Assembly: GCA_030425505.1 (NCBI GenBank)
Contig: JAUIAB010000013.1
Location: forward strand, 1-64,000
Reading direction: 5' to 3'
DNA length: 64,000 nt
DNA from: Bacteroidia bacterium
GTDB lineage: Bacteria; Bacteroidota; Bacteroidia; Cytophagales; Flammeovirgaceae
In this document: positions 1-64,000 of the stretch, piece by piece
How positions within the stretch are numbered: the first letter of the stretch is position 1
Layout of the letters: every line of letters begins with the position of its first letter
The notes under the pieces: model-generated
Seen by the model: the letters and a program-made list of their open reading frames with translations, nothing else
Told to the model about the DNA's origin: nothing
The model's database searches: none
Program-made: the position numbers and the translations under genes

Positions 1-3000
1 TAAACTTCCAAATATTCTGCTTCTGGCAATCCTACTGGTGGATTTACATCAGCATATACTTCAGTAAAGATGAGTTCGCCTTCCGACGGCTTCTCTCCTA
101 TTCCGAAGGTGAATGTATTGTTCTCTCCTATGGCATTGCCTGCACAATCTGTAACGTTTTCTACGGTTAATGCATACAACTCTGTTCTGAGTAAGTCTGA
201 TGATAGGGTAAGAAGTACGGTTTTGTTGTCTTCGATTGCAAATCCAATAACTTCTACATTGTTGGTAAATACATAGTTTTCTGTTTGAGAAATACTTCCT
301 TCATCCATCTTTTCGCTGAATGTAACTTGTAGCTGATTTTCAGCTACTATTTCTACTGTGGATAAGGATGGTGATTCTTCATCTGGGTTATCAGCAAATA
401 CAGAATTTTGCTCTCCTGGTGTTCCTCCTCGCTCATCTATCGATGCTCGCCAATTATCTTCTTCCCCACACAAGTTATTCGGATCTATCATCTCTAAAGA
501 CCAACCGCCATTGTCTTTTTCTGAGTCTCGATACCATGCAGAAGTATAACTAACTCTATGCAGTAGCTCTCCCGATTGGTTTATTATAGAAATTGTTTCT
601 GATCCATCGTTTAATGTTGGAAAGCTAGGAACTCCAGCTATATTAATACCTTCAAATGAATCTAAATTTCCAGTAGCTACAAGTAGCATGTATGTATTTC
701 CAGAAATAAACCCAGGTCTTAGCTCTGTTTGGCTTGTAGCATCAGCCAGAATTAGTCCTTCTAAAGAAATTAATTTATCAGTAGTATTGAATATTTCTAC
801 ATACTCTACCTCTGGTAGACCTAATGGAGGGTTAATGTCTGCCATTATTTCTGTTATCACTAGTTCTCCAGGCTGAGCAATAGATCCAGTTCCAAATGAA
901 GTTTCATTTTCTTCTATAGTATTTCCAGGGCAGTCTGTTACATTATTTACCTGAATCGAGTATAACGTACCGCTGATTAGGTTTTGGTTTAATGTTATAA
1001 TTACATTTTTCTCATCTTCTATTTGTACCTCTGTAACACTCAAACCATCCGAAATTTGATAGTTATCCCTGTTATTAAGGGATTCCAGATCCATTTTTTC
1101 AGAAAATACTAATCGCAACTGATCTTCTCCCACAATTTCTACTTCTGTCAGTGTAGGTTTTTCTTCGTCTGCATTCACTCCATTGATTGAGTTTACTACT
1201 CCTGGCGTTCCACCTGCTTCATTTTCCGAAGCACTCCAATTGTTTTCTTCGGCACAGAAGTTATTAGGGTCTATGATTTCTAAAGACCAGCCTCCATTAT
1301 CTTTCTCAGAGTCGTTGTACCATGAAGTGGCATAATCTACCTCGTGAATAATTGTTTCATCCAAGCCTATTAGACTGATTTTTTCTCCACTATCATTAAG
1401 TGTTGGGAAGTTGGGTACTCCAATTACATTATCAATATCAAAGAGATCTACTTTTGTAGTTCCTGTTAAAACCAAATACGCATTTGGTTTTAAATATCCT
1501 CCCTCTAGCCCACCTGTTCTAGAACCATCCGTAATTCCTACATCTTTTAAGGATATTAGTTTATTTGTCCTGTTGTATATCTCTACGTATTCTGCTTCTG
1601 GCAACGAAACTGTTGGGTTGAAGTCTGCATATATTTCTGAAATGATAAGCTCATTAGCTACTGGCATTTCTCCTATTCCAAACTCAAAAGAAGCATTTTC
1701 ATCTATATTATTTCCAAAACAATCAGTCAAATCGCTAAACGAAATTTGATAAAGCTGAGAAGCATTTAATGGGGCTGTGAACTTTAGCTGAATAGTATAA
1801 TTGTTTTCAATAGTTATTTCATCAATTTGAAGATTGTTGGAGAGATCATAGTTATTAGCTTGCCCCAATGTTTCTTGCGTGATTTTTTCATCAAATTGGA
1901 TTTTTAAATTCTGATTATCAATTAATTGTATGTAAGATACCTTTGGTGATTGGTTGTCCTCTATTTGACCATTTACAGAGTTTTCAAGCCCTGGAGTTCC
2001 ATTGTCTTCACTTTCAGAAGCTTTCCAGTTTTGATCTTCCGCACAGAAATTATTTGGGTCAATAATTTCTAAAGACCAGCCTCCTTCTTCTTTTTCAGCA
2101 TCTCTATACCATTCTGGGCTATAATCTATTGAGTTAATAACTATTTCTTCTTCTTCATCTTCTCTGATTAAGGATATTTGCTCTCCTGTATTATTAAGCG
2201 AAGGGAAGCTAGTTACTCCAAACACATTTACATCTTCAAAAAGATCTATTTTTGACGTTGAAGTAAGCACTGCATACTCCCCTCCTCGCAAAGATCCACT
2301 TTGTACTGTACCAAAACCTGTCCCATCTGCCACTTTTAAGCCTTCTAGTGATAAAAACTTATTTGTTCTATTATAAACTTCAATGTATTCTGCATCAGGC
2401 AGATTCGATTCATCTGCAGGATCAAAATATATCTCTGTGATGAGTAAATCGTTTACTTCAGGAAATTCTCCCACTCCAAATGGATAGGCATTATTGCTCA
2501 CTGCATTATTAGAGCAATCCCTTAAGTTTCTTGCTGTAATGGTATAGCTTGTTCCCCTCTGGATAGCGGCATTTAGAGTCAATGTAAATGATTTATTTGA
2601 AATTACTTCTATACTTTGAACTCGTATTCCTCCACTTATGCTATAATTTGCTACAGCCTCCAAATCTCCAGTTACTTTTTCTGAAAAGGCTATAGATAGT
2701 TCTGTAAGAGAGTTGATATCCACAGATGCTATTTCTGGGTTTGTGTTATCTGCAGCATTGTTAAATACGGAATTACGAACACCTGGAGTGCCACCATTCT
2801 CATTTTCAGAAGCTCTCCAATTGTCTTCTTCACCACAAAGGTTGTTAGGATTCACTATCTCTAATGTCCAACCTCCATCATTTTTATCTGCGTTTTGATA
2901 CCAATCATCCAAGTAAGTAAGGGAATGAATTACTTCCTCATCAGGAGCTACCAATGCTATTTCCTTACCAGTATTAGGAAGTGTCCTCCAAGGGGTTATG

Positions 3001-6000
3001 CCTAGTACATTGTTAACCTCAAAGAGGTTAGCATTATCATTAGGGCATAGTACCACATACGAACCTGCATTAAGTTCGTAATCAGGTAATGTTGTTTGGC
3101 TGGCTCCTACTCGTATGTACATCCCTCGTATATTGTAGTTTTTATTAGAGTTATTGTATAGTTCGATGTACTCTGTATTAGGTAAATTCACTGCAGGATC
3201 AGGATCGATCATTAGCTCTGTTATGACTATTTCTCCTTCTCTTGGTGGTAGTGGTTGGCTGAAGTTTTCTTCTTCTTCCTCTATTGCATTTCCATCCAAA
3301 TCGAGTACATTTCTAACAAAAACTGTGTATTCTATACCAAAACCAAAATCATCTTCCGCCTCAAGGGTAAGAACTCTATCTGTGTTGTCTAAGGTTGCAT
3401 CTGCTAATGCTGTATCATTTCCTTCGTCATCTCTAATTTCATAGTTCAGCAAGTTCTCAGCAGACTCTTCCTGTACTTCTTCGTTGAATGTGATCGCTAT
3501 TTCATTGTTGTCAGTTAGTTCTACTCTAGAGATTCTTGCAGGTTGTCTGTCTATTAAAAAACTCTGAGTGGAAGCAGGTATTATTTTCAAATCTACCTTT
3601 GTAAGCGGTCCCACTCTAAGTTGGTGGTTTACATTTGATTCAATATTATCTTGGAATATCAGATAAACTATATTTGGATTTTCCTGATCTAAACGAGCTG
3701 CATTTAGTTGATTACCTCCATCATCCAACTGATATCTATCATTATCCTCTGCAATTTCTTCGATAAGGTTTTCTTCAAAATGAACGGCCAATGATGCATC
3801 TCCAACCACCACTATTCTTTCCACTTGAGGATCATATTCTACTGTAACCTCCTGATTTTCTAAGGAAACGCCTCCAGCAAGTGGACTTATCTCATCAATC
3901 ATAAGTGTAAGCTGCTGGTTTATTGCAAATGCATTGGCAAAGGTCAATGTGATTTTAGCCGGTTGGTTATTGTTATTTTCAAAATTACCTTGCTCAAAGG
4001 CTATTTCGGTGGGGTGTATATTATTATTTAGTGTGTAATTGTTTAATTGGCGAGAAGGATCCGCTTCATCTAGTGCAATTAATTCTGAGAATAGTAGCTC
4101 GATTTGAGTATTGGATATCACATTTGCAGTACTCAACTTAGGCTTATTTTTTTCAAATTGAAAGGTAACAGCAGGGACTATAGCATTTCCCCTCAAATCT
4201 TCTACATTGGCTACAGAAACTAATATATTATCTCCTATTTGTTGATCAGAAAAAGAGGTTGCAAAAGTTAGCGTGACCACTCTAGGATAGGAATTAAGTA
4301 GTTGAGCTGTTATAGGTGTTACTATTTCAGCATTCGGATTGTCAGCATCTCTAAAGGCATAATTGGCAGGAATTTGAGATGAACCTGCATCAAGCTCCTC
4401 AGAAAAAGTTATTTGTATAGCATCTGGGGCTGTTATTTTACTTTCTATGATAGATGGTGCTCTAGTATCATAGATAAATTCTCTTGTTGTTGTACCTGCC
4501 TGATTTTGAGATAGATCTATTATATCAGAAATGCTTATTTCATATAGTCGTTCTTGCTCAAAGTCCTGATCAAAGGTAAGATATACGATATGGATTTGAT
4601 TAGGATCTCTTACAGCTGTAGAAGGATTACCTATGCCATCTACTTCGTAGTTTGTAGTTGTTTGCGCACTTGTTTGTTCTACATCTTCTCTAAATGTTAC
4701 CTTCAATACATTAGAATTAATGGCTACAACTCCTCCATTAGCATCGCTTTCTACTGTTGGATTAGTATTATCAAATTCAAAAGGTATGTTATCGGCATTT
4801 TCTACCAGATTTCCATTACTCCCTCTTACTCCAAGTATTGTGAGGAATAATCTATTTCCTTCTGGAAGTTGGTCATCGAAGAAAAGTTGTAAGATAGTTG
4901 GATTATCATCAGCAATTAATGCTTGTGTAACTGGATTCTCTAAATCATTCCCTCCTTCATCTTCCACTGAATAATTTGCAGGGTTTCCAGGCTCAATTGT
5001 ATCTGGATCAATAGGCTTATCAAACTCTACATTTATCCCAAAAGGAGAAGTGGCATAAGCTTGGATCACTCTTGCGGCAAAGTTGTTATTATTTATTTCA
5101 AATTCTTCCGATTGAAGCTGATTTGTTGCATTCCCAGCTATATCTTCCACTCTGTTAACTGTCAGGATGTAATTTTCACTTTCAAGAATTTCAGAAAAAT
5201 TTAATATAATCTGATCATTGCCTGCACCTGTTCTGGTTGCTAGTGCTGGTGAACCTACCCCATTGTTCAAGGTATAGTTACGAGGGTTCGATGAGGTTAC
5301 TGGGTCTAGTTCTTCTGAAAAGTTAATGGTTAGTTGCTTGTTATTATTAACTACAATTGGATTGTTAATAATCGGGGCCGTATTATCCCAAACAAAGTTT
5401 ATTTCTGCTGGAGAGTTTATTGGTATCGCATTTTGTTGCACAGAAATATCTGCAATATTTATGACTCTCAATGTATTTTCTATTCCTTCTTGAAATGGAT
5501 TAGCGAAGGTTAGAACTACCTGATTGTATGTAGTTTGATCTCTCTGAGCTACTTGCGGATGTATGTTTGCATTGTCAGGATCTAGAATATAGTTGTTTTC
5601 TTCATTTGCTGATCCTAAAGAAATAGGTTCATTAAAACTTAATCGCACTTCTGTATCATTCAACACTTCTATTTGATCTAGCTCTGGCGGTAGACGATCT
5701 TCTATTTCATCGTATATAGCTATATTGTCAAAAGAAAATTTATCTCCTCTGGCATTGGACGTAAATCTACATTGTGCTCCAAAGTGAGAAAAAGTAGTAT
5801 GTGTATCATCTATTCCTTCTCCTAAAAATAAGCCATTCACAAAAACACTCCAATTTCCATTAGTTCTTCTATTAGCTCTCACATTGTATGTATATGGTTC
5901 TCCTCCAACAAAATTTATATTTTCACCTCCATTTAAGTCAATCTGAGTTGTAGAGCTTCCTGACTGTCTTCTTAATTGAATTTCAGTAGGATCATCCGTA

Positions 6001-6422
6001 TCACCTATTTGCAGAAAGTATCCATTTAAATCCTCCACTAAATCAGAGCTATTAGAGGCAAGGTATACTCTAACCTGGTTGTCACCACTAAAGTCACCTT
6101 CAGGAAAGTTAATTTGTACTTCAAACTCCCATTCCACATTAATTTCAGCGAGGCTTATTTCTTGGTTTAACTGTGTTGAAAAATATACTCTCCTGCCGCC
6201 AGCACCTCCATCAAAATCGCTTTGTAACTGATTTGCATTGATGATAAAATCTCCATTAATCGCACCGTTATTCGTTCCTACTTCCCAAATTGGATTGTTT
6301 TGATCAGGATTTAGTAAAACTCTATCAAAGTTATCCTGGAATATATCCTGAGCCTTTAGAGTTGCTGTTTGAATAAGGAAAAAAGAGATAATCAGATTGA
6401 TTAGAATATAGTTTGTTCTCAT
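1..6422 (-). CDS. Giant secreted protein with LamG-like, Ig-like and lamin-tail-domain repeats (partial)
   Basis: The frame is open from the ATG at 6422 down to base 1, so at least 2,140 residues are present and the C-terminus lies outside the window. Residues 1-22 form a signal peptide ending near ATLKAQ. Residues ~25-235 look like a concanavalin/LamG-type domain. Residues ~240-1,050 hold about nine ~90-residue Ig-like repeats of the SbsA/Big_5 type, each with a strand like LTINFSEELD. From ~1,060 a ~264-residue unit of lamin-tail domain plus one Ig-like repeat recurs: four are complete and a fifth begins near base 90. Each lamin-tail domain opens with ITEIxxDxNP and closes with a WSLEIIDPNNxC-like motif. 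Such proteins are usually exported by T9SS and attached to the surface; the sorting domain would lie beyond the window. An adhesive or matrix role is inference. Confidence 0.85.
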   Translation of the reverse strand, partial: MRTNYILINLIISFFLIQTATLKAQDIFQDNFDRVLLNPDQNNPIWEVGTNNGAINGDFIINANQLQSDFDGGAGGRRVYFSTQLNQEISLAEINVEWEFEVQINFPEGDFSGDNQVRVYLASNSSDLVEDLNGYFLQIGDTDDPTEIQLRRQSGSSTTQIDLNGGENINFVGGEPYTYNVRANRRTNGNWSVFVNGLFLGEGIDDTHTTFSHFGAQCRFTSNARGDKFSFDNIAIYDEIEDRLPPELDQIEVLNDTEVRLSFNEPISLGSANEENNYILDPDNANIHPQVAQRDQTTYNQVVLTFANPFQEGIENTLRVINIADISVQQNAIPINSPAEINFVWDNTAPIINNPIVVNNNKQLTINFSEELDPVTSSNPRNYTLNNGVGSPALATRTGAGNDQIILNFSEILESENYILTVNRVEDIAGNATNQLQSEEFEINNNNFAARVIQAYATSPFGINVEFDKPIDPDTIEPGNPANYSVEDEGGNDLENPVTQALIADDNPTILQLFFDDQLPEGNRLFLTILGVRGSNGNLVENADNIPFEFDNTNPTVESDANGGVVAINSNVLKVTFREDVEQTSAQTTTNYEVDGIGNPSTAVRDPNQIHIVYLTFDQDFEQERLYEISISDIIDLSQNQAGTTTREFIYDTRAPSIIESKITAPDAIQITFSEELDAGSSQIPANYAFRDADNPNAEIVTPITAQLLNSYPRVVTLTFATSFSDQQIGDNILVSVANVEDLRGNAIVPAVTFQFEKNKPKLSTANVISNTQIELLFSELIALDEADPSRQLNNYTLNNNIHPTEIAFEQGNFENNNNQPAKITLTFANAFAINQQLTLMIDEISPLAGGVSLENQEVTVEYDPQVERIVVVGDASLAVHFEENLIEEIAEDNDRYQLDDGGNQLNAARLDQENPNIVYLIFQDNIESNVNHQLRVGPLTKVDLKIIPASTQSFLIDRQPARISRVELTDNNEIAITFNEEVQEESAENLLNYEIRDDEGNDTALADATLDNTDRVLTLEAEDDFGFGIEYTVFVRNVLDLDGNAIEEEEENFSQPLPPREGEIVITELMIDPDPAVNLPNTEYIELYNNSNKNYNIRGMYIRVGASQTTLPDYELNAGSYVVLCPNDNANLFEVNNVLGITPWRTLPNTGKEIALVAPDEEVIHSLTYLDDWYQNADKNDGGWTLEIVNPNNLCGEEDNWRASENENGGTPGVRNSVFNNAADNTNPEIASVDINSLTELSIAFSEKVTGDLEAVANYSISGGIRVQSIEVISNKSFTLTLNAAIQRGTSYTITARNLRDCSNNAVSNNAYPFGVGEFPEVNDLLITEIYFDPADESNLPDAEYIEVYNRTNKFLSLEGLKVADGTGFGTVQSGSLRGGEYAVLTSTSKIDLFEDVNVFGVTSFPSLNNTGEQISLIREDEEEEIVINSIDYSPEWYRDAEKEEGGWSLEIIDPNNFCAEDQNWKASESEDNGTPGLENSVNGQIEDNQSPKVSYIQLIDNQNLKIQFDEKITQETLGQANNYDLSNNLQIDEITIENNYTIQLKFTAPLNASQLYQISFSDLTDCFGNNIDENASFEFGIGEMPVANELIISEIYADFNPTVSLPEAEYVEIYNRTNKLISLKDVGITDGSRTGGLEGGYLKPNAYLVLTGTTKVDLFDIDNVIGVPNFPTLNDSGEKISLIGLDETIIHEVDYATSWYNDSEKDNGGWSLEIIDPNNFCAEENNWSASENEAGGTPGVVNSINGVNADEEKPTLTEVEIVGEDQLRLVFSEKMDLESLNNRDNYQISDGLSVTEVQIEDEKNVIITLNQNLISGTLYSIQVNNVTDCPGNTIEENETSFGTGSIAQPGELVITEIMADINPPLGLPEVEYVEIFNTTDKLISLEGLILADATSQTELRPGFISGNTYMLLVATGNLDSFEGINIAGVPSFPTLNDGSETISIINQSGELLHRVSYTSAWYRDSEKDNGGWSLEMIDPNNLCGEEDNWRASIDERGGTPGEQNSVFADNPDEESPSLSTVEIVAENQLQVTFSEKMDEGSISQTENYVFTNNVEVIGFAIEDNKTVLLTLSSDLLRTELYALTVENVTDCAGNAIGENNTFTFGIGEKPSEGELIFTEVYADVNPPVGLPEAEYLEV

Positions 6423-6526
6423 TGCGGTTAAAATGATGCCTCCATTAAGTTACGATTATAATCTTAATTTTTAAATTATAAATTACTTAAAGGTTAAGTT
6501 TGAAATAATCTTTTAACCAAAGGCAT

Positions 6527-6563
6527 AAAAAAAGGCTTCTTAATTTAAATTAAGAAGCCTTTT
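6527..6563 (-). terminator. Rho-independent terminator after the S74/T9SS stalk gene
   Basis: Bases 6530-6563 are a perfect 34-base palindrome (17-bp arms, core GGCTTCTTAATTTAAATTAA). On the minus strand the hairpin is followed by seven T (6533-6527). It lies just past the stop at 6586, so it should end transcription of the gene at 6586-9654 before the giant lamin-tail gene. Confidence 0.85.
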
Positions 6564-6585
6564 AAAAATAAGTGTTTTATTTTCT

Positions 6586-9500
6586 TTATCTAGTAAGTAT
6601 CATTCTTTTGGTATCTACTACATCTCCATCTACAATTAAGCTGTACAGATACATTCCTGCCTGCAGCTCTCCTGCTTTTAGCTCAACAGATTTTTGTTTG
6701 TCTGTTATTTCAAACTCATTAACCTGCTTCCCTTGCAAGTCGTATATATAAAGCATCGCCTTTTGCGAGCCCATTGGCAAACTAAAGTTTATTTCAGTAG
6801 ACTCTGTAAAAGGATTAGGCTTATTTTGAAATAGTTGTGCCTGTGATGTTTCTAAACCAATTTGATCATCTCTTACTTCTGATTTCAAATTAGCCATGCC
6901 AGCTTTTAAGTCTTCAATTTCCTTTTCCAGCATGGAAAGCCTCTCGTCACTTTCAGCTTTTACTTCTTTGAGTGCCTCTGTTAGAACTGGTATTAAGCCA
7001 ATATAATTTACACTCAAATAACCCTCTTTATTTTCATGTACTAATTCAGGAAATACATTTTGTATTTCTTGTGCTAAAAAGCCATATTGCTCAGTATTAC
7101 TAAACTTTTTCCCAGCAAACTTATCCGTATTAAACTTATAGTTAACTCCTCTAATATTTTTTAAAGCTTCAAATGCATTTGATACATTTCTAATATCTTT
7201 CTTATACCTAGCATCAGAAACATTTAGATATTCAACAGCTTGGACATTACCCGCTACATCTAAAGCTTGTTCAGGATCAGCAGTTCCAACTCCTACATTA
7301 CCATTTTTTAGAACAGTCAATGCATTTGAAAATTGATCAGGGTCACGCCGCTGTCCATTACCATTCCCAATAACAAACAAAGGATCCGTATCAATCCACT
7401 CTTCAGAATTAAATGCATTATTTCTAACATTATACCTTCCCATAACAACTGAACTATAACTTCTAGCTATTGTACTTTCCCCAAAGGTAACTGCATAGTT
7501 ACCAATAGCTTCTGAGCCACTTCCATAAGAAACAGAATAGTCTCCTTCTGCAGTAGTAGAAGAACCATATGCTGTAGAAGAAGTACCAGATGCTGTAGTT
7601 TGAGATCCAAAAGCAGCAGAATAAGTTCCTGTAGCTACAGAGCCATATCCTACACCAAAACTGAAGAACCCTACATTATCGCCGTTATCTAGTTCACCTC
7701 CAGCAAGAGGTTGGGTTACCCAATTACCATTACTATTTCCAGCTCTAAAAGCTGATCTATTGGAATACCATCGCATATAACCTGGATTAACTATTCCTCC
7801 TACCTGGTCATCCCCTACAAAGTATACATCTCCTCCTTCTACTTGAAGTTTAGCTTCAGGTGGATCTACCGTTCCAATTCCTATATTACCTGCTTCACTT
7901 AATAAAACATCATTACCATCCACTCTCCACCCAGCATTTCCTCCCCCTCCACCAACTAATGCACTCAAATCGACAGATCGGGGTACTCCAGCTTCAATAA
8001 TTTCTAAGTTATTTCCATTAAGTTGAAATGCTGAAATTGTTTCATTGTTTGGGTCTGCATCTGCATCTCCTTCCCCACCAGCCAAAGCACTCAAATCTAC
8101 AGTTTTTGCTACTCCTGCCTCCTTTATTACTAATTCATTTGCTGCATTCAACTCTATGCTTGTAATTACTTCATTATCCGTCCTTGCATCATCATCTACA
8201 AACGCACTTAAATCAACTGATTGAGTAACACCAGCTTCAGTAATTTCTAAATTTTTTCCACTGATTCGAAGATCAGTAATTGTTTCATTATTTGGATCTG
8301 CATCTGCATCTGCTCCACCACCTTGTAAATTACTCAAATCTACACTAGTTACCGTTTGATTATCTCCATTGCCTTCAGTTATTAATAATTCATTTGCAGC
8401 ATTCAATTCAAGATTTGTAATTGCTAATGGACTTAAATCTATGTTATTTATTGTAGCATCTGCTCCTTCGGTTATTGTTAACTGATTGTTTGCAAGAGTC
8501 ATTTTTGAAATTGCTTCATTTTCTGGATCTGTATCCCCAGCAAAACGGTTTAAGCTAACCGACCTAGTTACACCGCCTTCAATTATCCTTAAGCTGTTTG
8601 CAGCATTGAGTGATATAGAACTAATTCTAGCAGTATTTCTCAATGCAGTTAAATCAACATTATTTCCATCACTAATACTTAAGGTGGCCCCTGCTAAATT
8701 TAGAGTTTGGTTTCCTCCTGCATCTCCCCCACTGGTAAGAGACGTCCATTCGCTACCATCGTAGCCTTCAAAATCATTGCCACTCCACCTAATTGTACCT
8801 GGGTTAGCTACGTCTGTTCCACCAATTCTTAAGCCACCATTCACATGTAGTGTTGCAGTAGGGCTAGTAGTATTAATACCAACTCTTCTATTGTCAAACT
8901 CACCATATATAAGTGTATAAGCTGAGTCACTTGCTATGTGAAGTCTGTGAGAACCAGTTTCTCTATAACCTGCACCATAACCTAAAAAAACATTTCTTTC
9001 TCCAGTTACATGATTATTACCAGCATAAGACCCCAGAAAAGTATTGTAACTCCCTTGTTCATGTCTCCAACCCGAATTTCTACCAATAAAGGTGTTTCTA
9101 GTACCATTTCTATTTTGGCTACCACTGTAATAACCTATAAAAGTGTTAGATGAAGCAAAGCTAGAACTTCCATTATTATTCCAACCAGCTCGCACCCCAA
9201 TAAACGTATTTTTACTACCTTGAGAGTTCTCTCTTCCTGCATCCCTTCCAAAAAAAGCATTGTCAGAACCAGAAGATATACTAAGACCAGAGTTATGACC
9301 TGTGAATGTGTTATAATTACCAGTAATAGGAATATTTTCTACTCCGCGACCTGAGCTTCTTCCAATAAAGGTATTTCCTAAAGCCGACACATTCCATATT
9401 CCAGCTGAAAATCCAAGAAATGTATTATTGGTAGCACCCAACGCTCTACTCCCAGCAAAGTTCCCAACGAATGTATTACTTGACCCTCCATTAGGTACAT

Positions 9501-9654
9501 TATTCACATCATAACCAGCATTTTCCCCAGCAACATAGTTTCCAGACTGTCCAAAAGAAACATTTGAAATAACAAAAAAGAAAAAAATACTTAATACTGC
9601 TGTAAGTTTTTTTGGTTTAAAATAAAATTGAGTTTTTAGTAGTTGATGCATCAT
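6586..9654 (-). CDS. Secreted beta-roll stalk protein with S74 intramolecular chaperone and T9SS type A sorting domain
   Basis: The protein has 1,022 residues. A signal peptide occupies residues ~1-35 (hydrophobic VLSIFFFFVISNVSFG). Residues ~58-235 are tandem NTFxGxxAG-type repeats. Residues ~300-590 hold about seven repeats of the type ELxITEAGVxxSVDLSAL separated by acidic ADADPNNETI linkers. Residues ~672-745 resemble the YadA-type head (AxGxxSxAxGxxTxA). An S74 chaperone/autoprotease domain begins at Ser813 in SDARYKKDI; in the family this Ser and the nearby Lys perform self-cleavage. A short coiled coil (~895-925) precedes a T9SS sorting domain from ~943 (QNKPNPF) to the end. This suggests a trimeric surface fibre (inference). 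A perfect terminator follows the gene. Confidence 0.85.
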   Translation of the reverse strand: MMHQLLKTQFYFKPKKLTAVLSIFFFFVISNVSFGQSGNYVAGENAGYDVNNVPNGGSSNTFVGNFAGSRALGATNNTFLGFSAGIWNVSALGNTFIGRSSGRGVENIPITGNYNTFTGHNSGLSISSGSDNAFFGRDAGRENSQGSKNTFIGVRAGWNNNGSSSFASSNTFIGYYSGSQNRNGTRNTFIGRNSGWRHEQGSYNTFLGSYAGNNHVTGERNVFLGYGAGYRETGSHRLHIASDSAYTLIYGEFDNRRVGINTTSPTATLHVNGGLRIGGTDVANPGTIRWSGNDFEGYDGSEWTSLTSGGDAGGNQTLNLAGATLSISDGNNVDLTALRNTARISSISLNAANSLRIIEGGVTRSVSLNRFAGDTDPENEAISKMTLANNQLTITEGADATINNIDLSPLAITNLELNAANELLITEGNGDNQTVTSVDLSNLQGGGADADADPNNETITDLRISGKNLEITEAGVTQSVDLSAFVDDDARTDNEVITSIELNAANELVIKEAGVAKTVDLSALAGGEGDADADPNNETISAFQLNGNNLEIIEAGVPRSVDLSALVGGGGGNAGWRVDGNDVLLSEAGNIGIGTVDPPEAKLQVEGGDVYFVGDDQVGGIVNPGYMRWYSNRSAFRAGNSNGNWVTQPLAGGELDNGDNVGFFSFGVGYGSVATGTYSAAFGSQTTASGTSSTAYGSSTTAEGDYSVSYGSGSEAIGNYAVTFGESTIARSYSSVVMGRYNVRNNAFNSEEWIDTDPLFVIGNGNGQRRDPDQFSNALTVLKNGNVGVGTADPEQALDVAGNVQAVEYLNVSDARYKKDIRNVSNAFEALKNIRGVNYKFNTDKFAGKKFSNTEQYGFLAQEIQNVFPELVHENKEGYLSVNYIGLIPVLTEALKEVKAESDERLSMLEKEIEDLKAGMANLKSEVRDDQIGLETSQAQLFQNKPNPFTESTEINFSLPMGSQKAMLYIYDLQGKQVNEFEITDKQKSVELKAGELQAGMYLYSLIVDGDVVDTKRMILTR

Positions 9655-9705
9655 AACTTAAACGATTATATAGGCCTACTCTTTAGTATTGCTTTTCGGC
9701 ATCCG

Positions 9706-9713
9706 CAAATTTA
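9706..9713 (-). promoter_or_regulatory. Bacteroidota-type -7 element (TAAATTTG) upstream of the stalk gene
   Basis: The minus strand reads TAAATTTG, an exact match to the TAnnTTTG -7 consensus of the phylum, about 51 bases before the start codon at 9654. No convincing -33 TTG was found at the expected distance, so the call is tentative. Confidence 0.4.
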
Positions 9714-9832
9714 AAAATATATTATTGTATTAGACTATAGTTGAATTTAATATTAGCTTACCTGATAATTTAAATAGCAATATACTTAAAAGTATTTTAA
9801 TATTTAAATTATCATTTTTTTTATTTGAGGTT

Positions 9833-10402
9833 ATGGTGAATAAAAAATTAATTATTAGAAAAGAACTTCTTTTACAAAGAAACAGTCTTTCTAACATATA
9901 CAAAAGCAATTACCAAATTAAAATATCAAAGGTTATTCTGGAAGTTTTAAAAGAAAAAAAATGCAAATCTCTTCATATCTATCTTGCAATTAATAATGAA
10001 GTATGTACTAATTCAATAATTAAAAGTTGTTTTTACAAGGGCATTGAAGTTTTTGTTCCTATAGTTATTTCTGAGACTGAGTTAATGCATGTGTGGCTTA
10101 AGAAAAAAGAGTTTGCAAACTCTTTATTTGAAAAAGGTGCATTTAATACTCTTCAACCGACTAATGCGACACCATATCAAGGTAGCTTTGACGTAATTAT
10201 TGTTCCTGGAGTAGCTTTTGATAAACAAGGGTATCGACTAGGCTATGGCAAGGGATATTATGATCGTTTTTTAAAAGACCATGCTAACTCGTTTAAAATC
10301 GGTTTAGCCTATCCGTTTCAGGTATTAGATCATATTCCCCATGAGTCGCATGATATTAAAGTGGACTTCATTTGTTACTTAGACAATTTCATCTCAGATT
10401 AG
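9833..10402 (+). CDS. 5-formyltetrahydrofolate cyclo-ligase
   Basis: This cytoplasmic folate enzyme converts 5-formyl-THF and ATP to 5,10-methenyl-THF (EC 6.3.3.2). The 189-residue length is normal for the family. It carries the basic N-terminal KLIIRKELLLQR region and the diagnostic VPGVAFD (124-130) and GYRLGYGKGYYDRF (133-146) motifs that form the substrate and phosphate site. The start is the only ATG in the region. Its 3' end overlaps the convergent membrane-protein gene by 14 bases. Confidence 0.93.
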   Translation: MVNKKLIIRKELLLQRNSLSNIYKSNYQIKISKVILEVLKEKKCKSLHIYLAINNEVCTNSIIKSCFYKGIEVFVPIVISETELMHVWLKKKEFANSLFEKGAFNTLQPTNATPYQGSFDVIIVPGVAFDKQGYRLGYGKGYYDRFLKDHANSFKIGLAYPFQVLDHIPHESHDIKVDFICYLDNFISD

Positions 10403-11360
10403 GCTTACTTTTTCTATACTTCAGCAAGAAGTCTTCTAGCTGTTTAGCAAAAAGTATCTGCGTGGAAACTGGATATAAGAAACCTACTTTTTTAAAAGTG
10501 GATGAGTTTCTTATATAAGGATAATTATTACCTGTCCAAAGTGGAGCTGCTCTTTTTTCAACACTTAAACCTGGTTCATAAATTCCTATAGCATTTTCTC
10601 CTTGGTGAAAAACACAAAATCTACGCTTATATCTAAAACCATGATGGTTGCCAGTTATTTTATCGTAAGCTTCTTCGTACTGATACTCAATTGCAAAATT
10701 GATGGTAGAAACCTCTTCAGAAAGCAGCCATCTTTTTATTAATAATAGCTTACTTTCAGAATATTTGAGAATGAATCTACTGGTGAAATATGGGATATTT
10801 AAAAAAAGCCAAACTACATTTATTAATACTGGAATAATTAGAATTAAAATCAGACAAAAAAGAACTGTTTTATTACTTTTTAGCCAACTATTAAGCTCTC
10901 CAAAGAAAAATACTGGAGACTCAAATAAGAAAATAGGATCTTCGACGAAGAAGTCCGACACAAAAATTATTACTCCAGCTCCGACAATACAACCCATTAC
11001 CATGGCTAAAATTCTTGAAATAACACTAGCATCAAAGTAATAGTAGCCTTCATAGATAATTTCTAAAATTAACTTCTTAATACAATGATACACCAAACCT
11101 ATACCTAGAAGAAGAAAGGAAAGCTCTACATGAAAAAGAGCAATTAGCATCAAAGCTGTGTAAATAAGAATATCAATTACGAGTATGCTTTTGGTTAGTT
11201 CTGATGACTTAAATCTAAGTTTGCATATTTTTACAGGGAAGAAAAAGCTATTTTTATCCTTTGTATCTTTTTTTATCCTTCTTTTTTTTTGATACATCCA
11301 GATATTTAGGAACATTAATCCTAACCATATACCTAAGACTACAATCTTCCACGTCTCCAT
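10389..11360 (-). CDS. Integral membrane protein of unknown function
   Basis: The family was not recognised. The 323-residue protein has hydrophobic segments at about residues 4-22, 58-100, 115-135 and 165-190, then a ~130-residue soluble tail with a YKRRFCVFHQGENAIGIYEPG stretch. The N-terminus contains a lysine/arginine cluster coded by an A9 homopolymer (11282-11290). It lies 47 bases downstream of the BatA-like gene on the same strand, so it may be the last gene of that operon. It overlaps the folate gene tail to tail. Confidence 0.75.
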   Translation of the reverse strand: METWKIVVLGIWLGLMFLNIWMYQKKRRIKKDTKDKNSFFFPVKICKLRFKSSELTKSILVIDILIYTALMLIALFHVELSFLLLGIGLVYHCIKKLILEIIYEGYYYFDASVISRILAMVMGCIVGAGVIIFVSDFFVEDPIFLFESPVFFFGELNSWLKSNKTVLFCLILILIIPVLINVVWLFLNIPYFTSRFILKYSESKLLLIKRWLLSEEVSTINFAIEYQYEEAYDKITGNHHGFRYKRRFCVFHQGENAIGIYEPGLSVEKRAAPLWTGNNYPYIRNSSTFKKVGFLYPVSTQILFAKQLEDFLLKYRKSKPNLR

Positions 11361-11407
11361 TAATATTTAGAGTTATGCCTTATCATTAAAAGTTCTTTTA
11401 CGCTTAC

Positions 11408-12472
11408 CTAATCTACGAGGATATTGCTCATAAAGGTATTTTTCAGCAAAAGCCATATTAGTAAAAAGACTATTCCGTATAAGAGATATATTGGGTAAAA
11501 ATCTTTTGTATCCTTGAATCTATTTTCTTTGATCTCTGCTTTTTCATATTCATCTATTCTCTTGAAAATCATTTCTAGAGCTTTATCATTTGTTGCTCTG
11601 AAATATTCTCCCTGACCTGTTTTTGCAATTTCTCGCAAAGCTGTTTCATCAAGGCTCTGCTCTATATACCTAGTTCTTCCAAACATATCTGTTCCAAAGG
11701 GAACTTTACCTTCTTTACCCACACCGATGGTATACATTTTAATGCCATAAGCGTAAGCAAGGTTTGCCGCTGTAGTAGGATCTATAGTACCAGCTGTATT
11801 TTCTCCATCACTTAGTAGTATCAATACTTTTGATTTTGCTTCTGAATCTCTCATTCTATTGGTTCCAACAGCTAGTGCACTCCCGATTGCTGTCCCGCCT
11901 TTATCAATCATATTGAAATCAATATCATCAATCAAGTTATTTAGAAGATCGTAGTCTGTGGTTAGTGGTGCATAGGATATTGCTTCCCCAGAAAATATAA
12001 CGAGACCAATTCTGTCTTGAATTCTTCCTTCTATAAATTCTTTTGCCACTCTCTTTGCAGCTTCAAGACGGTTTGGAGTAAAGTCTTGGATTTGCATTGA
12101 CTCCGAAATATCCAGCACCAACATTATATCTATTCCTTCAGACCATTGTTCTACTTTTTCATTAGTTAATTGAGGTCTAGCCAGCGCTACTAAAAATAGC
12201 TCAACAGCTAAAAGCAAAAACAACGGCGGTATAAACCTTAGGTAAGAGAGATAGCTTGCTTTTAGATAATCTGACGGAAGAGCGACTTCGAGCTTTTGCT
12301 TTTTTCGCCAAGAAATTAACCATCTTAGTAATAAAAGAAGAGGCACTAGAACAAGTAATATTGGAATAAGGTTAAGCCCTAAAAAGCTAATCGCATTTGC
12401 CCACTCAAATTTTTCAAGCGTTTCTATTGTAAACCACTTCCAATGTATCCAGTCTTTACTAAATTCAACCAT
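11408..12472 (-). CDS. BatA-like von Willebrand factor A membrane protein
   Basis: The 354-residue inner-membrane protein has transmembrane helices at ~29-53, ~80-98 and ~331-349. Between them lies a periplasmic VWA domain with an intact metal-binding MIDAS site: DISES at 121-125, Thr194 in GGTAIGS and Asp222 in LLSDGEN. This layout matches BatA of Bacteroides aerotolerance operons, where such proteins act with a MoxR ATPase. It overlaps the upstream gene by 8 bases and is third in a DUF58, BatD-like, BatA run. No MoxR, BatB or TPR BatC gene is present here, so aerotolerance is only a family-based suggestion. Confidence 0.85.
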   Translation of the reverse strand: MVEFSKDWIHWKWFTIETLEKFEWANAISFLGLNLIPILLVLVPLLLLLRWLISWRKKQKLEVALPSDYLKASYLSYLRFIPPLFLLLAVELFLVALARPQLTNEKVEQWSEGIDIMLVLDISESMQIQDFTPNRLEAAKRVAKEFIEGRIQDRIGLVIFSGEAISYAPLTTDYDLLNNLIDDIDFNMIDKGGTAIGSALAVGTNRMRDSEAKSKVLILLSDGENTAGTIDPTTAANLAYAYGIKMYTIGVGKEGKVPFGTDMFGRTRYIEQSLDETALREIAKTGQGEYFRATNDKALEMIFKRIDEYEKAEIKENRFKDTKDFYPIYLLYGIVFLLIWLLLKNTFMSNILVD

Positions 12473-13370
12473 TTTTGATGGTGTTAATTCTCTGTTCTAC
12501 TTTTTTTTGTGCATATTCTTTCAAATAGATCAAGCTTTCTTTTACACTCTCTTCTTGAATACCTGCATAAATCGCTTTGTCTATTTCTTTTAAGGGTTTG
12601 TTTAGTTCTTGTTCCTTTGTTTTAGAAATTATCTCCTTTGAAGTAAAGGTATCCAAAGGCTCTTTGATCAATTTGCCAGTATATTTCTTCCAAAAGTTCA
12701 GTGCTTCTTCTATAGTTTCTCTATTTAATGTATTGAATATAATTTGATCGTATGCCAGTATAAATTTTTGATTTCTTTTGCGAAGTCTACTTATTATTAT
12801 ATTTCTTCTAATCTTTTTACCAAAGAGTATTAAAATTAATATTCCTAATGCTCCAATTATTGAAACAATAATTGTCAATAACTGATAGTTAAACTGGCTT
12901 TGAAGTTTAGCATATTCTACATTGGCTTTTAAAGATGGGGACTCTGGTTTTTCTACAATTAGCTTTTTTAAAAATATTATTTCTTGCTCAGGCTTTATCG
13001 TCTCAAGCTTACCATTACTTCCGTTTATAAATATAGGCAATGCATATTTTATGAGAGAGTCTAACTCAAATGTTCGAAGAGTATAAACTATACTGTCACT
13101 ACTTATTCCCTCTTTAGTTTTCGTTGAGAAGTATCTGCTACTAACGTATTCTAGTGGTGAAAAGTCAAAGGTGGAATCTGGAAAAGTAAACTCTAAGCTC
13201 GGGTCGTGTTTTATGACTAAGAAATAGTTGACAGGTTGTCCGATTTTCACACTATCTGTGAGAAATCTTCCTCGAAACTCATATACCAAGTCTCTTTCTG
13301 ATTTAGGCTCTCCTATACTCAAAAAAGCTATTAATGATAAATATATGATATGTATATATTTACTTATCAT
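12465..13370 (-). CDS. BatD/DUF4381-like secreted membrane-anchored protein
   Basis: The 301-residue protein has an N-terminal hydrophobic segment (residues 5-18) likely acting as a signal. A ~140-residue extracytoplasmic beta-rich region follows, then one strong transmembrane helix at ~163-183 (LLTIIVSIIGALGILILILF), followed by a basic, helical cytoplasmic tail. That layout and its position between DUF58 and VWA genes match the small BatD/DUF4381 component of MoxR-Bat operons. Sequence identity to a named family cannot be proven by eye. It overlaps both neighbours by a few bases, implying translational coupling. Confidence 0.65.
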   Translation of the reverse strand: MISKYIHIIYLSLIAFLSIGEPKSERDLVYEFRGRFLTDSVKIGQPVNYFLVIKHDPSLEFTFPDSTFDFSPLEYVSSRYFSTKTKEGISSDSIVYTLRTFELDSLIKYALPIFINGSNGKLETIKPEQEIIFLKKLIVEKPESPSLKANVEYAKLQSQFNYQLLTIIVSIIGALGILILILFGKKIRRNIIISRLRKRNQKFILAYDQIIFNTLNRETIEEALNFWKKYTGKLIKEPLDTFTSKEIISKTKEQELNKPLKEIDKAIYAGIQEESVKESLIYLKEYAQKKVEQRINTIKNG

Positions 13371-14239
13371 CTTCTAAGGTGATTTCTCACTTTAAATAGT
13401 TTTACCAGTTTAGGAACATAATCTTCTGCTGTATCTATGGTAATGTAATTGCTATTCGTTTTTTTAGAAATCTCTTTTAAAGCAAATTTATTTCTTTGAT
13501 AATAGTCAACTAACTTTTTTCTATAGCTTGAGGAAGAGGTATTCGCCCATACTGTTTTTTTTGTTTCATTATCATAAAGCGGTATTATTCCCAAGTCAGG
13601 GAAGTTTGTTTCTCTATTTTCTTTCAAATGAATCATTATCAAGTCATGCTTTTTTGCTAAAGACTTTAAGTTTCTCTCGTAGTATTTATCAATAAAATCA
13701 GAGATGATAACTATTATACTTTTTCTTTTAATTACGGTTTGCGCCAAAGCACAAGCTTTGTTTAGGTTTGTTTTGAGCGATTTTGTTTTTAGCGTAAATA
13801 ACCTATTAATTAGTTGATATGCATGTTTTATTCCTTTATTTGGCTTTATGTATAGTTCCTTTTGATCGCTACAGCAAAGTAATCCTACTGAGCTAGATTC
13901 TTTCACTCCCGAAAATGCCAGTACTCCGCAAATTTCTTTACCAATATCTATTTTCCGACAATCCATAGATCCTATATTTTGAGAAGCACTTACATCTAAT
14001 ATGAAAAAGATGTTTTGCTCTTTTTCTTCCTTAAAGGTTTTTATAAATGTACCATGCCCCTTTGCTGAAGTATTCCAATCTATTCTTCTTATATCATCAC
14101 CATACTGATAAGATCGTATGTCATCATGCTCTAGCCCTGATCCTTTAAAAATAGAATGAAAATCTCCATGCATCTGAGTATTGATGGCTTTTCTTATTCT
14201 AAGCTCATATTTTCTTAGTTTTTTATATATTTCTTTCAT
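13367..14239 (-). CDS. DUF58 domain protein of the MoxR-Bat type
   Basis: The 290-residue cytoplasmic protein has the DUF58 signature HDDIRSYQYGDDIRRIDWN followed by a VWA-like fold with a DVSAS motif (ILDVSAS). DUF58 proteins pair with MoxR AAA+ ATPases and VWA proteins. The frame extends to an ATG at 14260, but the ATG at 14239 is preceded by GGAGAAGA, one of the few Shine-Dalgarno-like sequences here, and starts with the family-typical MKEIYKKLRKYE. It is first of the operon that continues with the BatD-like and BatA genes. Confidence 0.85.
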   Translation of the reverse strand: MKEIYKKLRKYELRIRKAINTQMHGDFHSIFKGSGLEHDDIRSYQYGDDIRRIDWNTSAKGHGTFIKTFKEEKEQNIFFILDVSASQNIGSMDCRKIDIGKEICGVLAFSGVKESSSVGLLCCSDQKELYIKPNKGIKHAYQLINRLFTLKTKSLKTNLNKACALAQTVIKRKSIIVIISDFIDKYYERNLKSLAKKHDLIMIHLKENRETNFPDLGIIPLYDNETKKTVWANTSSSSYRKKLVDYYQRNKFALKEISKKTNSNYITIDTAEDYVPKLVKLFKVRNHLRR

Positions 14240-14386
14240 TCTTCTCCAAAAATAAAACACTCTTGATGGAAGCAGTTAGGGGTCACTCCTTTATTTAACA
14301 GTTTTTAACCCTAAAAACTACTGAGGTATAACCAGTATAGTTTAGAATAGAGTATTAATTTAGCCTTAGTATTATTAGTATTGTTA

Positions 14387-14740
14387 ATGGGCTACAGGAC
14401 TTTACTTGTTTTTATTACTTTCTTTTTTGGTTGTATTGAGGAAGAAACCACTAAAAAGGATCTGCTTAAGAGAGATCTTTTTATTCAATCTTTGGTTGAA
14501 CTTCATACTTTAGAGGCAACAATAAATGAAACATCCTTCAGCCAACAAAGTTTGACTACCGAATTTAATTCAAGAGAAAAATTAATTTTTGACTCTCTTG
14601 GTACAGACTCATTACTCTTTTATACTACTCTTGAATATTATATTAAAGAAAAGCCTGAGTATTTGGGAGCACTTTATGATACTGTTATCGCTTCACTACG
14701 TATCCGTAAAGAAAAATATAAAGAAGTCGTGAAAAAGTAA
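14387..14740 (+). CDS. DUF4296-type lipoprotein
   Basis: This small lipoprotein has 117 residues from the ATG at 14387 (a TTG at 14381 would add two). A signal peptide ends in a lipobox-like FFFGC, giving a lipidated Cys at about residue 17. The rest is charged and helical, with the FIQSLVELHTLEATI region typical of Bacteroidota DUF4296 proteins, whose function is unknown. It is transcribed divergently from the DUF58 operon and converges on the YcxB-like gene. Confidence 0.75.
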   Translation: MGYRTLLVFITFFFGCIEEETTKKDLLKRDLFIQSLVELHTLEATINETSFSQQSLTTEFNSREKLIFDSLGTDSLLFYTTLEYYIKEKPEYLGALYDTVIASLRIRKEKYKEVVKK

Positions 14741-14759
14741 GGTCTTTTCTAAGATTCAT

Positions 14760-15239
14760 CTACTTAAATAGACCTTTCCGCTTCAAAATAGTTTCGAATA
14801 CCCTCATGTCGTGTTCAGTTTTGAAAATTGTCTTAGGCAGATATATAAATTGTGCTCTTGCCAGCATCAGAAGGAAGTAGTTATTCTTTGCTTTGGCTTT
14901 TTTTATGCTTTCCCAGTTTAGGGGCATTCCTTTTTTGGTGTTGAGTTTGAGCATAACATATCTGCTATCTATTTCATAGGACATTTTTTCAAACATAAAT
15001 TTTGTTTGCTCTAATTGGGTAACTCCAGCGAATTGAATCCACCAAAATAGAAGAAATAGAATGCTTAAACTAATGGCAATCCAAAATCCCCACCAAAAGA
15101 ACGATTGCACCAAAACTCCAACTACAATAAGAGTTATAGGTATTGCCCAAAACCACCAAAAGTCTCTTAGTGCATTTTGGAATGCTACTTTAATGTACCT
15201 TGAAGTTTCCAGTTGGTATTTTTTAGTTTTAATAGTCAT
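14760..15239 (-). CDS. YcxB-like membrane protein
   Basis: The 159-residue protein has two adjacent transmembrane helices (~29-47 and ~50-68, rich in Trp and Phe). A C-terminal cytoplasmic YcxB-like domain follows, with the typical ESIKKAKAKNNYFLLMLARAQFIYLPK pattern split here around residues 110-140. The molecular role of the family is unknown. It is 14 bases downstream of nadC on the same strand and is probably co-transcribed with it. Confidence 0.7.
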   Translation of the reverse strand: MTIKTKKYQLETSRYIKVAFQNALRDFWWFWAIPITLIVVGVLVQSFFWWGFWIAISLSILFLLFWWIQFAGVTQLEQTKFMFEKMSYEIDSRYVMLKLNTKKGMPLNWESIKKAKAKNNYFLLMLARAQFIYLPKTIFKTEHDMRVFETILKRKGLFK

Positions 15240-15253
15240 TGTTTATCAAAATC

Positions 15254-16114
15254 TTAATTTAAAGATATCATACTCAAATCTAGGGCTCTGGCGGCGTAAG
15301 TTATACTCCCCATGGAAATGTAGTCTACACCTGTTTCAGCAACTTCCCTGACATTTTTAATTGTTATTCCTCCAGATGCTTCTGATTTACACTTTCCGTC
15401 AATTATAGTTACTGCTTTTTTCATTGTTACAGCATCCATATTATCTAGCATAATTATATCAACTAGGTTGGTATTAATAGCTTCTTCTACTTCTTCAAGG
15501 GTTCTTGTTTCTACCTCTATTTGTAAACTCTTCCCTTTCTTTTCCAAGTATTCTTTGCAAAGACCTACTGCTTTAGTGATTCCTCCAGCCTGATCAATGT
15601 GATTGTCTTTAAGCATTATTTTATCATATAAACCAAATCTATGGTTTTTACCACCTCCAATTTTCACTGCTAGCTTTTCTAGCAGTCTAAAGTTTGGGGT
15701 TGTTTTTCTTGTATCTAAAACTTTGCAATTTGTACCTTCCAACTGTTCAACTACTTGTCGGGTAAGAGTTGCTATGCCACTCATTCTTTGTAGGCAATTT
15801 AATACAAGCCTCTCCCCTATCAAGATAGGTTTTATTTTCCCCTGTATTCTTAATAAAGTTTCCCCTTCTTTGAAGTCTTCGCCCTCTTTTTTTTCGTAAG
15901 TAAATGTTAAGTTTCTATCTAAAGCTGCGAATATTCGTTTTGCTATATCAAGTCCAGCTAATATTCCTGAATCTTTTGAAATAATTGCAAGCTCACCAGT
16001 CTTATCAGAAGGAATTACTGCTTGGGTAGTATGATCTCCTTCTCCAACATCCTCTTTTAGAGCTTCTTGTATGAAATAGTTTATATTTTCTTCGCTAAAG
16101 AATTCCTTCGACAT
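15254..16114 (-). CDS. nadC: Nicotinate-nucleotide diphosphorylase (carboxylating), quinolinate phosphoribosyltransferase
   Basis: The enzyme converts quinolinate and PRPP to nicotinate mononucleotide, the committed step of de novo NAD synthesis (EC 2.4.2.19). With the ATG at 16114 it has 286 residues, the usual size. Visible motifs are DVGEGDHTTQAV near the N-terminus, ERLVLNCLQRMSGIAT, KVLDTRKTTPNFR (substrate-binding Arg), and MLKDNHI, IEVETRTLEE and SGGITIKN of the barrel. The open frame runs upstream to 16186 but that stretch lies inside tRNA-Pro, so the later start is right. Confidence 0.95.
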   Translation of the reverse strand: MSKEFFSEENINYFIQEALKEDVGEGDHTTQAVIPSDKTGELAIISKDSGILAGLDIAKRIFAALDRNLTFTYEKKEGEDFKEGETLLRIQGKIKPILIGERLVLNCLQRMSGIATLTRQVVEQLEGTNCKVLDTRKTTPNFRLLEKLAVKIGGGKNHRFGLYDKIMLKDNHIDQAGGITKAVGLCKEYLEKKGKSLQIEVETRTLEEVEEAINTNLVDIIMLDNMDAVTMKKAVTIIDGKCKSEASGGITIKNVREVAETGVDYISMGSITYAARALDLSMISLN

Positions 16115-16153
16115 AATTTCATTTTTTTTCTCAAAGCTGGTATACCTTTTCAG

Positions 16154-16228
16154 TCGGGGTGACTGGATTTGAACCAGCGGCCACACGCCCCCCAGACGTG
16201 TACTCTAACCGAACTGAGCTACACCCCG
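16154..16228 (-). tRNA. tRNA-Pro (anticodon GGG)
   Basis: The 75-base cloverleaf is complete: acceptor CGGGGTG pairs with CACCCCG, discriminator A, D-arm GCTC/GAGT, anticodon stem CACGT/GCGTG with loop CTGGGGG, five-base variable loop, and T-arm GCTGG-TTCAAAT-CCAGT. The anticodon GGG reads CCC and CCU. The 3' CCA is not encoded. The gene ends 40 bases before the nadC start, on the same strand. Confidence 0.95.
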
Positions 16229-16283
16229 AGAATTAAGCTGCAATTTTAAGTTTTTTTAAAACCTAAAGCAATTTAGATTTTAC

Positions 16284-17132
16284 TCAAATAGCAAAATAAA
16301 GTACTGTAGAAAAACTTATGGATACCATCATTTCAAGAAGTCCAGCCCCTATATTTTTGTCATTAGCAATTTCTTTGTTAAGATCAGATTTTGGAATAAT
16401 CAATTTATCAAAAAAGAACCGAACGAAGATCAAGTAAACTAGTATTAAAACTAAGTCTGTAGCCATTGACATAAAGCTATCTGACCATGATTCAAATTCG
16501 CCTTCGATTGCTTTCATCATTATGATACCTATGGAAATGACTCCCCCAGCTAAACCTAAGCCTGCTCCAAGATTTCCTTTTTTTATTTCGTCATGAACAG
16601 AATATGTCGTTATTTTCACATAAATCAGACCAAATAGTAGTAACCCAATTAGGCCTATGATAAAAAATATTATGGATTGCCAGGCACTTCCTCCTTCTCC
16701 ATGAATAGCTCCAGCAATTACTAATGAAGAAGCTATGTAAAAAGCAGCTTCGACTACCCCTGCACTTGTATTGTGACTTTCAACTATTTCTTTGCCTACT
16801 GAAAACTTGTAAAGCATCAATTTTTCATTAATTACTCTTGATATGTTAAGTGCAATTATTCCACCTAAACTATATCCTCCAACTACTATTAAATCATACC
16901 AAATACTTTCATGTGGTCCATCTACAGCACTTATGTATATGATTGTTACTCCAATAAAATATCCAGACAAGCTTACAGCTACTGCATTGTTATCCTTAGA
17001 GGTTAGTTCATGGTCTAATTGCAATGATGAGACCATGCCTTTTATAAGTTTAGAAACTAAGATTAGTAGTGCATAAAAAACTATTAGTATAATTGAACTT
17101 TGAATATGAGAAGGTAGTGACAATGAATCCAT
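16284..17132 (-). CDS. DUF350 family membrane protein (YjfL-like, two repeats)
   Basis: The 282-residue protein is almost entirely hydrophobic with about eight transmembrane helices. It shows two copies of the DUF350 pattern: a Gly-rich GGYSLGGIIALNISR with NTSAGVVEAAFYIASSLVIAGA, and later NLGAGLGLAGGVISIGIIM with NIGAGLLEMMVSISFS. The role is unknown. In E. coli the single-unit homologue YjfL is encoded with a PspA paralogue (YjfJ). Here a PspA gene lies 5 kb away on the same strand. The tRNA-Pro and nadC follow downstream. Confidence 0.85.
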   Translation of the reverse strand: MDSLSLPSHIQSSIILIVFYALLILVSKLIKGMVSSLQLDHELTSKDNNAVAVSLSGYFIGVTIIYISAVDGPHESIWYDLIVVGGYSLGGIIALNISRVINEKLMLYKFSVGKEIVESHNTSAGVVEAAFYIASSLVIAGAIHGEGGSAWQSIIFFIIGLIGLLLFGLIYVKITTYSVHDEIKKGNLGAGLGLAGGVISIGIIMMKAIEGEFESWSDSFMSMATDLVLILVYLIFVRFFFDKLIIPKSDLNKEIANDKNIGAGLLEMMVSISFSTVLYFAI

Positions 17133-17297
17133 TATTTGTCTTTTTTAGTTGTTATCTCAAAAATATATAATAATGTAGTAAGTTATGTGATGTTTTTATT
17201 TTAGTTCTTTTAGTTTTATGCTGTTTTTAAGTTTATTTTTGGTGCATTGAGGAATAGTTTTTGAATCTATATTCCACAGAAAGTAAATTTTTCTATT

Positions 17298-18056
17298 ATG
17301 TATTACAATATTTCTATCAAAGTATTCTTTTCTTTTTTAATCTTTCTTATTTCAAATAATGGTTTTTCACAAGGCAAATTCTCTTTTGAGATAGAAGAAC
17401 ATGATTTCGGAACTGTTGTAGAAGGGGATAAAGCAGAAAAGGTTTTCAAGTTTAAAAATGTTGGGAATGAACCAATAGTTATAAGTAATGTAAAAGCTTC
17501 ATGTGGATGTACCACCCCAGATTGGCCCAAAAATCCCATACTTCCAGGCGAAGAAAATTCTGTTAAAGCAATTTATAATAGTAAGGGTAGACCTGGAAGG
17601 TTTTTTAAAACTATCACTATTACTTCTAATGCTGAAGAAGGAATGAAACGCTTGACAATAAAAGGAAATGTCACAAAAAAGGAAGAACCTCTTAAAGAGG
17701 GTATACTTAACGTTGATATTGATGAAATTAACCTTGGTAAGGTAGAATCTGATAAACAAATTTCTAAGAAAATCACCTTGAAGAATACAGGTAAAGATCC
17801 ACTTAAAATAGTATCTGTTAAGAGTGACTGCCGATGCATTAATTATAATTTATCGTTAAATCCAATTCCGATAAGTCAGGAGGCTACTTTAGAGCTACTT
17901 ATTAAACCTAGTCTCAACAACTCTGAAAATCTTAAGGTGGAAATTACCACTGACTCCGAGCTAACAAAAAATCACACTATACAAATTGATGCGGAGATAG
18001 TAGAAAATATTAATCAAGAAAGTATAGTAAAAGAAAATAAACCAATAGGATGGTGA
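17298..18056 (+). CDS. DUF1573 domain secreted protein
   Basis: The 252-residue protein has a signal peptide (residues 1-~24, ending near NNGFSQG) and two tandem DUF1573 beta-sandwich domains (about 25-125 and 135-235). The first carries the hallmark EHDFGTVVEGDKAEKVFKFKN and the second has DEINLGKVES. The conserved CGC/CRC pairs (KASCGCTTPD and KSDCRCINYN) follow each GNxPLxI-like strand. Periplasmic proteins of this family are common in Bacteroidota; their role is not established. Confidence 0.88.
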   Translation: MYYNISIKVFFSFLIFLISNNGFSQGKFSFEIEEHDFGTVVEGDKAEKVFKFKNVGNEPIVISNVKASCGCTTPDWPKNPILPGEENSVKAIYNSKGRPGRFFKTITITSNAEEGMKRLTIKGNVTKKEEPLKEGILNVDIDEINLGKVESDKQISKKITLKNTGKDPLKIVSVKSDCRCINYNLSLNPIPISQEATLELLIKPSLNNSENLKVEITTDSELTKNHTIQIDAEIVENINQESIVKENKPIGW

Positions 18057-18133
18057 TTAGTTAGGATATAGGATTAATTTTACAAAAAATTTATACTGAT
18101 CTAAAATTATACAAGAACTTAATCTATAATTAA

Positions 18134-21100
18134 ATGAAAATGAAACGTAATTTATTTTACTTAATCACTACGTTCAATCTTCTGTTTCTATGTTCCAATT
18201 TGTTTGGGCAAGAAAAAGTTGTACTTGAAGATTTTTTTAATAGGAGTGACAATAGTTGGACAGAAAATTCCAGTAAGGCAAGTCTTAGTGGGGGGAAATT
18301 ATATCTCACTAATACCTCTCAATCATCTGATGGTAAGGTTACAAAACCTTTGAGTAACGAAATTAGCAGTATGAATGATTTCAAGCTGTCTTGCGATGTT
18401 AAGCTTTTAGGAACTGGTGTGCAATCTGGTAGAGCAGGAATTGAGCTAGGAAATAAGAAGATGTCTGACAGAATTTTCTTCTACATTACAAATGATGAAA
18501 AATTCCATACTCAGTTTGTAAAAAACAGACAAGTCGCAGAAAAATCTGATTGGATAAGTGAACCAGTGATAAAGCTAGGGAAAACTAATCGTTTAGAAAT
18601 AATTAAAAATGCTAGTAAGGCTTATTTTTTCATTAACGGCAAATGGGTACATTCATTTAAAGTGGATGAAGATATAACTTTTGACGTTGTATCTTTAGGC
18701 ATATCGGCTAATCGGAAAGCTGCATTTGACAATGTAATTATCAAGTACTCTCCCGCTAAATCTATAAATCTTGTTAAAGATTCTTCTCAGGGCTATAAGC
18801 TTACAAACCTTGGTAAAGGGGTTAATTCTAAATATACTGAAATGATACCTTTTGTTTCTGCTGATGGGAAAAACCTTTATTTTACTAGACTTGATCACCC
18901 TAATAATTTAGGTGATGCAAATAATGCTGGCGATATTTGGAAGTCTTCAAGAGATAAATATGATAGTTGGGGTGAAGCTGAAAATTTAAACCAGCCAATT
19001 AATAATACCAATAATGGTAATACAAACTTCATTGTTGCTATTACTGCTGATGGAAATAAGATGTATTTGAGAGGGCTTTATAATGATAGTTTTAGCCCTA
19101 TTTATAAGACTACTCAATTAGATTCTGGTTGGTCCATGCCAGAGCCTATGCCAGTAGATGAATTTGACTTTAATGGCAAACTAGTCAATGTATGTATGTC
19201 TCCTGATGAGAAAAAAATTATTTTTTCGATTAAAAGAGATGATTCTAGAGGAGAAAGAGACTTATTCGTTAGCTTTCTTAAAGCTGACAGAAAATCTTGG
19301 ACCAAACCAAAGCATATGGGAGATGTGATTAATACTGTTGGCGATGATAGTTCTCCATTTATTGCTGCTGATGGTAAGACATTGTATTATTCCACTGATG
19401 GTTTTCCTGGGTTTGGAGGCAAAGATATTTTTGTAACTAAAAGGTTAGATGAAAGTTGGACGATGTGGTCTGAGCCACAAAATATAGGAGCAGATATTAA
19501 CTCTGCCAGAGATGAAATAGATTATAAGATCCCTGCCTCAAGTGAATTTGCATATATGGCATCTTCTTCAAATCTGGATGGTGCTATGGGTAAGTCTGAT
19601 ATTTACAAAATTAAAGTTACTGATGGCGCTAAGCCCGAACCTGTTGTTTTAGTTTATGGTAAAGTTCTTAATAGCAAAACAAAAGAACCGATTGCTGCAA
19701 ATATTTCATGTAATAGCTTGAAAGATAATAAGCAAGTTGCAGCTGCAATTTCTAATCCTTCTACTGGTGCTTATCAAATTGTTCTTCCATATGGAAAAAT
19801 TTACAGCTTAATTGCTGAAAAGTCTGGTTTTTTCTCTGTTAGTGAAAATTTAGATGTTATTGATGTTTCTACTTATACCGAAATAGAAAAGGATCTATAT
19901 TTAACTCCTATTGAAGCTGGTCAATCTATTCGATTGAATAACGTTTTTTTTGAATTCAATAAATCTTATTTAAAACCTGCTTCTTACCCTGAGCTAGACC
20001 GTCTAGTTGACCTATTGAATAAAAATCAGGATTTAACTATTGAGATTAGTGGTCATACAGATAGTATTGGTAGTGCAACTTACAATAAGGCATTATCTGA
20101 AAGAAGAGCTAAATCTGTTAAAGATTACTTATTTGAAAAGGGCATGACAGAAGAAAGAGTCAATAGCCATGGATATGGTCTGGAATATCCTATAGCACAA
20201 AATGATACTGAGATTGGAAGGTCAATAAATAGAAGAGTTGAGTTTACCATTTTGGGTAATGGTGTATCTGGTTACCCTGATAGCTATACTGGTCTAGACT
20301 ATAATTTGACAAATGATAGCACTGAAGCTTCAAAAATACAGGGTGTAAATATCTTGATAAGTAGATATATTGGCGAAAAATCGTATACATTTTCGCAAAG
20401 AAAGAAAGGAGAAAGTGAAGTAGATTATAAGATTAGAGTAAACGATGCTACTAACAAAATTCAAAAGGAAAAGATAAGAGCTGAAGCTATTGACTATTAT
20501 GCAAATCAGCTTTTATCTCTGGAAGATGCGGCCATAAGCTTTGACGCAGACAAGAATGAGACAATTATTGATATTGATGGTGTAAAACCATTTAGAATAG
20601 CCATGTCGAGGAAGAAATACTATAGTTTAAAAGCAACATGGCCTAAATCAATAGTGGGAAAACCTGTTTATGACTTTGATAATGATGATGAAATCTTTGT
20701 GATGGCATTTCTAAAGCTTAATGTGCTAAGTGAAACTTTTAAAGAAGATAATATTTTAGGTCTTGTTGATGAACATTTAGAAGAAAATAGTGTAAGAAGA
20801 GCTCACAGTTTATATGAGCTTTTGCCAGGTTCTTACTTTAGTCAAAATGACTCTTCTTTAAACCATCAAATTTATCAAAGCATAGAAAATAGTATATCTC
20901 AGCAAGTGTATGATGCTTTAACAAAATTTGCAGATCAGTACATTGCACAAAAAGATTATTCTTCAGCAAAGAAAATATACGAAGCTGCTCGTCAATATAA
21001 TGATAGTAATTCTGGTGAGTTACTCTCAATGCTCACAACTATTGAACAGGAAATAGATAAAAGAGAACACCCAGGCAAATATCTTTCTAATGCTGTAAAA

Positions 21101-22033
21101 AATTCTAATACTGTTGAAGTTAGAACATTGCTTGCCTTAGGTGCGAACCCAGATTTAGAGTCAAGTGATGGAACCTCTATTATTTTTGATGCTATTGATC
21201 TAGAAAAGCCAAACATACTTAAATTACTTATTGAGAACGATGCCAACTTAGATAAAATTCATAGTGATGGGGACACTCCACTAATGCATGCAATTAAGAA
21301 GGATAAAAAGGAAATGGCATCTATTCTTATTGAAAAAGGAGCAAGTTTAAGCAGAAGAAATAATAACAATGAAAATGCAATGCACTATGCTGTTAAGTAC
21401 AAGGCTAACGATTTATTAAGTCTCGTTTTAAGTAAGGAAACTATGAATGGAATTAATAGCGAGGGCGAAACCCCTATTCATTATGCTGTTACTTACGATA
21501 ATTACGATGCTGCTTATGAGCTTATTAACAATGATGCTTTAGTAAGTTATAAAAATAAAAATGGTTTAACTCCATTATTACTAGCAGTAAAATTAAAAAA
21601 GCTAGACTTTATTCGTTTGCTACTAAGAAATGATGGATTAACAAATGATAAGTTTGAAGGAAATATTTCTCCATTGGAGTATGCCATAAATAATAACTTA
21701 TTTAATGTTGCTGAAGTACTAATAAACTATGGTGGAGGCATTCAAAAGTTTGATCTAGGTAGTGGTGAAAACAATTTGTTGATACAGAGTATTGTATCTA
21801 AAAACAATGATTATGCTAAGCTTTTAGTTTATGAAGGAGCTGATCTATCAATAACTGCAAGTTCTAAGAAATGGACTCCATTACATTATGCAGCAAGTAT
21901 TGGCAATGAAGAAGTTGCAAGTGCTATAGTAGCAAAAGACCCAGAATTAACTAAAGTTAAAGATTTATACAACGATAAACCTAAAAATATCGCTAAAGAT
22001 AAAGGATATAAAGAGTTAGCTAAGATGTTATAA
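18134..22033 (+). CDS. OmpA-family outer membrane protein with LamG-like, PD40 and C-terminal ankyrin repeats
   Basis: The protein has 1,299 residues. A signal peptide (1-25) is followed by a LamG-like domain (~28-210), PD40/WD40-like beta-propeller repeats (~232-490, strands such as PFIAADGKTLYYSTDG), a carboxypeptidase-regulatory-like fold (~503-590) and an OmpA peptidoglycan-binding domain (~600-705: VFFEFNKSYLKP, ISGHTDSIGS, NRRVEF). The first part is the common Bacteroidota PD40-OmpA arrangement. Unusually, it continues with a ~270-residue helical region and about ten ankyrin repeats (~985-1299; TPLMHAIKK, TPIHYAVT, TPLHYAAS). The last codons lie in a terminator hairpin. OmpA binding places it in the periplasm. 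Confidence 0.88.
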   Translation: MKMKRNLFYLITTFNLLFLCSNLFGQEKVVLEDFFNRSDNSWTENSSKASLSGGKLYLTNTSQSSDGKVTKPLSNEISSMNDFKLSCDVKLLGTGVQSGRAGIELGNKKMSDRIFFYITNDEKFHTQFVKNRQVAEKSDWISEPVIKLGKTNRLEIIKNASKAYFFINGKWVHSFKVDEDITFDVVSLGISANRKAAFDNVIIKYSPAKSINLVKDSSQGYKLTNLGKGVNSKYTEMIPFVSADGKNLYFTRLDHPNNLGDANNAGDIWKSSRDKYDSWGEAENLNQPINNTNNGNTNFIVAITADGNKMYLRGLYNDSFSPIYKTTQLDSGWSMPEPMPVDEFDFNGKLVNVCMSPDEKKIIFSIKRDDSRGERDLFVSFLKADRKSWTKPKHMGDVINTVGDDSSPFIAADGKTLYYSTDGFPGFGGKDIFVTKRLDESWTMWSEPQNIGADINSARDEIDYKIPASSEFAYMASSSNLDGAMGKSDIYKIKVTDGAKPEPVVLVYGKVLNSKTKEPIAANISCNSLKDNKQVAAAISNPSTGAYQIVLPYGKIYSLIAEKSGFFSVSENLDVIDVSTYTEIEKDLYLTPIEAGQSIRLNNVFFEFNKSYLKPASYPELDRLVDLLNKNQDLTIEISGHTDSIGSATYNKALSERRAKSVKDYLFEKGMTEERVNSHGYGLEYPIAQNDTEIGRSINRRVEFTILGNGVSGYPDSYTGLDYNLTNDSTEASKIQGVNILISRYIGEKSYTFSQRKKGESEVDYKIRVNDATNKIQKEKIRAEAIDYYANQLLSLEDAAISFDADKNETIIDIDGVKPFRIAMSRKKYYSLKATWPKSIVGKPVYDFDNDDEIFVMAFLKLNVLSETFKEDNILGLVDEHLEENSVRRAHSLYELLPGSYFSQNDSSLNHQIYQSIENSISQQVYDALTKFADQYIAQKDYSSAKKIYEAARQYNDSNSGELLSMLTTIEQEIDKREHPGKYLSNAVKNSNTVEVRTLLALGANPDLESSDGTSIIFDAIDLEKPNILKLLIENDANLDKIHSDGDTPLMHAIKKDKKEMASILIEKGASLSRRNNNNENAMHYAVKYKANDLLSLVLSKETMNGINSEGETPIHYAVTYDNYDAAYELINNDALVSYKNKNGLTPLLLAVKLKKLDFIRLLLRNDGLTNDKFEGNISPLEYAINNNLFNVAEVLINYGGGIQKFDLGSGENNLLIQSIVSKNNDYAKLLVYEGADLSITASSKKWTPLHYAASIGNEEVASAIVAKDPELTKVKDLYNDKPKNIAKDKGYKELAKML

Positions 22034-22051
22034 AACATCTTAGCTTTTTTT
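22018..22051 (+). terminator. Rho-independent terminator between convergent genes
   Basis: A 12-bp perfect stem (AGCTAAGATGTT at 22018-22029, AACATCTTAGCT at 22034-22045) with a 4-base loop is followed by seven T. The left arm encodes the last residues of the OmpA-ankyrin gene and the right arm encodes the end of the convergent pspA-like gene. The T-run is on the plus strand only, so it serves the OmpA-ankyrin gene. Confidence 0.85.
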
Positions 22052-22747
22052 CTCATTGAGTTTAAGTTTGGCTTTTAGAGCTTCAAGGGAAGATGATGTA
22101 GTCCCTTCTCCTAGTGCTTGGTTTATTTCTTTGTCTACGTCTGCTTCTAATTCTGCCATTTCACCATAAGATTCGGCAAGTGCTTCTTGTTGCTCTACTT
22201 TTTCTTTCATTCTTTCAAGCATTGAAAGTGTACCTGTAGAGTCTACATTAGAAAGGTGCTTATTGAGCTTCTGAGTAGCTGAACTTACTTTTGCTCTAGC
22301 CTTCAGCATCTTTAGCTCGTTTTCCCAAGAGGTAATTTGAGACTTAAGCTGTTGAACATTTTGTTCCATTTTTGCTACAGAAGCATCATTTTTGTCTAGC
22401 ATCTGCTGTGAAGTAGTTGCATTTCGTATTGCCTTTTCTTTTTTTGCTAAAGCTTCTGAAGCAAGTCTATCTGCTTCGTCAACGGAAATTCCTCCTTTTT
22501 CTGCTTTATTCAAAAGCAAAATAGCTTTTTGCTCATAATCTTTAGCCTGATTTTTATATACCGCTAGCTCTCTTTTAGTTTTAATACTAATGGACTTAAT
22601 TTCTGCTAATGACTTTAAGCTATCGTTGAGATCTTTCTTTAGATCCCTGATCCCTTGCTCCGTCATCTTGATCGGATCTTCTAGCTTGTCTATTGCAGCG
22701 TTTGCTTCCGCTTTTCCTATATTGAATAATCTCTTAAATAATGACAT
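22040..22747 (-). CDS. PspA/IM30 family membrane-stress protein
   Basis: The 235-residue protein consists almost wholly of coiled-coil helices, as expected for the ESCRT-III-like PspA/Vipp1 family. It starts with the amphipathic MSLFKRLFNIGKAEANAAID, followed by the conserved EDPIKMTEQGIRDLKKDL that begins the long hairpin. The family binds stressed membranes. It lies two bases downstream of the YbjN-like gene on the same strand and is clearly co-transcribed with it. Confidence 0.9.
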   Translation of the reverse strand: MSLFKRLFNIGKAEANAAIDKLEDPIKMTEQGIRDLKKDLNDSLKSLAEIKSISIKTKRELAVYKNQAKDYEQKAILLLNKAEKGGISVDEADRLASEALAKKEKAIRNATTSQQMLDKNDASVAKMEQNVQQLKSQITSWENELKMLKARAKVSSATQKLNKHLSNVDSTGTLSMLERMKEKVEQQEALAESYGEMAELEADVDKEINQALGEGTTSSSLEALKAKLKLNEKKS

Positions 22748-22749
22748 TT

Positions 22750-23142
22750 TTATTGTTTTGAAAAGTTTAAAATTTCCTCATAATTTTCTGAAAGCATCAT
22801 GCTTATTGAGTTCAACGAACCTTCTAGCTCATTCAAATCTAGGTTTTCTAACTGCAAGGAGTCTCTAAATACAACCTTTTTGCCTGTAGAGTCCAAAGCA
22901 AATGCTCCATGGACAACTTCTCTATTTTTTTGTAGTAGTTTTTTAAATACTTCCTGGTTGTCTTGCTTAAGCTCAAATAGAAATAGCTCTATCACTAAAA
23001 CTGGAGCTTCGCAGTCAATTAGCAGGTTAACAATTCCTGCATCTTCGTTACTTACAAAGACTAGTTCTTCTTCTACATTTTCAAAAGTTATTTCATAGTC
23101 TAATGAACGGAGAAACTCTTTTACTTTCTCAAAATGATTCAT
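22750..23142 (-). CDS. YbjN / type III chaperone-like small protein
   Basis: The 130-residue acidic protein has the two-layer fold pattern of YbjN/Tir-chaperone-like proteins (LDYEITFENVEEELVFVS, then a strand-rich INCEAPVLVIELFLFE-like stretch and a C-terminal helix). Small proteins of this class commonly precede PspA genes (YjfI with YjfJ in E. coli). The two-base gap to pspA supports a joint role; a chaperone or partner function is inference. Confidence 0.65.
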   Translation of the reverse strand: MNHFEKVKEFLRSLDYEITFENVEEELVFVSNEDAGIVNLLIDCEAPVLVIELFLFELKQDNQEVFKKLLQKNREVVHGAFALDSTGKKVVFRDSLQLENLDLNELEGSLNSISMMLSENYEEILNFSKQ

Positions 23143-23223
23143 ATTATTTTTAATTTATTGTATAAGTTTCAAACAAATTAATGAGCTATATGCTTTGTTC
23201 ACAATTTTTTATAAGCTTTAACT

Positions 23224-23595
23224 TTATTTTCTTTTTGACTGATATTTAACTGTCTCGTCTAAAACTATAGCTTCTTGGATAGTCTCATATACTAACTCAT
23301 TAATTTCTTTTAAGCTACTAAGTAATATGCTTCCCACTTGGCTTCTTCCTTTGAAGTCCAGTAAACCATTGGAGTTTGACATTTCATTAGCTCTTGTAAA
23401 AGCCAACTCTATTCCTCCACTTTTTACTGGGTTAAAATAGCAGATCCAACTTTTGCCAAAATAGAATGGCCACTTGAACCTCATTTTTGAACTAATCTTT
23501 GGGTAGCTAAGCAATAGGTTATGTAACTGCACCATTATCCCTTTTTGAACTTTTTCATAGGCATTAATAAATTCTATCGGGCTGTTATTTTCCAT
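23224..23595 (-). CDS. DUF1801 domain protein
   Basis: The 123-residue cytoplasmic protein matches the DUF1801/YdhG-like pattern: PIEFINAYEKVQKGIMVQLHNLLLSYPKI at the N-terminus, KMRFKWPFYFGKSWICYFNP in the core, IELAFTRANEMSNSNGLLDF, then SQVGSILLSSLKEIN. The function is unknown. It stands alone between the pspA pair and divergently transcribed dapD. Confidence 0.8.
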   Translation of the reverse strand: MENNSPIEFINAYEKVQKGIMVQLHNLLLSYPKISSKMRFKWPFYFGKSWICYFNPVKSGGIELAFTRANEMSNSNGLLDFKGRSQVGSILLSSLKEINELVYETIQEAIVLDETVKYQSKRK

Positions 23596-23709
23596 GCTTA
23601 CTTTATTCTTGGTTTACTAAAATACCAAATTTAGATTTCTATAATTAGATGCTCTCTCAAGTGAAAGATTACCACTATCTTAGTTTTCTAATTTTAGTTA
23701 ATCATTACG

Positions 23710-24522
23710 ATGCATAGGAAAGACTTAATCGAAGAAATTTGGAATGATAAATCTCTTTTGAAGCAGCAGGAAAGTAAAGATGCTATATCTTCTATTATTG
23801 AAGATCTAGACAAAGGGAAATTAAGAGTAGCGGAGCCAAAGGGAAAAGAGTGGTTAGTTAATGAGTGGATCAAAAAAGCAGTAATCTTATATTTTCCTAT
23901 CAGACCTATGGAAACAATAAAAGTGGGCCCTTTTGAGTTTCATGATAAAATTCCTTTAAAAACCAATTACAGTGAACAGAAAATAAGGGTAGTTCCTCAT
24001 GCAATAGCTCGGTATGGGTCATTTATTAATAAAGAGGTTATTATGATGCCATCCTATATCAATATAGGGGCTTATGTAGACTCAGGCACAATGGTAGATA
24101 CATGGGCTACAGTTGGAAGCTGTGCCCAAATAGGCAAAAATGTTCATATTAGTGGAGGAGTTGGCATTGGTGGAGTACTTGAGCCTGTTCAAGCTGCTCC
24201 TGTAATTATCGAAGATGGCTGTTTTATTGGCTCAAGGTGTATTATCGTAGAAGGAGTCAAAATTGAAAAAGAAGCTGTCTTAGGTGCTAATGTTACTATT
24301 ACAGCTAACTCTAAGGTCATTGATGTTTCTGGAGATGAACCTATCGAATATAGAGGATATGTTCCAGAAAGGTCTGTAGTTATACCAGGTTCTTACTCCA
24401 AAAAATTTCCTGCAGGAGAGTACCAAACTAGCGCTGCTTTAATCATCGGTAAAAGGAAGAAAAGTACAGATTTGAAGACTTCATTAAATGAAGTCTTAAG
24501 AGAAAACAATATAGCTGTTTAG
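23710..24522 (+). CDS. dapD: 2,3,4,5-tetrahydropyridine-2,6-dicarboxylate N-succinyltransferase
   Basis: The enzyme transfers succinyl from succinyl-CoA to tetrahydrodipicolinate in the succinylase branch of lysine and meso-diaminopimelate synthesis (EC 2.3.1.117). The 270-residue length is standard. The N-terminal helical domain is followed by a left-handed beta-helix of hexapeptide repeats (MMPSYINIGAYVDSGTMVDT, VGSCAQIGKNVHISGGVGIG) and the substrate-loop VIIEDGCFIGSRCIIVEG. The 3' end overlaps convergent recO by four bases. Confidence 0.95.
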   Translation: MHRKDLIEEIWNDKSLLKQQESKDAISSIIEDLDKGKLRVAEPKGKEWLVNEWIKKAVILYFPIRPMETIKVGPFEFHDKIPLKTNYSEQKIRVVPHAIARYGSFINKEVIMMPSYINIGAYVDSGTMVDTWATVGSCAQIGKNVHISGGVGIGGVLEPVQAAPVIIEDGCFIGSRCIIVEGVKIEKEAVLGANVTITANSKVIDVSGDEPIEYRGYVPERSVVIPGSYSKKFPAGEYQTSAALIIGKRKKSTDLKTSLNEVLRENNIAV

Positions 24523-25202
24523 GTCGAAAATAGGGCTTTTAGTATTTTAATCGACTTCATTTCTGCAAAGTTATCAAAGTGGTATTGGTAGAATTGTATT
24601 AGGATATCTAATAGCTCGTTTCTAGATTCTCTTGAGAGTAATTGCAATTGCTTATTGTCTTTTTTGAGAAGACCTTCAATAGTAACAACTTGATTTTTAG
24701 TTAAATGAGCTGTACATATATTTATCTCTTCAAAGTTTTGTATTCCTGTAATCTTAAAACCAAAATACTCTGCGATATAAAACATGAGCTCGATGTGAAA
24801 TGATTGGTTAAAAGGTTTTTTATCAAAATGTAATAAGGATCTAAGCATGAATTGAAAGAGCTCTTGGTCTATTTTTTCTGTTTTTACTATTTTCTGAAAA
24901 AACTCAGCTAAAAAAAATAAAACGGACGATTTTTTGTAGTCTAGCTGAATGGATTGGTATAAGTAAAAAAATTTTGCCTCGCTAATTCTGTTAAGCTCTA
25001 TATGCTCTTTATTGTATACTAAAAGCTCAAGTATAGCTAAAGGCTGAAATAAAGAAATGGTAAACTTAGTCTTTTTACTGGATCTTACGTTGTTTACAAT
25101 ATATGATTTCACCCCTAATTTCTCTGTGAAAATTTTTACTATTATAGAATGTTCTTTAAACTTGATATATCCTAAGACGATTCCTCTAGTCTTTACTAAC
25201 AT
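24519..25202 (-). CDS. recO: DNA repair protein RecO
   Basis: RecO anneals single strands and loads RecA in the RecFOR pathway. The 227-residue protein has the N-terminal OB-fold signature KTRGIVLGYIKFKEHSIIVKIFTEKLG and the helical middle with FLAEFFQKIV. It lacks a complete four-cysteine zinc site, as in many Bacteroidota homologues. It converges with dapD. Confidence 0.88.
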   Translation of the reverse strand: MLVKTRGIVLGYIKFKEHSIIVKIFTEKLGVKSYIVNNVRSSKKTKFTISLFQPLAILELLVYNKEHIELNRISEAKFFYLYQSIQLDYKKSSVLFFLAEFFQKIVKTEKIDQELFQFMLRSLLHFDKKPFNQSFHIELMFYIAEYFGFKITGIQNFEEINICTAHLTKNQVVTIEGLLKKDNKQLQLLSRESRNELLDILIQFYQYHFDNFAEMKSIKILKALFST

Positions 25203-25250
25203 TTATGCAATACCCTATTATCTTAACTTCTTGAATAACTTTTTATAAAA

Positions 25251-25688
25251 ATGAGAAAAAATAAATTCTTTTATTTCTGTTTTTTTGCCTTTGCACTATT
25301 ATTTACTTCATCTAAAAGTTGGTGCCAGAACTCTATTTTTGGTGAGTGGAATACCTACGATGACGAAACTGGTAAGAAAAAATCTACAGTAGAAATTTAT
25401 AAGAAAGGTAGTAAAGCGTATGGTAAAGTTATTGATTTACAAAAAGATAATGTTGCCTATACCATTTGTAAGAAATGTACTGGAGAAGATAAAGATAAGC
25501 CTATTGTGGGGCTTGAAATAATTAAAGATATGGAAAAGGATGACGATGTGTGGAAGGATGGGACAATTTTAGATCCTAAGAATGGAAAAGTATATTCTTG
25601 CAAGATTTGGTTGGAGAATGATTCCACATTAATGGTACGTGGCTATGTGTCATTCTTTTTTAGAACGCAAACTTGGCGACGGAATTAA
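25251..25688 (+). CDS. DUF2147 domain secreted protein
   Basis: The 145-residue protein has a signal peptide (1-~25, ending around SKSWCQN) and a lipocalin-like DUF2147 domain: FGEWNTYDDETGKKKSTVEIYKKG, a CKKC pair at mid-protein, then GTILDPKNGKVYSCKIWLEN and LMVRGYVSFFFRTQTWRR at the end. The family has no firm function. It is divergent from recO with only 48 bases between them. Confidence 0.85.
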   Translation: MRKNKFFYFCFFAFALLFTSSKSWCQNSIFGEWNTYDDETGKKKSTVEIYKKGSKAYGKVIDLQKDNVAYTICKKCTGEDKDKPIVGLEIIKDMEKDDDVWKDGTILDPKNGKVYSCKIWLENDSTLMVRGYVSFFFRTQTWRRN

Positions 25689-25699
25689 TCCTGTTTTAC

Positions 25700-25720
25700 A
25701 AATCTTATAAAGGTTTTTTA
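25700..25720 (+). terminator. Weak terminator-like hairpin after the DUF2147 gene
   Basis: A 7-bp stem AAATCTT/AAGGTTT (one G-U pair) with a 3-base loop is followed by a run of T within a few bases of the stop at 25688. The short stem makes it a weak candidate. Confidence 0.4.
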
Positions 25721-25931
25721 CAATAAGAAAATACTTTAATTTATATAGTTTAAATAATTGATTTTAAGGTATTTAAAAAACAATTATTAGTCAAAAAGTT
25801 TAACTATTAAAACATTCTGTTATCAAATTTTACATATGTAATATTTATACCAAACAGTACTAAAACATCAAATGCTTATTATCGTTATTTATGATTATAA
25901 AATCAAACGGATAATTAAGTTGCCTATATAT

Positions 25932-26396
25932 ATGAATACTGCTTCAAGTCAGGATAACATCAGAACCAATAATACTTCTGCTAAAACTGCAGTTGAAAAT
26001 GTTTTAATTGTGGATGATAGCCCTACAGATAATTTCATTAATGAAAGGCTAATTCGTTATTACAAGTTTTCGAACAAAGTTGTTTCAAAAACTTCTGGCT
26101 TTGAAGCATTATCCTACTTAAGAGACAATCAAGACTCTTTAGATAACTTACCAGATATCATTTTTTTAGACATAAATATGCCTGTAATGAATGGTTTTGG
26201 TTTTGTTGGTGAATTTGAAAAGCTTCCAGAAAGTATAACGAATAAAACGAAAATAGTTATTCTTTCTAGCTCTGAAAACCCCAGAGACATTGCCAAAATT
26301 CAAAATCATGAGAGTGTAATACATTACATATCCAAGCCTTTATCTGAAGAAAGTTTAGCAAAGGTAGATTCCATGATAACTTCTTTTTATCAATAG
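25932..26396 (+). CDS. Single-domain response regulator
   Basis: The 154-residue protein is a receiver domain without an output domain. It has the acidic pocket VDDSPTDN, the phospho-acceptor Asp in FLDINMPVMNG, the Ser/Thr region VILSSS and the invariant Lys in YISKPL. This type (RcpA/CheY-like with a ~10-residue insertion before the acceptor) often serves PAS/histidine-kinase partners. The frame opens at 25872, but MNTASSQ at 25932 is the likely start because the preceding 20 residues are unlike the family. A hybrid or PAS kinase lies 9 kb away; pairing is unproven. Confidence 0.88.
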   Translation: MNTASSQDNIRTNNTSAKTAVENVLIVDDSPTDNFINERLIRYYKFSNKVVSKTSGFEALSYLRDNQDSLDNLPDIIFLDINMPVMNGFGFVGEFEKLPESITNKTKIVILSSSENPRDIAKIQNHESVIHYISKPLSEESLAKVDSMITSFYQ

Positions 26397-26411
26397 TTTA
26401 TCTTAGTTTTT

Positions 26412-26822
26412 TTAATGAGGTAATTTTTCTTTCAGTAACCCATAAACAAAAGTGCCTAAAATAGCACTTAGCAAAGCTAAAATTACTACCCAGTAGCCAC
26501 TACCAATTAATGCGTATAATGGTCCTGGGCAAGCACCCGTTAGGGTCCATCCCATTCCAAATAGCATTCCTCCTATTATATTTCCTTTTGTAAAACTTTT
26601 TGGAGTCAAAGCAACTTTATTGCCATTTATTGCTTTAATATTCATTTTTTTAATGATAAATACAATTATTGCTGCTGTGACTATAGCACTAATTATGACT
26701 CCATACATATGAAATGACTCAAAAAGAAACATTTCCTGAATTCTAAACCAGGAAATAACTTCAGTTTTATACAGGATAAAGCCAAATAGTGCTCCTAATA
26801 TCAAGAATTTTATATTTTTCAT
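26412..26822 (-). CDS. YeeE/YedE-type membrane subunit (DUF6691, PmpB-like)
   Basis: The 136-residue protein has four transmembrane helices and the conserved TGACPGPLYALIGSG motif, whose cysteine is thought to pass thiosulfate or persulfide sulfur in YeeE/TsuA-type transporters. It is last of the five-gene sulfur operon and is 12 bases after its partner subunit. Two half-size subunits together equal one full YeeE (known for PmpA/PmpB). Confidence 0.85.
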   Translation of the reverse strand: MKNIKFLILGALFGFILYKTEVISWFRIQEMFLFESFHMYGVIISAIVTAAIIVFIIKKMNIKAINGNKVALTPKSFTKGNIIGGMLFGMGWTLTGACPGPLYALIGSGYWVVILALLSAILGTFVYGLLKEKLPH

Positions 26823-26834
26823 AGAGTTATATGA

Positions 26835-27401
26835 TTAAAAAAATAATGGCAAAACGATATAGGTCATTAATAAACCTCCGATAAAAAAACTTATAGATGC
26901 TATTAGTGATGGGAGTTGGAAATTAGACAAGCCCATAATAGTATGCCCAGAAGTACAACCTCCTGCATACCGTGTTCCAAAACCAACACAAAAACCTCCT
27001 ATAATTTGAAACATAAATCCTTTTGGTGTCAATAGGTTTTCAAAAGAAAATATTTGACTTGGGATATATCCAGTGAAGTTTGTCACTCCGAGTTCTCTCA
27101 AGTGCTCTTTAGTCCCTTCAGTGATCTCTATTGGAGAGGTTGAAAGAAATAAAGTTGAGCCTATCATCCCCCCAAGTACAATACCTAATACAAACCAGAG
27201 ATTCCATGATTGAGATTCCCAATCGTAATTAAAAAATTTTATTTTTCTAGGGATTATAGCTGCGCAAATATGTCGGAATGAAGAAGAAACACCCATTTGC
27301 TTATTGCCAACTATTAATAATAAACCAACAGTCAACCCAATTAATGGACCACCTACATACCATGACCAGGGTTGCGATATATATTCTACTATATTCATCA
27401 A
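26835..27401 (-). CDS. YeeE/YedE-type membrane subunit (PmpA-like)
   Basis: The 188-residue protein has several transmembrane helices and the hallmark GFGTRYAGGCTSGHTIMGLS, the cysteine motif of YeeE/YedE sulfur transporters. It pairs with the following DUF6691 subunit and sits four bases after the persulfide dioxygenase gene, so sulfur-compound transport linked to persulfide detoxification is the likely job. Confidence 0.87.
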   Translation of the reverse strand: MMNIVEYISQPWSWYVGGPLIGLTVGLLLIVGNKQMGVSSSFRHICAAIIPRKIKFFNYDWESQSWNLWFVLGIVLGGMIGSTLFLSTSPIEITEGTKEHLRELGVTNFTGYIPSQIFSFENLLTPKGFMFQIIGGFCVGFGTRYAGGCTSGHTIMGLSNFQLPSLIASISFFIGGLLMTYIVLPLFF

Positions 27402-27405
27402 TGAT

Positions 27406-28806
27406 TTATTGTGATAATGAGCATTCTTCGTTTAAGATGATTGGTAAATTTGTTTCTTTTATTTTTCCAAACCCACCAGCTATATCAATAAGATTTTTGA
27501 ATCCATTTTTTTTCAATATGGAAGCTGCAATCATTGATCTATATCCTCCTGCACAGTGGATATGGTATTTTTTTGATCGAACTAAGCTTTCTATACTATC
27601 ATTTATGAAGTCTAACGGGAAGTTTTCTGCACTATCGATATGTCCTTTTTCAAACTCTGATGGCTTCCTAACATCTAGTATATTGATTTTTTGCTTAGAA
27701 AACTCTTTCTCAAACTCTTTAGGTGAAATTGATTTTATTTTTTCGACTTCTTTACCTTGTTTTTCCCATAATTCTAACCCTCCTTTTAAACATCCAACTG
27801 TATTATCATAGCCAACACGAGCCAGTCGAATCACAGCTTCTTCTTCTTTTCCCTCTTCACAAACTATTAGTATCTTTTGATTTATATCTTTAATTAGTGT
27901 TCCTACCCAAATGGCATACATTCCATTCAGCCCTATATTTATTGAGTCTGGGATAAAGCCTTGAGCAAAAACTTGAGGATCTCTTGTATCTAATATCAAA
28001 GCTCCACTATTTTTTTCTTTTTCAAATTCTTCGATGCTAAGAAGTTTAGTCCCTTTAGCTACTACTTCTGCAACTTCATCATAACCTTTCATATTTAGCA
28101 TTGCATTTTTTGCAAAGTATTGGGGCGGAGGCATTATCCCCTCTGTAACGGTTCTCACAAACTCTTCTTTGGTCATATCTTGCAATGCGTAGTTGGCTTG
28201 CTTTTGATTTTTAAGGGTATCACTTGTTTGCTTGCTAATGTTCTTTCCACAAGCAGAACCCGCACCATGAGCAGGGTATATGGTAATATCTTCTGAAAGG
28301 GGCAAAATTTTATTGTGCAAGGAATCATAAAGCATCCCAGCCAAGTCCTCTTTGCTCAGGTCACTTTTTACAGCGAGATCTGGTCTTCCTACTTCTCCAA
28401 TAAATAGCGTATCTCCTGTGAAAATAGCTTTTTCTTTTCCGTTTTCTATTAGTAAATATGTTGATGACTCCAGAGTATGCCCTGGTGTATGTAGTAGTTT
28501 GATTTGCAAGTCTCCTACTTCAAATATTTCTTCGTCTTTTGCTATATGTGCCTCATAGTCAGGTTTTGCATTTGGACCAAATACTATTTGACCTCCTGAT
28601 GCTTTTGCTAAGTCTATATGCCCAGAAACAAAGTCTGCATGAAAATGTGTTTCGAAGATGTATTTTATTTTTGCGCCAGCTTTTTCTGCTCTTTCCAAAT
28701 AAGGACTAGGATCTCTTAGTGGATCTATGATTGCAGCTTCTCCATTTGACTCTATGTAGTAAGCTGCTTCTGCTAAACAATTAGTATAAATTTGTTCTAC
28801 TTTCAT
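27406..28806 (-). CDS. Persulfide dioxygenase-rhodanese fusion (MBL fold, CstB/BLH-like)
   Basis: The 466-residue cytoplasmic enzyme has an N-terminal metallo-beta-lactamase domain (~1-245) with the metal motif THFHADFVSGH, HTPGHT and the Fe-binding Asp of FTGDTLF. Two rhodanese domains follow. The first (~255-350) has VCEEGKEEE in place of a normal CxxGxR active loop and is probably non-catalytic. The second (~365-460) has an intact HCAGGYRS loop. This architecture oxidises glutathione or low-molecular-weight persulfides and passes sulfur on (known for CstB and ETHE1 fusions). It lies in an operon with a TauE exporter, two YeeE subunits and an ArsR-type sensor. Confidence 0.9.
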   Translation of the reverse strand: MKVEQIYTNCLAEAAYYIESNGEAAIIDPLRDPSPYLERAEKAGAKIKYIFETHFHADFVSGHIDLAKASGGQIVFGPNAKPDYEAHIAKDEEIFEVGDLQIKLLHTPGHTLESSTYLLIENGKEKAIFTGDTLFIGEVGRPDLAVKSDLSKEDLAGMLYDSLHNKILPLSEDITIYPAHGAGSACGKNISKQTSDTLKNQKQANYALQDMTKEEFVRTVTEGIMPPPQYFAKNAMLNMKGYDEVAEVVAKGTKLLSIEEFEKEKNSGALILDTRDPQVFAQGFIPDSINIGLNGMYAIWVGTLIKDINQKILIVCEEGKEEEAVIRLARVGYDNTVGCLKGGLELWEKQGKEVEKIKSISPKEFEKEFSKQKINILDVRKPSEFEKGHIDSAENFPLDFINDSIESLVRSKKYHIHCAGGYRSMIAASILKKNGFKNLIDIAGGFGKIKETNLPIILNEECSLSQ

Positions 28807-28818
28807 TTCTTATATTTT

Positions 28819-29631
28819 TTATAAAAACAATTCTTTAGTTAGGATAAATGTGCCCATTATTAAAACAAACCATCCAAAAATTTCTTTTAGTTTCTTATTG
28901 GAAATGCGGCTAGAGAGTTTGATCCCTATAAATATTCCTGCAATAGCAAATAAGCTAAAGACTCCTAAGAAGTTCCAGTCTATTGGTTGGTTTGCTATGT
29001 CTCCTGTAAAGCCAATCAGTGATTTTACTGAGATTATTACAAGGGAAGATCCTATTGCTTCTTTCATAGAAATCCCTCCTAGTATTACTAATGCTGGAAT
29101 TATCAAAAACCCTCCTCCAGCACCTACTAGTCCTGTGAAGAAACCCACTATCATTCCTTCAGCTCCAATCAGAAAGTAATCTTTAGCTTTATAAACTTTT
29201 GTTTCTTTTTCATGATTTTTGATACCATCTTTTTTTTGGATCATTGAAAATGCAGCTAGTATCATTAGTATTGCAAAGAGTATTAGAATTGCTAAATTTT
29301 TGGTAATCTCTAAGCCTCTAATTGTAAACCAGTAATCTGGTAATGAAGGAACTACATATGCCCTAGTCATGTAAACAGATACTAGGGATGGAAGTGCAAA
29401 AAGGAAAATAATTTTAAAATTGACTAGCTTTTTCTTAATGTAAGATAACGAACCTATTCCAGAACTAATTCCAACAACAAATAGAGAATAGGATGTAGCT
29501 AAGACTGGTGATACTCTAAACAAGTATACTAATATTGGCACTGTAAGTATTGATCCTCCGCCTCCAATAAGACCTAGCGAAATTCCAACTACTAATGCCC
29601 CAAAATAACCTATAATTTGTAGTATACCCAT
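28819..29631 (-). CDS. Sulfite exporter TauE/SafE family protein
   Basis: The 270-residue membrane protein has two homologous halves with GLIGGGGSILTVPILVYLF near the N-terminus and GLVGAGGGFLIIPALVILGG in the second half, the TauE/SafE repeat signature. It is the second gene of the sulfur operon, five bases after the ArsR-type regulator and 12 before the persulfide dioxygenase. Export of sulfite formed by the dioxygenase is the likely role (inference from context). Confidence 0.9.
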   Translation of the reverse strand: MGILQIIGYFGALVVGISLGLIGGGGSILTVPILVYLFRVSPVLATSYSLFVVGISSGIGSLSYIKKKLVNFKIIFLFALPSLVSVYMTRAYVVPSLPDYWFTIRGLEITKNLAILILFAILMILAAFSMIQKKDGIKNHEKETKVYKAKDYFLIGAEGMIVGFFTGLVGAGGGFLIIPALVILGGISMKEAIGSSLVIISVKSLIGFTGDIANQPIDWNFLGVFSLFAIAGIFIGIKLSSRISNKKLKEIFGWFVLIMGTFILTKELFL

Positions 29632-29636
29632 TTTGT

Positions 29637-29942
29637 CTATACCAGGTTACAGTCGCAGTTTTCAATACACTCTAGCACTTTAACTATATTTTTTTCTTTG
29701 AGAGAATACAGCTGCGTTTTCCCATCACGCTTTGAGCTCAATAAACCTTTAAGCTTCAAACCCATTAAATGGTGAGACATAAGTGACTGCTCACAATTGA
29801 GCTCATTACACAGTTCACTTACACTCATTTCTTCATTTTTTTGAAGCTTTTCTATTATTAAAAGTCTTATAGGGTGCGCTATTGCTTTTAGTATAAATGC
29901 TGCTTTGGAAAGCTTTTGTTCAAGACTATTTTCTTTTGCCAT
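29637..29942 (-). CDS. ArsR-family sulfur-responsive repressor (BigR/SqrR-like)
   Basis: This small winged-helix regulator (~101 residues) has a helix-turn-helix in VSELCNELNCEQSLMSHHLM and a wing in SSKRDGKTQLYSL. Cysteines at the recognition region (ELCNELNC) and at the C-terminus (ENCDC) recall the disulfide/tetrasulfide pair of BigR and SqrR, which release DNA when persulfides appear. The longest frame starts at 29957, but that ATG lies inside a TAnnTTTG -7 element, so 29948 or 29942 is more credible. It heads the sulfur operon. Confidence 0.82.
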   Translation of the reverse strand: MAKENSLEQKLSKAAFILKAIAHPIRLLIIEKLQKNEEMSVSELCNELNCEQSLMSHHLMGLKLKGLLSSKRDGKTQLYSLKEKNIVKVLECIENCDCNLV

Positions 29943-29954
29943 GGTCATTTCAAA

Positions 29955-29979
29955 CAAATATATGAAAATATTTTCATAT
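29955..29979 (-). promoter_or_regulatory. Promoter with overlapping palindromic operator of the sulfur operon
   Basis: A perfect 20-base palindrome (ATATGAAAATATTTTCATAT, 29960-29979) overlaps the minus-strand -7 element TATATTTG (29962-29955), an exact TAnnTTTG match. A repressor bound here would cover the promoter. The position, immediately before the ArsR-type gene, suggests autoregulation by that protein (inference). Confidence 0.6.
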
Positions 29980-30036
29980 GTAAATATAAATTTTAAAATA
30001 AATACACATTATTTCATTCTCTACTGGGATTATTCG

Positions 30037-30837
30037 TTATAAATAAGCTTTAATATTATCTTCTTCTAGCTTTCCAGCACAAATAAAGTATGGGTTTCTT
30101 AGTGTTTCTCTTGCCCCATAGTTTAATGGCTTCCCGTTTTCGACTGACAGCACTTTCCCTCCTGCTTCTTCTACTATAATTTGCGAAGCTGCTATATCCC
30201 ATTCCATTGTTGGAGCAAATCTTGGGTAAATATGTGCACTACCTTCTGCCACTAGCATTAGTTTTAATGAGCTACCTGATCTCTTTAGATTTGGGTTCTT
30301 TAGTTGCTCAATAAACTGTGTCGTTTTTTCATCTAAATGTGATCTGGATACTACTATTTCAAGGTTTTGATCACTTAATGAAAATGTGTTTGCAGAAATT
30401 TGAAAAGGAGTCCCCTCCCCTACTACTTTCCAAGCTCCTTTACCTTTGATTGCATAAAACATTTCTTGCTTTACTGGGAGATAAACCACTCCTAGTGCAA
30501 CTTTATTGCTGGATATAAAAGCAATGTTTACAGTAAATTCTCCATTTCTTTTTATGAATTCTTTTGTTCCATCTAAAGGATCAATCAGCCAATAATCTTT
30601 AGAAGAGTTATCTGTACTGAGCTGATGCTCCCCTTCTTCACTAATTATTTCAAACTCTGTTTTAATGAGGTGACTTGTAATTACATTGTGTGACTTTTCA
30701 TCAGCCTCTGTCAAAGGAGTTTTATTTTCTTTTATGGAAATGTTTAAATTCTCTGAAGCATTATATATTTTCATTATTTCATTTCCTGCTTCTTTTGCGG
30801 CTTTTAGTGCTATTTCTAATTCTTTGTCTAAATTCAT
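30037..30837 (-). CDS. cysQ: 3'(2'),5'-bisphosphate nucleotidase
   Basis: CysQ removes the 3'-phosphate from adenosine 3',5'-bisphosphate made during sulfate assimilation. The 266-residue length is normal. The inositol-monophosphatase-fold metal motifs are present: EADEKSH, EEGEH, DPLDGTKEF and WDIAASQIIVEEAGG. It lies 14 bases after sbcC and 79 before the sulfur operon promoter on the same strand. Confidence 0.92.
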   Translation of the reverse strand: MNLDKELEIALKAAKEAGNEIMKIYNASENLNISIKENKTPLTEADEKSHNVITSHLIKTEFEIISEEGEHQLSTDNSSKDYWLIDPLDGTKEFIKRNGEFTVNIAFISSNKVALGVVYLPVKQEMFYAIKGKGAWKVVGEGTPFQISANTFSLSDQNLEIVVSRSHLDEKTTQFIEQLKNPNLKRSGSSLKLMLVAEGSAHIYPRFAPTMEWDIAASQIIVEEAGGKVLSVENGKPLNYGARETLRNPYFICAGKLEEDNIKAYL

Positions 30838-30851
30838 TTTTCTTTACTTTA

Positions 30852-33800
30852 TTACCAGCTACTATTTATTTTACTTCCTTTTTCTTCAGAATGTGTTATT
30901 TTCAAATATACATCTACTTCTTGTTGTAATTCTTCCACGTGAGAAATAACTCCTACTATTCTATTTTCTTTTCGTAGGTTTCGCAAGGATTCAAAGACTA
31001 TAGAAAGAGATTCTTTGTCTAAGGAACCAAAACCTTCGTCTAAGAAGAAGAAACTCTGATCTGATTGCTTCATACTTTGAACATGATCGGATAGAGCCAG
31101 CGCCAAACAGAGAGATGCCTGAAAGGTTTGTCCTCCAGAAAGTGTTTTTACTAATCTCCTTCTGCCAGAATTTAGATAGTCGATAATCATCAACTCATTG
31201 TTTTCTCCTACTTCTAATTGGAGTTGGTAGTTGGTTAGTTTTTTGAAACGCTCATTCGCTGTTTGAATTAGTTGATGTAGATAAATAGAGGATACATAAG
31301 ATACAAATCCTTTTCCTTTGAATAGTTTTTGTAAAAGCTGTAACTGATCTATACGCTTGTCTTTTTGTTCTTTCTCAACGGATAGTTTTTTCTTTTTTTC
31401 GAGATTGGTTTGAGTTGCCGTAATTTCTCTTTTTAGCACTTCACTTTCATTGGACAACTGATAAAGTAATTCTTCTAGATCTATTAAACTTTGTTTTAGT
31501 TTTTGTACATCTTCTTGGGATACTCGCTGACCGTCTATCTCTGCATTTAGTTTTTTTATTGATTCTTCTATGTTGAATTTTCTTTCATCAAATTCTTTTA
31601 CTGCTTTTCTGTATTGTTCAAGTTGATCTTTATACAAAAAGATTTGTTTAATATCTTCAATATCTTTTACTGTAGCAGTATCCTTTATTTCTTTATTAAG
31701 TTGTTTTACTATTTTATCTAATTGCATGTTTAGCCCTTTCAAAGACTCTTCTTCTTGGTTTATACTTCCTTTTAGTTGGTTTAAAATATTCTGTTTTTTA
31801 TTAATTTTTTGTTTTTGGTTTTCATATTTTACCTCGATTTCTGCTATAAACTTTTTACCCCCCTTTATTTTCTCTTCAAGGTCGTCTAAGGCTTTGTTTT
31901 TTTCAATTTCAAAATCAAAAAAGTGTAACTGCGATAGAGCTTGTTCTTTTTTGCCTTTAAGTGCGGCAGTCTGCTTTTCTATTTCTAATAAGGCATTGGT
32001 ATTAGCCTCTCCTTTTTCAAAAAGAGTTTCCAGAAAGGTCTTTTGTTCGCCAAGATCTCTCTGTAGTTTTTTATGCTCTTTTTCGCCGTCTTGTATTTCA
32101 ATTTTTGCAGCTTCCAAATAGTTACTATTTTTCCATTCTGTTTTAGTAGAAGGAAATGCTGCATTATGTTTTTCGAGTTTTTCTTGTAGTTTTTTCAGCT
32201 CTTTTCGCAAGACATCAATCTGAATAAGATCATTCGCTTGTTGCCTTATTCGTTCCTCTAGTCTTGTCAACAAGTTTTTAATAGCATCAATGCTCTTTTC
32301 TATGCTTATTTTCTTTTGGCTATTCTCTTTGTATAGATGCATTGCCGTTGCATTATTTGCTGGGCTAGGATGCTCTTTTGATCCGCACAAAGGGCATTTT
32401 TCATCTGGGTGCAAAAGATACGCTTTTTGAGATAGCATTACCTCAAAGCTCAGGTTTTCAGCTTTTTGATTGCATTGTTCTAATTCAGTCGCTTCTTTTT
32501 TTAGAGAGCTTATTACAATACTCTTTAATTTCTCTAAATTTTTCTCACTTGCTTCACCAATTTCAATTTTCAGGTTTATTGCTTCATCAAAAAAGTAGCT
32601 TTTTGTTTCTTCTACTTCTTTTTCAATTCTCGCAAGAGAGTTTTTTGTTTTTTCTATGCTATCAATAAGCATATTCGTGGTACTATTCCAGCTATCTACT
32701 TTTACTATTTCTACGAGTACTCTTTGATTTTCATGGGACTTGTTTATTTGCAGTTCAAGGTTCTCTATTTTTTCTTTAGCTTTTTGTTTATCTAATGCTA
32801 TTCTTTTTTTTTCCTCTTTCAGTTCATTTAAAGAAGTTTGGTTTTTTACTTCTTCCTTATCTAATTCTTTTAAATCTACGATGCATTCTAGCTCTGCTAT
32901 CTTTTTCTCAAATATTTCTTTTTGAAGGAAGTTTTGTTCGGTTTTTTCAAATTCTTTAGCGTCTTCTTTCAGCTTTTTGCTAAGTGTTTCCAGCTCCGCT
33001 CTTTTGGGGATAATAGAGGTTTCAGTTTTTTTAACTTCTTTATTTAGGTGTTCATATTCAAAATACAGCTTTGAGAACTTTCCTTCTACATACTCATAAG
33101 ATTTGACTTTTTCTTTATATAGTTTAATTTTTTCTTCAGAGTTGAGTAAGTCTTTTAATTCAGCTTGATGGTTTTGCAATACTTGATTCTTGTCATATAA
33201 TTCTTTGCTTTTTTCAAATTCCTTTTTCTTATTCTGGTATTCTCTGGACTTATTCTGTCTATTTTTATCAATTTCAGAGAGGTTACGTTCTTTTTCAGCT
33301 AGTGTTTCTTTAGATATTTCCTGAAGATGAGAAAGTTCTCCTTCCAGAAAGGATTTTTCTTGCTCACATTTTTTTTTAAGCTTAGCTACTGTTCCCGAAA
33401 AATCAAAACGATTTAGCTGAAATAGCTCTTCTAGCATATTGGTACGCTGCATAGGAGATTGGCTAATGAAGCTTTGAAATTTACCTTGAGGGATTATTAT
33501 GCTATGCTTGAAGTTTTCATAGCTCATCCCAGTAGCTTCATTTGTGTTTAACTCTTCTAAAAGATGCCAATCTCCTTCTCTTTTTACGTATGCTTTCCTC
33601 TCTGGAGTTCGGATATCATCAAATTTTTTAGAGTTCCTTTTTGCCTCGTAGGTGTATCGATACAGCTTTTTGTCTCCTAAACCTCCTAAAAACTCAAAGT
33701 CTATCCATAACTTATTGGAGTCTAGGTTCATGATGTTATAAGATCGTTTGTCTTGCAGGTTTAGTCTTTCTGTTTGTCCATAAAGGGCTAAAGACATCGC

Positions 33801-33938
33801 TTCCAGAATGGTTGATTTCCCACTGCCTACTTTTCCAAAAATCCCAAAAAGTTTATCTTCTGTAAGTTTTAGAAAATCAATTTCTTGCTTTTCTTTATAA
33901 GAGTAAATACCTGATATTGTAAGGTTTATAGGAAGCAT
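30852..33938 (-). CDS. sbcC: Exonuclease SbcC subunit (Rad50-like ATPase)
   Basis: The 1,028-residue SMC-like ATPase of the SbcCD nuclease processes hairpins and broken DNA ends. It has Walker A GKVGSGKST in the N-terminal lobe, and two long coiled-coil arms around a zinc hook CPLCGSKEH at about residue 511. The C-terminal lobe carries signature LSGGQTFQASLCLAL and Walker B SFFFLDEGFGSLD. sbcD lies directly upstream with three bases between. Confidence 0.94.
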   Translation of the reverse strand: MLPINLTISGIYSYKEKQEIDFLKLTEDKLFGIFGKVGSGKSTILEAMSLALYGQTERLNLQDKRSYNIMNLDSNKLWIDFEFLGGLGDKKLYRYTYEAKRNSKKFDDIRTPERKAYVKREGDWHLLEELNTNEATGMSYENFKHSIIIPQGKFQSFISQSPMQRTNMLEELFQLNRFDFSGTVAKLKKKCEQEKSFLEGELSHLQEISKETLAEKERNLSEIDKNRQNKSREYQNKKKEFEKSKELYDKNQVLQNHQAELKDLLNSEEKIKLYKEKVKSYEYVEGKFSKLYFEYEHLNKEVKKTETSIIPKRAELETLSKKLKEDAKEFEKTEQNFLQKEIFEKKIAELECIVDLKELDKEEVKNQTSLNELKEEKKRIALDKQKAKEKIENLELQINKSHENQRVLVEIVKVDSWNSTTNMLIDSIEKTKNSLARIEKEVEETKSYFFDEAINLKIEIGEASEKNLEKLKSIVISSLKKEATELEQCNQKAENLSFEVMLSQKAYLLHPDEKCPLCGSKEHPSPANNATAMHLYKENSQKKISIEKSIDAIKNLLTRLEERIRQQANDLIQIDVLRKELKKLQEKLEKHNAAFPSTKTEWKNSNYLEAAKIEIQDGEKEHKKLQRDLGEQKTFLETLFEKGEANTNALLEIEKQTAALKGKKEQALSQLHFFDFEIEKNKALDDLEEKIKGGKKFIAEIEVKYENQKQKINKKQNILNQLKGSINQEEESLKGLNMQLDKIVKQLNKEIKDTATVKDIEDIKQIFLYKDQLEQYRKAVKEFDERKFNIEESIKKLNAEIDGQRVSQEDVQKLKQSLIDLEELLYQLSNESEVLKREITATQTNLEKKKKLSVEKEQKDKRIDQLQLLQKLFKGKGFVSYVSSIYLHQLIQTANERFKKLTNYQLQLEVGENNELMIIDYLNSGRRRLVKTLSGGQTFQASLCLALALSDHVQSMKQSDQSFFFLDEGFGSLDKESLSIVFESLRNLRKENRIVGVISHVEELQQEVDVYLKITHSEEKGSKINSSW

Positions 33939-33941
33939 GAT

Positions 33942-35177
33942 TTATTGTAAGTTCTCATAGTTTTCAGATGCTATTTCTCCAAAAAGCTGAATTAAGGATT
34001 CATCTGGAGTTTGGCGGGTTTTTCTCTCAAAAAAGTCTTTAAAAAGGCTTAGTACGCCTTTGGTTTCATCTATCTTATTTATTCCTTTTTCTTCTTTTTT
34101 ATCCTCAGAGATGGGCTTGGGAATCAGAGATACTATTCGAGGATGTGACTTCATTATTTTGAGTTTATCTTCTGCCGACAGATAGTTGTCAGTTGCAACG
34201 GATAACTCAACAAAACTTTCCTGGTTCTTTTCAAGCCAACTTAAACTATCCAAAACACTATTACATGTCTTTTTCTTTAGTTTTTTGCCACTTTTTAGCT
34301 CAATCTTTTTTATAGTAGTTTTTTGAGCATCATCAAACTCAACTAGAGAAATATATTTTGTAGGGTTTGTTTCGTGAAAGTTGTAGTTTAAAATGCTTCC
34401 TGAATAGATAACTGGTTTATCTTTTGTATTTAAATTTTGGAAACTGTGTATATGACCAAGAGCCGTATAGTCAATAGCATCAGGTATATCAGCAACGTAA
34501 ATTGGCTCTGCACCTCCTAGATATAAGGTTTGCTTTTCGTCTAGGGGCTCTTCAATTTGTTTTGCACTATCACTCAGCATGAAGTAGTGGGTAACTAATA
34601 TGTTAATGCTTTGACGGTCAAGGTGTTTTTCAGCGATTGCATGCCAACTAGTACGAATCACTTTTCTAAACTCAAACTTTAAGTCCTCGCTTTTTATTTT
34701 TTGCTGAAGTCTCGCCTGACTCGCATAAGGTGATAAGATTAGTTTAATTGGCACTGAATTATTGTGAAGCTGTATTTTAATTAAGCCTGGATGCGTACAA
34801 GATATTTTTGTTCCATTTCTCAATGTTGTAGGCTTTATCTTTGAATCTGGGAAGCCTTGAAAAGTAATTCCTGAAACAGATGCTAAAGCTTCTGGTGCTT
34901 CAATTTTCTCTGCTGAGTCATGATTTCCTGCTATTACTACAACAGGGCGAAGACCATTTTTACTCAGCTCATAGCATTTTCTATAGAATAGTTCTATGGA
35001 TTCATTTGGAGGGTTGTAAGCATCAAATATATCTCCTGCAATGATGACTAAATCTACTTCTTTTTCATTGGCTTTTTCTACAATTTCCTGGAGAACCTGT
35101 TCTTGCTCTTCATGCCTAGAAAATTGATTTAGTTTTTTACCTAAATGCCAGTCTGAGGTGTGTAAAATTTTTATCAA
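33942..35177 (-). CDS. sbcD: Exonuclease SbcD subunit (Mre11-like nuclease)
   Basis: The 411-residue metallophosphoesterase subunit of SbcCD carries all phosphoesterase motifs: LHTSDWHLGKKL, AGDIFDAYNPP, AGNHDS, a VTHYFM histidine motif and ALGHIHSFQ. The C-terminal capping region (~280-411) follows. It is co-transcribed with sbcC and follows the histidine kinase gene by 30 bases. Confidence 0.94.
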   Translation of the reverse strand: MIKILHTSDWHLGKKLNQFSRHEEQEQVLQEIVEKANEKEVDLVIIAGDIFDAYNPPNESIELFYRKCYELSKNGLRPVVVIAGNHDSAEKIEAPEALASVSGITFQGFPDSKIKPTTLRNGTKISCTHPGLIKIQLHNNSVPIKLILSPYASQARLQQKIKSEDLKFEFRKVIRTSWHAIAEKHLDRQSINILVTHYFMLSDSAKQIEEPLDEKQTLYLGGAEPIYVADIPDAIDYTALGHIHSFQNLNTKDKPVIYSGSILNYNFHETNPTKYISLVEFDDAQKTTIKKIELKSGKKLKKKTCNSVLDSLSWLEKNQESFVELSVATDNYLSAEDKLKIMKSHPRIVSLIPKPISEDKKEEKGINKIDETKGVLSLFKDFFERKTRQTPDESLIQLFGEIASENYENLQ

Positions 35178-35207
35178 TATTGTCTCTTTCTTATTGAGTG
35201 GTCTAAT

Positions 35208-36683
35208 TTAGCTTAGATCTGCCTTATTAGGTAAGATGACTTTAAATAAAGTTCCTTTTCTATCTTCTGAACGTACAATGATATTACCCTGTAAAAAGTT
35301 TACTATTTGTTTAAGTATATATAGCCCTAAACCTGCTCCCTCTGAAATTTCTGAACCACGATAAAACATATCAAATATTTTAGCCTTCACCATATTCTCA
35401 ATACCAATCCCGTTATCTTTTACCTCGATGATGCACTTATCTTGTTTGGTCTGTATTTTTAAAAATATCTTATTTTCTTTTTTATTAGAATCTATAAATT
35501 GTAGTGCATTAGATAAGAGTATTCGGATGATTTCTCTAACTCTGTTAATATCACTGTAGAATACAAACTCGTCTTCAAGCTTTTTCTTTATTTGTACTTT
35601 TTGAATGTTTTTATGAAACTCAAATTCCTTAAGAAAGTCAGATAATAAATTACGAAAATTAACTTCACTTATTTCAGATTTTGCATTTAAGTTTTCTGAA
35701 TAGGTAACTATGCTGTAGACGAATTGATTTAGTTTTTTCACTCGATCGCTGATCATTTCTACATATTTCAGAGATGTCTCGTCTTTCATGTCTAACTCCA
35801 TCAAATTGAGCAACCCCTCGATAGAACATAGTGGTCCTCTAAGATCATGAGAGACTTTATAGACGAAGTTATCTATCTCATTACTCCTTTGTATTAGTTG
35901 TTGACCAAGAGTTTTAAGATCTTGTTTTGCTTTGATTTTTTCAGTAACATCACTCAAAACAACCAATAAGGCTTCTGTATCTTTAAAGTTTATAGTATTG
36001 GAGTATAATTCTATGTGCTTAATTCTCTTGCTTGCAGTTTTTACTTGTTTTAGCTTTGTATTTTTTTCATTTAATAATATTTGCTTTATACCTTTTTTAG
36101 GTCTATGTCCTATCCATAGGTCTGAAATTGATTTTTTTGATAGCTCCGCAATAGGAATACCAAAGAAATTTGATGCTGCCAGATTGGTATTCATGATTCT
36201 ACCATTATCTTCTTCTATCACAAACATTGGCGCACTGTGGTTTAGAAAAGTGCGCTTCCAGAAAACTTCATTGGATGTCGACCCATTAAAAAAATTAAAC
36301 TCTAAACTTCTCTTTTCAGCTTTACTTTTTCCTGTTTCGCTTTCTCTAAACTTTATTTTGTAAGGAAGTACTTCATTTGTCTCTGCCTTTATTAATTGGA
36401 TTACCTCTTTTATTTCTCTATTCGCTAAATTAATCGATAAAGGTATTCGTGCTATTTTTTCTGAAAGATTGTCATCCAAAAGAGCCCTCTTTACTATGTT
36501 CTTGCCTTGATTATTTATTATCAAAATATCAAAGTGGTTGTACACAAAAACTTCTTTGAGCTGATCTACACTACTAACCTGTTTAACAAAGAACCAAATA
36601 TGTGCTTTTTCAAGCTTTTGATTCAATTGTAAAAATTCATCTGCATAATTGCCTACATATAGTAAGTGCAATTTTTTGTACAT
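35208..36683 (-). CDS. PAS-domain sensor histidine kinase with degenerate receiver domain
   Basis: The 491-residue cytoplasmic kinase has no transmembrane segment. Residues ~1-115 resemble a receiver domain (LHLLYVGNYADEF, ILIINNQGKN) but the acceptor Asp position is Asn. A PAS domain (~150-260, PMFVIEEDNGRIMNTNLAASNFFG) is followed by a HisKA domain with H-box VSHDLRGPL, N-box LLSNALQF, G1 DNGIGI and G2 GAGLGLYI. It should autophosphorylate on the H-box His. The signal and partner regulator are not evident. Confidence 0.87.
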   Translation of the reverse strand: MYKKLHLLYVGNYADEFLQLNQKLEKAHIWFFVKQVSSVDQLKEVFVYNHFDILIINNQGKNIVKRALLDDNLSEKIARIPLSINLANREIKEVIQLIKAETNEVLPYKIKFRESETGKSKAEKRSLEFNFFNGSTSNEVFWKRTFLNHSAPMFVIEEDNGRIMNTNLAASNFFGIPIAELSKKSISDLWIGHRPKKGIKQILLNEKNTKLKQVKTASKRIKHIELYSNTINFKDTEALLVVLSDVTEKIKAKQDLKTLGQQLIQRSNEIDNFVYKVSHDLRGPLCSIEGLLNLMELDMKDETSLKYVEMISDRVKKLNQFVYSIVTYSENLNAKSEISEVNFRNLLSDFLKEFEFHKNIQKVQIKKKLEDEFVFYSDINRVREIIRILLSNALQFIDSNKKENKIFLKIQTKQDKCIIEVKDNGIGIENMVKAKIFDMFYRGSEISEGAGLGLYILKQIVNFLQGNIIVRSEDRKGTLFKVILPNKADLS

Positions 36684-36855
36684 AGAAGATTTTAGTAAGT
36701 GAGTATAGTTAAAAAGTTATTATATATCTTTTAGTTCAACTTTAACTCTAGATATTACGTACTAAATTAATCAATATACTGTAAAGAACCTTTTTCCATG
36801 AGTAAAAAACGTTACAACTTGAAGTGATCCTCTGTACAGTATTTAACAACTCTTA

Positions 36856-37770
36856 ATGATGATTTATAGACAATTCTTATCTCTCAGTAAGATACTTATT
36901 TGTTATCTATTTCTTGTACCAATAGGTAAAGTTTTTGCCCAAGAGAATTTAGCCCATTATAAAAAGGTTGGAATCAAGAAGTTAAAGAAAAAAGTAAAAG
37001 TACTTAAACATGGAAGAGCGCATGAAAATGGAACTGGAAAATATCCTGCTTTAGATGTTTTAAGCACTCCTCCTGGAAAAATTGGGTTTTTATCCTTTTA
37101 TGTTTTTGACCCTAGCTCAAGAACATATCAGTTCTTCAAAGAAGATTCTTCTGGAAATCTCTTTAACCCAATTTCAGAGTCTCTTTATTTGCACTCATTA
37201 CATAGTATTAAAAAAAGCTTCTCTCAGGAAAACATGAAATTCCTTCTACCAAAAGACTATTTAGATACGGAAGGTAAAAAACAAGCATATAATGATTTTT
37301 ATAAAGAGCTTATTGGGGAAGATCACTATAAAAAAATCTATCATAACCTTAATAAAAAAGATCAAAGAACATGTACAGCAAAGGGGTTTACTCTTGTTCC
37401 TGCAAATATTGATTACCATAGTAAACTATTAAGTGATAAGCTTGCTTTATTACTTGAAAAGTTAGACCTAGATGCTGCGCTTATTGTTGCTCAAGAGTGT
37501 TTTACAGATCATCATTATACTGATATTGAGTATATTGAAGCTTTGATTTATGGGAAAAATCCTATATCTAAACAACCGTCTGTATCTAATGAGGATTACT
37601 ACCCTTCTATGCTTTTTGCAGGTGGGTTTATTGATTTTAAAAAATCTATTTTAATATCAGAGAATCATCATAATGAAATAGTTACCGTAAGTTCTGATGG
37701 CTATGGTATTATTCTTCAAGCCATTATTGAAAAAGCATTAGAGGATTTAAACGAAAATATTGGAATTTAA
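36856..37770 (+). CDS. Secreted protein of unknown function
   Basis: The family was not recognised. The 304-residue protein starts with a signal peptide (ILICYLFLVPIGKVFAQ, cleavage around residue 29). The mature part is basic at the start (KKVGIKKLKKKVKVLKHG), then mixed alpha/beta with LLSDKLALLLEKLDLDAALIVAQE and HHYTDIEYIEALIYGKNP. No sorting domain or lipobox is visible, so a periplasmic location is likely. Its end overlaps the convergent leucine-rich-repeat gene by four bases. Confidence 0.7.
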   Translation: MMIYRQFLSLSKILICYLFLVPIGKVFAQENLAHYKKVGIKKLKKKVKVLKHGRAHENGTGKYPALDVLSTPPGKIGFLSFYVFDPSSRTYQFFKEDSSGNLFNPISESLYLHSLHSIKKSFSQENMKFLLPKDYLDTEGKKQAYNDFYKELIGEDHYKKIYHNLNKKDQRTCTAKGFTLVPANIDYHSKLLSDKLALLLEKLDLDAALIVAQECFTDHHYTDIEYIEALIYGKNPISKQPSVSNEDYYPSMLFAGGFIDFKKSILISENHHNEIVTVSSDGYGIILQAIIEKALEDLNENIGI

Positions 37771-40454
37771 TAATGTAAAATCTCTACATCTTTTCTCTTT
37801 TGTCTGAACTTATCCACTCTTTTAGTAGAAACTCTGGTATTGTAACATTCAATTTTTTCAAGCATAGGAAGGTTTAAAAGAGGATCCAGCTTTTTTATAT
37901 TCGTGCTATACAATGATATTTTTTGCAGTGACTTAAAGTTTTCAACCATATCCAAATCGTCAACTTGTGTGCCTGAAATATTTAGGCTAATAAGTTTAGT
38001 TAGGTTACTTAAAGGCTCCAAGTTAGATACTGGTGTGTTTTCTATGTTTAAATCTTCCAGCTTTTTTAGCTGTGCAAGAGGGCTAAGGTTATAAACTGGA
38101 TTCTGAGAAATGTCAAGCGATCGCAGATTTTTCAATTGCTGAAGCGGTTCTAAGTTGCTAATACTTAGGTTTGAGGCAGTAAGTTTTTCTAACCCAAAAA
38201 GTTTAGTCAAGGGAAAAAGGTTTCTTACTGACTTATTATTAGATATTTCTATCTCTCTTACAGATAGTAGCTTATGAAGCCCTGCACTTGAATGTTCTTT
38301 ATGGGCGTATGTCTCAAAGATATTCTTCCAATCTTCAGACAAACTTTTCCACCATATCTCTAATTCCTTTGTTTTGTAGATTAATTGAGCATCAATTTTT
38401 TTGAAAAACTCTATTACTTGCTCATTCTCAAGTTTGCAGTTTTCTAAGTTTGCTTTTTTTAGGCTTTTAAGTCCATATAGTGGGTTGATATTATTTACAA
38501 GAGTATTATTACCACTCAAAGAGACTAATCCATTTAAATCTTTCAGTGGTGCGAGGTCTGCTACTTTTGTATTATCAAACTTAAGGTTTTGCAGTTTTTC
38601 AGCTTCTTTTAGAGGTTCTAAACTAAAGATTTCGGTTTTGCTAATGTCTAATTCCTCTAAATTTTTTATGCTTGACAGCGCATTTATATCTTTAATACTT
38701 GTAGAAGAGCAGTTTAAAACTTTGATGTATATAAGATTATTAAGAGGGGATAGATCTTCAATCTCTGTTTTTTCTATGTTCAATTTTCGAAGGTTATGAC
38801 ACTCTACTAATGGCTCTAGACTTTTAATCTCTTTACCCGAAAGATCTAATGATTTGATATTTACTATCAATTGTAAATCTTCATCACTAGAAATCGCTGT
38901 TTTAAGACCTTGTGCATTTAATAATGTTTCTTTCCAAACTGAGCTTAAGGATTTCCACCAACTTACTAGTGTTTTTGATTGATAAATCACTAATGTGTTT
39001 GTAGCTGAGTTCATAAACTCTAGTGCATCTCTTTTTGTAATAGACGTATTGTTACAATAAATTCTTTCTAAAGACGGTAATTCTTTAAATGCACTTAATG
39101 ACTGAATAGGCGTAGAATTACAAGAAAGAAATTGCAGTTTTCTTAAACCACTTATTGGCGAGAAGTCTTTAATAGATGTATTATCCAGGTATAAAGTCTC
39201 TAAATTATTAAGTGTTGCTATTTTTGAAATATCAATAATTGGAGTGGATATAAGGTTTAGATAGCTAAGGTTAGAGAGATTACTGATAGAATCTAAATTA
39301 GAAATTTGAGAGCGCTCTAAATCTAATTCTCTTAGTTGAGAAGAAGGGCTTAATGGCGATATGCTTTCAATGTTTGTGTTTTTCGCTATTAGTTGCTTTA
39401 GCGATTTGAGTCGTTCAAAAAAAGACAAGTCATTTAATTGCAGTCCATCTATGTTTAATTTTTCCAGGTTTATATAATACTTAATTGGATCTAAAGAGTT
39501 AATAGATGTATTAGATATATTCAGACTTTTGAGTTGCGTTAGACTGCGAAGTGGTAATACATTGTTTACATTTGTTTTTTCAAGAGAGAGTTCTTCCAGG
39601 TTTTCAAAAACACTTAGTGGCTGAACTTCATTTACCCATTCTTTTTCGCTAAGATCTAACTTTGAAGTGGTTGTTAATCGCTCCAAAGCATGATTGTACA
39701 AGCTTACTTTTTCACCTAGAAATGTAATATCAATTGAGTCATTTAGCTTTCTAAAATCTCTAAAGGAAAAGTCTAGAAGTACACTATCTTCTTTAGTAGC
39801 TACTTTTTCTATAAAAAAACTTTTCCACTGCAAGCTGAGATCTCTCCACCAGTATAATAGTTTGTTTTTTTTATCTGCTTGGGTAGAGTAGATACTTACA
39901 ACACTCAACTCTTGGTTTGCTTCATCTAAGTTAACTTCGACAAACCTTTTCTTGACATCATTAACCTCATTTCCTTCTAAATCAATCCCTTTTAAGGTTC
40001 TATTAAGTTCGGCCAAGAAATAAGGCTCCCCCTTTTCACTAATATTAAACTGTATGGTATCAATTGCAAACTCAAAAGAGACTTCTTTGAAAAAAAAGTC
40101 AATGTCTTTTAAGTATGCCTGGATGTTCTTATGTGTAATGCTTTTTCTATTATCATCTAGGTCATCTTCTATTTGGACTTTTTCATCTCGAAATGCTTTT
40201 AAATAACTCTCATGTATTATGACTTCTTTCTCTTTAGTTGTTATCTCGTTACTACCTAAAAGGTTGAATACATATTCTAAAAAGGAGACCATATATTCTA
40301 CTTCTTCCTGATACCTTTCTATGTCTATTGAAGAAGAATCCGTAGAAAAGTATATGTTACTTCCGCTACTATCCTCTTGGGCTTGTGATGCGCAAGTAAG
40401 TAGTAGTGAAAGGATCGATATGTAAAAAGATTTTACCATACTTAATGTAGTCAA
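37767..40454 (-). CDS. Secreted leucine-rich-repeat protein with three WW..LS..WK modules
   Basis: The 895-residue protein has a signal peptide (1-~25). A ~170-residue N-terminal region is followed by three blocks, each opening with a WWxxLSxxWK motif (about residues 201, 496 and 700). These lead into internalin-type 22-residue leucine-rich repeats such as LRSLDISQNPVYNLSPLAQL. More than 20 repeats are visible. Between block starts the sequence also carries an ELSLEK/KLNIEK pattern, suggesting internal duplication. No T9SS sorting domain is seen. Protein binding is the general role of LRR surfaces; the ligand is unknown. Confidence 0.85.
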   Translation of the reverse strand: MTTLSMVKSFYISILSLLLTCASQAQEDSSGSNIYFSTDSSSIDIERYQEEVEYMVSFLEYVFNLLGSNEITTKEKEVIIHESYLKAFRDEKVQIEDDLDDNRKSITHKNIQAYLKDIDFFFKEVSFEFAIDTIQFNISEKGEPYFLAELNRTLKGIDLEGNEVNDVKKRFVEVNLDEANQELSVVSIYSTQADKKNKLLYWWRDLSLQWKSFFIEKVATKEDSVLLDFSFRDFRKLNDSIDITFLGEKVSLYNHALERLTTTSKLDLSEKEWVNEVQPLSVFENLEELSLEKTNVNNVLPLRSLTQLKSLNISNTSINSLDPIKYYINLEKLNIDGLQLNDLSFFERLKSLKQLIAKNTNIESISPLSPSSQLRELDLERSQISNLDSISNLSNLSYLNLISTPIIDISKIATLNNLETLYLDNTSIKDFSPISGLRKLQFLSCNSTPIQSLSAFKELPSLERIYCNNTSITKRDALEFMNSATNTLVIYQSKTLVSWWKSLSSVWKETLLNAQGLKTAISSDEDLQLIVNIKSLDLSGKEIKSLEPLVECHNLRKLNIEKTEIEDLSPLNNLIYIKVLNCSSTSIKDINALSSIKNLEELDISKTEIFSLEPLKEAEKLQNLKFDNTKVADLAPLKDLNGLVSLSGNNTLVNNINPLYGLKSLKKANLENCKLENEQVIEFFKKIDAQLIYKTKELEIWWKSLSEDWKNIFETYAHKEHSSAGLHKLLSVREIEISNNKSVRNLFPLTKLFGLEKLTASNLSISNLEPLQQLKNLRSLDISQNPVYNLSPLAQLKKLEDLNIENTPVSNLEPLSNLTKLISLNISGTQVDDLDMVENFKSLQKISLYSTNIKKLDPLLNLPMLEKIECYNTRVSTKRVDKFRQKRKDVEILHY

Positions 40455-40631
40455 TCTGTAATTTTAGATACTCTAAAGTAAAGCATCTATAAATAATTTA
40501 CATAGAATCTGTAAGATAATACTACGAAGTATACTTGGTAAAATTGTGTGATTCTAAATGATAAAGAAACCCTTTTACAGACAGTTAATCTGTTTTACAG
40601 AACTTATTAGGCTTTGAATTATTAATTCAAC

Positions 40632-41348
40632 TTATTCAAAAACCCCTCTTAGTGCATTTTTTCTTTTTGTTTCATCAAATTTTTCGATAGCATAGCGAAG
40701 CATAGTCCTGGGTATTTCGGAATAGTTTTTTTTCAAGAAAGATAGTAATAATGTCTTATCTACCTTGCCTAATTCTCTTAGCATCCATCCTACTGCCTTG
40801 TGCATGAGATCATGTGTGTGGTTTAAAAGCATTTTGCTTAAAATCATTGTATCTTCTAATTGGCTTTGTTTAATAAATGCATAGGTAGCTATTATAGAAA
40901 TTCTTTGTTCCCACATGTTAGATGAATGCGCCAATTTATATAGGATGGATCTATCTTCTTTATCAAGCAGCCACCCTCCTACTATCTGTCTACTTGATGA
41001 GTCTACTAAATCCCAATTGTTTACATAATCTGTATTGGCTAAGTATAAATTATAGATTTCTTCTCTGGTTTTTACTTCTTTTTCTTTCTCAAACCAATAA
41101 ACTAATGCCATCAATGCAGTTAATCTGATTTCATGATAGGGGTTCGATATTAAAGTTTGATAATCTGTGAAATCAAGCTTTTTGTAAAACTTCTTTGCTA
41201 CCTGTCTTTGATCTGGGACTTTTATCCCTAAAAACTGATCTCCTTCTCCATAACCACCCTCAAATGCCTGAAAAAACTGGAATGAATGGGTTGCTTTTTT
41301 TTTATCTGCTTTTTCTTTTAGGGAATGAATAAATTCTTCTGAAAGCAT
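40632..41348 (-). CDS. AlkD-like DNA alkylation repair protein
   Basis: This HEAT-repeat protein (238 residues from the ATG at 41348) has the DNA-alkylation-repair pattern: EGDQFLGIKVPDQRQVAKKF, HEIRLTALMALVYWFEK, NNWDLVDSSSRQIVGGWL and DLMHKAVGWMLRELGK. AlkD removes bulky and positively charged alkyl bases, using a Trp and Asp like those in NNWDLVD. The frame opens at 41456 with a basic, unlikely extension; the later ATG gives the usual length. Confidence 0.88.
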   Translation of the reverse strand: MLSEEFIHSLKEKADKKKATHSFQFFQAFEGGYGEGDQFLGIKVPDQRQVAKKFYKKLDFTDYQTLISNPYHEIRLTALMALVYWFEKEKEVKTREEIYNLYLANTDYVNNWDLVDSSSRQIVGGWLLDKEDRSILYKLAHSSNMWEQRISIIATYAFIKQSQLEDTMILSKMLLNHTHDLMHKAVGWMLRELGKVDKTLLLSFLKKNYSEIPRTMLRYAIEKFDETKRKNALRGVFE

Positions 41349-41758
41349 GAGCAAGTTGTTGTTTCCCCTAAAAGTAGAAATTATTGAAGCTGTTTTTATA
41401 GAAACCTTAGCTTTTTTAGATTTTTTTCCCAAAATGGGAATATAATGGTATGACATGGAAATAAAAAAATACTATTACTACTTTTTTTTTGCTATTTGCT
41501 TTGTTATAAATTATAAACAAAGTGAAAACAAGCTATTTTCATGTAAGTTTATAAGAGGTTAGATACAAACTAGCTTTGTTTCATACACATCAAAAAAAAT
41601 ATGCTACTCTTTTTAGGCATAAAAACTCTCTATTAGTACAATAAAAAACTTCTATACTGATTGCTTACTTCTGTAAGCAAATAAAAAAATATTGACAAAG
41701 TATGATAAACAGTTTTGCATTGATTTTGAAAGCTATTAATCAATAAACTTAGTTACCT
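41349..41758. other. Divergent intergenic region with a perfect 8-bp hairpin
   Basis: About 410 bases separate the AlkD start from the secreted-protein gene. No open frame of interest was found. Bases 41661-41680 form a perfect hairpin (TTGCTTAC/GTAAGCAA, loop TTCT) lying ~80 bases before the downstream ATG. It has no following T-run, so it is not an obvious terminator. The plus-strand CAGTTTTG near 41709-41716 is a seven-of-eight -7 match. Confidence 0.5.
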
Positions 41759-42964
41759 ATGAACGCTAGATTTTTTAAAATAACTGTTATAGTATTTTTA
41801 ACAACTGCTTGCAATATTTCAAATGCGCAAGATTGGGATCTTGAATGGGACATTAGCAAAGGTGACTGGAATTCCCAAGGTAGTGATTATACTTTAATTT
41901 TCTCAGGGCACTCATCTGATTCTGAGAAGCATATTATCGCTACAGGTGGAGGAACATTTAGAGCATTAGAAGTAGCTGACGGATCTGTACCTTTCACAAG
42001 TATGGATGATTTCGAGATAGAAGCGTATATAGATGTTAATGGTATTTATGGAAGAACTGCTACTGGTATAGAGGCTGGTTTTTCTATAGGTGATGGAAGT
42101 AAAAGAGTAAGAATTGGTATAGCAAATGATGCTAGTTCTGTAGTTGAAGCTTTTACTTCTACGACAATTGGAATCCTACCTGGAGGTTTTGATCTCAGCA
42201 TTCCTCATTACTGGGGTGCTACAAGAGAAGGCGACTCTTTAAGCATCTGGCTTGACGATACTAAAATTGGCACTTTCGATTGGAGTGATGCACCAAGCCA
42301 CTCGTCAACAAGAGTACGATTTGGACAGCTATATGCTACTTCAGCCAATGCAGGCAACAGCATTCATATTTATAGTGTTAACATGAGTCTCGGAGTTCAA
42401 TCTGATCCTCCTTCAACAAGACATGCCTCTGTTTTACCTGTAGAATTCATAAAATTTGATATTAAAGAAGAAAATAATGCTGCTACTTTAAATTGGTCTA
42501 CTGCTCAGGAAGTTAATAATATGGGCTTTGAAGTTTATAAAAGTAATGACGCTGTAAAATGGGATAAAATTGGTTTTGTTAATGGTCATGAAAATTCGAA
42601 TTCGATTAAGAAATATTCTTTTGCAGACAGTAATTCAAAAAGTGGTGTTTCCTACTATAAGTTGAAGCAAATTGATTTTGACGGGCAATATGAGTTCTCA
42701 AAGGTAATTTCAATCAATAAAATACCCTCTATCGCTAATTCTCTAGAAATATACCCAAACCCTACTACTGACTATGTTAAAATAAATTTAGGAGGCGGCA
42801 ATTCTTTTACAGCATATTTGTACGATAGTTTTGGAAGATTATATCTTAAAAAAGATATTGTAAGTGATAATATGTTAGACCTCTCTAATATCAAAAAAGG
42901 AAATTACATTCTTAAAGTAGCAACGGGAAATAAGATATTAAGTAAAAAAATAGTTGTTTTGTAA
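41759..42964 (+). CDS. T9SS cargo protein with LamG-like N-terminal domain
   Basis: The 401-residue protein has a signal peptide (1-~24, cleavage near NISNAQ). A beta-rich LamG/concanavalin-like domain (~25-215) begins DWDLEWDISKGDW. An FN3-like region (~225-320, TLNWSTAQEVNNMGFEVYKS, a stretch common in T9SS cargo) is followed by a type A sorting domain from ~325 (IYPNPTTDYVKINL) to KKIVVL. It is exported and surface-attached by T9SS (known for the domain); the ligand is unknown. Confidence 0.87.
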   Translation: MNARFFKITVIVFLTTACNISNAQDWDLEWDISKGDWNSQGSDYTLIFSGHSSDSEKHIIATGGGTFRALEVADGSVPFTSMDDFEIEAYIDVNGIYGRTATGIEAGFSIGDGSKRVRIGIANDASSVVEAFTSTTIGILPGGFDLSIPHYWGATREGDSLSIWLDDTKIGTFDWSDAPSHSSTRVRFGQLYATSANAGNSIHIYSVNMSLGVQSDPPSTRHASVLPVEFIKFDIKEENNAATLNWSTAQEVNNMGFEVYKSNDAVKWDKIGFVNGHENSNSIKKYSFADSNSKSGVSYYKLKQIDFDGQYEFSKVISINKIPSIANSLEIYPNPTTDYVKINLGGGNSFTAYLYDSFGRLYLKKDIVSDNMLDLSNIKKGNYILKVATGNKILSKKIVVL

Positions 42965-42998
42965 GCCATCGCTACCAGGAAAAATGTTGAATATAAAA

Positions 42999-45900
42999 TC
43001 ACTTTTTAACCATCTTCTTTGTAAACTTAGAATTACCATCAGTAACAGATACTAAATACATTCCTGGAGCTATATCTTTGTTCAAGTTAATTTCTGCTAC
43101 TTTATTATCGTTTTTTATAGCATTACTATAAATTAAAGATCCAGATAAATTTCTAATTTCTAATTTCAAGTCAAAGGAATTTGTAAACTCAGAAAGATCA
43201 ACTATAACCTTGCTTCCATTAAACGGGTTTGGATAAATATTAAATGTATTTTTTTCTAGCGAAGTATCTTCTCTAAAAATTATATCTAAGCTTGGAGGAA
43301 GCCGAAATTCTAGAGTTGCTTCTACTCTTTCAGTTTGCATTGTAGAGCCATGAAAAGGTTTGATTTGTAAATAGTATGATATTTCCGTTCCAACAGGATT
43401 ATTAAGTAGCTCCTGAAATGAAATTTCATCCATTATATCCCCATCTAACACCAGAAAATTGTTCCCTACAAATTGAATGCTATTATTGCCTTCTTGCCAA
43501 AGATCAGCTTCTGCAATTATATTTATACCAATGCCTCTAACATGCCTAACCAGCTTTATATTTTCAATACCATAGGGATCTATTTGCCAAGAAATGTTTA
43601 CATTATCTTCATCAGCTATTGCTGTAAAGTTTTGAACTGTTCTGCTAAACTCAGACAGTTGACGTAAACAAGCATTACTTAGAGCTTCTCCCCATCTATT
43701 TCTGGCTTCTAGTTTGTATTGATAATAAACTCCATTGTAAGGTAAGTTATCGTAATAAGTGAAAGCATTTCCATCTAGTACTGCAACTTCCTCAAAACCA
43801 GAGTCATGAAAATAGTTTGCAGAACCTCCACCAAAAGTAAAACGTCTGTATAAAACCAGCTCATCTGCTCTACTATATCTCGGGTTGTCCACATAGTCAG
43901 GCTCCCAATTTAGAATAGCACCTTGATCTGTTATTGCTAAAATTCTTAAGCCCACCGGTGTTTTGATGCCTCTACCTATAAGTATTTCGTTGGACTCGCT
44001 ATAAAGGGATTCCCTCCTACCCGCCTGCAATATTTTTAACCTATACTTGTAAAGACCATCACTTATACGATGTTCATCAGTATAGCTAGTAATACCATAG
44101 TCGATTATATCTAATTGAGTATAGTCTAACCCATTTTTTGAGCGTTCTATCAATATTTGTTTAGGCCTGTTTATTTCATTAGCTATAATTAACTCCCAAG
44201 TTAATTGTATTTTTTTACTACCAATGCCCTCAGCTATTACTTCTCTTGGTGCACCATATCTCCAGTCATTCTCTATCTCTCCATGAACTCTAAACCAAAG
44301 TTTTCTATTCGTATGTTGAGTCCTATCAATATTTAAACTACTATCTACCCTTCTTTCAATAGCATTACCATTTTCAGACGCTCCTCTCCATAGCCATGGG
44401 TATACATTTTCCAAAGGCATAAATACTGGCATTACACAAAGCCAATACTTGCCTTCTGGTAATCTTACTGGATCTCTAAAGTTAAATTTAAAACTATATC
44501 TATTCGTTACTTCATCTGATAGTATTTGTAACCTATCATCATTTAAGCTATACTCTCTACTTAATATAATTTCTCTACTTTCTCCTTCCCCCCTTTTTAA
44601 AATAAGTTTTACTGCTAGTGGATCATGGTATTGCTCAAAAGGCTGCCTTAATTTTCCTTCTACATGGAATCCATCTACTCGCCAAGTACTACCTTCAGCA
44701 ATATCAAAATCATCCCACATTTCTATTCTGGTAGTATTCTCATTTACAACTGGAGATTTGGTAAAACTGGCAAAATTACCATCTTCCGCCAAGCTCTGAT
44801 TAAAAACTATCCTTTCTGCAGCACTTTCTACTTCTACTCTTAACTTTCCCTTAGAGCGTATTCTTCCATTACTAGATTCTATGGTTAAAAAGGTAATACC
44901 ACTAGATTCAGCCTCAATCCTTAGTGTCTCTTCTTCAATAGAGTGAGAGATTACTCCTTCATCAGATGTTTCAGTAATTATATATTCTAAATCCTCATTT
45001 TCTTCAATTTCAAAGTCAAATCCAGTAAGATCAATTACCTTCTCTTCTTCTTCTAATGTCATACTAACTGTTCCCAGATCTTTTATAAAAGGTTCATCAG
45101 AAAAAGTAAATAGACCTTTTCCATACGTGGCCACTGCAACCATTCCATCACTAGCTCTACACTGCACCATAGAAACACGACTAATACCAATACTCTCTAG
45201 CGCCTCTCTTTCCCATTTTATATTACTTGTTTTAACTTTTGCTCCTACAATTAAAGGAATGCTTTTAGTAGAAAGTAACCCCATACTTGTTCCAAGAAAC
45301 ACTTTGTAATAATCCGGTCTATTATCAAGACGTCGGACTGCCACAGAAACTACTGTGGGCGCATTTCTTCCAGATAAATTACCATCAACATTCATCCAAT
45401 TATTTCCTGCATCTTTTGAATAAAATATACTTGGGGTATTAAAACCATAAAAAACGACAAATACTCTTCTCCCGTCTAGTGGATCCGTTGCTATACAATT
45501 AATCTTATTATCATTATTAATAAAATCCTCTCTTTCTTCCATCTGTTCTTCGTCCATATTCTCCATCTGAAGGAAACTATCTCTTGTAATTTCCGTAATT
45601 CGGGGGTTTGGACTATCAGCATTATCTACTCTATATAAGTGCCCCAGCTTTGTTGCTACATATAATATGTTAGCTGGCTGATTACTAACTGTCAATGTAG
45701 AAAGCTGATCTTCTTCTTCCAATGGGAAATTTATTCTAAGATCTGATCTAAAGTTTTCATTAAAATTCCTATACCGTTTAATAAACTCACTTTCATGAAT
45801 TACATAGGCAAGTCCATCTTGATTAGGGTCTAATACGAAAAAAGGTCTTCCTGACCAATTAGTTTCTGACCATATTTCATCTCTTTGCCGTCGAAATGTC

Positions 45901-47501
45901 CTATTCCCATAATCGAGGCTAATCCTTGGTATGTTTCCGTATTGGTTTGTAGTATATAAAAATCTGCCATCATTAGAGAATTGACAATACATTCCATCAT
46001 TCCTTGTTGGCATTACATACTCATCATCATACTCTTTCTCAAATGAAAGTCTGGATCCCTGATCTTGAAAGCCAGCAGCAATTGCAGTCCTATTACCTCT
46101 AGGAGGTATTGCAACACTATATGCCTGGGTAGTAACATAGTCCGTATTCAAATCTTCCCATGGAACATTTATTTCTCTTATAAAATTTACAGGAACTTGC
46201 ACCATGCCATTACTAGTTGCATACAAGCCTCCATCATTAGCTACTAGCATTTTATTACTATTAGAAGGGTAAAATAAGATCTTTTGTTGATCATTATGCA
46301 ATCCAACATTTCCTCCTCTAAATTTTATCACATTGTTTGGTGTTCTAAATCCATCCGTTGATCTTACTAACCCTACACTCCCAATAAAAACCATTTCTGG
46401 ATCTCCAGGGTGAACTGCTATGCACTGGTTGTAGTCAGTTTGTCCCAAATAATCTAAGTCAAGCCCTAAGTTTTCTGTTCTATCTTCCCAAGTAACTCTT
46501 GTTCTTTCATTTTCTAAATTTATAGTGCAATAAAATAACCTATATTCATGAGGGTAATCTTCTGTTTCCTGACCAGTTGAAAAAAAGTAAATACTTCTAC
46601 TTCTATTCTCATTCAAGCTTTGAGATACAGCAACCTCTATTCTTTCGCTCTCAGGCAAACGCAAATCATTAATTCTCAATGTAATATCTTCCCATACACC
46701 GTTAGTTCTTCTCAATAAAAACCTATCACTTCTCTCTTTGATTGGCACAGCAGCTACTATCTCTCCTGTGGTAAAAACATCTAAACCTACATTGCTACAA
46801 TTCCAACTATCAGCTAATGGAGGTATGGAGCTAATAAATACATCTCCTCCCCTTAAGCCAACTTCCACAACATTACTACCTCCAGCAACAATCAACTTTC
46901 CATCAATGGGAGCAACGACAATTTTATGAACTGATCTCATTTTTTGATCATCCCCTAAGTCTGAATACTTTAAAAATGGCTCCCAACTTAATCCAGAGTT
47001 AGACGATCGGTAAATCAGATTTTTTACTTTATGTTTTGATAGTTTATAACCCTTGGTACTAATACTATAATACCAAATGTGTTGAAAACCTTCTCTTGGA
47101 TCTTGCACTATGTTGCCTATACCATAGATGTTATTTTCTGGAGTGTTTATTCTTTCCCAACTCTGACCTCCATCTCTAGTTCTCCATAAATCACCTGTCT
47201 GACCTCCAGCTATAATGTGATTATCATCCCTTACGTCAATAGCAACAGCTTCCGTTCTTCCTCCTACATTGAATGGTCCTCTAGATGTAACTTTAGGCTT
47301 TGCCTCAAATAGTTCGTTGTTAGGAGCTAAATTATAATTTGCTACAGGGAGTTGAGACATAAAGTTTAGCTGCTCAGAGTGAAAGTTAGTATCGCTTGAT
47401 AAAGCGTAAAAAGCCTCACTTTTACCTTCCTGTTTCAACTCATTCTGAAATCCATCAATAATAAACATTGACATGATTAACAGCATGTTAATTATTTTCA
47501 T
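42999..47501 (-). CDS. Very large T9SS cargo protein with VPS10/BNR-like propeller and fibronectin repeats
   Basis: The 1,500-residue protein begins with a signal peptide. The first ~800 residues are a WD40/BNR/VPS10-type propeller with sialidase-like turns (RTRDGGQSWERI, RSSNSGLSWEPFL, SKDAGNNWMNV). Beta-sandwich and fibronectin-type repeats follow (~1,090-1,400: IQLTWELIIANE, ILNWEPDYVD, NVNISWQIDPY). A T9SS type A sorting domain ends it (NIYPNPFNGSKVIVDL to KKMVKK). Whether it is an enzyme or an adhesin is not visible. It converges with the 401-residue cargo gene. Confidence 0.85.
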   Translation of the reverse strand: MKIINMLLIMSMFIIDGFQNELKQEGKSEAFYALSSDTNFHSEQLNFMSQLPVANYNLAPNNELFEAKPKVTSRGPFNVGGRTEAVAIDVRDDNHIIAGGQTGDLWRTRDGGQSWERINTPENNIYGIGNIVQDPREGFQHIWYYSISTKGYKLSKHKVKNLIYRSSNSGLSWEPFLKYSDLGDDQKMRSVHKIVVAPIDGKLIVAGGSNVVEVGLRGGDVFISSIPPLADSWNCSNVGLDVFTTGEIVAAVPIKERSDRFLLRRTNGVWEDITLRINDLRLPESERIEVAVSQSLNENRSRSIYFFSTGQETEDYPHEYRLFYCTINLENERTRVTWEDRTENLGLDLDYLGQTDYNQCIAVHPGDPEMVFIGSVGLVRSTDGFRTPNNVIKFRGGNVGLHNDQQKILFYPSNSNKMLVANDGGLYATSNGMVQVPVNFIREINVPWEDLNTDYVTTQAYSVAIPPRGNRTAIAAGFQDQGSRLSFEKEYDDEYVMPTRNDGMYCQFSNDGRFLYTTNQYGNIPRISLDYGNRTFRRQRDEIWSETNWSGRPFFVLDPNQDGLAYVIHESEFIKRYRNFNENFRSDLRINFPLEEEDQLSTLTVSNQPANILYVATKLGHLYRVDNADSPNPRITEITRDSFLQMENMDEEQMEEREDFINNDNKINCIATDPLDGRRVFVVFYGFNTPSIFYSKDAGNNWMNVDGNLSGRNAPTVVSVAVRRLDNRPDYYKVFLGTSMGLLSTKSIPLIVGAKVKTSNIKWEREALESIGISRVSMVQCRASDGMVAVATYGKGLFTFSDEPFIKDLGTVSMTLEEEEKVIDLTGFDFEIEENEDLEYIITETSDEGVISHSIEEETLRIEAESSGITFLTIESSNGRIRSKGKLRVEVESAAERIVFNQSLAEDGNFASFTKSPVVNENTTRIEMWDDFDIAEGSTWRVDGFHVEGKLRQPFEQYHDPLAVKLILKRGEGESREIILSREYSLNDDRLQILSDEVTNRYSFKFNFRDPVRLPEGKYWLCVMPVFMPLENVYPWLWRGASENGNAIERRVDSSLNIDRTQHTNRKLWFRVHGEIENDWRYGAPREVIAEGIGSKKIQLTWELIIANEINRPKQILIERSKNGLDYTQLDIIDYGITSYTDEHRISDGLYKYRLKILQAGRRESLYSESNEILIGRGIKTPVGLRILAITDQGAILNWEPDYVDNPRYSRADELVLYRRFTFGGGSANYFHDSGFEEVAVLDGNAFTYYDNLPYNGVYYQYKLEARNRWGEALSNACLRQLSEFSRTVQNFTAIADEDNVNISWQIDPYGIENIKLVRHVRGIGINIIAEADLWQEGNNSIQFVGNNFLVLDGDIMDEISFQELLNNPVGTEISYYLQIKPFHGSTMQTERVEATLEFRLPPSLDIIFREDTSLEKNTFNIYPNPFNGSKVIVDLSEFTNSFDLKLEIRNLSGSLIYSNAIKNDNKVAEINLNKDIAPGMYLVSVTDGNSKFTKKMVKK

Positions 47502-47603
47502 AGCTTATGAAAAAATATTTTATGTAATTTTAAATGTATGCTATAAAACTCAGACTTTCAAAGAGATAATATCTATATTACACTTTGTTTTATTAGATAG
47601 TGT

Positions 47604-47611
47604 TATCTTTG
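47604..47611 (+). promoter_or_regulatory. Candidate -7 element (TATCTTTG) before the polyferredoxin gene
   Basis: An exact TAnnTTTG match lies 135 bases before the start at 47747. A TTTG occurs 16 bases upstream, closer than the usual 19-21. Tentative. Confidence 0.35.
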
Positions 47612-47746
47612 CTTTGATCCTACTTTCCTCTCTAAGAGGTGTATAATTCAAATTCTTATTTGAAAAAGCCTTTAATTATTAAAATGCTGCATCATTTTTT
47701 TTCAAATACATCAAAATTTAGCTTTCTTTAACCTCAAAGGGTTTCT

Positions 47747-49543
47747 ATGCAACTAAAGCTTCTTAAACAAACTGGTTTTTGCCTGATCCTAATAGGCTTC
47801 ACCCTATTTATCCTTATTTTCTTTTCTGGAAAATTTATTCTTTCAGAATCAGCTATTGACAAACTTGTTAGCTCTGAATTACAAGATGAATTTAAGGCAG
47901 AGTATTTTAACTCAATTGAAGAAAACAAATACAATAATCCTTTTTCTTTTATTCATTCTTTAGAAGAGGTCTTTCAAAAAATTAATGAAAAGAAAAAAGA
48001 ACAATTCAAGATTAAAGATCAAGACCTTGAGCTATTTTGGAAGACATTTCAAGCGAGAAGAATAAAGAAATGGAATAATCGAATTGTTGAAGAAGTTTTT
48101 TCTGAAGATAATAGTATTGATCAATTTAAATTAAAGATGTGGCTTTCTTTTGGAGGTTGGCTAGATGGAAGATCGTACGATAGCAAAGGTTCATTTTTAG
48201 AAAATTTTCAACTAGTTGCTTCAAACATTAATACGTCGATACTGGATAAAAAAGGATTTAACAAAGAACAAATAAAGAAGCTCAAATATAATTTCATTCG
48301 ATCATCCACTAATGGCTTAATCAAAACGCATTCTTGGATTTTGATACTACTAACCTATGGTTTCGTTATTTTTGGATCATTTCTCTATTTCTTACCAGAA
48401 ATTAAAAGCCATCCAGGAATAAAAAATGATGGAATCTTCTATTCAAAACTTAAAAACAAAGGCTGGATTGGTATTTTCTTAGGCTTCTTTCTTATCTCTT
48501 TTTATATAATCCTATACTTTTTTCCCTGGTACATGGTCAATTGGATTGTAATGCTTGATCCAATAAGTACTTTTCTGGGTGGAGAAACCGCTAGCCAGTG
48601 GTTTTTGTATGGCTTTTTATACACTATTTCAGTGCTTGTAATGGGAGTCAGGATGATTATAAAGTACCGTCATACTAACTATCAACTGGTGAGAACTGCT
48701 TCGGTAATGTTTTTCCAACTCTGCTTTGCCTTTCTAATTCCTGAAATTTTAAAAAACCTAAATAAGCCAAGTTTTGACTTTAAGAATATGTGGCCTTTAG
48801 ATTATTCTTTCTTCTTTGAGTATAGGATAGATAATCTAATCCAATCAGGCCATTTAGGTATTTTTATGCTTGTCTGGGGAATTTCTCTTTTTATTTTAGG
48901 AGTTCCCATTTTGGTTTACTTTTTTGGAAAAAGATGGTACTGCTCCTGGGTATGTGGTTGTGGAGGTCTTGCAGAAACATTGGGTGATCCTTTTCGGCAA
49001 TTATCCAATAAATCTTTGAAAGCCTGGAAAATCGAAAGATGGACTGTTCACTCTGTATTAATATTTGTAGTGTTTATGACTATAGGAGTTCTTTACACTT
49101 ATTTTACAGAAAAAAGTCAAATCTTAGGTATTGACACTTATCAGGTAAGAGAAGTATACGGTTTTAGCATAGGGACTGTATTTGCTGGAGTTGTTGGAAC
49201 TGGGTTTTATCCTCTCATGGGTAATAGAGTATGGTGCCGATTTGGTTGCCCGCTTGCAGCTTATTTGGGAATAGTTCAACGATTTAAATCCAGGTTTAGA
49301 ATTACCACCAATGGTGGTCAGTGCATTTCTTGTGGAAACTGTTCTACTTATTGTGAAATGGGAATTGATGTAAGGTGGTATGCACAAAGAGGACAGAATA
49401 TAGTTCGGGCGTCCTGTGTTGGCTGTGGTGTTTGTGCTTCTGTTTGTCCCAGAGGAGTTTTAAACCTAGAAAATAAGCCAACATCTGAAAGGATAAACGA
49501 GCCATTAGTGATTGGAAATAATTCAATCAAAGTAAACCAATAA
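47747..49543 (+). CDS. Membrane-bound 4Fe-4S polyferredoxin (NapH/NosR-type)
   Basis: The 598-residue protein has an N-terminal helix, then an unusual ~165-residue soluble region (~30-195) that is charged and helical. About five transmembrane helices follow. Cysteine motifs of the NapH/NosR class appear as CSWVCGCGG (~398) and CRFGCPLAA (~495). Two C-terminal 4Fe-4S ferredoxin motifs, CISCGNCSTYC (~525) and CVGCGVCASVCP (~557), complete it. The role is electron transfer across or along the inner membrane; the partner is unknown. The Nudix gene follows by 17 bases. Confidence 0.85.
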   Translation: MQLKLLKQTGFCLILIGFTLFILIFFSGKFILSESAIDKLVSSELQDEFKAEYFNSIEENKYNNPFSFIHSLEEVFQKINEKKKEQFKIKDQDLELFWKTFQARRIKKWNNRIVEEVFSEDNSIDQFKLKMWLSFGGWLDGRSYDSKGSFLENFQLVASNINTSILDKKGFNKEQIKKLKYNFIRSSTNGLIKTHSWILILLTYGFVIFGSFLYFLPEIKSHPGIKNDGIFYSKLKNKGWIGIFLGFFLISFYIILYFFPWYMVNWIVMLDPISTFLGGETASQWFLYGFLYTISVLVMGVRMIIKYRHTNYQLVRTASVMFFQLCFAFLIPEILKNLNKPSFDFKNMWPLDYSFFFEYRIDNLIQSGHLGIFMLVWGISLFILGVPILVYFFGKRWYCSWVCGCGGLAETLGDPFRQLSNKSLKAWKIERWTVHSVLIFVVFMTIGVLYTYFTEKSQILGIDTYQVREVYGFSIGTVFAGVVGTGFYPLMGNRVWCRFGCPLAAYLGIVQRFKSRFRITTNGGQCISCGNCSTYCEMGIDVRWYAQRGQNIVRASCVGCGVCASVCPRGVLNLENKPTSERINEPLVIGNNSIKVNQ

Positions 49544-49560
49544 CTCCCTACTAAAATAAA

Positions 49561-50052
49561 ATGGAAGGCAAAACAACTTCTGTATTTGGAAATAAAGTGA
49601 GAGTAAGAGTATGTGGTTTATTAATTGAAAATGAGAAAATTTTATTAGTCAAACATAAGGGCATTCAAAATAAAGGTGATATTTTTTGGGCACCTCCAGG
49701 TGGTGGCGTTTCTTTTTTAGAAAATACAGAAGATGCTTTAAAAAGGGAATTTTTAGAAGAGACAGGATTATCAATTGAAGTTGAAAAGTTTTTATTCTTT
49801 CATGAATTTATCCAAAAGCCTTTACATGCCATTGAATTATTTTTTGAAGTAAAACAATCCCAAAACTCTAATAGACTAAAAAAAGGAATTGATCCTGAAC
49901 TTTCAGAGAAGAGTCAAATTATAAATTCTGTTGAGCGGATTAGTATTAGTTCACTCAAAAAAATAGATCCAAAATGCAAACATCAGATTTTTGCATTAGA
50001 CAACTGGTCTGACTTTGAAAATCTTGAAACCTATTATAAATCTTTATTTTGA
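49561..50052 (+). CDS. Nudix hydrolase
   Basis: The 163-residue cytoplasmic enzyme has a complete Nudix box (Gx5Ex7REUxEExGU) in GGVSFLENTEDALKREFLEE followed by TGL. The family hydrolyses nucleoside diphosphates linked to another moiety; the substrate cannot be told from sequence. It is co-oriented with the polyferredoxin gene 17 bases upstream, and its end overlaps the convergent DUF983 gene by 19 bases. Confidence 0.9.
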   Translation: MEGKTTSVFGNKVRVRVCGLLIENEKILLVKHKGIQNKGDIFWAPPGGGVSFLENTEDALKREFLEETGLSIEVEKFLFFHEFIQKPLHAIELFFEVKQSQNSNRLKKGIDPELSEKSQIINSVERISISSLKKIDPKCKHQIFALDNWSDFENLETYYKSLF

Positions 50053-50420
50053 TATGAAGAATCGTACTTTATTCCGCCAAACAAATGAAGCATCATGGTA
50101 CGAGAAACTCTAAAGTTGTAGGGAAAAAGTAAAATTGTTGGTACTAAAATAGCAGCAATGTAAATAATTAGCTTATTAGGCTCGAAAACAATCTTCACAA
50201 ATAAAAACACTGCAACAATTACTGCCACATTTACTGCGTAGCTTATATACATTCCACCAATATAAAAGCCTGGCTCTGGTTTTAAACCAACTCCACAAAC
50301 TGGACATTTGCTATTCATTTTACTGAATTTCAATAGATTAAATGCAGAGTGTTTATACATATTTCCAGACCTACACTTTGGGCATTTATTCTCTATGATT
50401 GATCTAAGCTTACTTGCCAT
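50034..50420 (-). CDS. DUF983 zinc-ribbon membrane protein
   Basis: The 128-residue protein has two CxxC pairs (NKCPKCRSGN and SKCPVCGVGL) followed by FYIGGMYISYAVNV and two transmembrane helices, the standard DUF983 arrangement. The function is unknown. It lies six bases after the exonuclease gene on the same strand. Confidence 0.87.
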   Translation of the reverse strand: MASKLRSIIENKCPKCRSGNMYKHSAFNLLKFSKMNSKCPVCGVGLKPEPGFYIGGMYISYAVNVAVIVAVFLFVKIVFEPNKLIIYIAAILVPTILLFPYNFRVSRTMMLHLFGGIKYDSSYQNKDL

Positions 50421-50426
50421 TCAATC

Positions 50427-51233
50427 TTATTTTTGGAGCTGTAGCTGGCTCAACTTAAGTTCCATCAGTTTTTTCTTAGTATCCAAGGGAAAATCACCTT
50501 TTTGAATCCAATCATAATAGCTTGGATCTTTTTTCAAGACCTCTAAAATGGGCTTATGCCTGTATTTTCCAAAATTAAAAACTGGCACTTTATTTTCATC
50601 ATAAATCATTCTCCCCGCATAGTCTATTGTATTGGATGCAACTAGCTTGTTTAGTTCTTCCATATCATTTTTAACAGGGTATTCTAATTTACCATCTTTT
50701 GTTTTCACTGCAACCTCTTTATACCTTTCAACTTGCTGCACTAGTACATCATATGTTGCTAATGTATCTGCTTCAGCAGAGTGAGCATTTTCCAGTTCCT
50801 CATTGCAGTAAAACTTATAGGCTGCGCTTAATGTACGCGGTTCCATCAAGTGAAAAATCTTTTGCGAATCAATCACTTTTCTACTTTTCATACTAAAGTC
50901 AATATCCACTCTCAAAAAAGCCTCCACCAGCATAGGGATATCAAATTTCATAATGTTAAAACCTGCCAAATCAGCTCCATCAAGAAAGCGCTCTACATCT
51001 TTAGCAATCATTTTAAAAGTTGGAGCATCTTTTACATCCTCATCTCTTATACCATGAATTTTTGAAGACTTTTCTGGTATTGGCATTTCTGGATTCACTA
51101 ACCAGGTCTTTACTTCTTTAGATTGATTAGAAGAAACTTTTAAAATACATATCTCCACTATTCTATCATTGGTAATACTTATACCAGTGGCTTCCAAATC
51201 AAAAAATGCAAGTGGTTTTTTTAAATTTAACAT
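50427..51233 (-). CDS. DEDDh-type 3'-5' exonuclease
   Basis: The 268-residue protein begins with the Exo I motif FFDLEATGI, has a GFNIMKFDIPML Exo II region and an HSAEADTLATY Exo III region with the catalytic His and Asp of DnaQ-like exonucleases. A ~100-residue C-terminal extension (NFGKYRHKPILEVLKKDPSYYDWI) is the putative DUF3820-like segment found in such bacterial proteins. An ATG at 51245 would add four residues. A repair or maturation role is inferred. Confidence 0.85.
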   Translation of the reverse strand: MLNLKKPLAFFDLEATGISITNDRIVEICILKVSSNQSKEVKTWLVNPEMPIPEKSSKIHGIRDEDVKDAPTFKMIAKDVERFLDGADLAGFNIMKFDIPMLVEAFLRVDIDFSMKSRKVIDSQKIFHLMEPRTLSAAYKFYCNEELENAHSAEADTLATYDVLVQQVERYKEVAVKTKDGKLEYPVKNDMEELNKLVASNTIDYAGRMIYDENKVPVFNFGKYRHKPILEVLKKDPSYYDWIQKGDFPLDTKKKLMELKLSQLQLQK

Positions 51234-51357
51234 TCTAACTTCCAATTATTTTATTTTGAAAAATAATGTTTTTCAATTATTACTCTAAATTCAAAGTTAT
51301 ATAGTTAATTAGTGGTTATTTAATAAAACTTTGATTTTTACATGCAAATCCATGAGT

Positions 51358-51365
51358 TAGTTTTG
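51358..51365 (+). promoter_or_regulatory. Candidate -7 element (TAGTTTTG) before the methylmalonyl-CoA mutase gene
   Basis: An exact TAnnTTTG match lies about 130 bases before the start at 51496. A TTG occurs 24 bases upstream, further than usual. The leader (51366-51495) shows no recognisable cobalamin-riboswitch core. Confidence 0.35.
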
Positions 51366-51495
51366 TAAGCAGTACTAGGGTACATCTCAGAGCCAGAAGC
51401 AAACTATATTATTTTTATAAAAAAACAGGTTGTACATCTATTTAGATGGGGTTTATAAATTTATTAGCACGCATACTTATACTAAGTAATATGTA

Positions 51496-53700
51496 ATGAA
51501 GGAATTAAAAAATTTGAACAATTTAGAATTTTCTGAATTAGTATCGAAAGTAAAAATTCAACTGCCTAAAAAGGGAGCATTAAAAAAGACCGCTACACAT
51601 GAGGGCATTGATATTAAACAAGGGTACGATGGGGAGGACATTAAAAATATCAACCATTTAGGATTTTCGGCAGGCATACCTCCTTACCTTAGAGGCCCTT
51701 ACACTTCCATGTATGTTACAAGACCTTGGACAATAAGGCAATATGCTGGGTTTAGTACAGCGGAAGACTCTAATGCTTTTTACAGAAAAAACTTAGCCGC
51801 AGGTCAAAAAGGCTTATCTGTTGCCTTCGACTTGGCAACACATAGAGGCTATGACTCTGATCATCCTCGAGTGGTTGGAGACGTTGGAAAAGCTGGTGTA
51901 GCGATTGATAGCATCCTGGATATGAAAATCTTATTTGATGGTATACCTCTGGATAAGATGTCTGTATCTATGACAATGAATGGAGCTGTCCTTCCCATTA
52001 TGGCATTTTATATTGTCGCTGCTGAAGAGCAAGGTGTAAGCCTAGATCAGCTGAGTGGGACTATCCAAAATGATATCCTCAAGGAGTTTATGGTGAGAAA
52101 TACATATATCTACCCACCTACTCCTAGCATGAGTATTGTGGGAGATATTTTCGCTTACACTGCTAAGCATATGCCTAAATTCAACTCCATAAGCATTAGC
52201 GGATATCACATGCAAGAGGCAGGTGCGCCTTGTGATCTAGAATTAGCATATACACTCGCAGATGGATGGGAGTATGTTAGAACAGGAATTAAAAGTGGCT
52301 TGTTGATAGATGATTTTGCACCCAGGCTATCTTTCTTTTGGGGAATAGGAATGAATCACTTCATGGAAATTGCTAAAATGAGAGCTGGAAGGTTACTCTG
52401 GGCTAAGATCATTCAAAATTTCAAGCCAGAAAAAGCTAAGTCCATGGCACTAAGGACACACTGCCAAACTTCTGGGTGGTCTCTCACAGAGCAAGATCCC
52501 TACAACAATATTACTAGGACGTTTGTAGAAGCTATGGCGGCTGCCTTTGGACATACACAGTCTTTACATACCAACTCCTTTGACGAAGCTGTTGCCTTGC
52601 CCACAGAATACTCTGCCATGATTTCTAGAGATACGCAAAAGTATATGATTGAAAAAACGGGGATCACTAAGGTTATTGACCCTTGGGGAGGAAGCTACTA
52701 TGTAGAGTGGCTCACTGATCAACTTGCGAAGAAAGCATGGGAAAGAATTCAGGAAGTAGAAAAGGCTGGAGGAATGACCAAAGCAATAGAAGCAGGGATA
52801 CCTAAAATGCGAATTGAAGAAGCAGCTGCAATACGTCAGGCAAAAATTGATTCTGGTAAGGATGTGATAGTTGGCGTGAACAAATTCAAAACAAATGAAA
52901 AAACAGATTTTGAAGTATTAGAAGTAGATAATAAAAGTGTATTAAATGCCCAAGTTGAAAGACTTGAGCATCTGAGAAATAATAGAGATGACGCTAAAGT
53001 ATATGAAGCTTTAAATGCAATTACTCAATGTGCAGAGAAAAAAGTCAATAAAAAAGATGACCCCAAGAAGGATAGTGAAAACCTATTAGCCTTGGCTGTA
53101 GAAGCTGCCAGAGCAAGAGCTTCCTTAGGAGAGATTTCTTATGCAATGGAAAAAGTATTTAAAAGACATCAGGCTAACAGTCACAGTATTTCAGGAGTTT
53201 ACCTAAAAGAAATGGCAGATCAAAATAATGTTAATCAAGCACGATCATTAGCAGATGATTTTGCAAAACTAGATGGTAGAAGACCGAGGATCTATATTGC
53301 CAAAATGGGACAAGACGGGCATGACAGAGGAGCAAAAGTGATTGCAACCAGTTTTGCAGATCTCGGCTTTGATGTAGACTTAGGACCACTTTTCCAAACA
53401 CCTGAAGAAGCAGCGCAAATGGCAGCAGAAAGTGATGTCCATCTAATTGGAGTATCTTCTCAGGCTGCAGGTCATAAAACCTTAGTCCCAGAATTGATAA
53501 AAGAGTTAGGAGAAATTGGGCGATCAGATATTAAGGTCATCGTTGGAGGAGTGATTCCAAAGCAAGATTATGACTTTCTTCTAGGAAAGGGGGTTATGGA
53601 TATTTTTGGACCAGGAACAGTAATAGCTGATGCTGCTATAAAAATACTCAATGCACTTATAAAAGAGTGGGAGGAAATATTAAACAAAACCAATAACTAG
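51496..53700 (+). CDS. Methylmalonyl-CoA mutase, large (catalytic, cobalamin-binding) subunit
   Basis: The enzyme interconverts (R)-methylmalonyl-CoA and succinyl-CoA with adenosylcobalamin. The 734-residue length is normal. The barrel shows [40 protein letters not shown]-like sequence and [19 protein letters not shown]. The B12 domain carries the base-off signature [14 protein letters not shown] and the later SSQAAGHK and GGVIP loops. The small-subunit homologue follows by two bases, the reverse of the usual small-then-large order. Confidence 0.96.
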
Positions 53701-53702
53701 AA

Positions 53703-54779
53703 ATGGATACTATTGAATATAAATTTTCCAATGTATCAAAAGATATTTGGAAAGAACAGTTAATAAAAGACTTAAAAGGAAAGGTTGCAGCGGAAGATTT
53801 ACCGACAACTATTAATGGAATAGAAATAGAACCTTATAAAGATGCTGAAGACCTGCAAAAGCTTTCTTATCTGAAAGACTATCATCAGTTGATTATCAAT
53901 ACTGAAAAAGACAATTTCTTAACAGAAAAATTCCTTTGCTTAGAAGATGAAAAGCAAGCCTTTGATATTAAAGAAAAAATTTCTCTTTTAAGAGAAAACG
54001 GTTTAGATGGCGTAGCATTTTCCAAGCCATCTTTTGATACTGCTATTTTAAACGAAAGAAATGATTTGTCTTATAGTTATTATCTAGATCAAAAAGCTTG
54101 TAGCACAAATTCTCTGGCGGAAACAGTGAGTTTTATTAAAGACAATAACCAGGGTTTTCATTTTTTGCTAAATAGTGAGATAGATAGTGAAATTTTCAAT
54201 CAAATTTGGAATACCTCCGAAGACATAAGCCTTTCTATTAATGCGGATGCTAATAAACCTTCTCTTGCCATTAAAAAGTATTTAGACTTTATTTCTTCTG
54301 TACTTAATCAAGGAAAACCTGACTTAGAAAGTCTATTAAAAAGAATTAGTATTAGCATAGAATCCTCTGAAAACTATCTCTTTAATATAGCCAATATCAG
54401 AGCAGTCAGAGTAGTACTATTTTATACGCTAAAAAACATCTATTCTGAAACCAATATTCACCCCCTAAATATTTCTATACATACAAGACAGCGTTTTGAT
54501 AAAAATATAGCAGAAGATAGCATACACCTAAACTTTTTATCTTCTATTAATCAGTTTATGTCTTCCTACATAGCCAATGCAAATAGAGTTACATTTGAAG
54601 TCAATAGCTCAAAGAAAGATCTAACGCAATTATTTCAAAGGCTTTCTATGAACGCCTTGTTGATTATGGAAAACGAAAGTGGATTTGATAAAGTAATAGA
54701 TGCTGCTGGAGGCTCTTATTTTATTGATGCTTTGACGCATAAAATAGCATCTAAAATTTGGGAGGAAATGAAAAGGTAG
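53703..54779 (+). CDS. Short methylmalonyl-CoA mutase small-subunit homologue
   Basis: The 358-residue protein resembles the N-terminal barrel half of the mutase small subunit: SKDIWKEQLIKDLKGK at the start, INGIEIEPYKDAEDL, NIHPLNISIHTRQ, and the closing DAAGGSYFIDALTHKIASKIW motif. It stops right after that motif, about 90 residues shorter than the ~450-residue forms I know from flavobacteria, and has no cobalamin domain. It may be truncated or a natural short variant. The stop lies ~120 bases from the end of a convergent restriction-modification operon. Confidence 0.8.
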   Translation: MDTIEYKFSNVSKDIWKEQLIKDLKGKVAAEDLPTTINGIEIEPYKDAEDLQKLSYLKDYHQLIINTEKDNFLTEKFLCLEDEKQAFDIKEKISLLRENGLDGVAFSKPSFDTAILNERNDLSYSYYLDQKACSTNSLAETVSFIKDNNQGFHFLLNSEIDSEIFNQIWNTSEDISLSINADANKPSLAIKKYLDFISSVLNQGKPDLESLLKRISISIESSENYLFNIANIRAVRVVLFYTLKNIYSETNIHPLNISIHTRQRFDKNIAEDSIHLNFLSSINQFMSSYIANANRVTFEVNSSKKDLTQLFQRLSMNALLIMENESGFDKVIDAAGGSYFIDALTHKIASKIWEEMKR

Positions 54780-54900
54780 ATGCTTAGACCCTTACAGACC
54801 CCCCAACCTTGCTCCAGTTTTCTTTAAAATTCTCCATTAACAAAATTTACTTCAGTATTATGAATATGTCTGAAATACTCTATTTCTAAGGAGTCTAAAA

Positions 54901-55743
54901 TCATATAATATACTTTATCAATTTACAATCCATTAGATTAGCAGGATTGTTAGGGTCTTTTATCTGTTTATATTCAATACTAAATCCATTTTCTTTTAGT
55001 CCTTCAAGTTTTGTTCTACTGCCTTTTGGGAAACTATTATATTTTTCGGTTGGAATTATACAAACCAATTCAAAATCCTTGTCAGTTGTTTCGTGTAAAT
55101 AGTTAAATACTTTTCTTGGGTTTTCAATTTGCCACATTCCTCTAATTCTCAAATTCGTTATTCCCAAAGGGTCAACTTGATTTACTCGACCTAATTCTTT
55201 AGTGTCTGCAAAAACGACATCTGGAATTGTTTTAATTCCGCTTGAAATTGTAGTTTTAATTCTTTGATAGGTTTCGTGTTTAGCAGCATAAGAATTACCA
55301 TAAACCATCCATAAAGATTTTAAACTTGTATCCGTTGTATGCCCAACACAATAAATCAAATCTTTAATAGTCCAATCTTCACACTCTTTGCATTCTTTCG
55401 TAATCATTGGACTTGTGTGTCTTAAATCCGTTTTTGGATAGCTACTATTCAAAGCCAAACTTGAATTTGCACTTTGAGTTTTTTTAACTTCAATTGCATC
55501 TCCACCTTTTATCATTATATCTGGTGGATTATTTTGAGAACCTAACCAAGAAAATTCTTGATTATATTTTTGCATTTTTTGCATTTCATCTCTTACATCA
55601 AAAGTTCCTGCAAAAGCATCTTTGATATAGCTTTCAAGAGCACCTCCCATTCCGTTTGCTCTGTTTCTACCTAAATATATTGCTCGAATTTCAAAATTAT
55701 TTTGATCTATAATATTGTAAATAGCTTCTACAATGTTTGTCAT
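54901..55743 (-). CDS. Type II restriction endonuclease, NgoPII-like (predicted GGCC)
   Basis: The 280-residue protein is similar in length and pattern to NgoPII-type endonucleases. It has an [20 protein letters not shown] segment containing the PD..(E/D)xK-type catalytic core ([15 protein letters not shown]), DLIYCVGHT, and the C-terminal [15 protein letters not shown]. It starts with an ATGA overlap on the methylase gene. The target GGCC is inferred from the partner methylase. Confidence 0.75.
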
Positions 55744-56774
55744 ACGGCAATTGCTTCTTGAATTGAATTTGCTTTTTCAATTTTATTTTCATTTGCTTTT
55801 AACTGTGCTTTAATACTACTTGCTAAGAACTTTGCCAAGTTAACTGGAACTGCATTTCCAATCATTTTGTAACCTGCTGCAACTTTTTTGTAATGAAAAA
55901 TGAAGTCGTCAGGAAAAGTTTGAATTCTTGCACATTCTCTAACGCTTAATCTTCTGTATAAATGCTCTTTCCCTGGAACAAAAACTCGAACATTTTGCTC
56001 AATAAATTTCATTTTAGGTGCTTGTGGGTGAATAGGTGCGTGTCTTCCACCTGCTTGAATTGTAAAAGATTGTTCATCCCAACTTCTTACTCTGTTTCTT
56101 GACATAAAAATCGTTGAAAAGTTTCCAATCATATATTCATGATTTGAGACAATGCAACTTTCTCCATTTGTATTATTGTACTCCAAAGCAGGTAAGGCAC
56201 TTTCTTTCAAACCTCCAATAGCTTCTTTAAGTGTAATTTTTGGAAATTTCATTTTTGGAAATTCAAAATCAAAACCTAAATCCTTCCTTATTCCTATGAA
56301 AAATACTCTTTTTCTATCTTGGGGAACATTGTAGTCAGATGCATTTAACATCTCAAAGGACAATTTATAACCTGCTTCACGAAAAAGATTTTTTATATTT
56401 CTTAATGCATCACTATGCCTCTCTAGTAGCATGCCACTAACATTTTCTGCCAAAAAAAACTTAGGCTGTTTTGCTTTTAAAATACGAATGAAATCAAAAA
56501 ACAATTGTCCTCTTTTATCACCAATTCCTTTCATAGCTCCAGCTTCACTCCAACTTTGGCAAGGCGGTCCTCCAATTATTCCATCACAATCAGGAACCTC
56601 ATCTGCTAGAATATTTACAATACTTCTTTTATCAAGTATTGTATTTAGATGATTTTTTTCATAAGTCTCCCAAATTTCGTGGTCATATTCATTTGCCCAA
56701 ATAAGATCGAAACCTGCTTTTTGGAATCCCAAATCAAGCCCACCTGCTCCTGCAAAAAGTGATACTATTTTCAT
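55740..56774 (-). CDS. DNA cytosine-C5 methyltransferase, HaeIII/NgoPII-like
   Basis: The 344-residue enzyme has the C5-methylase motifs: [31 protein letters not shown] with the catalytic Cys, [23 protein letters not shown], and [20 protein letters not shown] and GNAVPVNLA. The target-recognition region ([34 protein letters not shown]) closely resembles that of M.HaeIII, so GGCC is the likely target. It overlaps both neighbours by four bases (ATGA). Confidence 0.92.
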
Positions 56775-57085
56775 ATTACCTTTTCTATTAGTGTTCTTCT
56801 ATATTCTGCTTTTTTCTCTGCAACTTGTAAAAGTTGTTTGGTGCAGTTTGTTTCGTAAATTTTTTTCCCGATTAGATCGGTAACATATTCATTTCTTAAT
56901 TCTTTGAGATCAAGCTTGAAGATTTTAGCAAGTTTCGATAAGCGTTTTTCATCAAAATCACGTTTCCCATTTTCAATTTTACTCAAATTCGCAGAATCTA
57001 AGTCTAGTTGAGCTGCAAGTTTAGTTAAAGTTAATTCGTGTTTAGTCCTTAAAAGTCGGATATATTCCCCAAAAGTAGCATTCAT
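56771..57085 (-). CDS. Restriction-modification controller protein (XRE helix-turn-helix)
   Basis: The ~104-residue regulator has an N-terminal XRE helix-turn-helix ([20 protein letters not shown] and [13 protein letters not shown]). A short C-terminal region ([20 protein letters not shown]) follows. The frame opens at 57097, but MNATFGEY at 57085 is the typical start and leaves the inverted-repeat operator upstream. It is first in the controller, methylase, endonuclease operon, a common layout for timed expression of C-type systems. Confidence 0.8.
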
Positions 57086-57090
57086 AAGAC

Positions 57091-57112
57091 TTGTCATTTT
57101 TTGACAAAAATA
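57091..57112 (-). promoter_or_regulatory. Promoter and inverted-repeat operator of the R-M controller gene
   Basis: A perfect inverted repeat TTGTCA-TTTTT-TGACAA (57091-57107) lies five bases before the 57085 ATG. Its outer arm overlaps the minus-strand -7 element TATTTTTG (57112-57105), an exact TAnnTTTG match. Binding by the controller would block or position polymerase, as in classical C-boxes (inference). Confidence 0.6.
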
Positions 57113-57450
57113 TGAAACTATATTTGAATTATTTAATTTAAGTATTGAAAATTTTGCTCGCTACTTCTTTTAAAATATGTATGTTTTCTGTATTAGTAAA
57201 TCACGACATAGCTCTTGAGTATCTCTTCAAAGAACTGAATAACGATACTTCGCCACCATACAAGGTGACAACTTAAATTGCTTACCGAATGTAAATTCTT
57301 GCGCTATCTTGACACTTAGCAAATCTAAAATATTTATAGAAACTTGAGTAACTGCAATGAAATTGCAGGGCTTTAACCGTAAATAGAAAATGAAAAAGGA
57401 AGCCTAATTAGATTAAGCTTCCTTTCAATTATTTTAACGTAGAAGTTTAA
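57113..57450. other. Gap between R-M cassette and H1-like gene; possible gene remnant
   Basis: No recognisable gene occupies this stretch. A 31-codon plus-strand frame (57181-57276) starts MFSVLVNHDIALEYLFKELN and has protein-like composition, which could be a decayed gene fragment; it matched no family I recognise. The right end carries the H1-gene terminator. Confidence 0.4.
57393..57425 (-). terminator. Terminator after the histone H1-like gene
   Basis: A 9-bp stem AAAGGAAGC/GCTTCCTTT (57395-57403, 57417-57425), extended by four more pairs after one mismatch, is followed on the minus strand by five T. It lies 26 bases past the H1-like stop. Confidence 0.75.
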
Positions 57451-57627
57451 CTATCCAGCGTTTTTCATGTCTTGAACTTCTTTTCTGATATCTTGAGCTA
57501 AAACTTTAAGATCTTGCATCCCTTTTCTAACTCTTGTACCAGCAGCAGAAACTTTTTTGTCATAGAATTTAGAGAAGTCTTCTTCTAAATCCATTACCAT
57601 GCTTTTAAGTTTTTCGAATCTTTCCAT
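57451..57627 (-). CDS. Small histone H1-like protein (58 residues)
   Basis: This short gene encodes a 58-residue, Lys-rich helical protein beginning MERFEKLKSMVMDLEEDF and containing AAGTRVRKGMQDLKVLAQDI. This is the pattern of the conserved histone H1-like (Hc1-type) proteins of Bacteroidota, thought to bind DNA. The start is the first ATG after the upstream AT-rich region; a hairpin terminator follows. Confidence 0.88.
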   Translation of the reverse strand: MERFEKLKSMVMDLEEDFSKFYDKKVSAAGTRVRKGMQDLKVLAQDIRKEVQDMKNAG

Positions 57628-57683
57628 GTTATATATTTTATAGTGTCAAAATTTATGTTTGCCAAATTATAAAAAAACTAAAA

Positions 57684-57712
57684 GAAAAAAAGCTTTTTTA
57701 AAGAAAAAAGCT
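57684..57712 (-). terminator. Terminator directly after the palmitoyltransferase-like gene
   Basis: A 9-bp stem AGCTTTTTT/AAAAAAGCT (57691-57699, 57704-57712) with loop AAAG abuts the stop codon at 57713. On the minus strand it is followed by TTTTTTCTTT. Confidence 0.7.
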
Positions 57713-58960
57713 CTATGCAACAGCAGATTGAGGCTCTTTATTCGCATATTCCCCACTTTTTAACTTTCCAGCAATGCTTTCAAAGGCATTTATTGTCTCT
57801 TCAACATCTTCCATAGAATGCGTAGCCGTTGGTATTAACCGAAGCATTATTACATCTTTAGGCACTACTGGGTAGATTACCGCTGAGCAGAAAATGTTAT
57901 AATTTTCCCTCAAATCCATAATCAGATTAATTGCTTCAATATGTCCTCCACTAAGCATAACAGGCGTAACAGGAGACTCGGTATTACCTAAATTGAAACC
58001 TCTTTTTCTCAAACCATCCTGAAGAGAGTTAACTACATTCCATAATTGCTCTCTTAGCTCAGGTTTAGTTTTCAATAACTCTAATCGCTTCATATTACCA
58101 ATTACAATTGGCATAGGAAGAGTCTTAGCATATATTTGAGATCTAGAATTGTACCGTAGGTACTCAATAACCTGCTCTTTACTCGATACAAACGCTCCAA
58201 TACTTGCCATCGATTTAGCAAAAGTGGAAAAGTAAATATCAATTTCATCTTGTACTCCTTGGTGCTCTCCTGTTCCTACTCCTTTTTTACCCATAGTACC
58301 AAACCCATGAGCATCATCCACTAAAAGTCTAAATTGATACTTCGATTTAAGATCAACAATCTCTTTAAGACGCCCCATATCACCCAGCATACCAAAAACA
58401 CCTTCCGTGATAACAAGAATAGACCCTCCAGTTTCTTCAACAATTTTAGAAGCTCTTTTAAGCTGCTTGTCACAGTTATCTATATCATTATGTGGGAATA
58501 CAAACCGCTTCCCAAGATGCATTCTAAGACCGTCTATAATGCAAGCATGGGAGTCAGAATCATAAACTACCACATCCTTTCTGTCTAGTAGTGCATCAAT
58601 TACTGACATAATCCCCTGATACCCATAGTTAAGCACCATAGTGTCTTCTTTTCCAACAAATTCAGATAACTGTGATTCAAACTCTTCAATAATATTAGAG
58701 TTCCCTGACATCATCCTAGAACCCATTGGATACGCTAGCCCATACTTTTCTGTAGCTTCGGTATCCACCTTTCTTACTTCTGGATGATTTCCAAGACCTA
58801 AATAATTATTTAAACTCCAAGTTAAAACCTCTTTACCTCTGAATTTCATTCGAGGAGCCAGCTCACCTTCCAATTTAGGAAACGTATAATAACCATGAGC
58901 TATTTGGGAGTGTTGTCCTAAAGGACCTCTGTCGATTAATAGTTTTTCGAATAAATCCAC
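57713..58960 (-). CDS. Alpha-oxoamine synthase, serine palmitoyltransferase-like
   Basis: The 415-residue PLP enzyme of the alpha-oxoamine synthase family condenses an acyl-CoA with an amino acid. Motifs include WSLNNYLGLGNHPEV, GSRMMSGNSNII, DSDSHACIIDGLRM, VDDAHGFGTMGKKGVG, and the PLP-lysine TFAKSMASIGAF. In Bacteroidota this group makes the long-chain base of sphingolipids (serine as substrate) or of sulfonolipids such as capnine (cysteate); the substrate is not decidable here. A hairpin terminator abuts the stop. Confidence 0.87.
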   Translation of the reverse strand: MDLFEKLLIDRGPLGQHSQIAHGYYTFPKLEGELAPRMKFRGKEVLTWSLNNYLGLGNHPEVRKVDTEATEKYGLAYPMGSRMMSGNSNIIEEFESQLSEFVGKEDTMVLNYGYQGIMSVIDALLDRKDVVVYDSDSHACIIDGLRMHLGKRFVFPHNDIDNCDKQLKRASKIVEETGGSILVITEGVFGMLGDMGRLKEIVDLKSKYQFRLLVDDAHGFGTMGKKGVGTGEHQGVQDEIDIYFSTFAKSMASIGAFVSSKEQVIEYLRYNSRSQIYAKTLPMPIVIGNMKRLELLKTKPELREQLWNVVNSLQDGLRKRGFNLGNTESPVTPVMLSGGHIEAINLIMDLRENYNIFCSAVIYPVVPKDVIMLRLIPTATHSMEDVEETINAFESIAGKLKSGEYANKEPQSAVA

Positions 58961-58994
58961 GTATAGTATTCGATTTAGTAAAAATAATAGCCAG

Positions 58995-59025
58995 TAAAGT
59001 TAGGGGTTAATCACATTTTGATCAA
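58995..59025 (-). promoter_or_regulatory. Candidate promoter of the palmitoyltransferase-like gene
   Basis: The minus strand has TTG (59025-59023), then a 20-base spacer, then TAACTTTA (59002-58995), matching the TTG-N19/20-TAnnTTTG consensus except for the final base. It lies ~35 bases before the start codon. Confidence 0.5.
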
Positions 59026-59194
59026 GTTTCTTGTCCTATTCCTTTTTGTGTAACATTTAAAGCAAATTATAAGCCTATCTGTACCCTTTTTGATAAGAAT
59101 TGTACTGAAAACTGAATAATACTATTTTTAGTAATTCAATAGTTTATACCTAAATGGGCATTTGATGCTTTTATTTTGCTCATATGCAATAGCG

Positions 59195-60331
59195 CTAAAG
59201 AGTACCTCTCATTTCTTGCTCTCTTTCTATAGCTTCAAAAAGAGCTTTAAAATTACCTTTACCAAAAGATTTTGCTCCTTTACGCTGAATTATTTCAAAG
59301 AATAAAGTCGGCCTTGGTTCCAAAGGTTTTGTGAATATTTGAAGCAAATAACCCTCCTCATCTCTATCAACCAAAATCCCTAGCTCTTTGAGTGGAGCTA
59401 AATCTTCATCAATACTACCAACACGGTCTAAAAGAGAATCATAATAGTTGCTAGGCACTTTTAAAAATTCTACCCCCCTACTCTGCATAGCCGTTACCGT
59501 CTCAATAATATTATCTGTAGCTACAGCAATGTGTTGTACTCCAGCTCCATTGTAGAAGTCTAAATACTCTTCAATTTGAGATTTTTTCAATCCATCTGCA
59601 GGCTCATTAATTGGAAATTTAATCCTACCATTTCCATTTGTCATCACTTTACTCATCAATGCGGTGTACTCTGTAGATATATCTTTATCATCAAAAGATA
59701 TCAACTGAGCAAAACCCATCACTTCTCTATAAAATTTAGCCCATTTATCCATCTCGTTCCATCCCACATTTCCTACCATATGGTCTATGTATTTTAATCC
59801 TACTGAATCAGGAGAATAGGAAGAATCCCACTTTTTAAAGCCAGGCAAAAACACCCCATTGTAGTTTTTTCTTTCTACAAAAACGTGCACTGTTTCTCCA
59901 TAAGTATGGATCGCAGCTTTTTTTACCTCGCCGTTTTCATCTTTACTAACTACTGGCTCAAAATATGACTTTGCCCCTCTTTTTATTGTCTCATTATATG
60001 CTTTCTCTGCATCATCTACCCAAAGAGCTATAGCCTTCACTGCATCCCCTTTTTCATCAATATGCTTTCCTATTTCAGTACCTAGCTTTAAAGGACTAGT
60101 CAATACCAAACGTATTTTTCCTTGCTGCACTACGTAGGATTGACTTTCTTTATTACCTGTCTCTAGACCAGAGTATGCAAATGATTGGAAACCTAAAGCA
60201 GTTTTATAATAGTGTGCTGCCTGTAATGCATTGCTTACATAAAATTCAACGTAATCTGTACCATTGATAGGCAAAAAATCTTCAGCTTCTGGGAAAATCT
60301 TCTCTAAAGTACTTTTCATTTCTGTTATCAT
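59195..60331 (-). CDS. hppD: 4-hydroxyphenylpyruvate dioxygenase
   Basis: This Fe(II) enzyme converts 4-hydroxyphenylpyruvate to homogentisate in tyrosine breakdown (EC 1.13.11.27). The 378-residue length is normal. Two vicinal-oxygen-chelate halves are visible, with the iron ligands in KYIDHMVGNVGWNEMDKW (His), GVQHIAVATDNI (His) and LFFEIIQRKG (Glu). It is 111 bases after hmgA on the same strand. Confidence 0.95.
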   Translation of the reverse strand: MITEMKSTLEKIFPEAEDFLPINGTDYVEFYVSNALQAAHYYKTALGFQSFAYSGLETGNKESQSYVVQQGKIRLVLTSPLKLGTEIGKHIDEKGDAVKAIALWVDDAEKAYNETIKRGAKSYFEPVVSKDENGEVKKAAIHTYGETVHVFVERKNYNGVFLPGFKKWDSSYSPDSVGLKYIDHMVGNVGWNEMDKWAKFYREVMGFAQLISFDDKDISTEYTALMSKVMTNGNGRIKFPINEPADGLKKSQIEEYLDFYNGAGVQHIAVATDNIIETVTAMQSRGVEFLKVPSNYYDSLLDRVGSIDEDLAPLKELGILVDRDEEGYLLQIFTKPLEPRPTLFFEIIQRKGAKSFGKGNFKALFEAIEREQEMRGTL

Positions 60332-60442
60332 ATCTACTTTTTCGTGTGTTTAAAATTTATGACCTGTCTAGTTTGTTTGGCATACATCTTAATTATCACT
60401 TTGTGTTTGCCTCAATTTTAAGTCAGACATAGTCTATTTAGT

Positions 60443-61600
60443 TTATTCTATCCAAGATTTATAATAATTGTTGTCATCTATTTTTAGTGCTTCTTTTGTT
60501 AGCATAAGTGGTTTAAAAGTATCAACCATTACAGCCAACTCTTCCGTTACCTTCTCCCCAATGCTTCTTTCCATTGCTCCAGGGTGTGGACCATGAGGTA
60601 TTCCCATTGGGTGTAATGTCATATGCCCCTTATCAATATCATTTCTACTCATAAAGTCTCCATCTACATAATAAAGCACCTCATCAGAGTCTATATTACT
60701 GTGGTTATATGGTGCTGGAATTGCCTCTGGATGATAGTCGTATAACCGAGGGCAAAAAGAGCATATTACGAAGCTACTTGTTTCAAAAGTCTGATGAACA
60801 GGTGGTGGCTGATGCACCCTACCTGTTATTGGTTCAAAATTGTGAATTGAAAATCCATATGGAAAATTATACCCATCCCAACCTACCACATCAAAAGGAT
60901 GCGTAGCATAGACTAGTTGATGGATCATATCCTCTTTTTTAACTTTTAGCAAAAATTCTCCTTTTTCATCATGTGCCTTCAAACTATGAGGCATCTTTAA
61001 GTCTCTTTCGCAAAAAGGGGAATGTTCTAAAAGTTGCCCAAAATGATTTCTATATCTTTTTGGCGTATAAACTGGGTCAAAAGACTCAACAAAAAATATT
61101 CTGTTATCCTCTGTATCAAACTCTATTTGATAGATCATTCCTCTGGGGATAACCAAATAGTCCCCATACTCAAAGTCAATAGTCCCCAAAAAGGTCTTTA
61201 ACTTACCTGTGCCCTGATGAATGAAGAGTACTTCATCTGCTTGAGCGTTCTTATAGAAATAATCCTTCATGGATTTCTTTGGAGCAGCAACACCCACATA
61301 GACATCCCTATTCATCATAAGAATCTTCCTGCTCTCCAGAAAGTCATTTTCAGCAGGAACTTCAAATCCTTTAAACCGTTTTGGATGAATATTTTTCTCT
61401 ATACCTATCTCTGGTAAGACGGATATTGATTTGAGGATTTCTTTTATCTGTGTTGGTCTGTGAATATGGTAGAGTAAGGAAGACATTCCAGAAAAGCCTT
61501 CTGTGCCAAAGAGTTGCTCATAGTAGTACCCTCCGTCAGGCTTCTTAAAAGTGGTATGTCTTTTCGCAGGTATTTTTCCTAAAGTATGATAAATAGGCAT
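60443..61600 (-). CDS. hmgA: Homogentisate 1,2-dioxygenase
   Basis: The enzyme opens the homogentisate ring to maleylacetoacetate (EC 1.13.11.5). The 385-residue cupin-type protein shows TTFKKPDGGYYYEQLFGTEG at the start and the core HPFDVVGWDGYNFPYGFSIH. The iron-ligand region VHQPPPVHQTFE and the C-terminal GHMTLHPMGIPHGPHPG follow. The next step of the pathway is not in the window. Confidence 0.94.
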   Translation of the reverse strand: MPIYHTLGKIPAKRHTTFKKPDGGYYYEQLFGTEGFSGMSSLLYHIHRPTQIKEILKSISVLPEIGIEKNIHPKRFKGFEVPAENDFLESRKILMMNRDVYVGVAAPKKSMKDYFYKNAQADEVLFIHQGTGKLKTFLGTIDFEYGDYLVIPRGMIYQIEFDTEDNRIFFVESFDPVYTPKRYRNHFGQLLEHSPFCERDLKMPHSLKAHDEKGEFLLKVKKEDMIHQLVYATHPFDVVGWDGYNFPYGFSIHNFEPITGRVHQPPPVHQTFETSSFVICSFCPRLYDYHPEAIPAPYNHSNIDSDEVLYYVDGDFMSRNDIDKGHMTLHPMGIPHGPHPGAMERSIGEKVTEELAVMVDTFKPLMLTKEALKIDDNNYYKSWIE

Positions 61601-61701
61601 TTAAATATTCGTTGTTTTACTAATTTTTTGCTTATCAAATATATAAACTCAGATTATAATACAAAATATTTTTATATCAGAATAATTTCTGCAGTTATAT
61701 C

Positions 61702-63090
61702 TTATTTCTCAAAAATACTTCGGTTGGATCTCAACTTAAGGTCTTGTGAATAAAGTAGTTTCTCTTTTCTTGTTTGGTCATAACTTAACCTAGCACCTCC
61801 TTCACCTTCAATAAAACCAATAGCTCTCGCAAGAAGAGGTTCTGATATGTCACCAAGTTGCTTCATTGGAAATTGAAAATCTTCTATCTGGTTAGCTGGA
61901 GATGGAATAAACCCATTTGAAAAATCGGAAGTTCCATTAGCATTAAATGATTTGAAAACTATAGGCAATAATGCATAATCGTTATTGATATTTTCGTCAT
62001 CATTAATCAAAACAGACCCAACATTCTTACCATACGATTGATCGCCGATGGTATAAACCTCCATAAAAGGAAGAAGACCATTGATAATCAATTCACTAGC
62101 AGAGGCTGTTCTTGAGCTTGTGAGCACAAAAACTCTGGAAAGATTATCACCAATATTTTCTGTTTTATTAACAAACCTATCGAATAGCCTTGCATCACTA
62201 TCGTCTCTACTCTCAAAGTACTCTTGGTACTCATCATTCCACCTAGTTTCTATAAAAACCTGACCTACAGTTGACCTTGGAGCTATAAGGCTAGCAAGAT
62301 TAGTTGCAGAAGAAACAGACCCTCCACCATTGTATCTCAAATCAAGTATTAATTCATTAATATTTTCATTCTTAAACTTTGAAAAAATATTGTCCATTTC
62401 AAGGTCATACACTTGAGAATTACCTTGACCTGGGCTGAAAAAATTATATACATAATACCCGATTTTCCTTCCCGACTCCGTCATATAAACTGTATCTAAA
62501 TAGCTAGGGTTTTCAGCAAACTGTACTACTGTTAGAGGTGTCCCTTGCTCAACATACACTTCATTGGCAACATCATATCTCCTATATGTAATTGTATGGT
62601 TAGAGCCCATTTGCCCTATTAATTCTCTGTAATTATCTAGAGTCATTTGTGCATTATTAACATGCGAAATCAAATCTCCCCTTTTTAAACCACTTTGCTC
62701 AGCTGGGCTAGATCTTTTTACATATGTAATTGCTGCTAGTACATTGGAATTATCTGCACTTTCACGAATCAATGCAAACTCATAACCCGCCTCAAGCTCT
62801 ATCCCTTCTAAAGAGTTTCTTAAATCGGTATAGCTAGGGCTAATAAATGAAAACCTATCTTCAGGAGTATATACCAAGCTATTGAAATAATCAATTGGGT
62901 CTTGACTCTTGTCCGAGTTTTGTGGTAGCTGGTCAGTCCAATAGTATACATCGTCCATTACATCAAATATCCAATCATTTATGGTTACTTCAACAGGCTG
63001 TGCATCATCATCTTTATCACAAGAAAAAAACAGAAAAACAGAAAAAAGTATGACAGTTATTCTTTTGGTATAGAATTGAAATTTTATCAT
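61702..63090 (-). CDS. S41-family (tail-specific) peptidase lipoprotein
   Basis: The 462-residue protein starts at the ATG at 63090 with a lipoprotein signal (ITVILFSVFLFFSC, Cys at ~24). An upstream ATG at 63141 gives an implausible second hydrophobic leader. A PDZ domain (~110-190, with SPAEQSGLKRGDLISHVN) is followed by the S41 protease core with the catalytic Ser in SSRTASASELIINGL and Lys in QSYGKNVGSV. It is probably a periplasmic or surface-side processing protease. Confidence 0.87.
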   Translation of the reverse strand: MIKFQFYTKRITVILFSVFLFFSCDKDDDAQPVEVTINDWIFDVMDDVYYWTDQLPQNSDKSQDPIDYFNSLVYTPEDRFSFISPSYTDLRNSLEGIELEAGYEFALIRESADNSNVLAAITYVKRSSPAEQSGLKRGDLISHVNNAQMTLDNYRELIGQMGSNHTITYRRYDVANEVYVEQGTPLTVVQFAENPSYLDTVYMTESGRKIGYYVYNFFSPGQGNSQVYDLEMDNIFSKFKNENINELILDLRYNGGGSVSSATNLASLIAPRSTVGQVFIETRWNDEYQEYFESRDDSDARLFDRFVNKTENIGDNLSRVFVLTSSRTASASELIINGLLPFMEVYTIGDQSYGKNVGSVLINDDENINNDYALLPIVFKSFNANGTSDFSNGFIPSPANQIEDFQFPMKQLGDISEPLLARAIGFIEGEGGARLSYDQTRKEKLLYSQDLKLRSNRSIFEK

Positions 63091-63172
63091 AATAACAATA
63101 TAAATTATAAATATAATCAACTCTACAAGCTTTAGGTTCAAAAAACTATGATTTAAGCCTTATTTTTGAAAT

Positions 63173-64000
63173 ATGGTTAGTATAAATCAACTTTCATACT
63201 TTATTGGAGATAGACCATTGTACGAGAATGCTTCTCTCCATATTAAACCAAAAGATAGAATAGGTTTAGTAGGTCTGAATGGAACTGGAAAATCAACTCT
63301 TTTAAAGTTAATTATTGGTGAAATCACTCCTGATAGCGGTGAAATAGCAATGCAAAAAGACTGTAAGATTGGTTATCTAAACCAAGACTTACTTTCTGAT
63401 GCGCGAGATGATAAAATCATCAATATTACTATTGAAGGTTTTCAACGAGAGTTGCAGCTAAAAAATCAGATTGACAAGTTATTACAACAAATAGAGCTTA
63501 ATTGTACGGAAGAATTATTGAACAAATTATCTGCTAAGCAGGAAGAGTTTGAAGTACTTGGAGGGTATTCTATCCAGTCTAAAGCAGAAGAGATATTGGA
63601 GGGCCTTGGCTTTAAAACAGAGGAGTTGGAAAATAAGCTTAGCACTTTTTCTGGAGGATGGCGAATGAGAGTTATGCTGGCGAGATTACTCTTGAGTAAG
63701 CCAGGACTATTGCTTCTCGATGAACCTACTAATCATTTAGACTTACCAACAATTATGTGGTTAGAAAACTACATTGCAAGGTACGATGGAGCTGTTGTAA
63801 TCGTTTCGCACGACAAAACTTTTCTCAATAGGGCTGTTAGTAGTATAGTAGAAGTTAGTCAAAAAAAACTATCCCAATATGCCGGTAATTATGATTTTTA
63901 CTTAGAGGAAAAGACACTACGAGCAGAAATACATGAAAATGCATTTAAAAACCAGCAGCAAAAGATTAAGCAGACAGAACAATTTATTAGTAGGTTTAGA
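63173..64000 (+). CDS. ABC-F family ATPase (partial, C-terminus outside window)
   Basis: The first 276 residues are present. They contain Walker A GLNGTGKSTLL, signature STFSGGWRMRVMLARLLL, Walker B LLLLDEPTNHLDL and switch HDKTFLN of the first ABC domain. The linker QKIKQTEQFISRFR at the window edge is the PtIM-type arm of ABC-F proteins. These lack transmembrane helices and act on ribosomes, for example in translation factor or resistance roles. It diverges from the S41 gene. Confidence 0.92.
   Translation, partial: MVSINQLSYFIGDRPLYENASLHIKPKDRIGLVGLNGTGKSTLLKLIIGEITPDSGEIAMQKDCKIGYLNQDLLSDARDDKIINITIEGFQRELQLKNQIDKLLQQIELNCTEELLNKLSAKQEEFEVLGGYSIQSKAEEILEGLGFKTEELENKLSTFSGGWRMRVMLARLLLSKPGLLLLDEPTNHLDLPTIMWLENYIARYDGAVVIVSHDKTFLNRAVSSIVEVSQKKLSQYAGNYDFYLEEKTLRAEIHENAFKNQQQKIKQTEQFISRFR

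Follow-up and report, generated by a model that had tools for sequence, protein, structure and literature searches.

A T9SS sorting signal behind a probably self-cleaving S74 chaperone domain in a predicted secreted fibre protein of Bacteroidota

In phages, S74 chaperones such as those of endosialidase NF of K1F and pb1 of T5 form the last domain of a virion protein made in the cytoplasm, with a beta-stalk ahead of them, a coiled coil behind, and a catalytic dyad of a Ser and, five residues on, a Lys. The pb1 protein of T5 remains uncut when mutated to S1264A, and the structure of this mutant has been solved. In eukaryotes, the ICA domain of MYRF cuts the bond P586/S587, and cleavage is lost in both S587A and K592A, positions that correspond to S911 and K916 of the endosialidase; the S587A protein still gives a trimer structure (PMC8326128). 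Since the Ser-to-Ala forms of MYRF and T5 pb1 are uncut and yet yield trimer structures, the Ser is not needed for folding. The S74 domain of MYRF sits between the functional part, a transcription factor, and an ER transmembrane helix that acts as C-terminal localisation element; its cut parts the two. A cellular fibre is also known: the MAT protein Bd3182 of Bdellovibrio, a trimeric S74 fibre of ~1000 aa with a signal peptide, an SDxxxK motif and a C-terminal S74 domain, is cut, and the cut is abolished by S782A. Bd3182 involves neither the type IX secretion system (T9SS) nor the C-terminal domain (CTD) by which T9SS substrates are recognised. According to PMC10202324, those substrates fold in the periplasm and pass through SprA, and PorV then carries them to PorU, where the CTD is taken off and A-LPS may be added. 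The interior of SprA measures ~7 nm (PMC7463736).

The protein considered here is encoded in a window of 64,000 nucleotides (positions 1 to 64,000 of contig JAUIAB010000013.1, assembly GCA_030425505.1) from a member of the Bacteroidia, in an ORF with an ATG start whose product is a predicted secreted fibre protein (Table 1). The NTFxGxxAG-type repeats of its N-terminal part are also present in phage virion proteins and are common to two paralogs (L003 and L007). Further on, a BimA model covers residues 661-739, and the Pfam YadA_head match (688-714, E=7.8e-5) falls slightly under the cut-off. The protein thus shares with YadA-type trimeric autotransporters the head-like repeats and a long, adhesin-like, predicted trimeric stalk, but not their C-terminal beta-barrel translocator: no Pfam match to such an anchor was found in the 1022-aa protein, which ends in a T9SS CTD instead.

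Table 1. Features of the S74-CTD fibre gene, with positions in the window.
Feature	Position	Strand	Description	Basis
Whole gene	6586..9654	-	1022 aa; S74 + T9SS CTD	ORF, translation, Pfam, NCBIfam
Residues 1-36	9547..9654	-	probable Sec signal peptide; hydrophobic core, end ..SFGQ	by-eye sequence reading
Residues 37-240	8935..9546	-	ten NTFxGxxAG-type repeats, ~17 residues each	sequence; PHROGs
Residues 340-600	7855..8637	-	stalk repeats, type NEVITSIELNAANELVIKEAG..KTVDLSAL	read off translation
Residues 661-740	7435..7674	-	YadA-head-like repeats, trimeric beta-roll type	Pfam, BimA model
Residues 776-812	7219..7329	-	beta-stalk (VGVGTADPEQALDVAGN) abutting predicted scissile bond	alignment to MYRF stalk (7dc3)
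Residues 813-873	7036..7218	-	Peptidase_S74; predicted cut Val812/Ser813	Pfam; 7dc3 alignment; Foldseek
Ser813 codon	7216..7218	-	predicted nucleophile	alignment, conservation, tree
Lys818 codon	7201..7203	-	predicted general base (Ser+5)	alignment, conservation, tree
Residues 884-928	6871..7005	-	long S74 C-terminal helix	AlphaFold model; MYRF, T5 structures
Residues 929-945	6820..6870	-	low-confidence flexible linker, expected place of PorU cut	pLDDT ~50 at 926-935; PMC10202324
Residues 946-1022	6589..6819	-	T9SS type A CTD, beta-sandwich	Pfam, NCBIfam, AlphaFold, Foldseek

A first-pass annotation of this DNA had placed the start of an S74 domain at Ser813 and a complete T9SS sorting domain some 130 residues later, and both assignments are borne out by the profiles. 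Peptidase_S74 (PF13884) matches residues 813-873 over its full length (1-58/58; 60.4 bits against a cut-off of 22, E=2e-16), with Ser813 at its position 1, and the CTD begins 133 residues further on, above the curated cut-offs of both Por_Secre_tail (PF18962; 946-1016, 35.1 bits, cut-off 27, E=1.6e-8 for the sorting domain) and the NCBIfam model TIGR04183, 'T9SS type A' (31.4 bits, cut-off 23). PHROGs matches are to phage tail fibres, baseplate and virion proteins, and lie mostly over the S74 region. The arrangement resembles phage S74 chaperones in the related sequence, the dyad, the stalk ahead and the helix behind (884-928, a trimeric coiled coil in relatives), and differs from them in having an export signal behind the S74 domain of a predicted secreted protein; it differs from Bd3182 in the same CTD. 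It shares the CTD profile and the beta-sandwich fold with T9SS type A substrates such as mirolase and NucA, from which PorU removes the CTD and for which no self-cutting chaperone domain has been described ahead of it. About 70 type A CTDs are encoded in the same genome, as are SprA (2458 bits) and PorU (1177 bits), so that machinery able to act on the sorting signal is at hand.

Comparison with solved structures points to the same catalytic residues. A phmmer search of PDB sequences retrieved a subunit of a phage long tail fibre (6f45) and the ICA domain of MYRF (7dc3, crystallised as the S587A mutant). The alignment with MYRF opens ~30 residues upstream of the cut, within the beta-stalk; in it, Ser813 falls on residue 587, an Ala in that structure, and Lys818 pairs with K592. 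The Ser-Lys pair, whose absence from an alignment the annotation had named as grounds for abandoning its proposal, is therefore present. The upstream arginine proposed as an oxyanion aid in T5 and K1F has no obvious equivalent in the 1022-aa protein. An AlphaFold monomer of residues 776-1022 (47 sequences; mean pLDDT 87) consists of an S74 core with its helix (884-928) and a CTD folded as a beta-sandwich, the two being separated by a linker of low confidence (926-935). The top three Foldseek matches in the PDB are MYRF ICA chains (7dc3; TM-score 0.70-0.73 by target length), and later ones include T9SS CTDs, namely those of PorU, mirolase and T9SS-bound NucA; in the model, S74 and CTD are two known modules joined by a linker where PorU could also cut. 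MYRF is the nearest solved structure by both sequence and fold, and, judged by analogy of layout, it is the closest working analogue of this fibre, with an ER transmembrane helix and a transcription factor in the places taken here by the T9SS CTD and the fibre.

The combination had been called mechanistically odd in the first-pass annotation, a description that does not survive a wider survey. The genome encodes seven S74 genes, all of which (7/7) run from S74 through helix to CTD with an intact dyad, a regularity far beyond chance. S74 is present in 88/297 genomes of the phylum, and S74-CTD genes turn up in numerous families across the order and the class (alignment A1 of S74 and CTD); of the ~150 top matches listed at class level, nearly all extend through the CTD. 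A further 62 tailed proteins, that is, S74 proteins followed by a CTD, came from named genome contigs of Bacteroidales, Flavobacteriales, Chitinophagales, Cytophagales and others (alignment A2, closer sequences). The reading of this locus as a unique oddity was rejected, since the order is common to seven paralogs and ~196 tailed Bacteroidota proteins, and so widespread an architecture is a design and not an accident.

Some members of the family depart from this layout. In the S74-CTD paralog L007 (same genome, contig C20, ~90.7-92.5 kb), a frameshift separates the part with the NTFxG repeats from the part with S74 and CTD; the gene could be a pseudogene or be subject to phase variation, or the assembly could be at fault. 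In genome G043 (contig C1), L051 and L052 are tandem, near-identical S74 copies, of which one has a CTD and the other loses it and runs into a hydrophobic C-terminus. In L034, from contig C22 of genome G287, an S74 domain with an intact dyad is followed by a coiled coil and a C-terminal transmembrane helix; the domain order of this Bacteroidota protein is that of eukaryotic MYRF, with an anchor that differs from the CTD.

Conservation of the dyad was assessed on S74 cores found with a profile that excluded the dyad region, so that the dyad was read afterwards. It was intact in 130/134 tailed and 123/124 untailed proteins of the first sample (one mis-anchored untailed row, L124, was corrected) and, when loop insertions were allowed for, in 59/62 tailed proteins of the second; dyad losses in L298, L322, L287, L302 and L329 proved on inspection to be only apparent and due to such insertions. 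Ser and Lys are thus kept in 189 of ~196 tailed Bacteroidota proteins over the two samples, among domains with a mean pairwise identity of 33%, and Ser813 and Lys818 fall within the four most conserved positions. The Ser is encoded by both codon families (TCN 122, AGY 8). A tree was built from 133 tailed domains (92.2 substitutions per site), with the dyad columns and the unclear L159 (227-aa frame) left out. Parsimony required a minimum of 3 changes for Ser, 1 for Lys818 and 1 for Asp814, whereas the median column needed 47; for 118 untailed domains the counts were 1, 0 and 3, against a median of 36. Lys819 changed 64 and 44 times, respectively. The annotation had offered Lys818 or Lys819 as the catalytic Lys: the former, which lies on MYRF K592 at Ser+5, stands, and the freely varying Lys819 was rejected. 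A chance or degenerate dyad was likewise rejected, on the intactness counts and the few changes on the tree.

On sequence grounds, conserved cleavage is well supported. Because characterised S74 proteins still fold, but are not cut, when their Ser is changed to Ala, conservation of the dyad implies selection for cleavage and not for folding; because the dyad persists whether or not a sorting signal follows, cleavage, whatever its role, is compatible with T9SS export. This bears on the proposal that the domain acts only as a trimerisation chaperone, with the C-terminal extension or monomeric export blocking the cut and PorU anchoring the full chain. Such silence, one of the two options raised by the first-pass annotation, is consistent with several tailed proteins that have lost the dyad and yet keep the CTD (L172, A..K; L218, A..Q; L282/L338 and L316, G or none), and the altered dyad in six of ~196 tailed proteins suggests that an uncut form is tolerated. 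We nonetheless consider a generally silent domain improbable: the dyad is equally constrained in tailed and untailed S74 domains, the mutants studied elsewhere fold without the hydroxyl, and MYRF cuts despite a C-terminal extension.

The five proteins without the dyad would be useful as natural uncut controls. The catalytic Ser position is occupied by Cys in two untailed S74-like proteins, L144 and L147 (SNYCDRNKKENF), and also in the tailed L264; an S74 variant with a Cys nucleophile may therefore exist.

An intact dyad might also persist if S74 had repeatedly been taken, recently, from phages or untailed genes, leaving too little time for decay. S74-related domains occur in 613 phage records, and on a joint tree tailed and untailed domains are interleaved, with tail presence switching at least 28 times (mean 86 with shuffled labels) and the dyad being lost 5 times, both counts being approximate since trees of such short domains are noisy. 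The tailed domains are, however, too divergent for this: their low mutual identity, the 92 substitutions per site and the median of 47 changes per column, compared with 3 at Ser and 1 at Lys, leave ample time for decay. Recent borrowing is strongly disfavoured, and we rejected phage-derived borrowing as the cause of the intact dyad; it is the least probable of the explanations considered.

Bacteroidota therefore probably export a fibre which then cuts itself free of its own export tag. A dyad-complete S74 does precede a real CTD, and the annotation reasoned soundly that an S74 cut would part fibre and sorting signal. We think it slightly more likely than not that the CTD directs export, that S74 trimerises the chains and that self-cleavage at 812/813 follows translocation as a step of release or maturation. 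The C-terminal 210 residues would then serve as a disposable export-and-assembly cassette. The chain would be exported by Sec and then by the T9SS with the CTD as signal, as its domains suggest; three S74 domains, held together by their C-terminal coiled coils, would guide folding of the trimeric stalk; and in the finished trimer Ser813, aided by Lys818, would cut Val812-Ser813, a reaction established for homologues, giving a fibre chain of ~80 kDa (37-812) and an S74-CTD piece of 24 kDa. As the CTD is needed for export, a productive cut would most likely follow translocation, outside the cell and once chains meet at the surface. Were PorU to act as well, the cassette would be split again, and if A-LPS were attached, the S74 stump and not the fibre would stay on the cell, making the S74 cut the release step.

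Some considerations weigh against this reading, among them the lack of an obvious counterpart of the upstream arginine and the six altered dyads. Release would be counterproductive for a cell-bound adhesin unless another anchor exists. Moreover, T9SS substrates are described as folding before export, in the periplasm, and an S74 domain there should form its trimer, and cut, prematurely. A trimer finished in the periplasm would cost the fibre its ticket, so that either assembly is delayed past export, as we favour, or the cassette stays clamped. The latter is a third option that the annotation missed in posing the choice between a cut after export, which we prefer, and silence: the cut S74-CTD trimer would hold the fibre non-covalently, the CTD would tow the complex through the T9SS, and the cap would fall later. 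The S74 domains of T5 and K1F grip the preceding domain with beta-hairpin tentacles, phage fibre chaperones can remain bound as caps, the T9SS moves folded proteins, and a slim S74-type trimeric beta-helix of ~4 nm could fit within the ~7 nm of SprA. The T5 chaperone must be released, however, and its grip is described as not overly strong; non-covalent towing across the outer membrane has no known precedent, and it is difficult to see how a long trimer would leave by a lateral gate. On these points we hold an early cut to be unlikely, if less so than silence.

A periplasmic cut could alternatively mark a branch point, whether as quality control or as an alternative fate yielding an untagged periplasmic fibre, with only uncut chains being exported. 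S74 is a folding checkpoint in phages, and nothing in the sequence fixes the compartment; long periplasmic trimeric fibres, though, have no known role, and the upstream repeats are adhesin- and fibre-like. We regard this as very unlikely. Cleavage after translocation remains our preferred reading for this protein, and its extension to Bacteroidota at large, in the form of T9SS-exported trimeric fibres whose conserved S74 cassette assembles the fibre at the surface and then severs it from the CTD independently of PorU, as an anchor-cutting switch like that of MYRF, is plausible but put at slightly less than an even chance.

On the current view, the T9SS exports proteins in a folded state and depends on PorU for signal removal. 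Conserved, assembly-triggered self-cleavage right ahead of the signal in a widespread class of substrates would, if true, be a second way of parting T9SS cargo from its signal, and would constrain when such cargo folds, with trimers forming after export or travelling as non-covalent complexes. It would also account for the display or shedding of long trimeric fibres by Bacteroidota in the absence of a YadA-type barrel, and would make the folding state during T9SS export testable by one point mutation. Each part is known; an S74 fibre that uses the T9SS, and not a phage tail or a bare C-terminus, is apparently an undescribed pairing, and no papers treating S74 or the endosialidase chaperone together with the T9SS or Bacteroidetes were found in open-licence full texts.

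Several other genes of the window are also of note. A giant protein that runs past the window edge (3-6422, - strand) combines Big_5 with repeated lamin-tail (LTD) domains, and a 1299-aa fusion (18134-22033, + strand) joins a PD40 beta-propeller, an OmpA domain and ankyrin repeats. Two convergent neighbours (41759-42964, + strand; 42999-47501, - strand) both end in a T9SS type A CTD, and the larger, on the - strand, has a sub-threshold Vps10/sortilin-like match.
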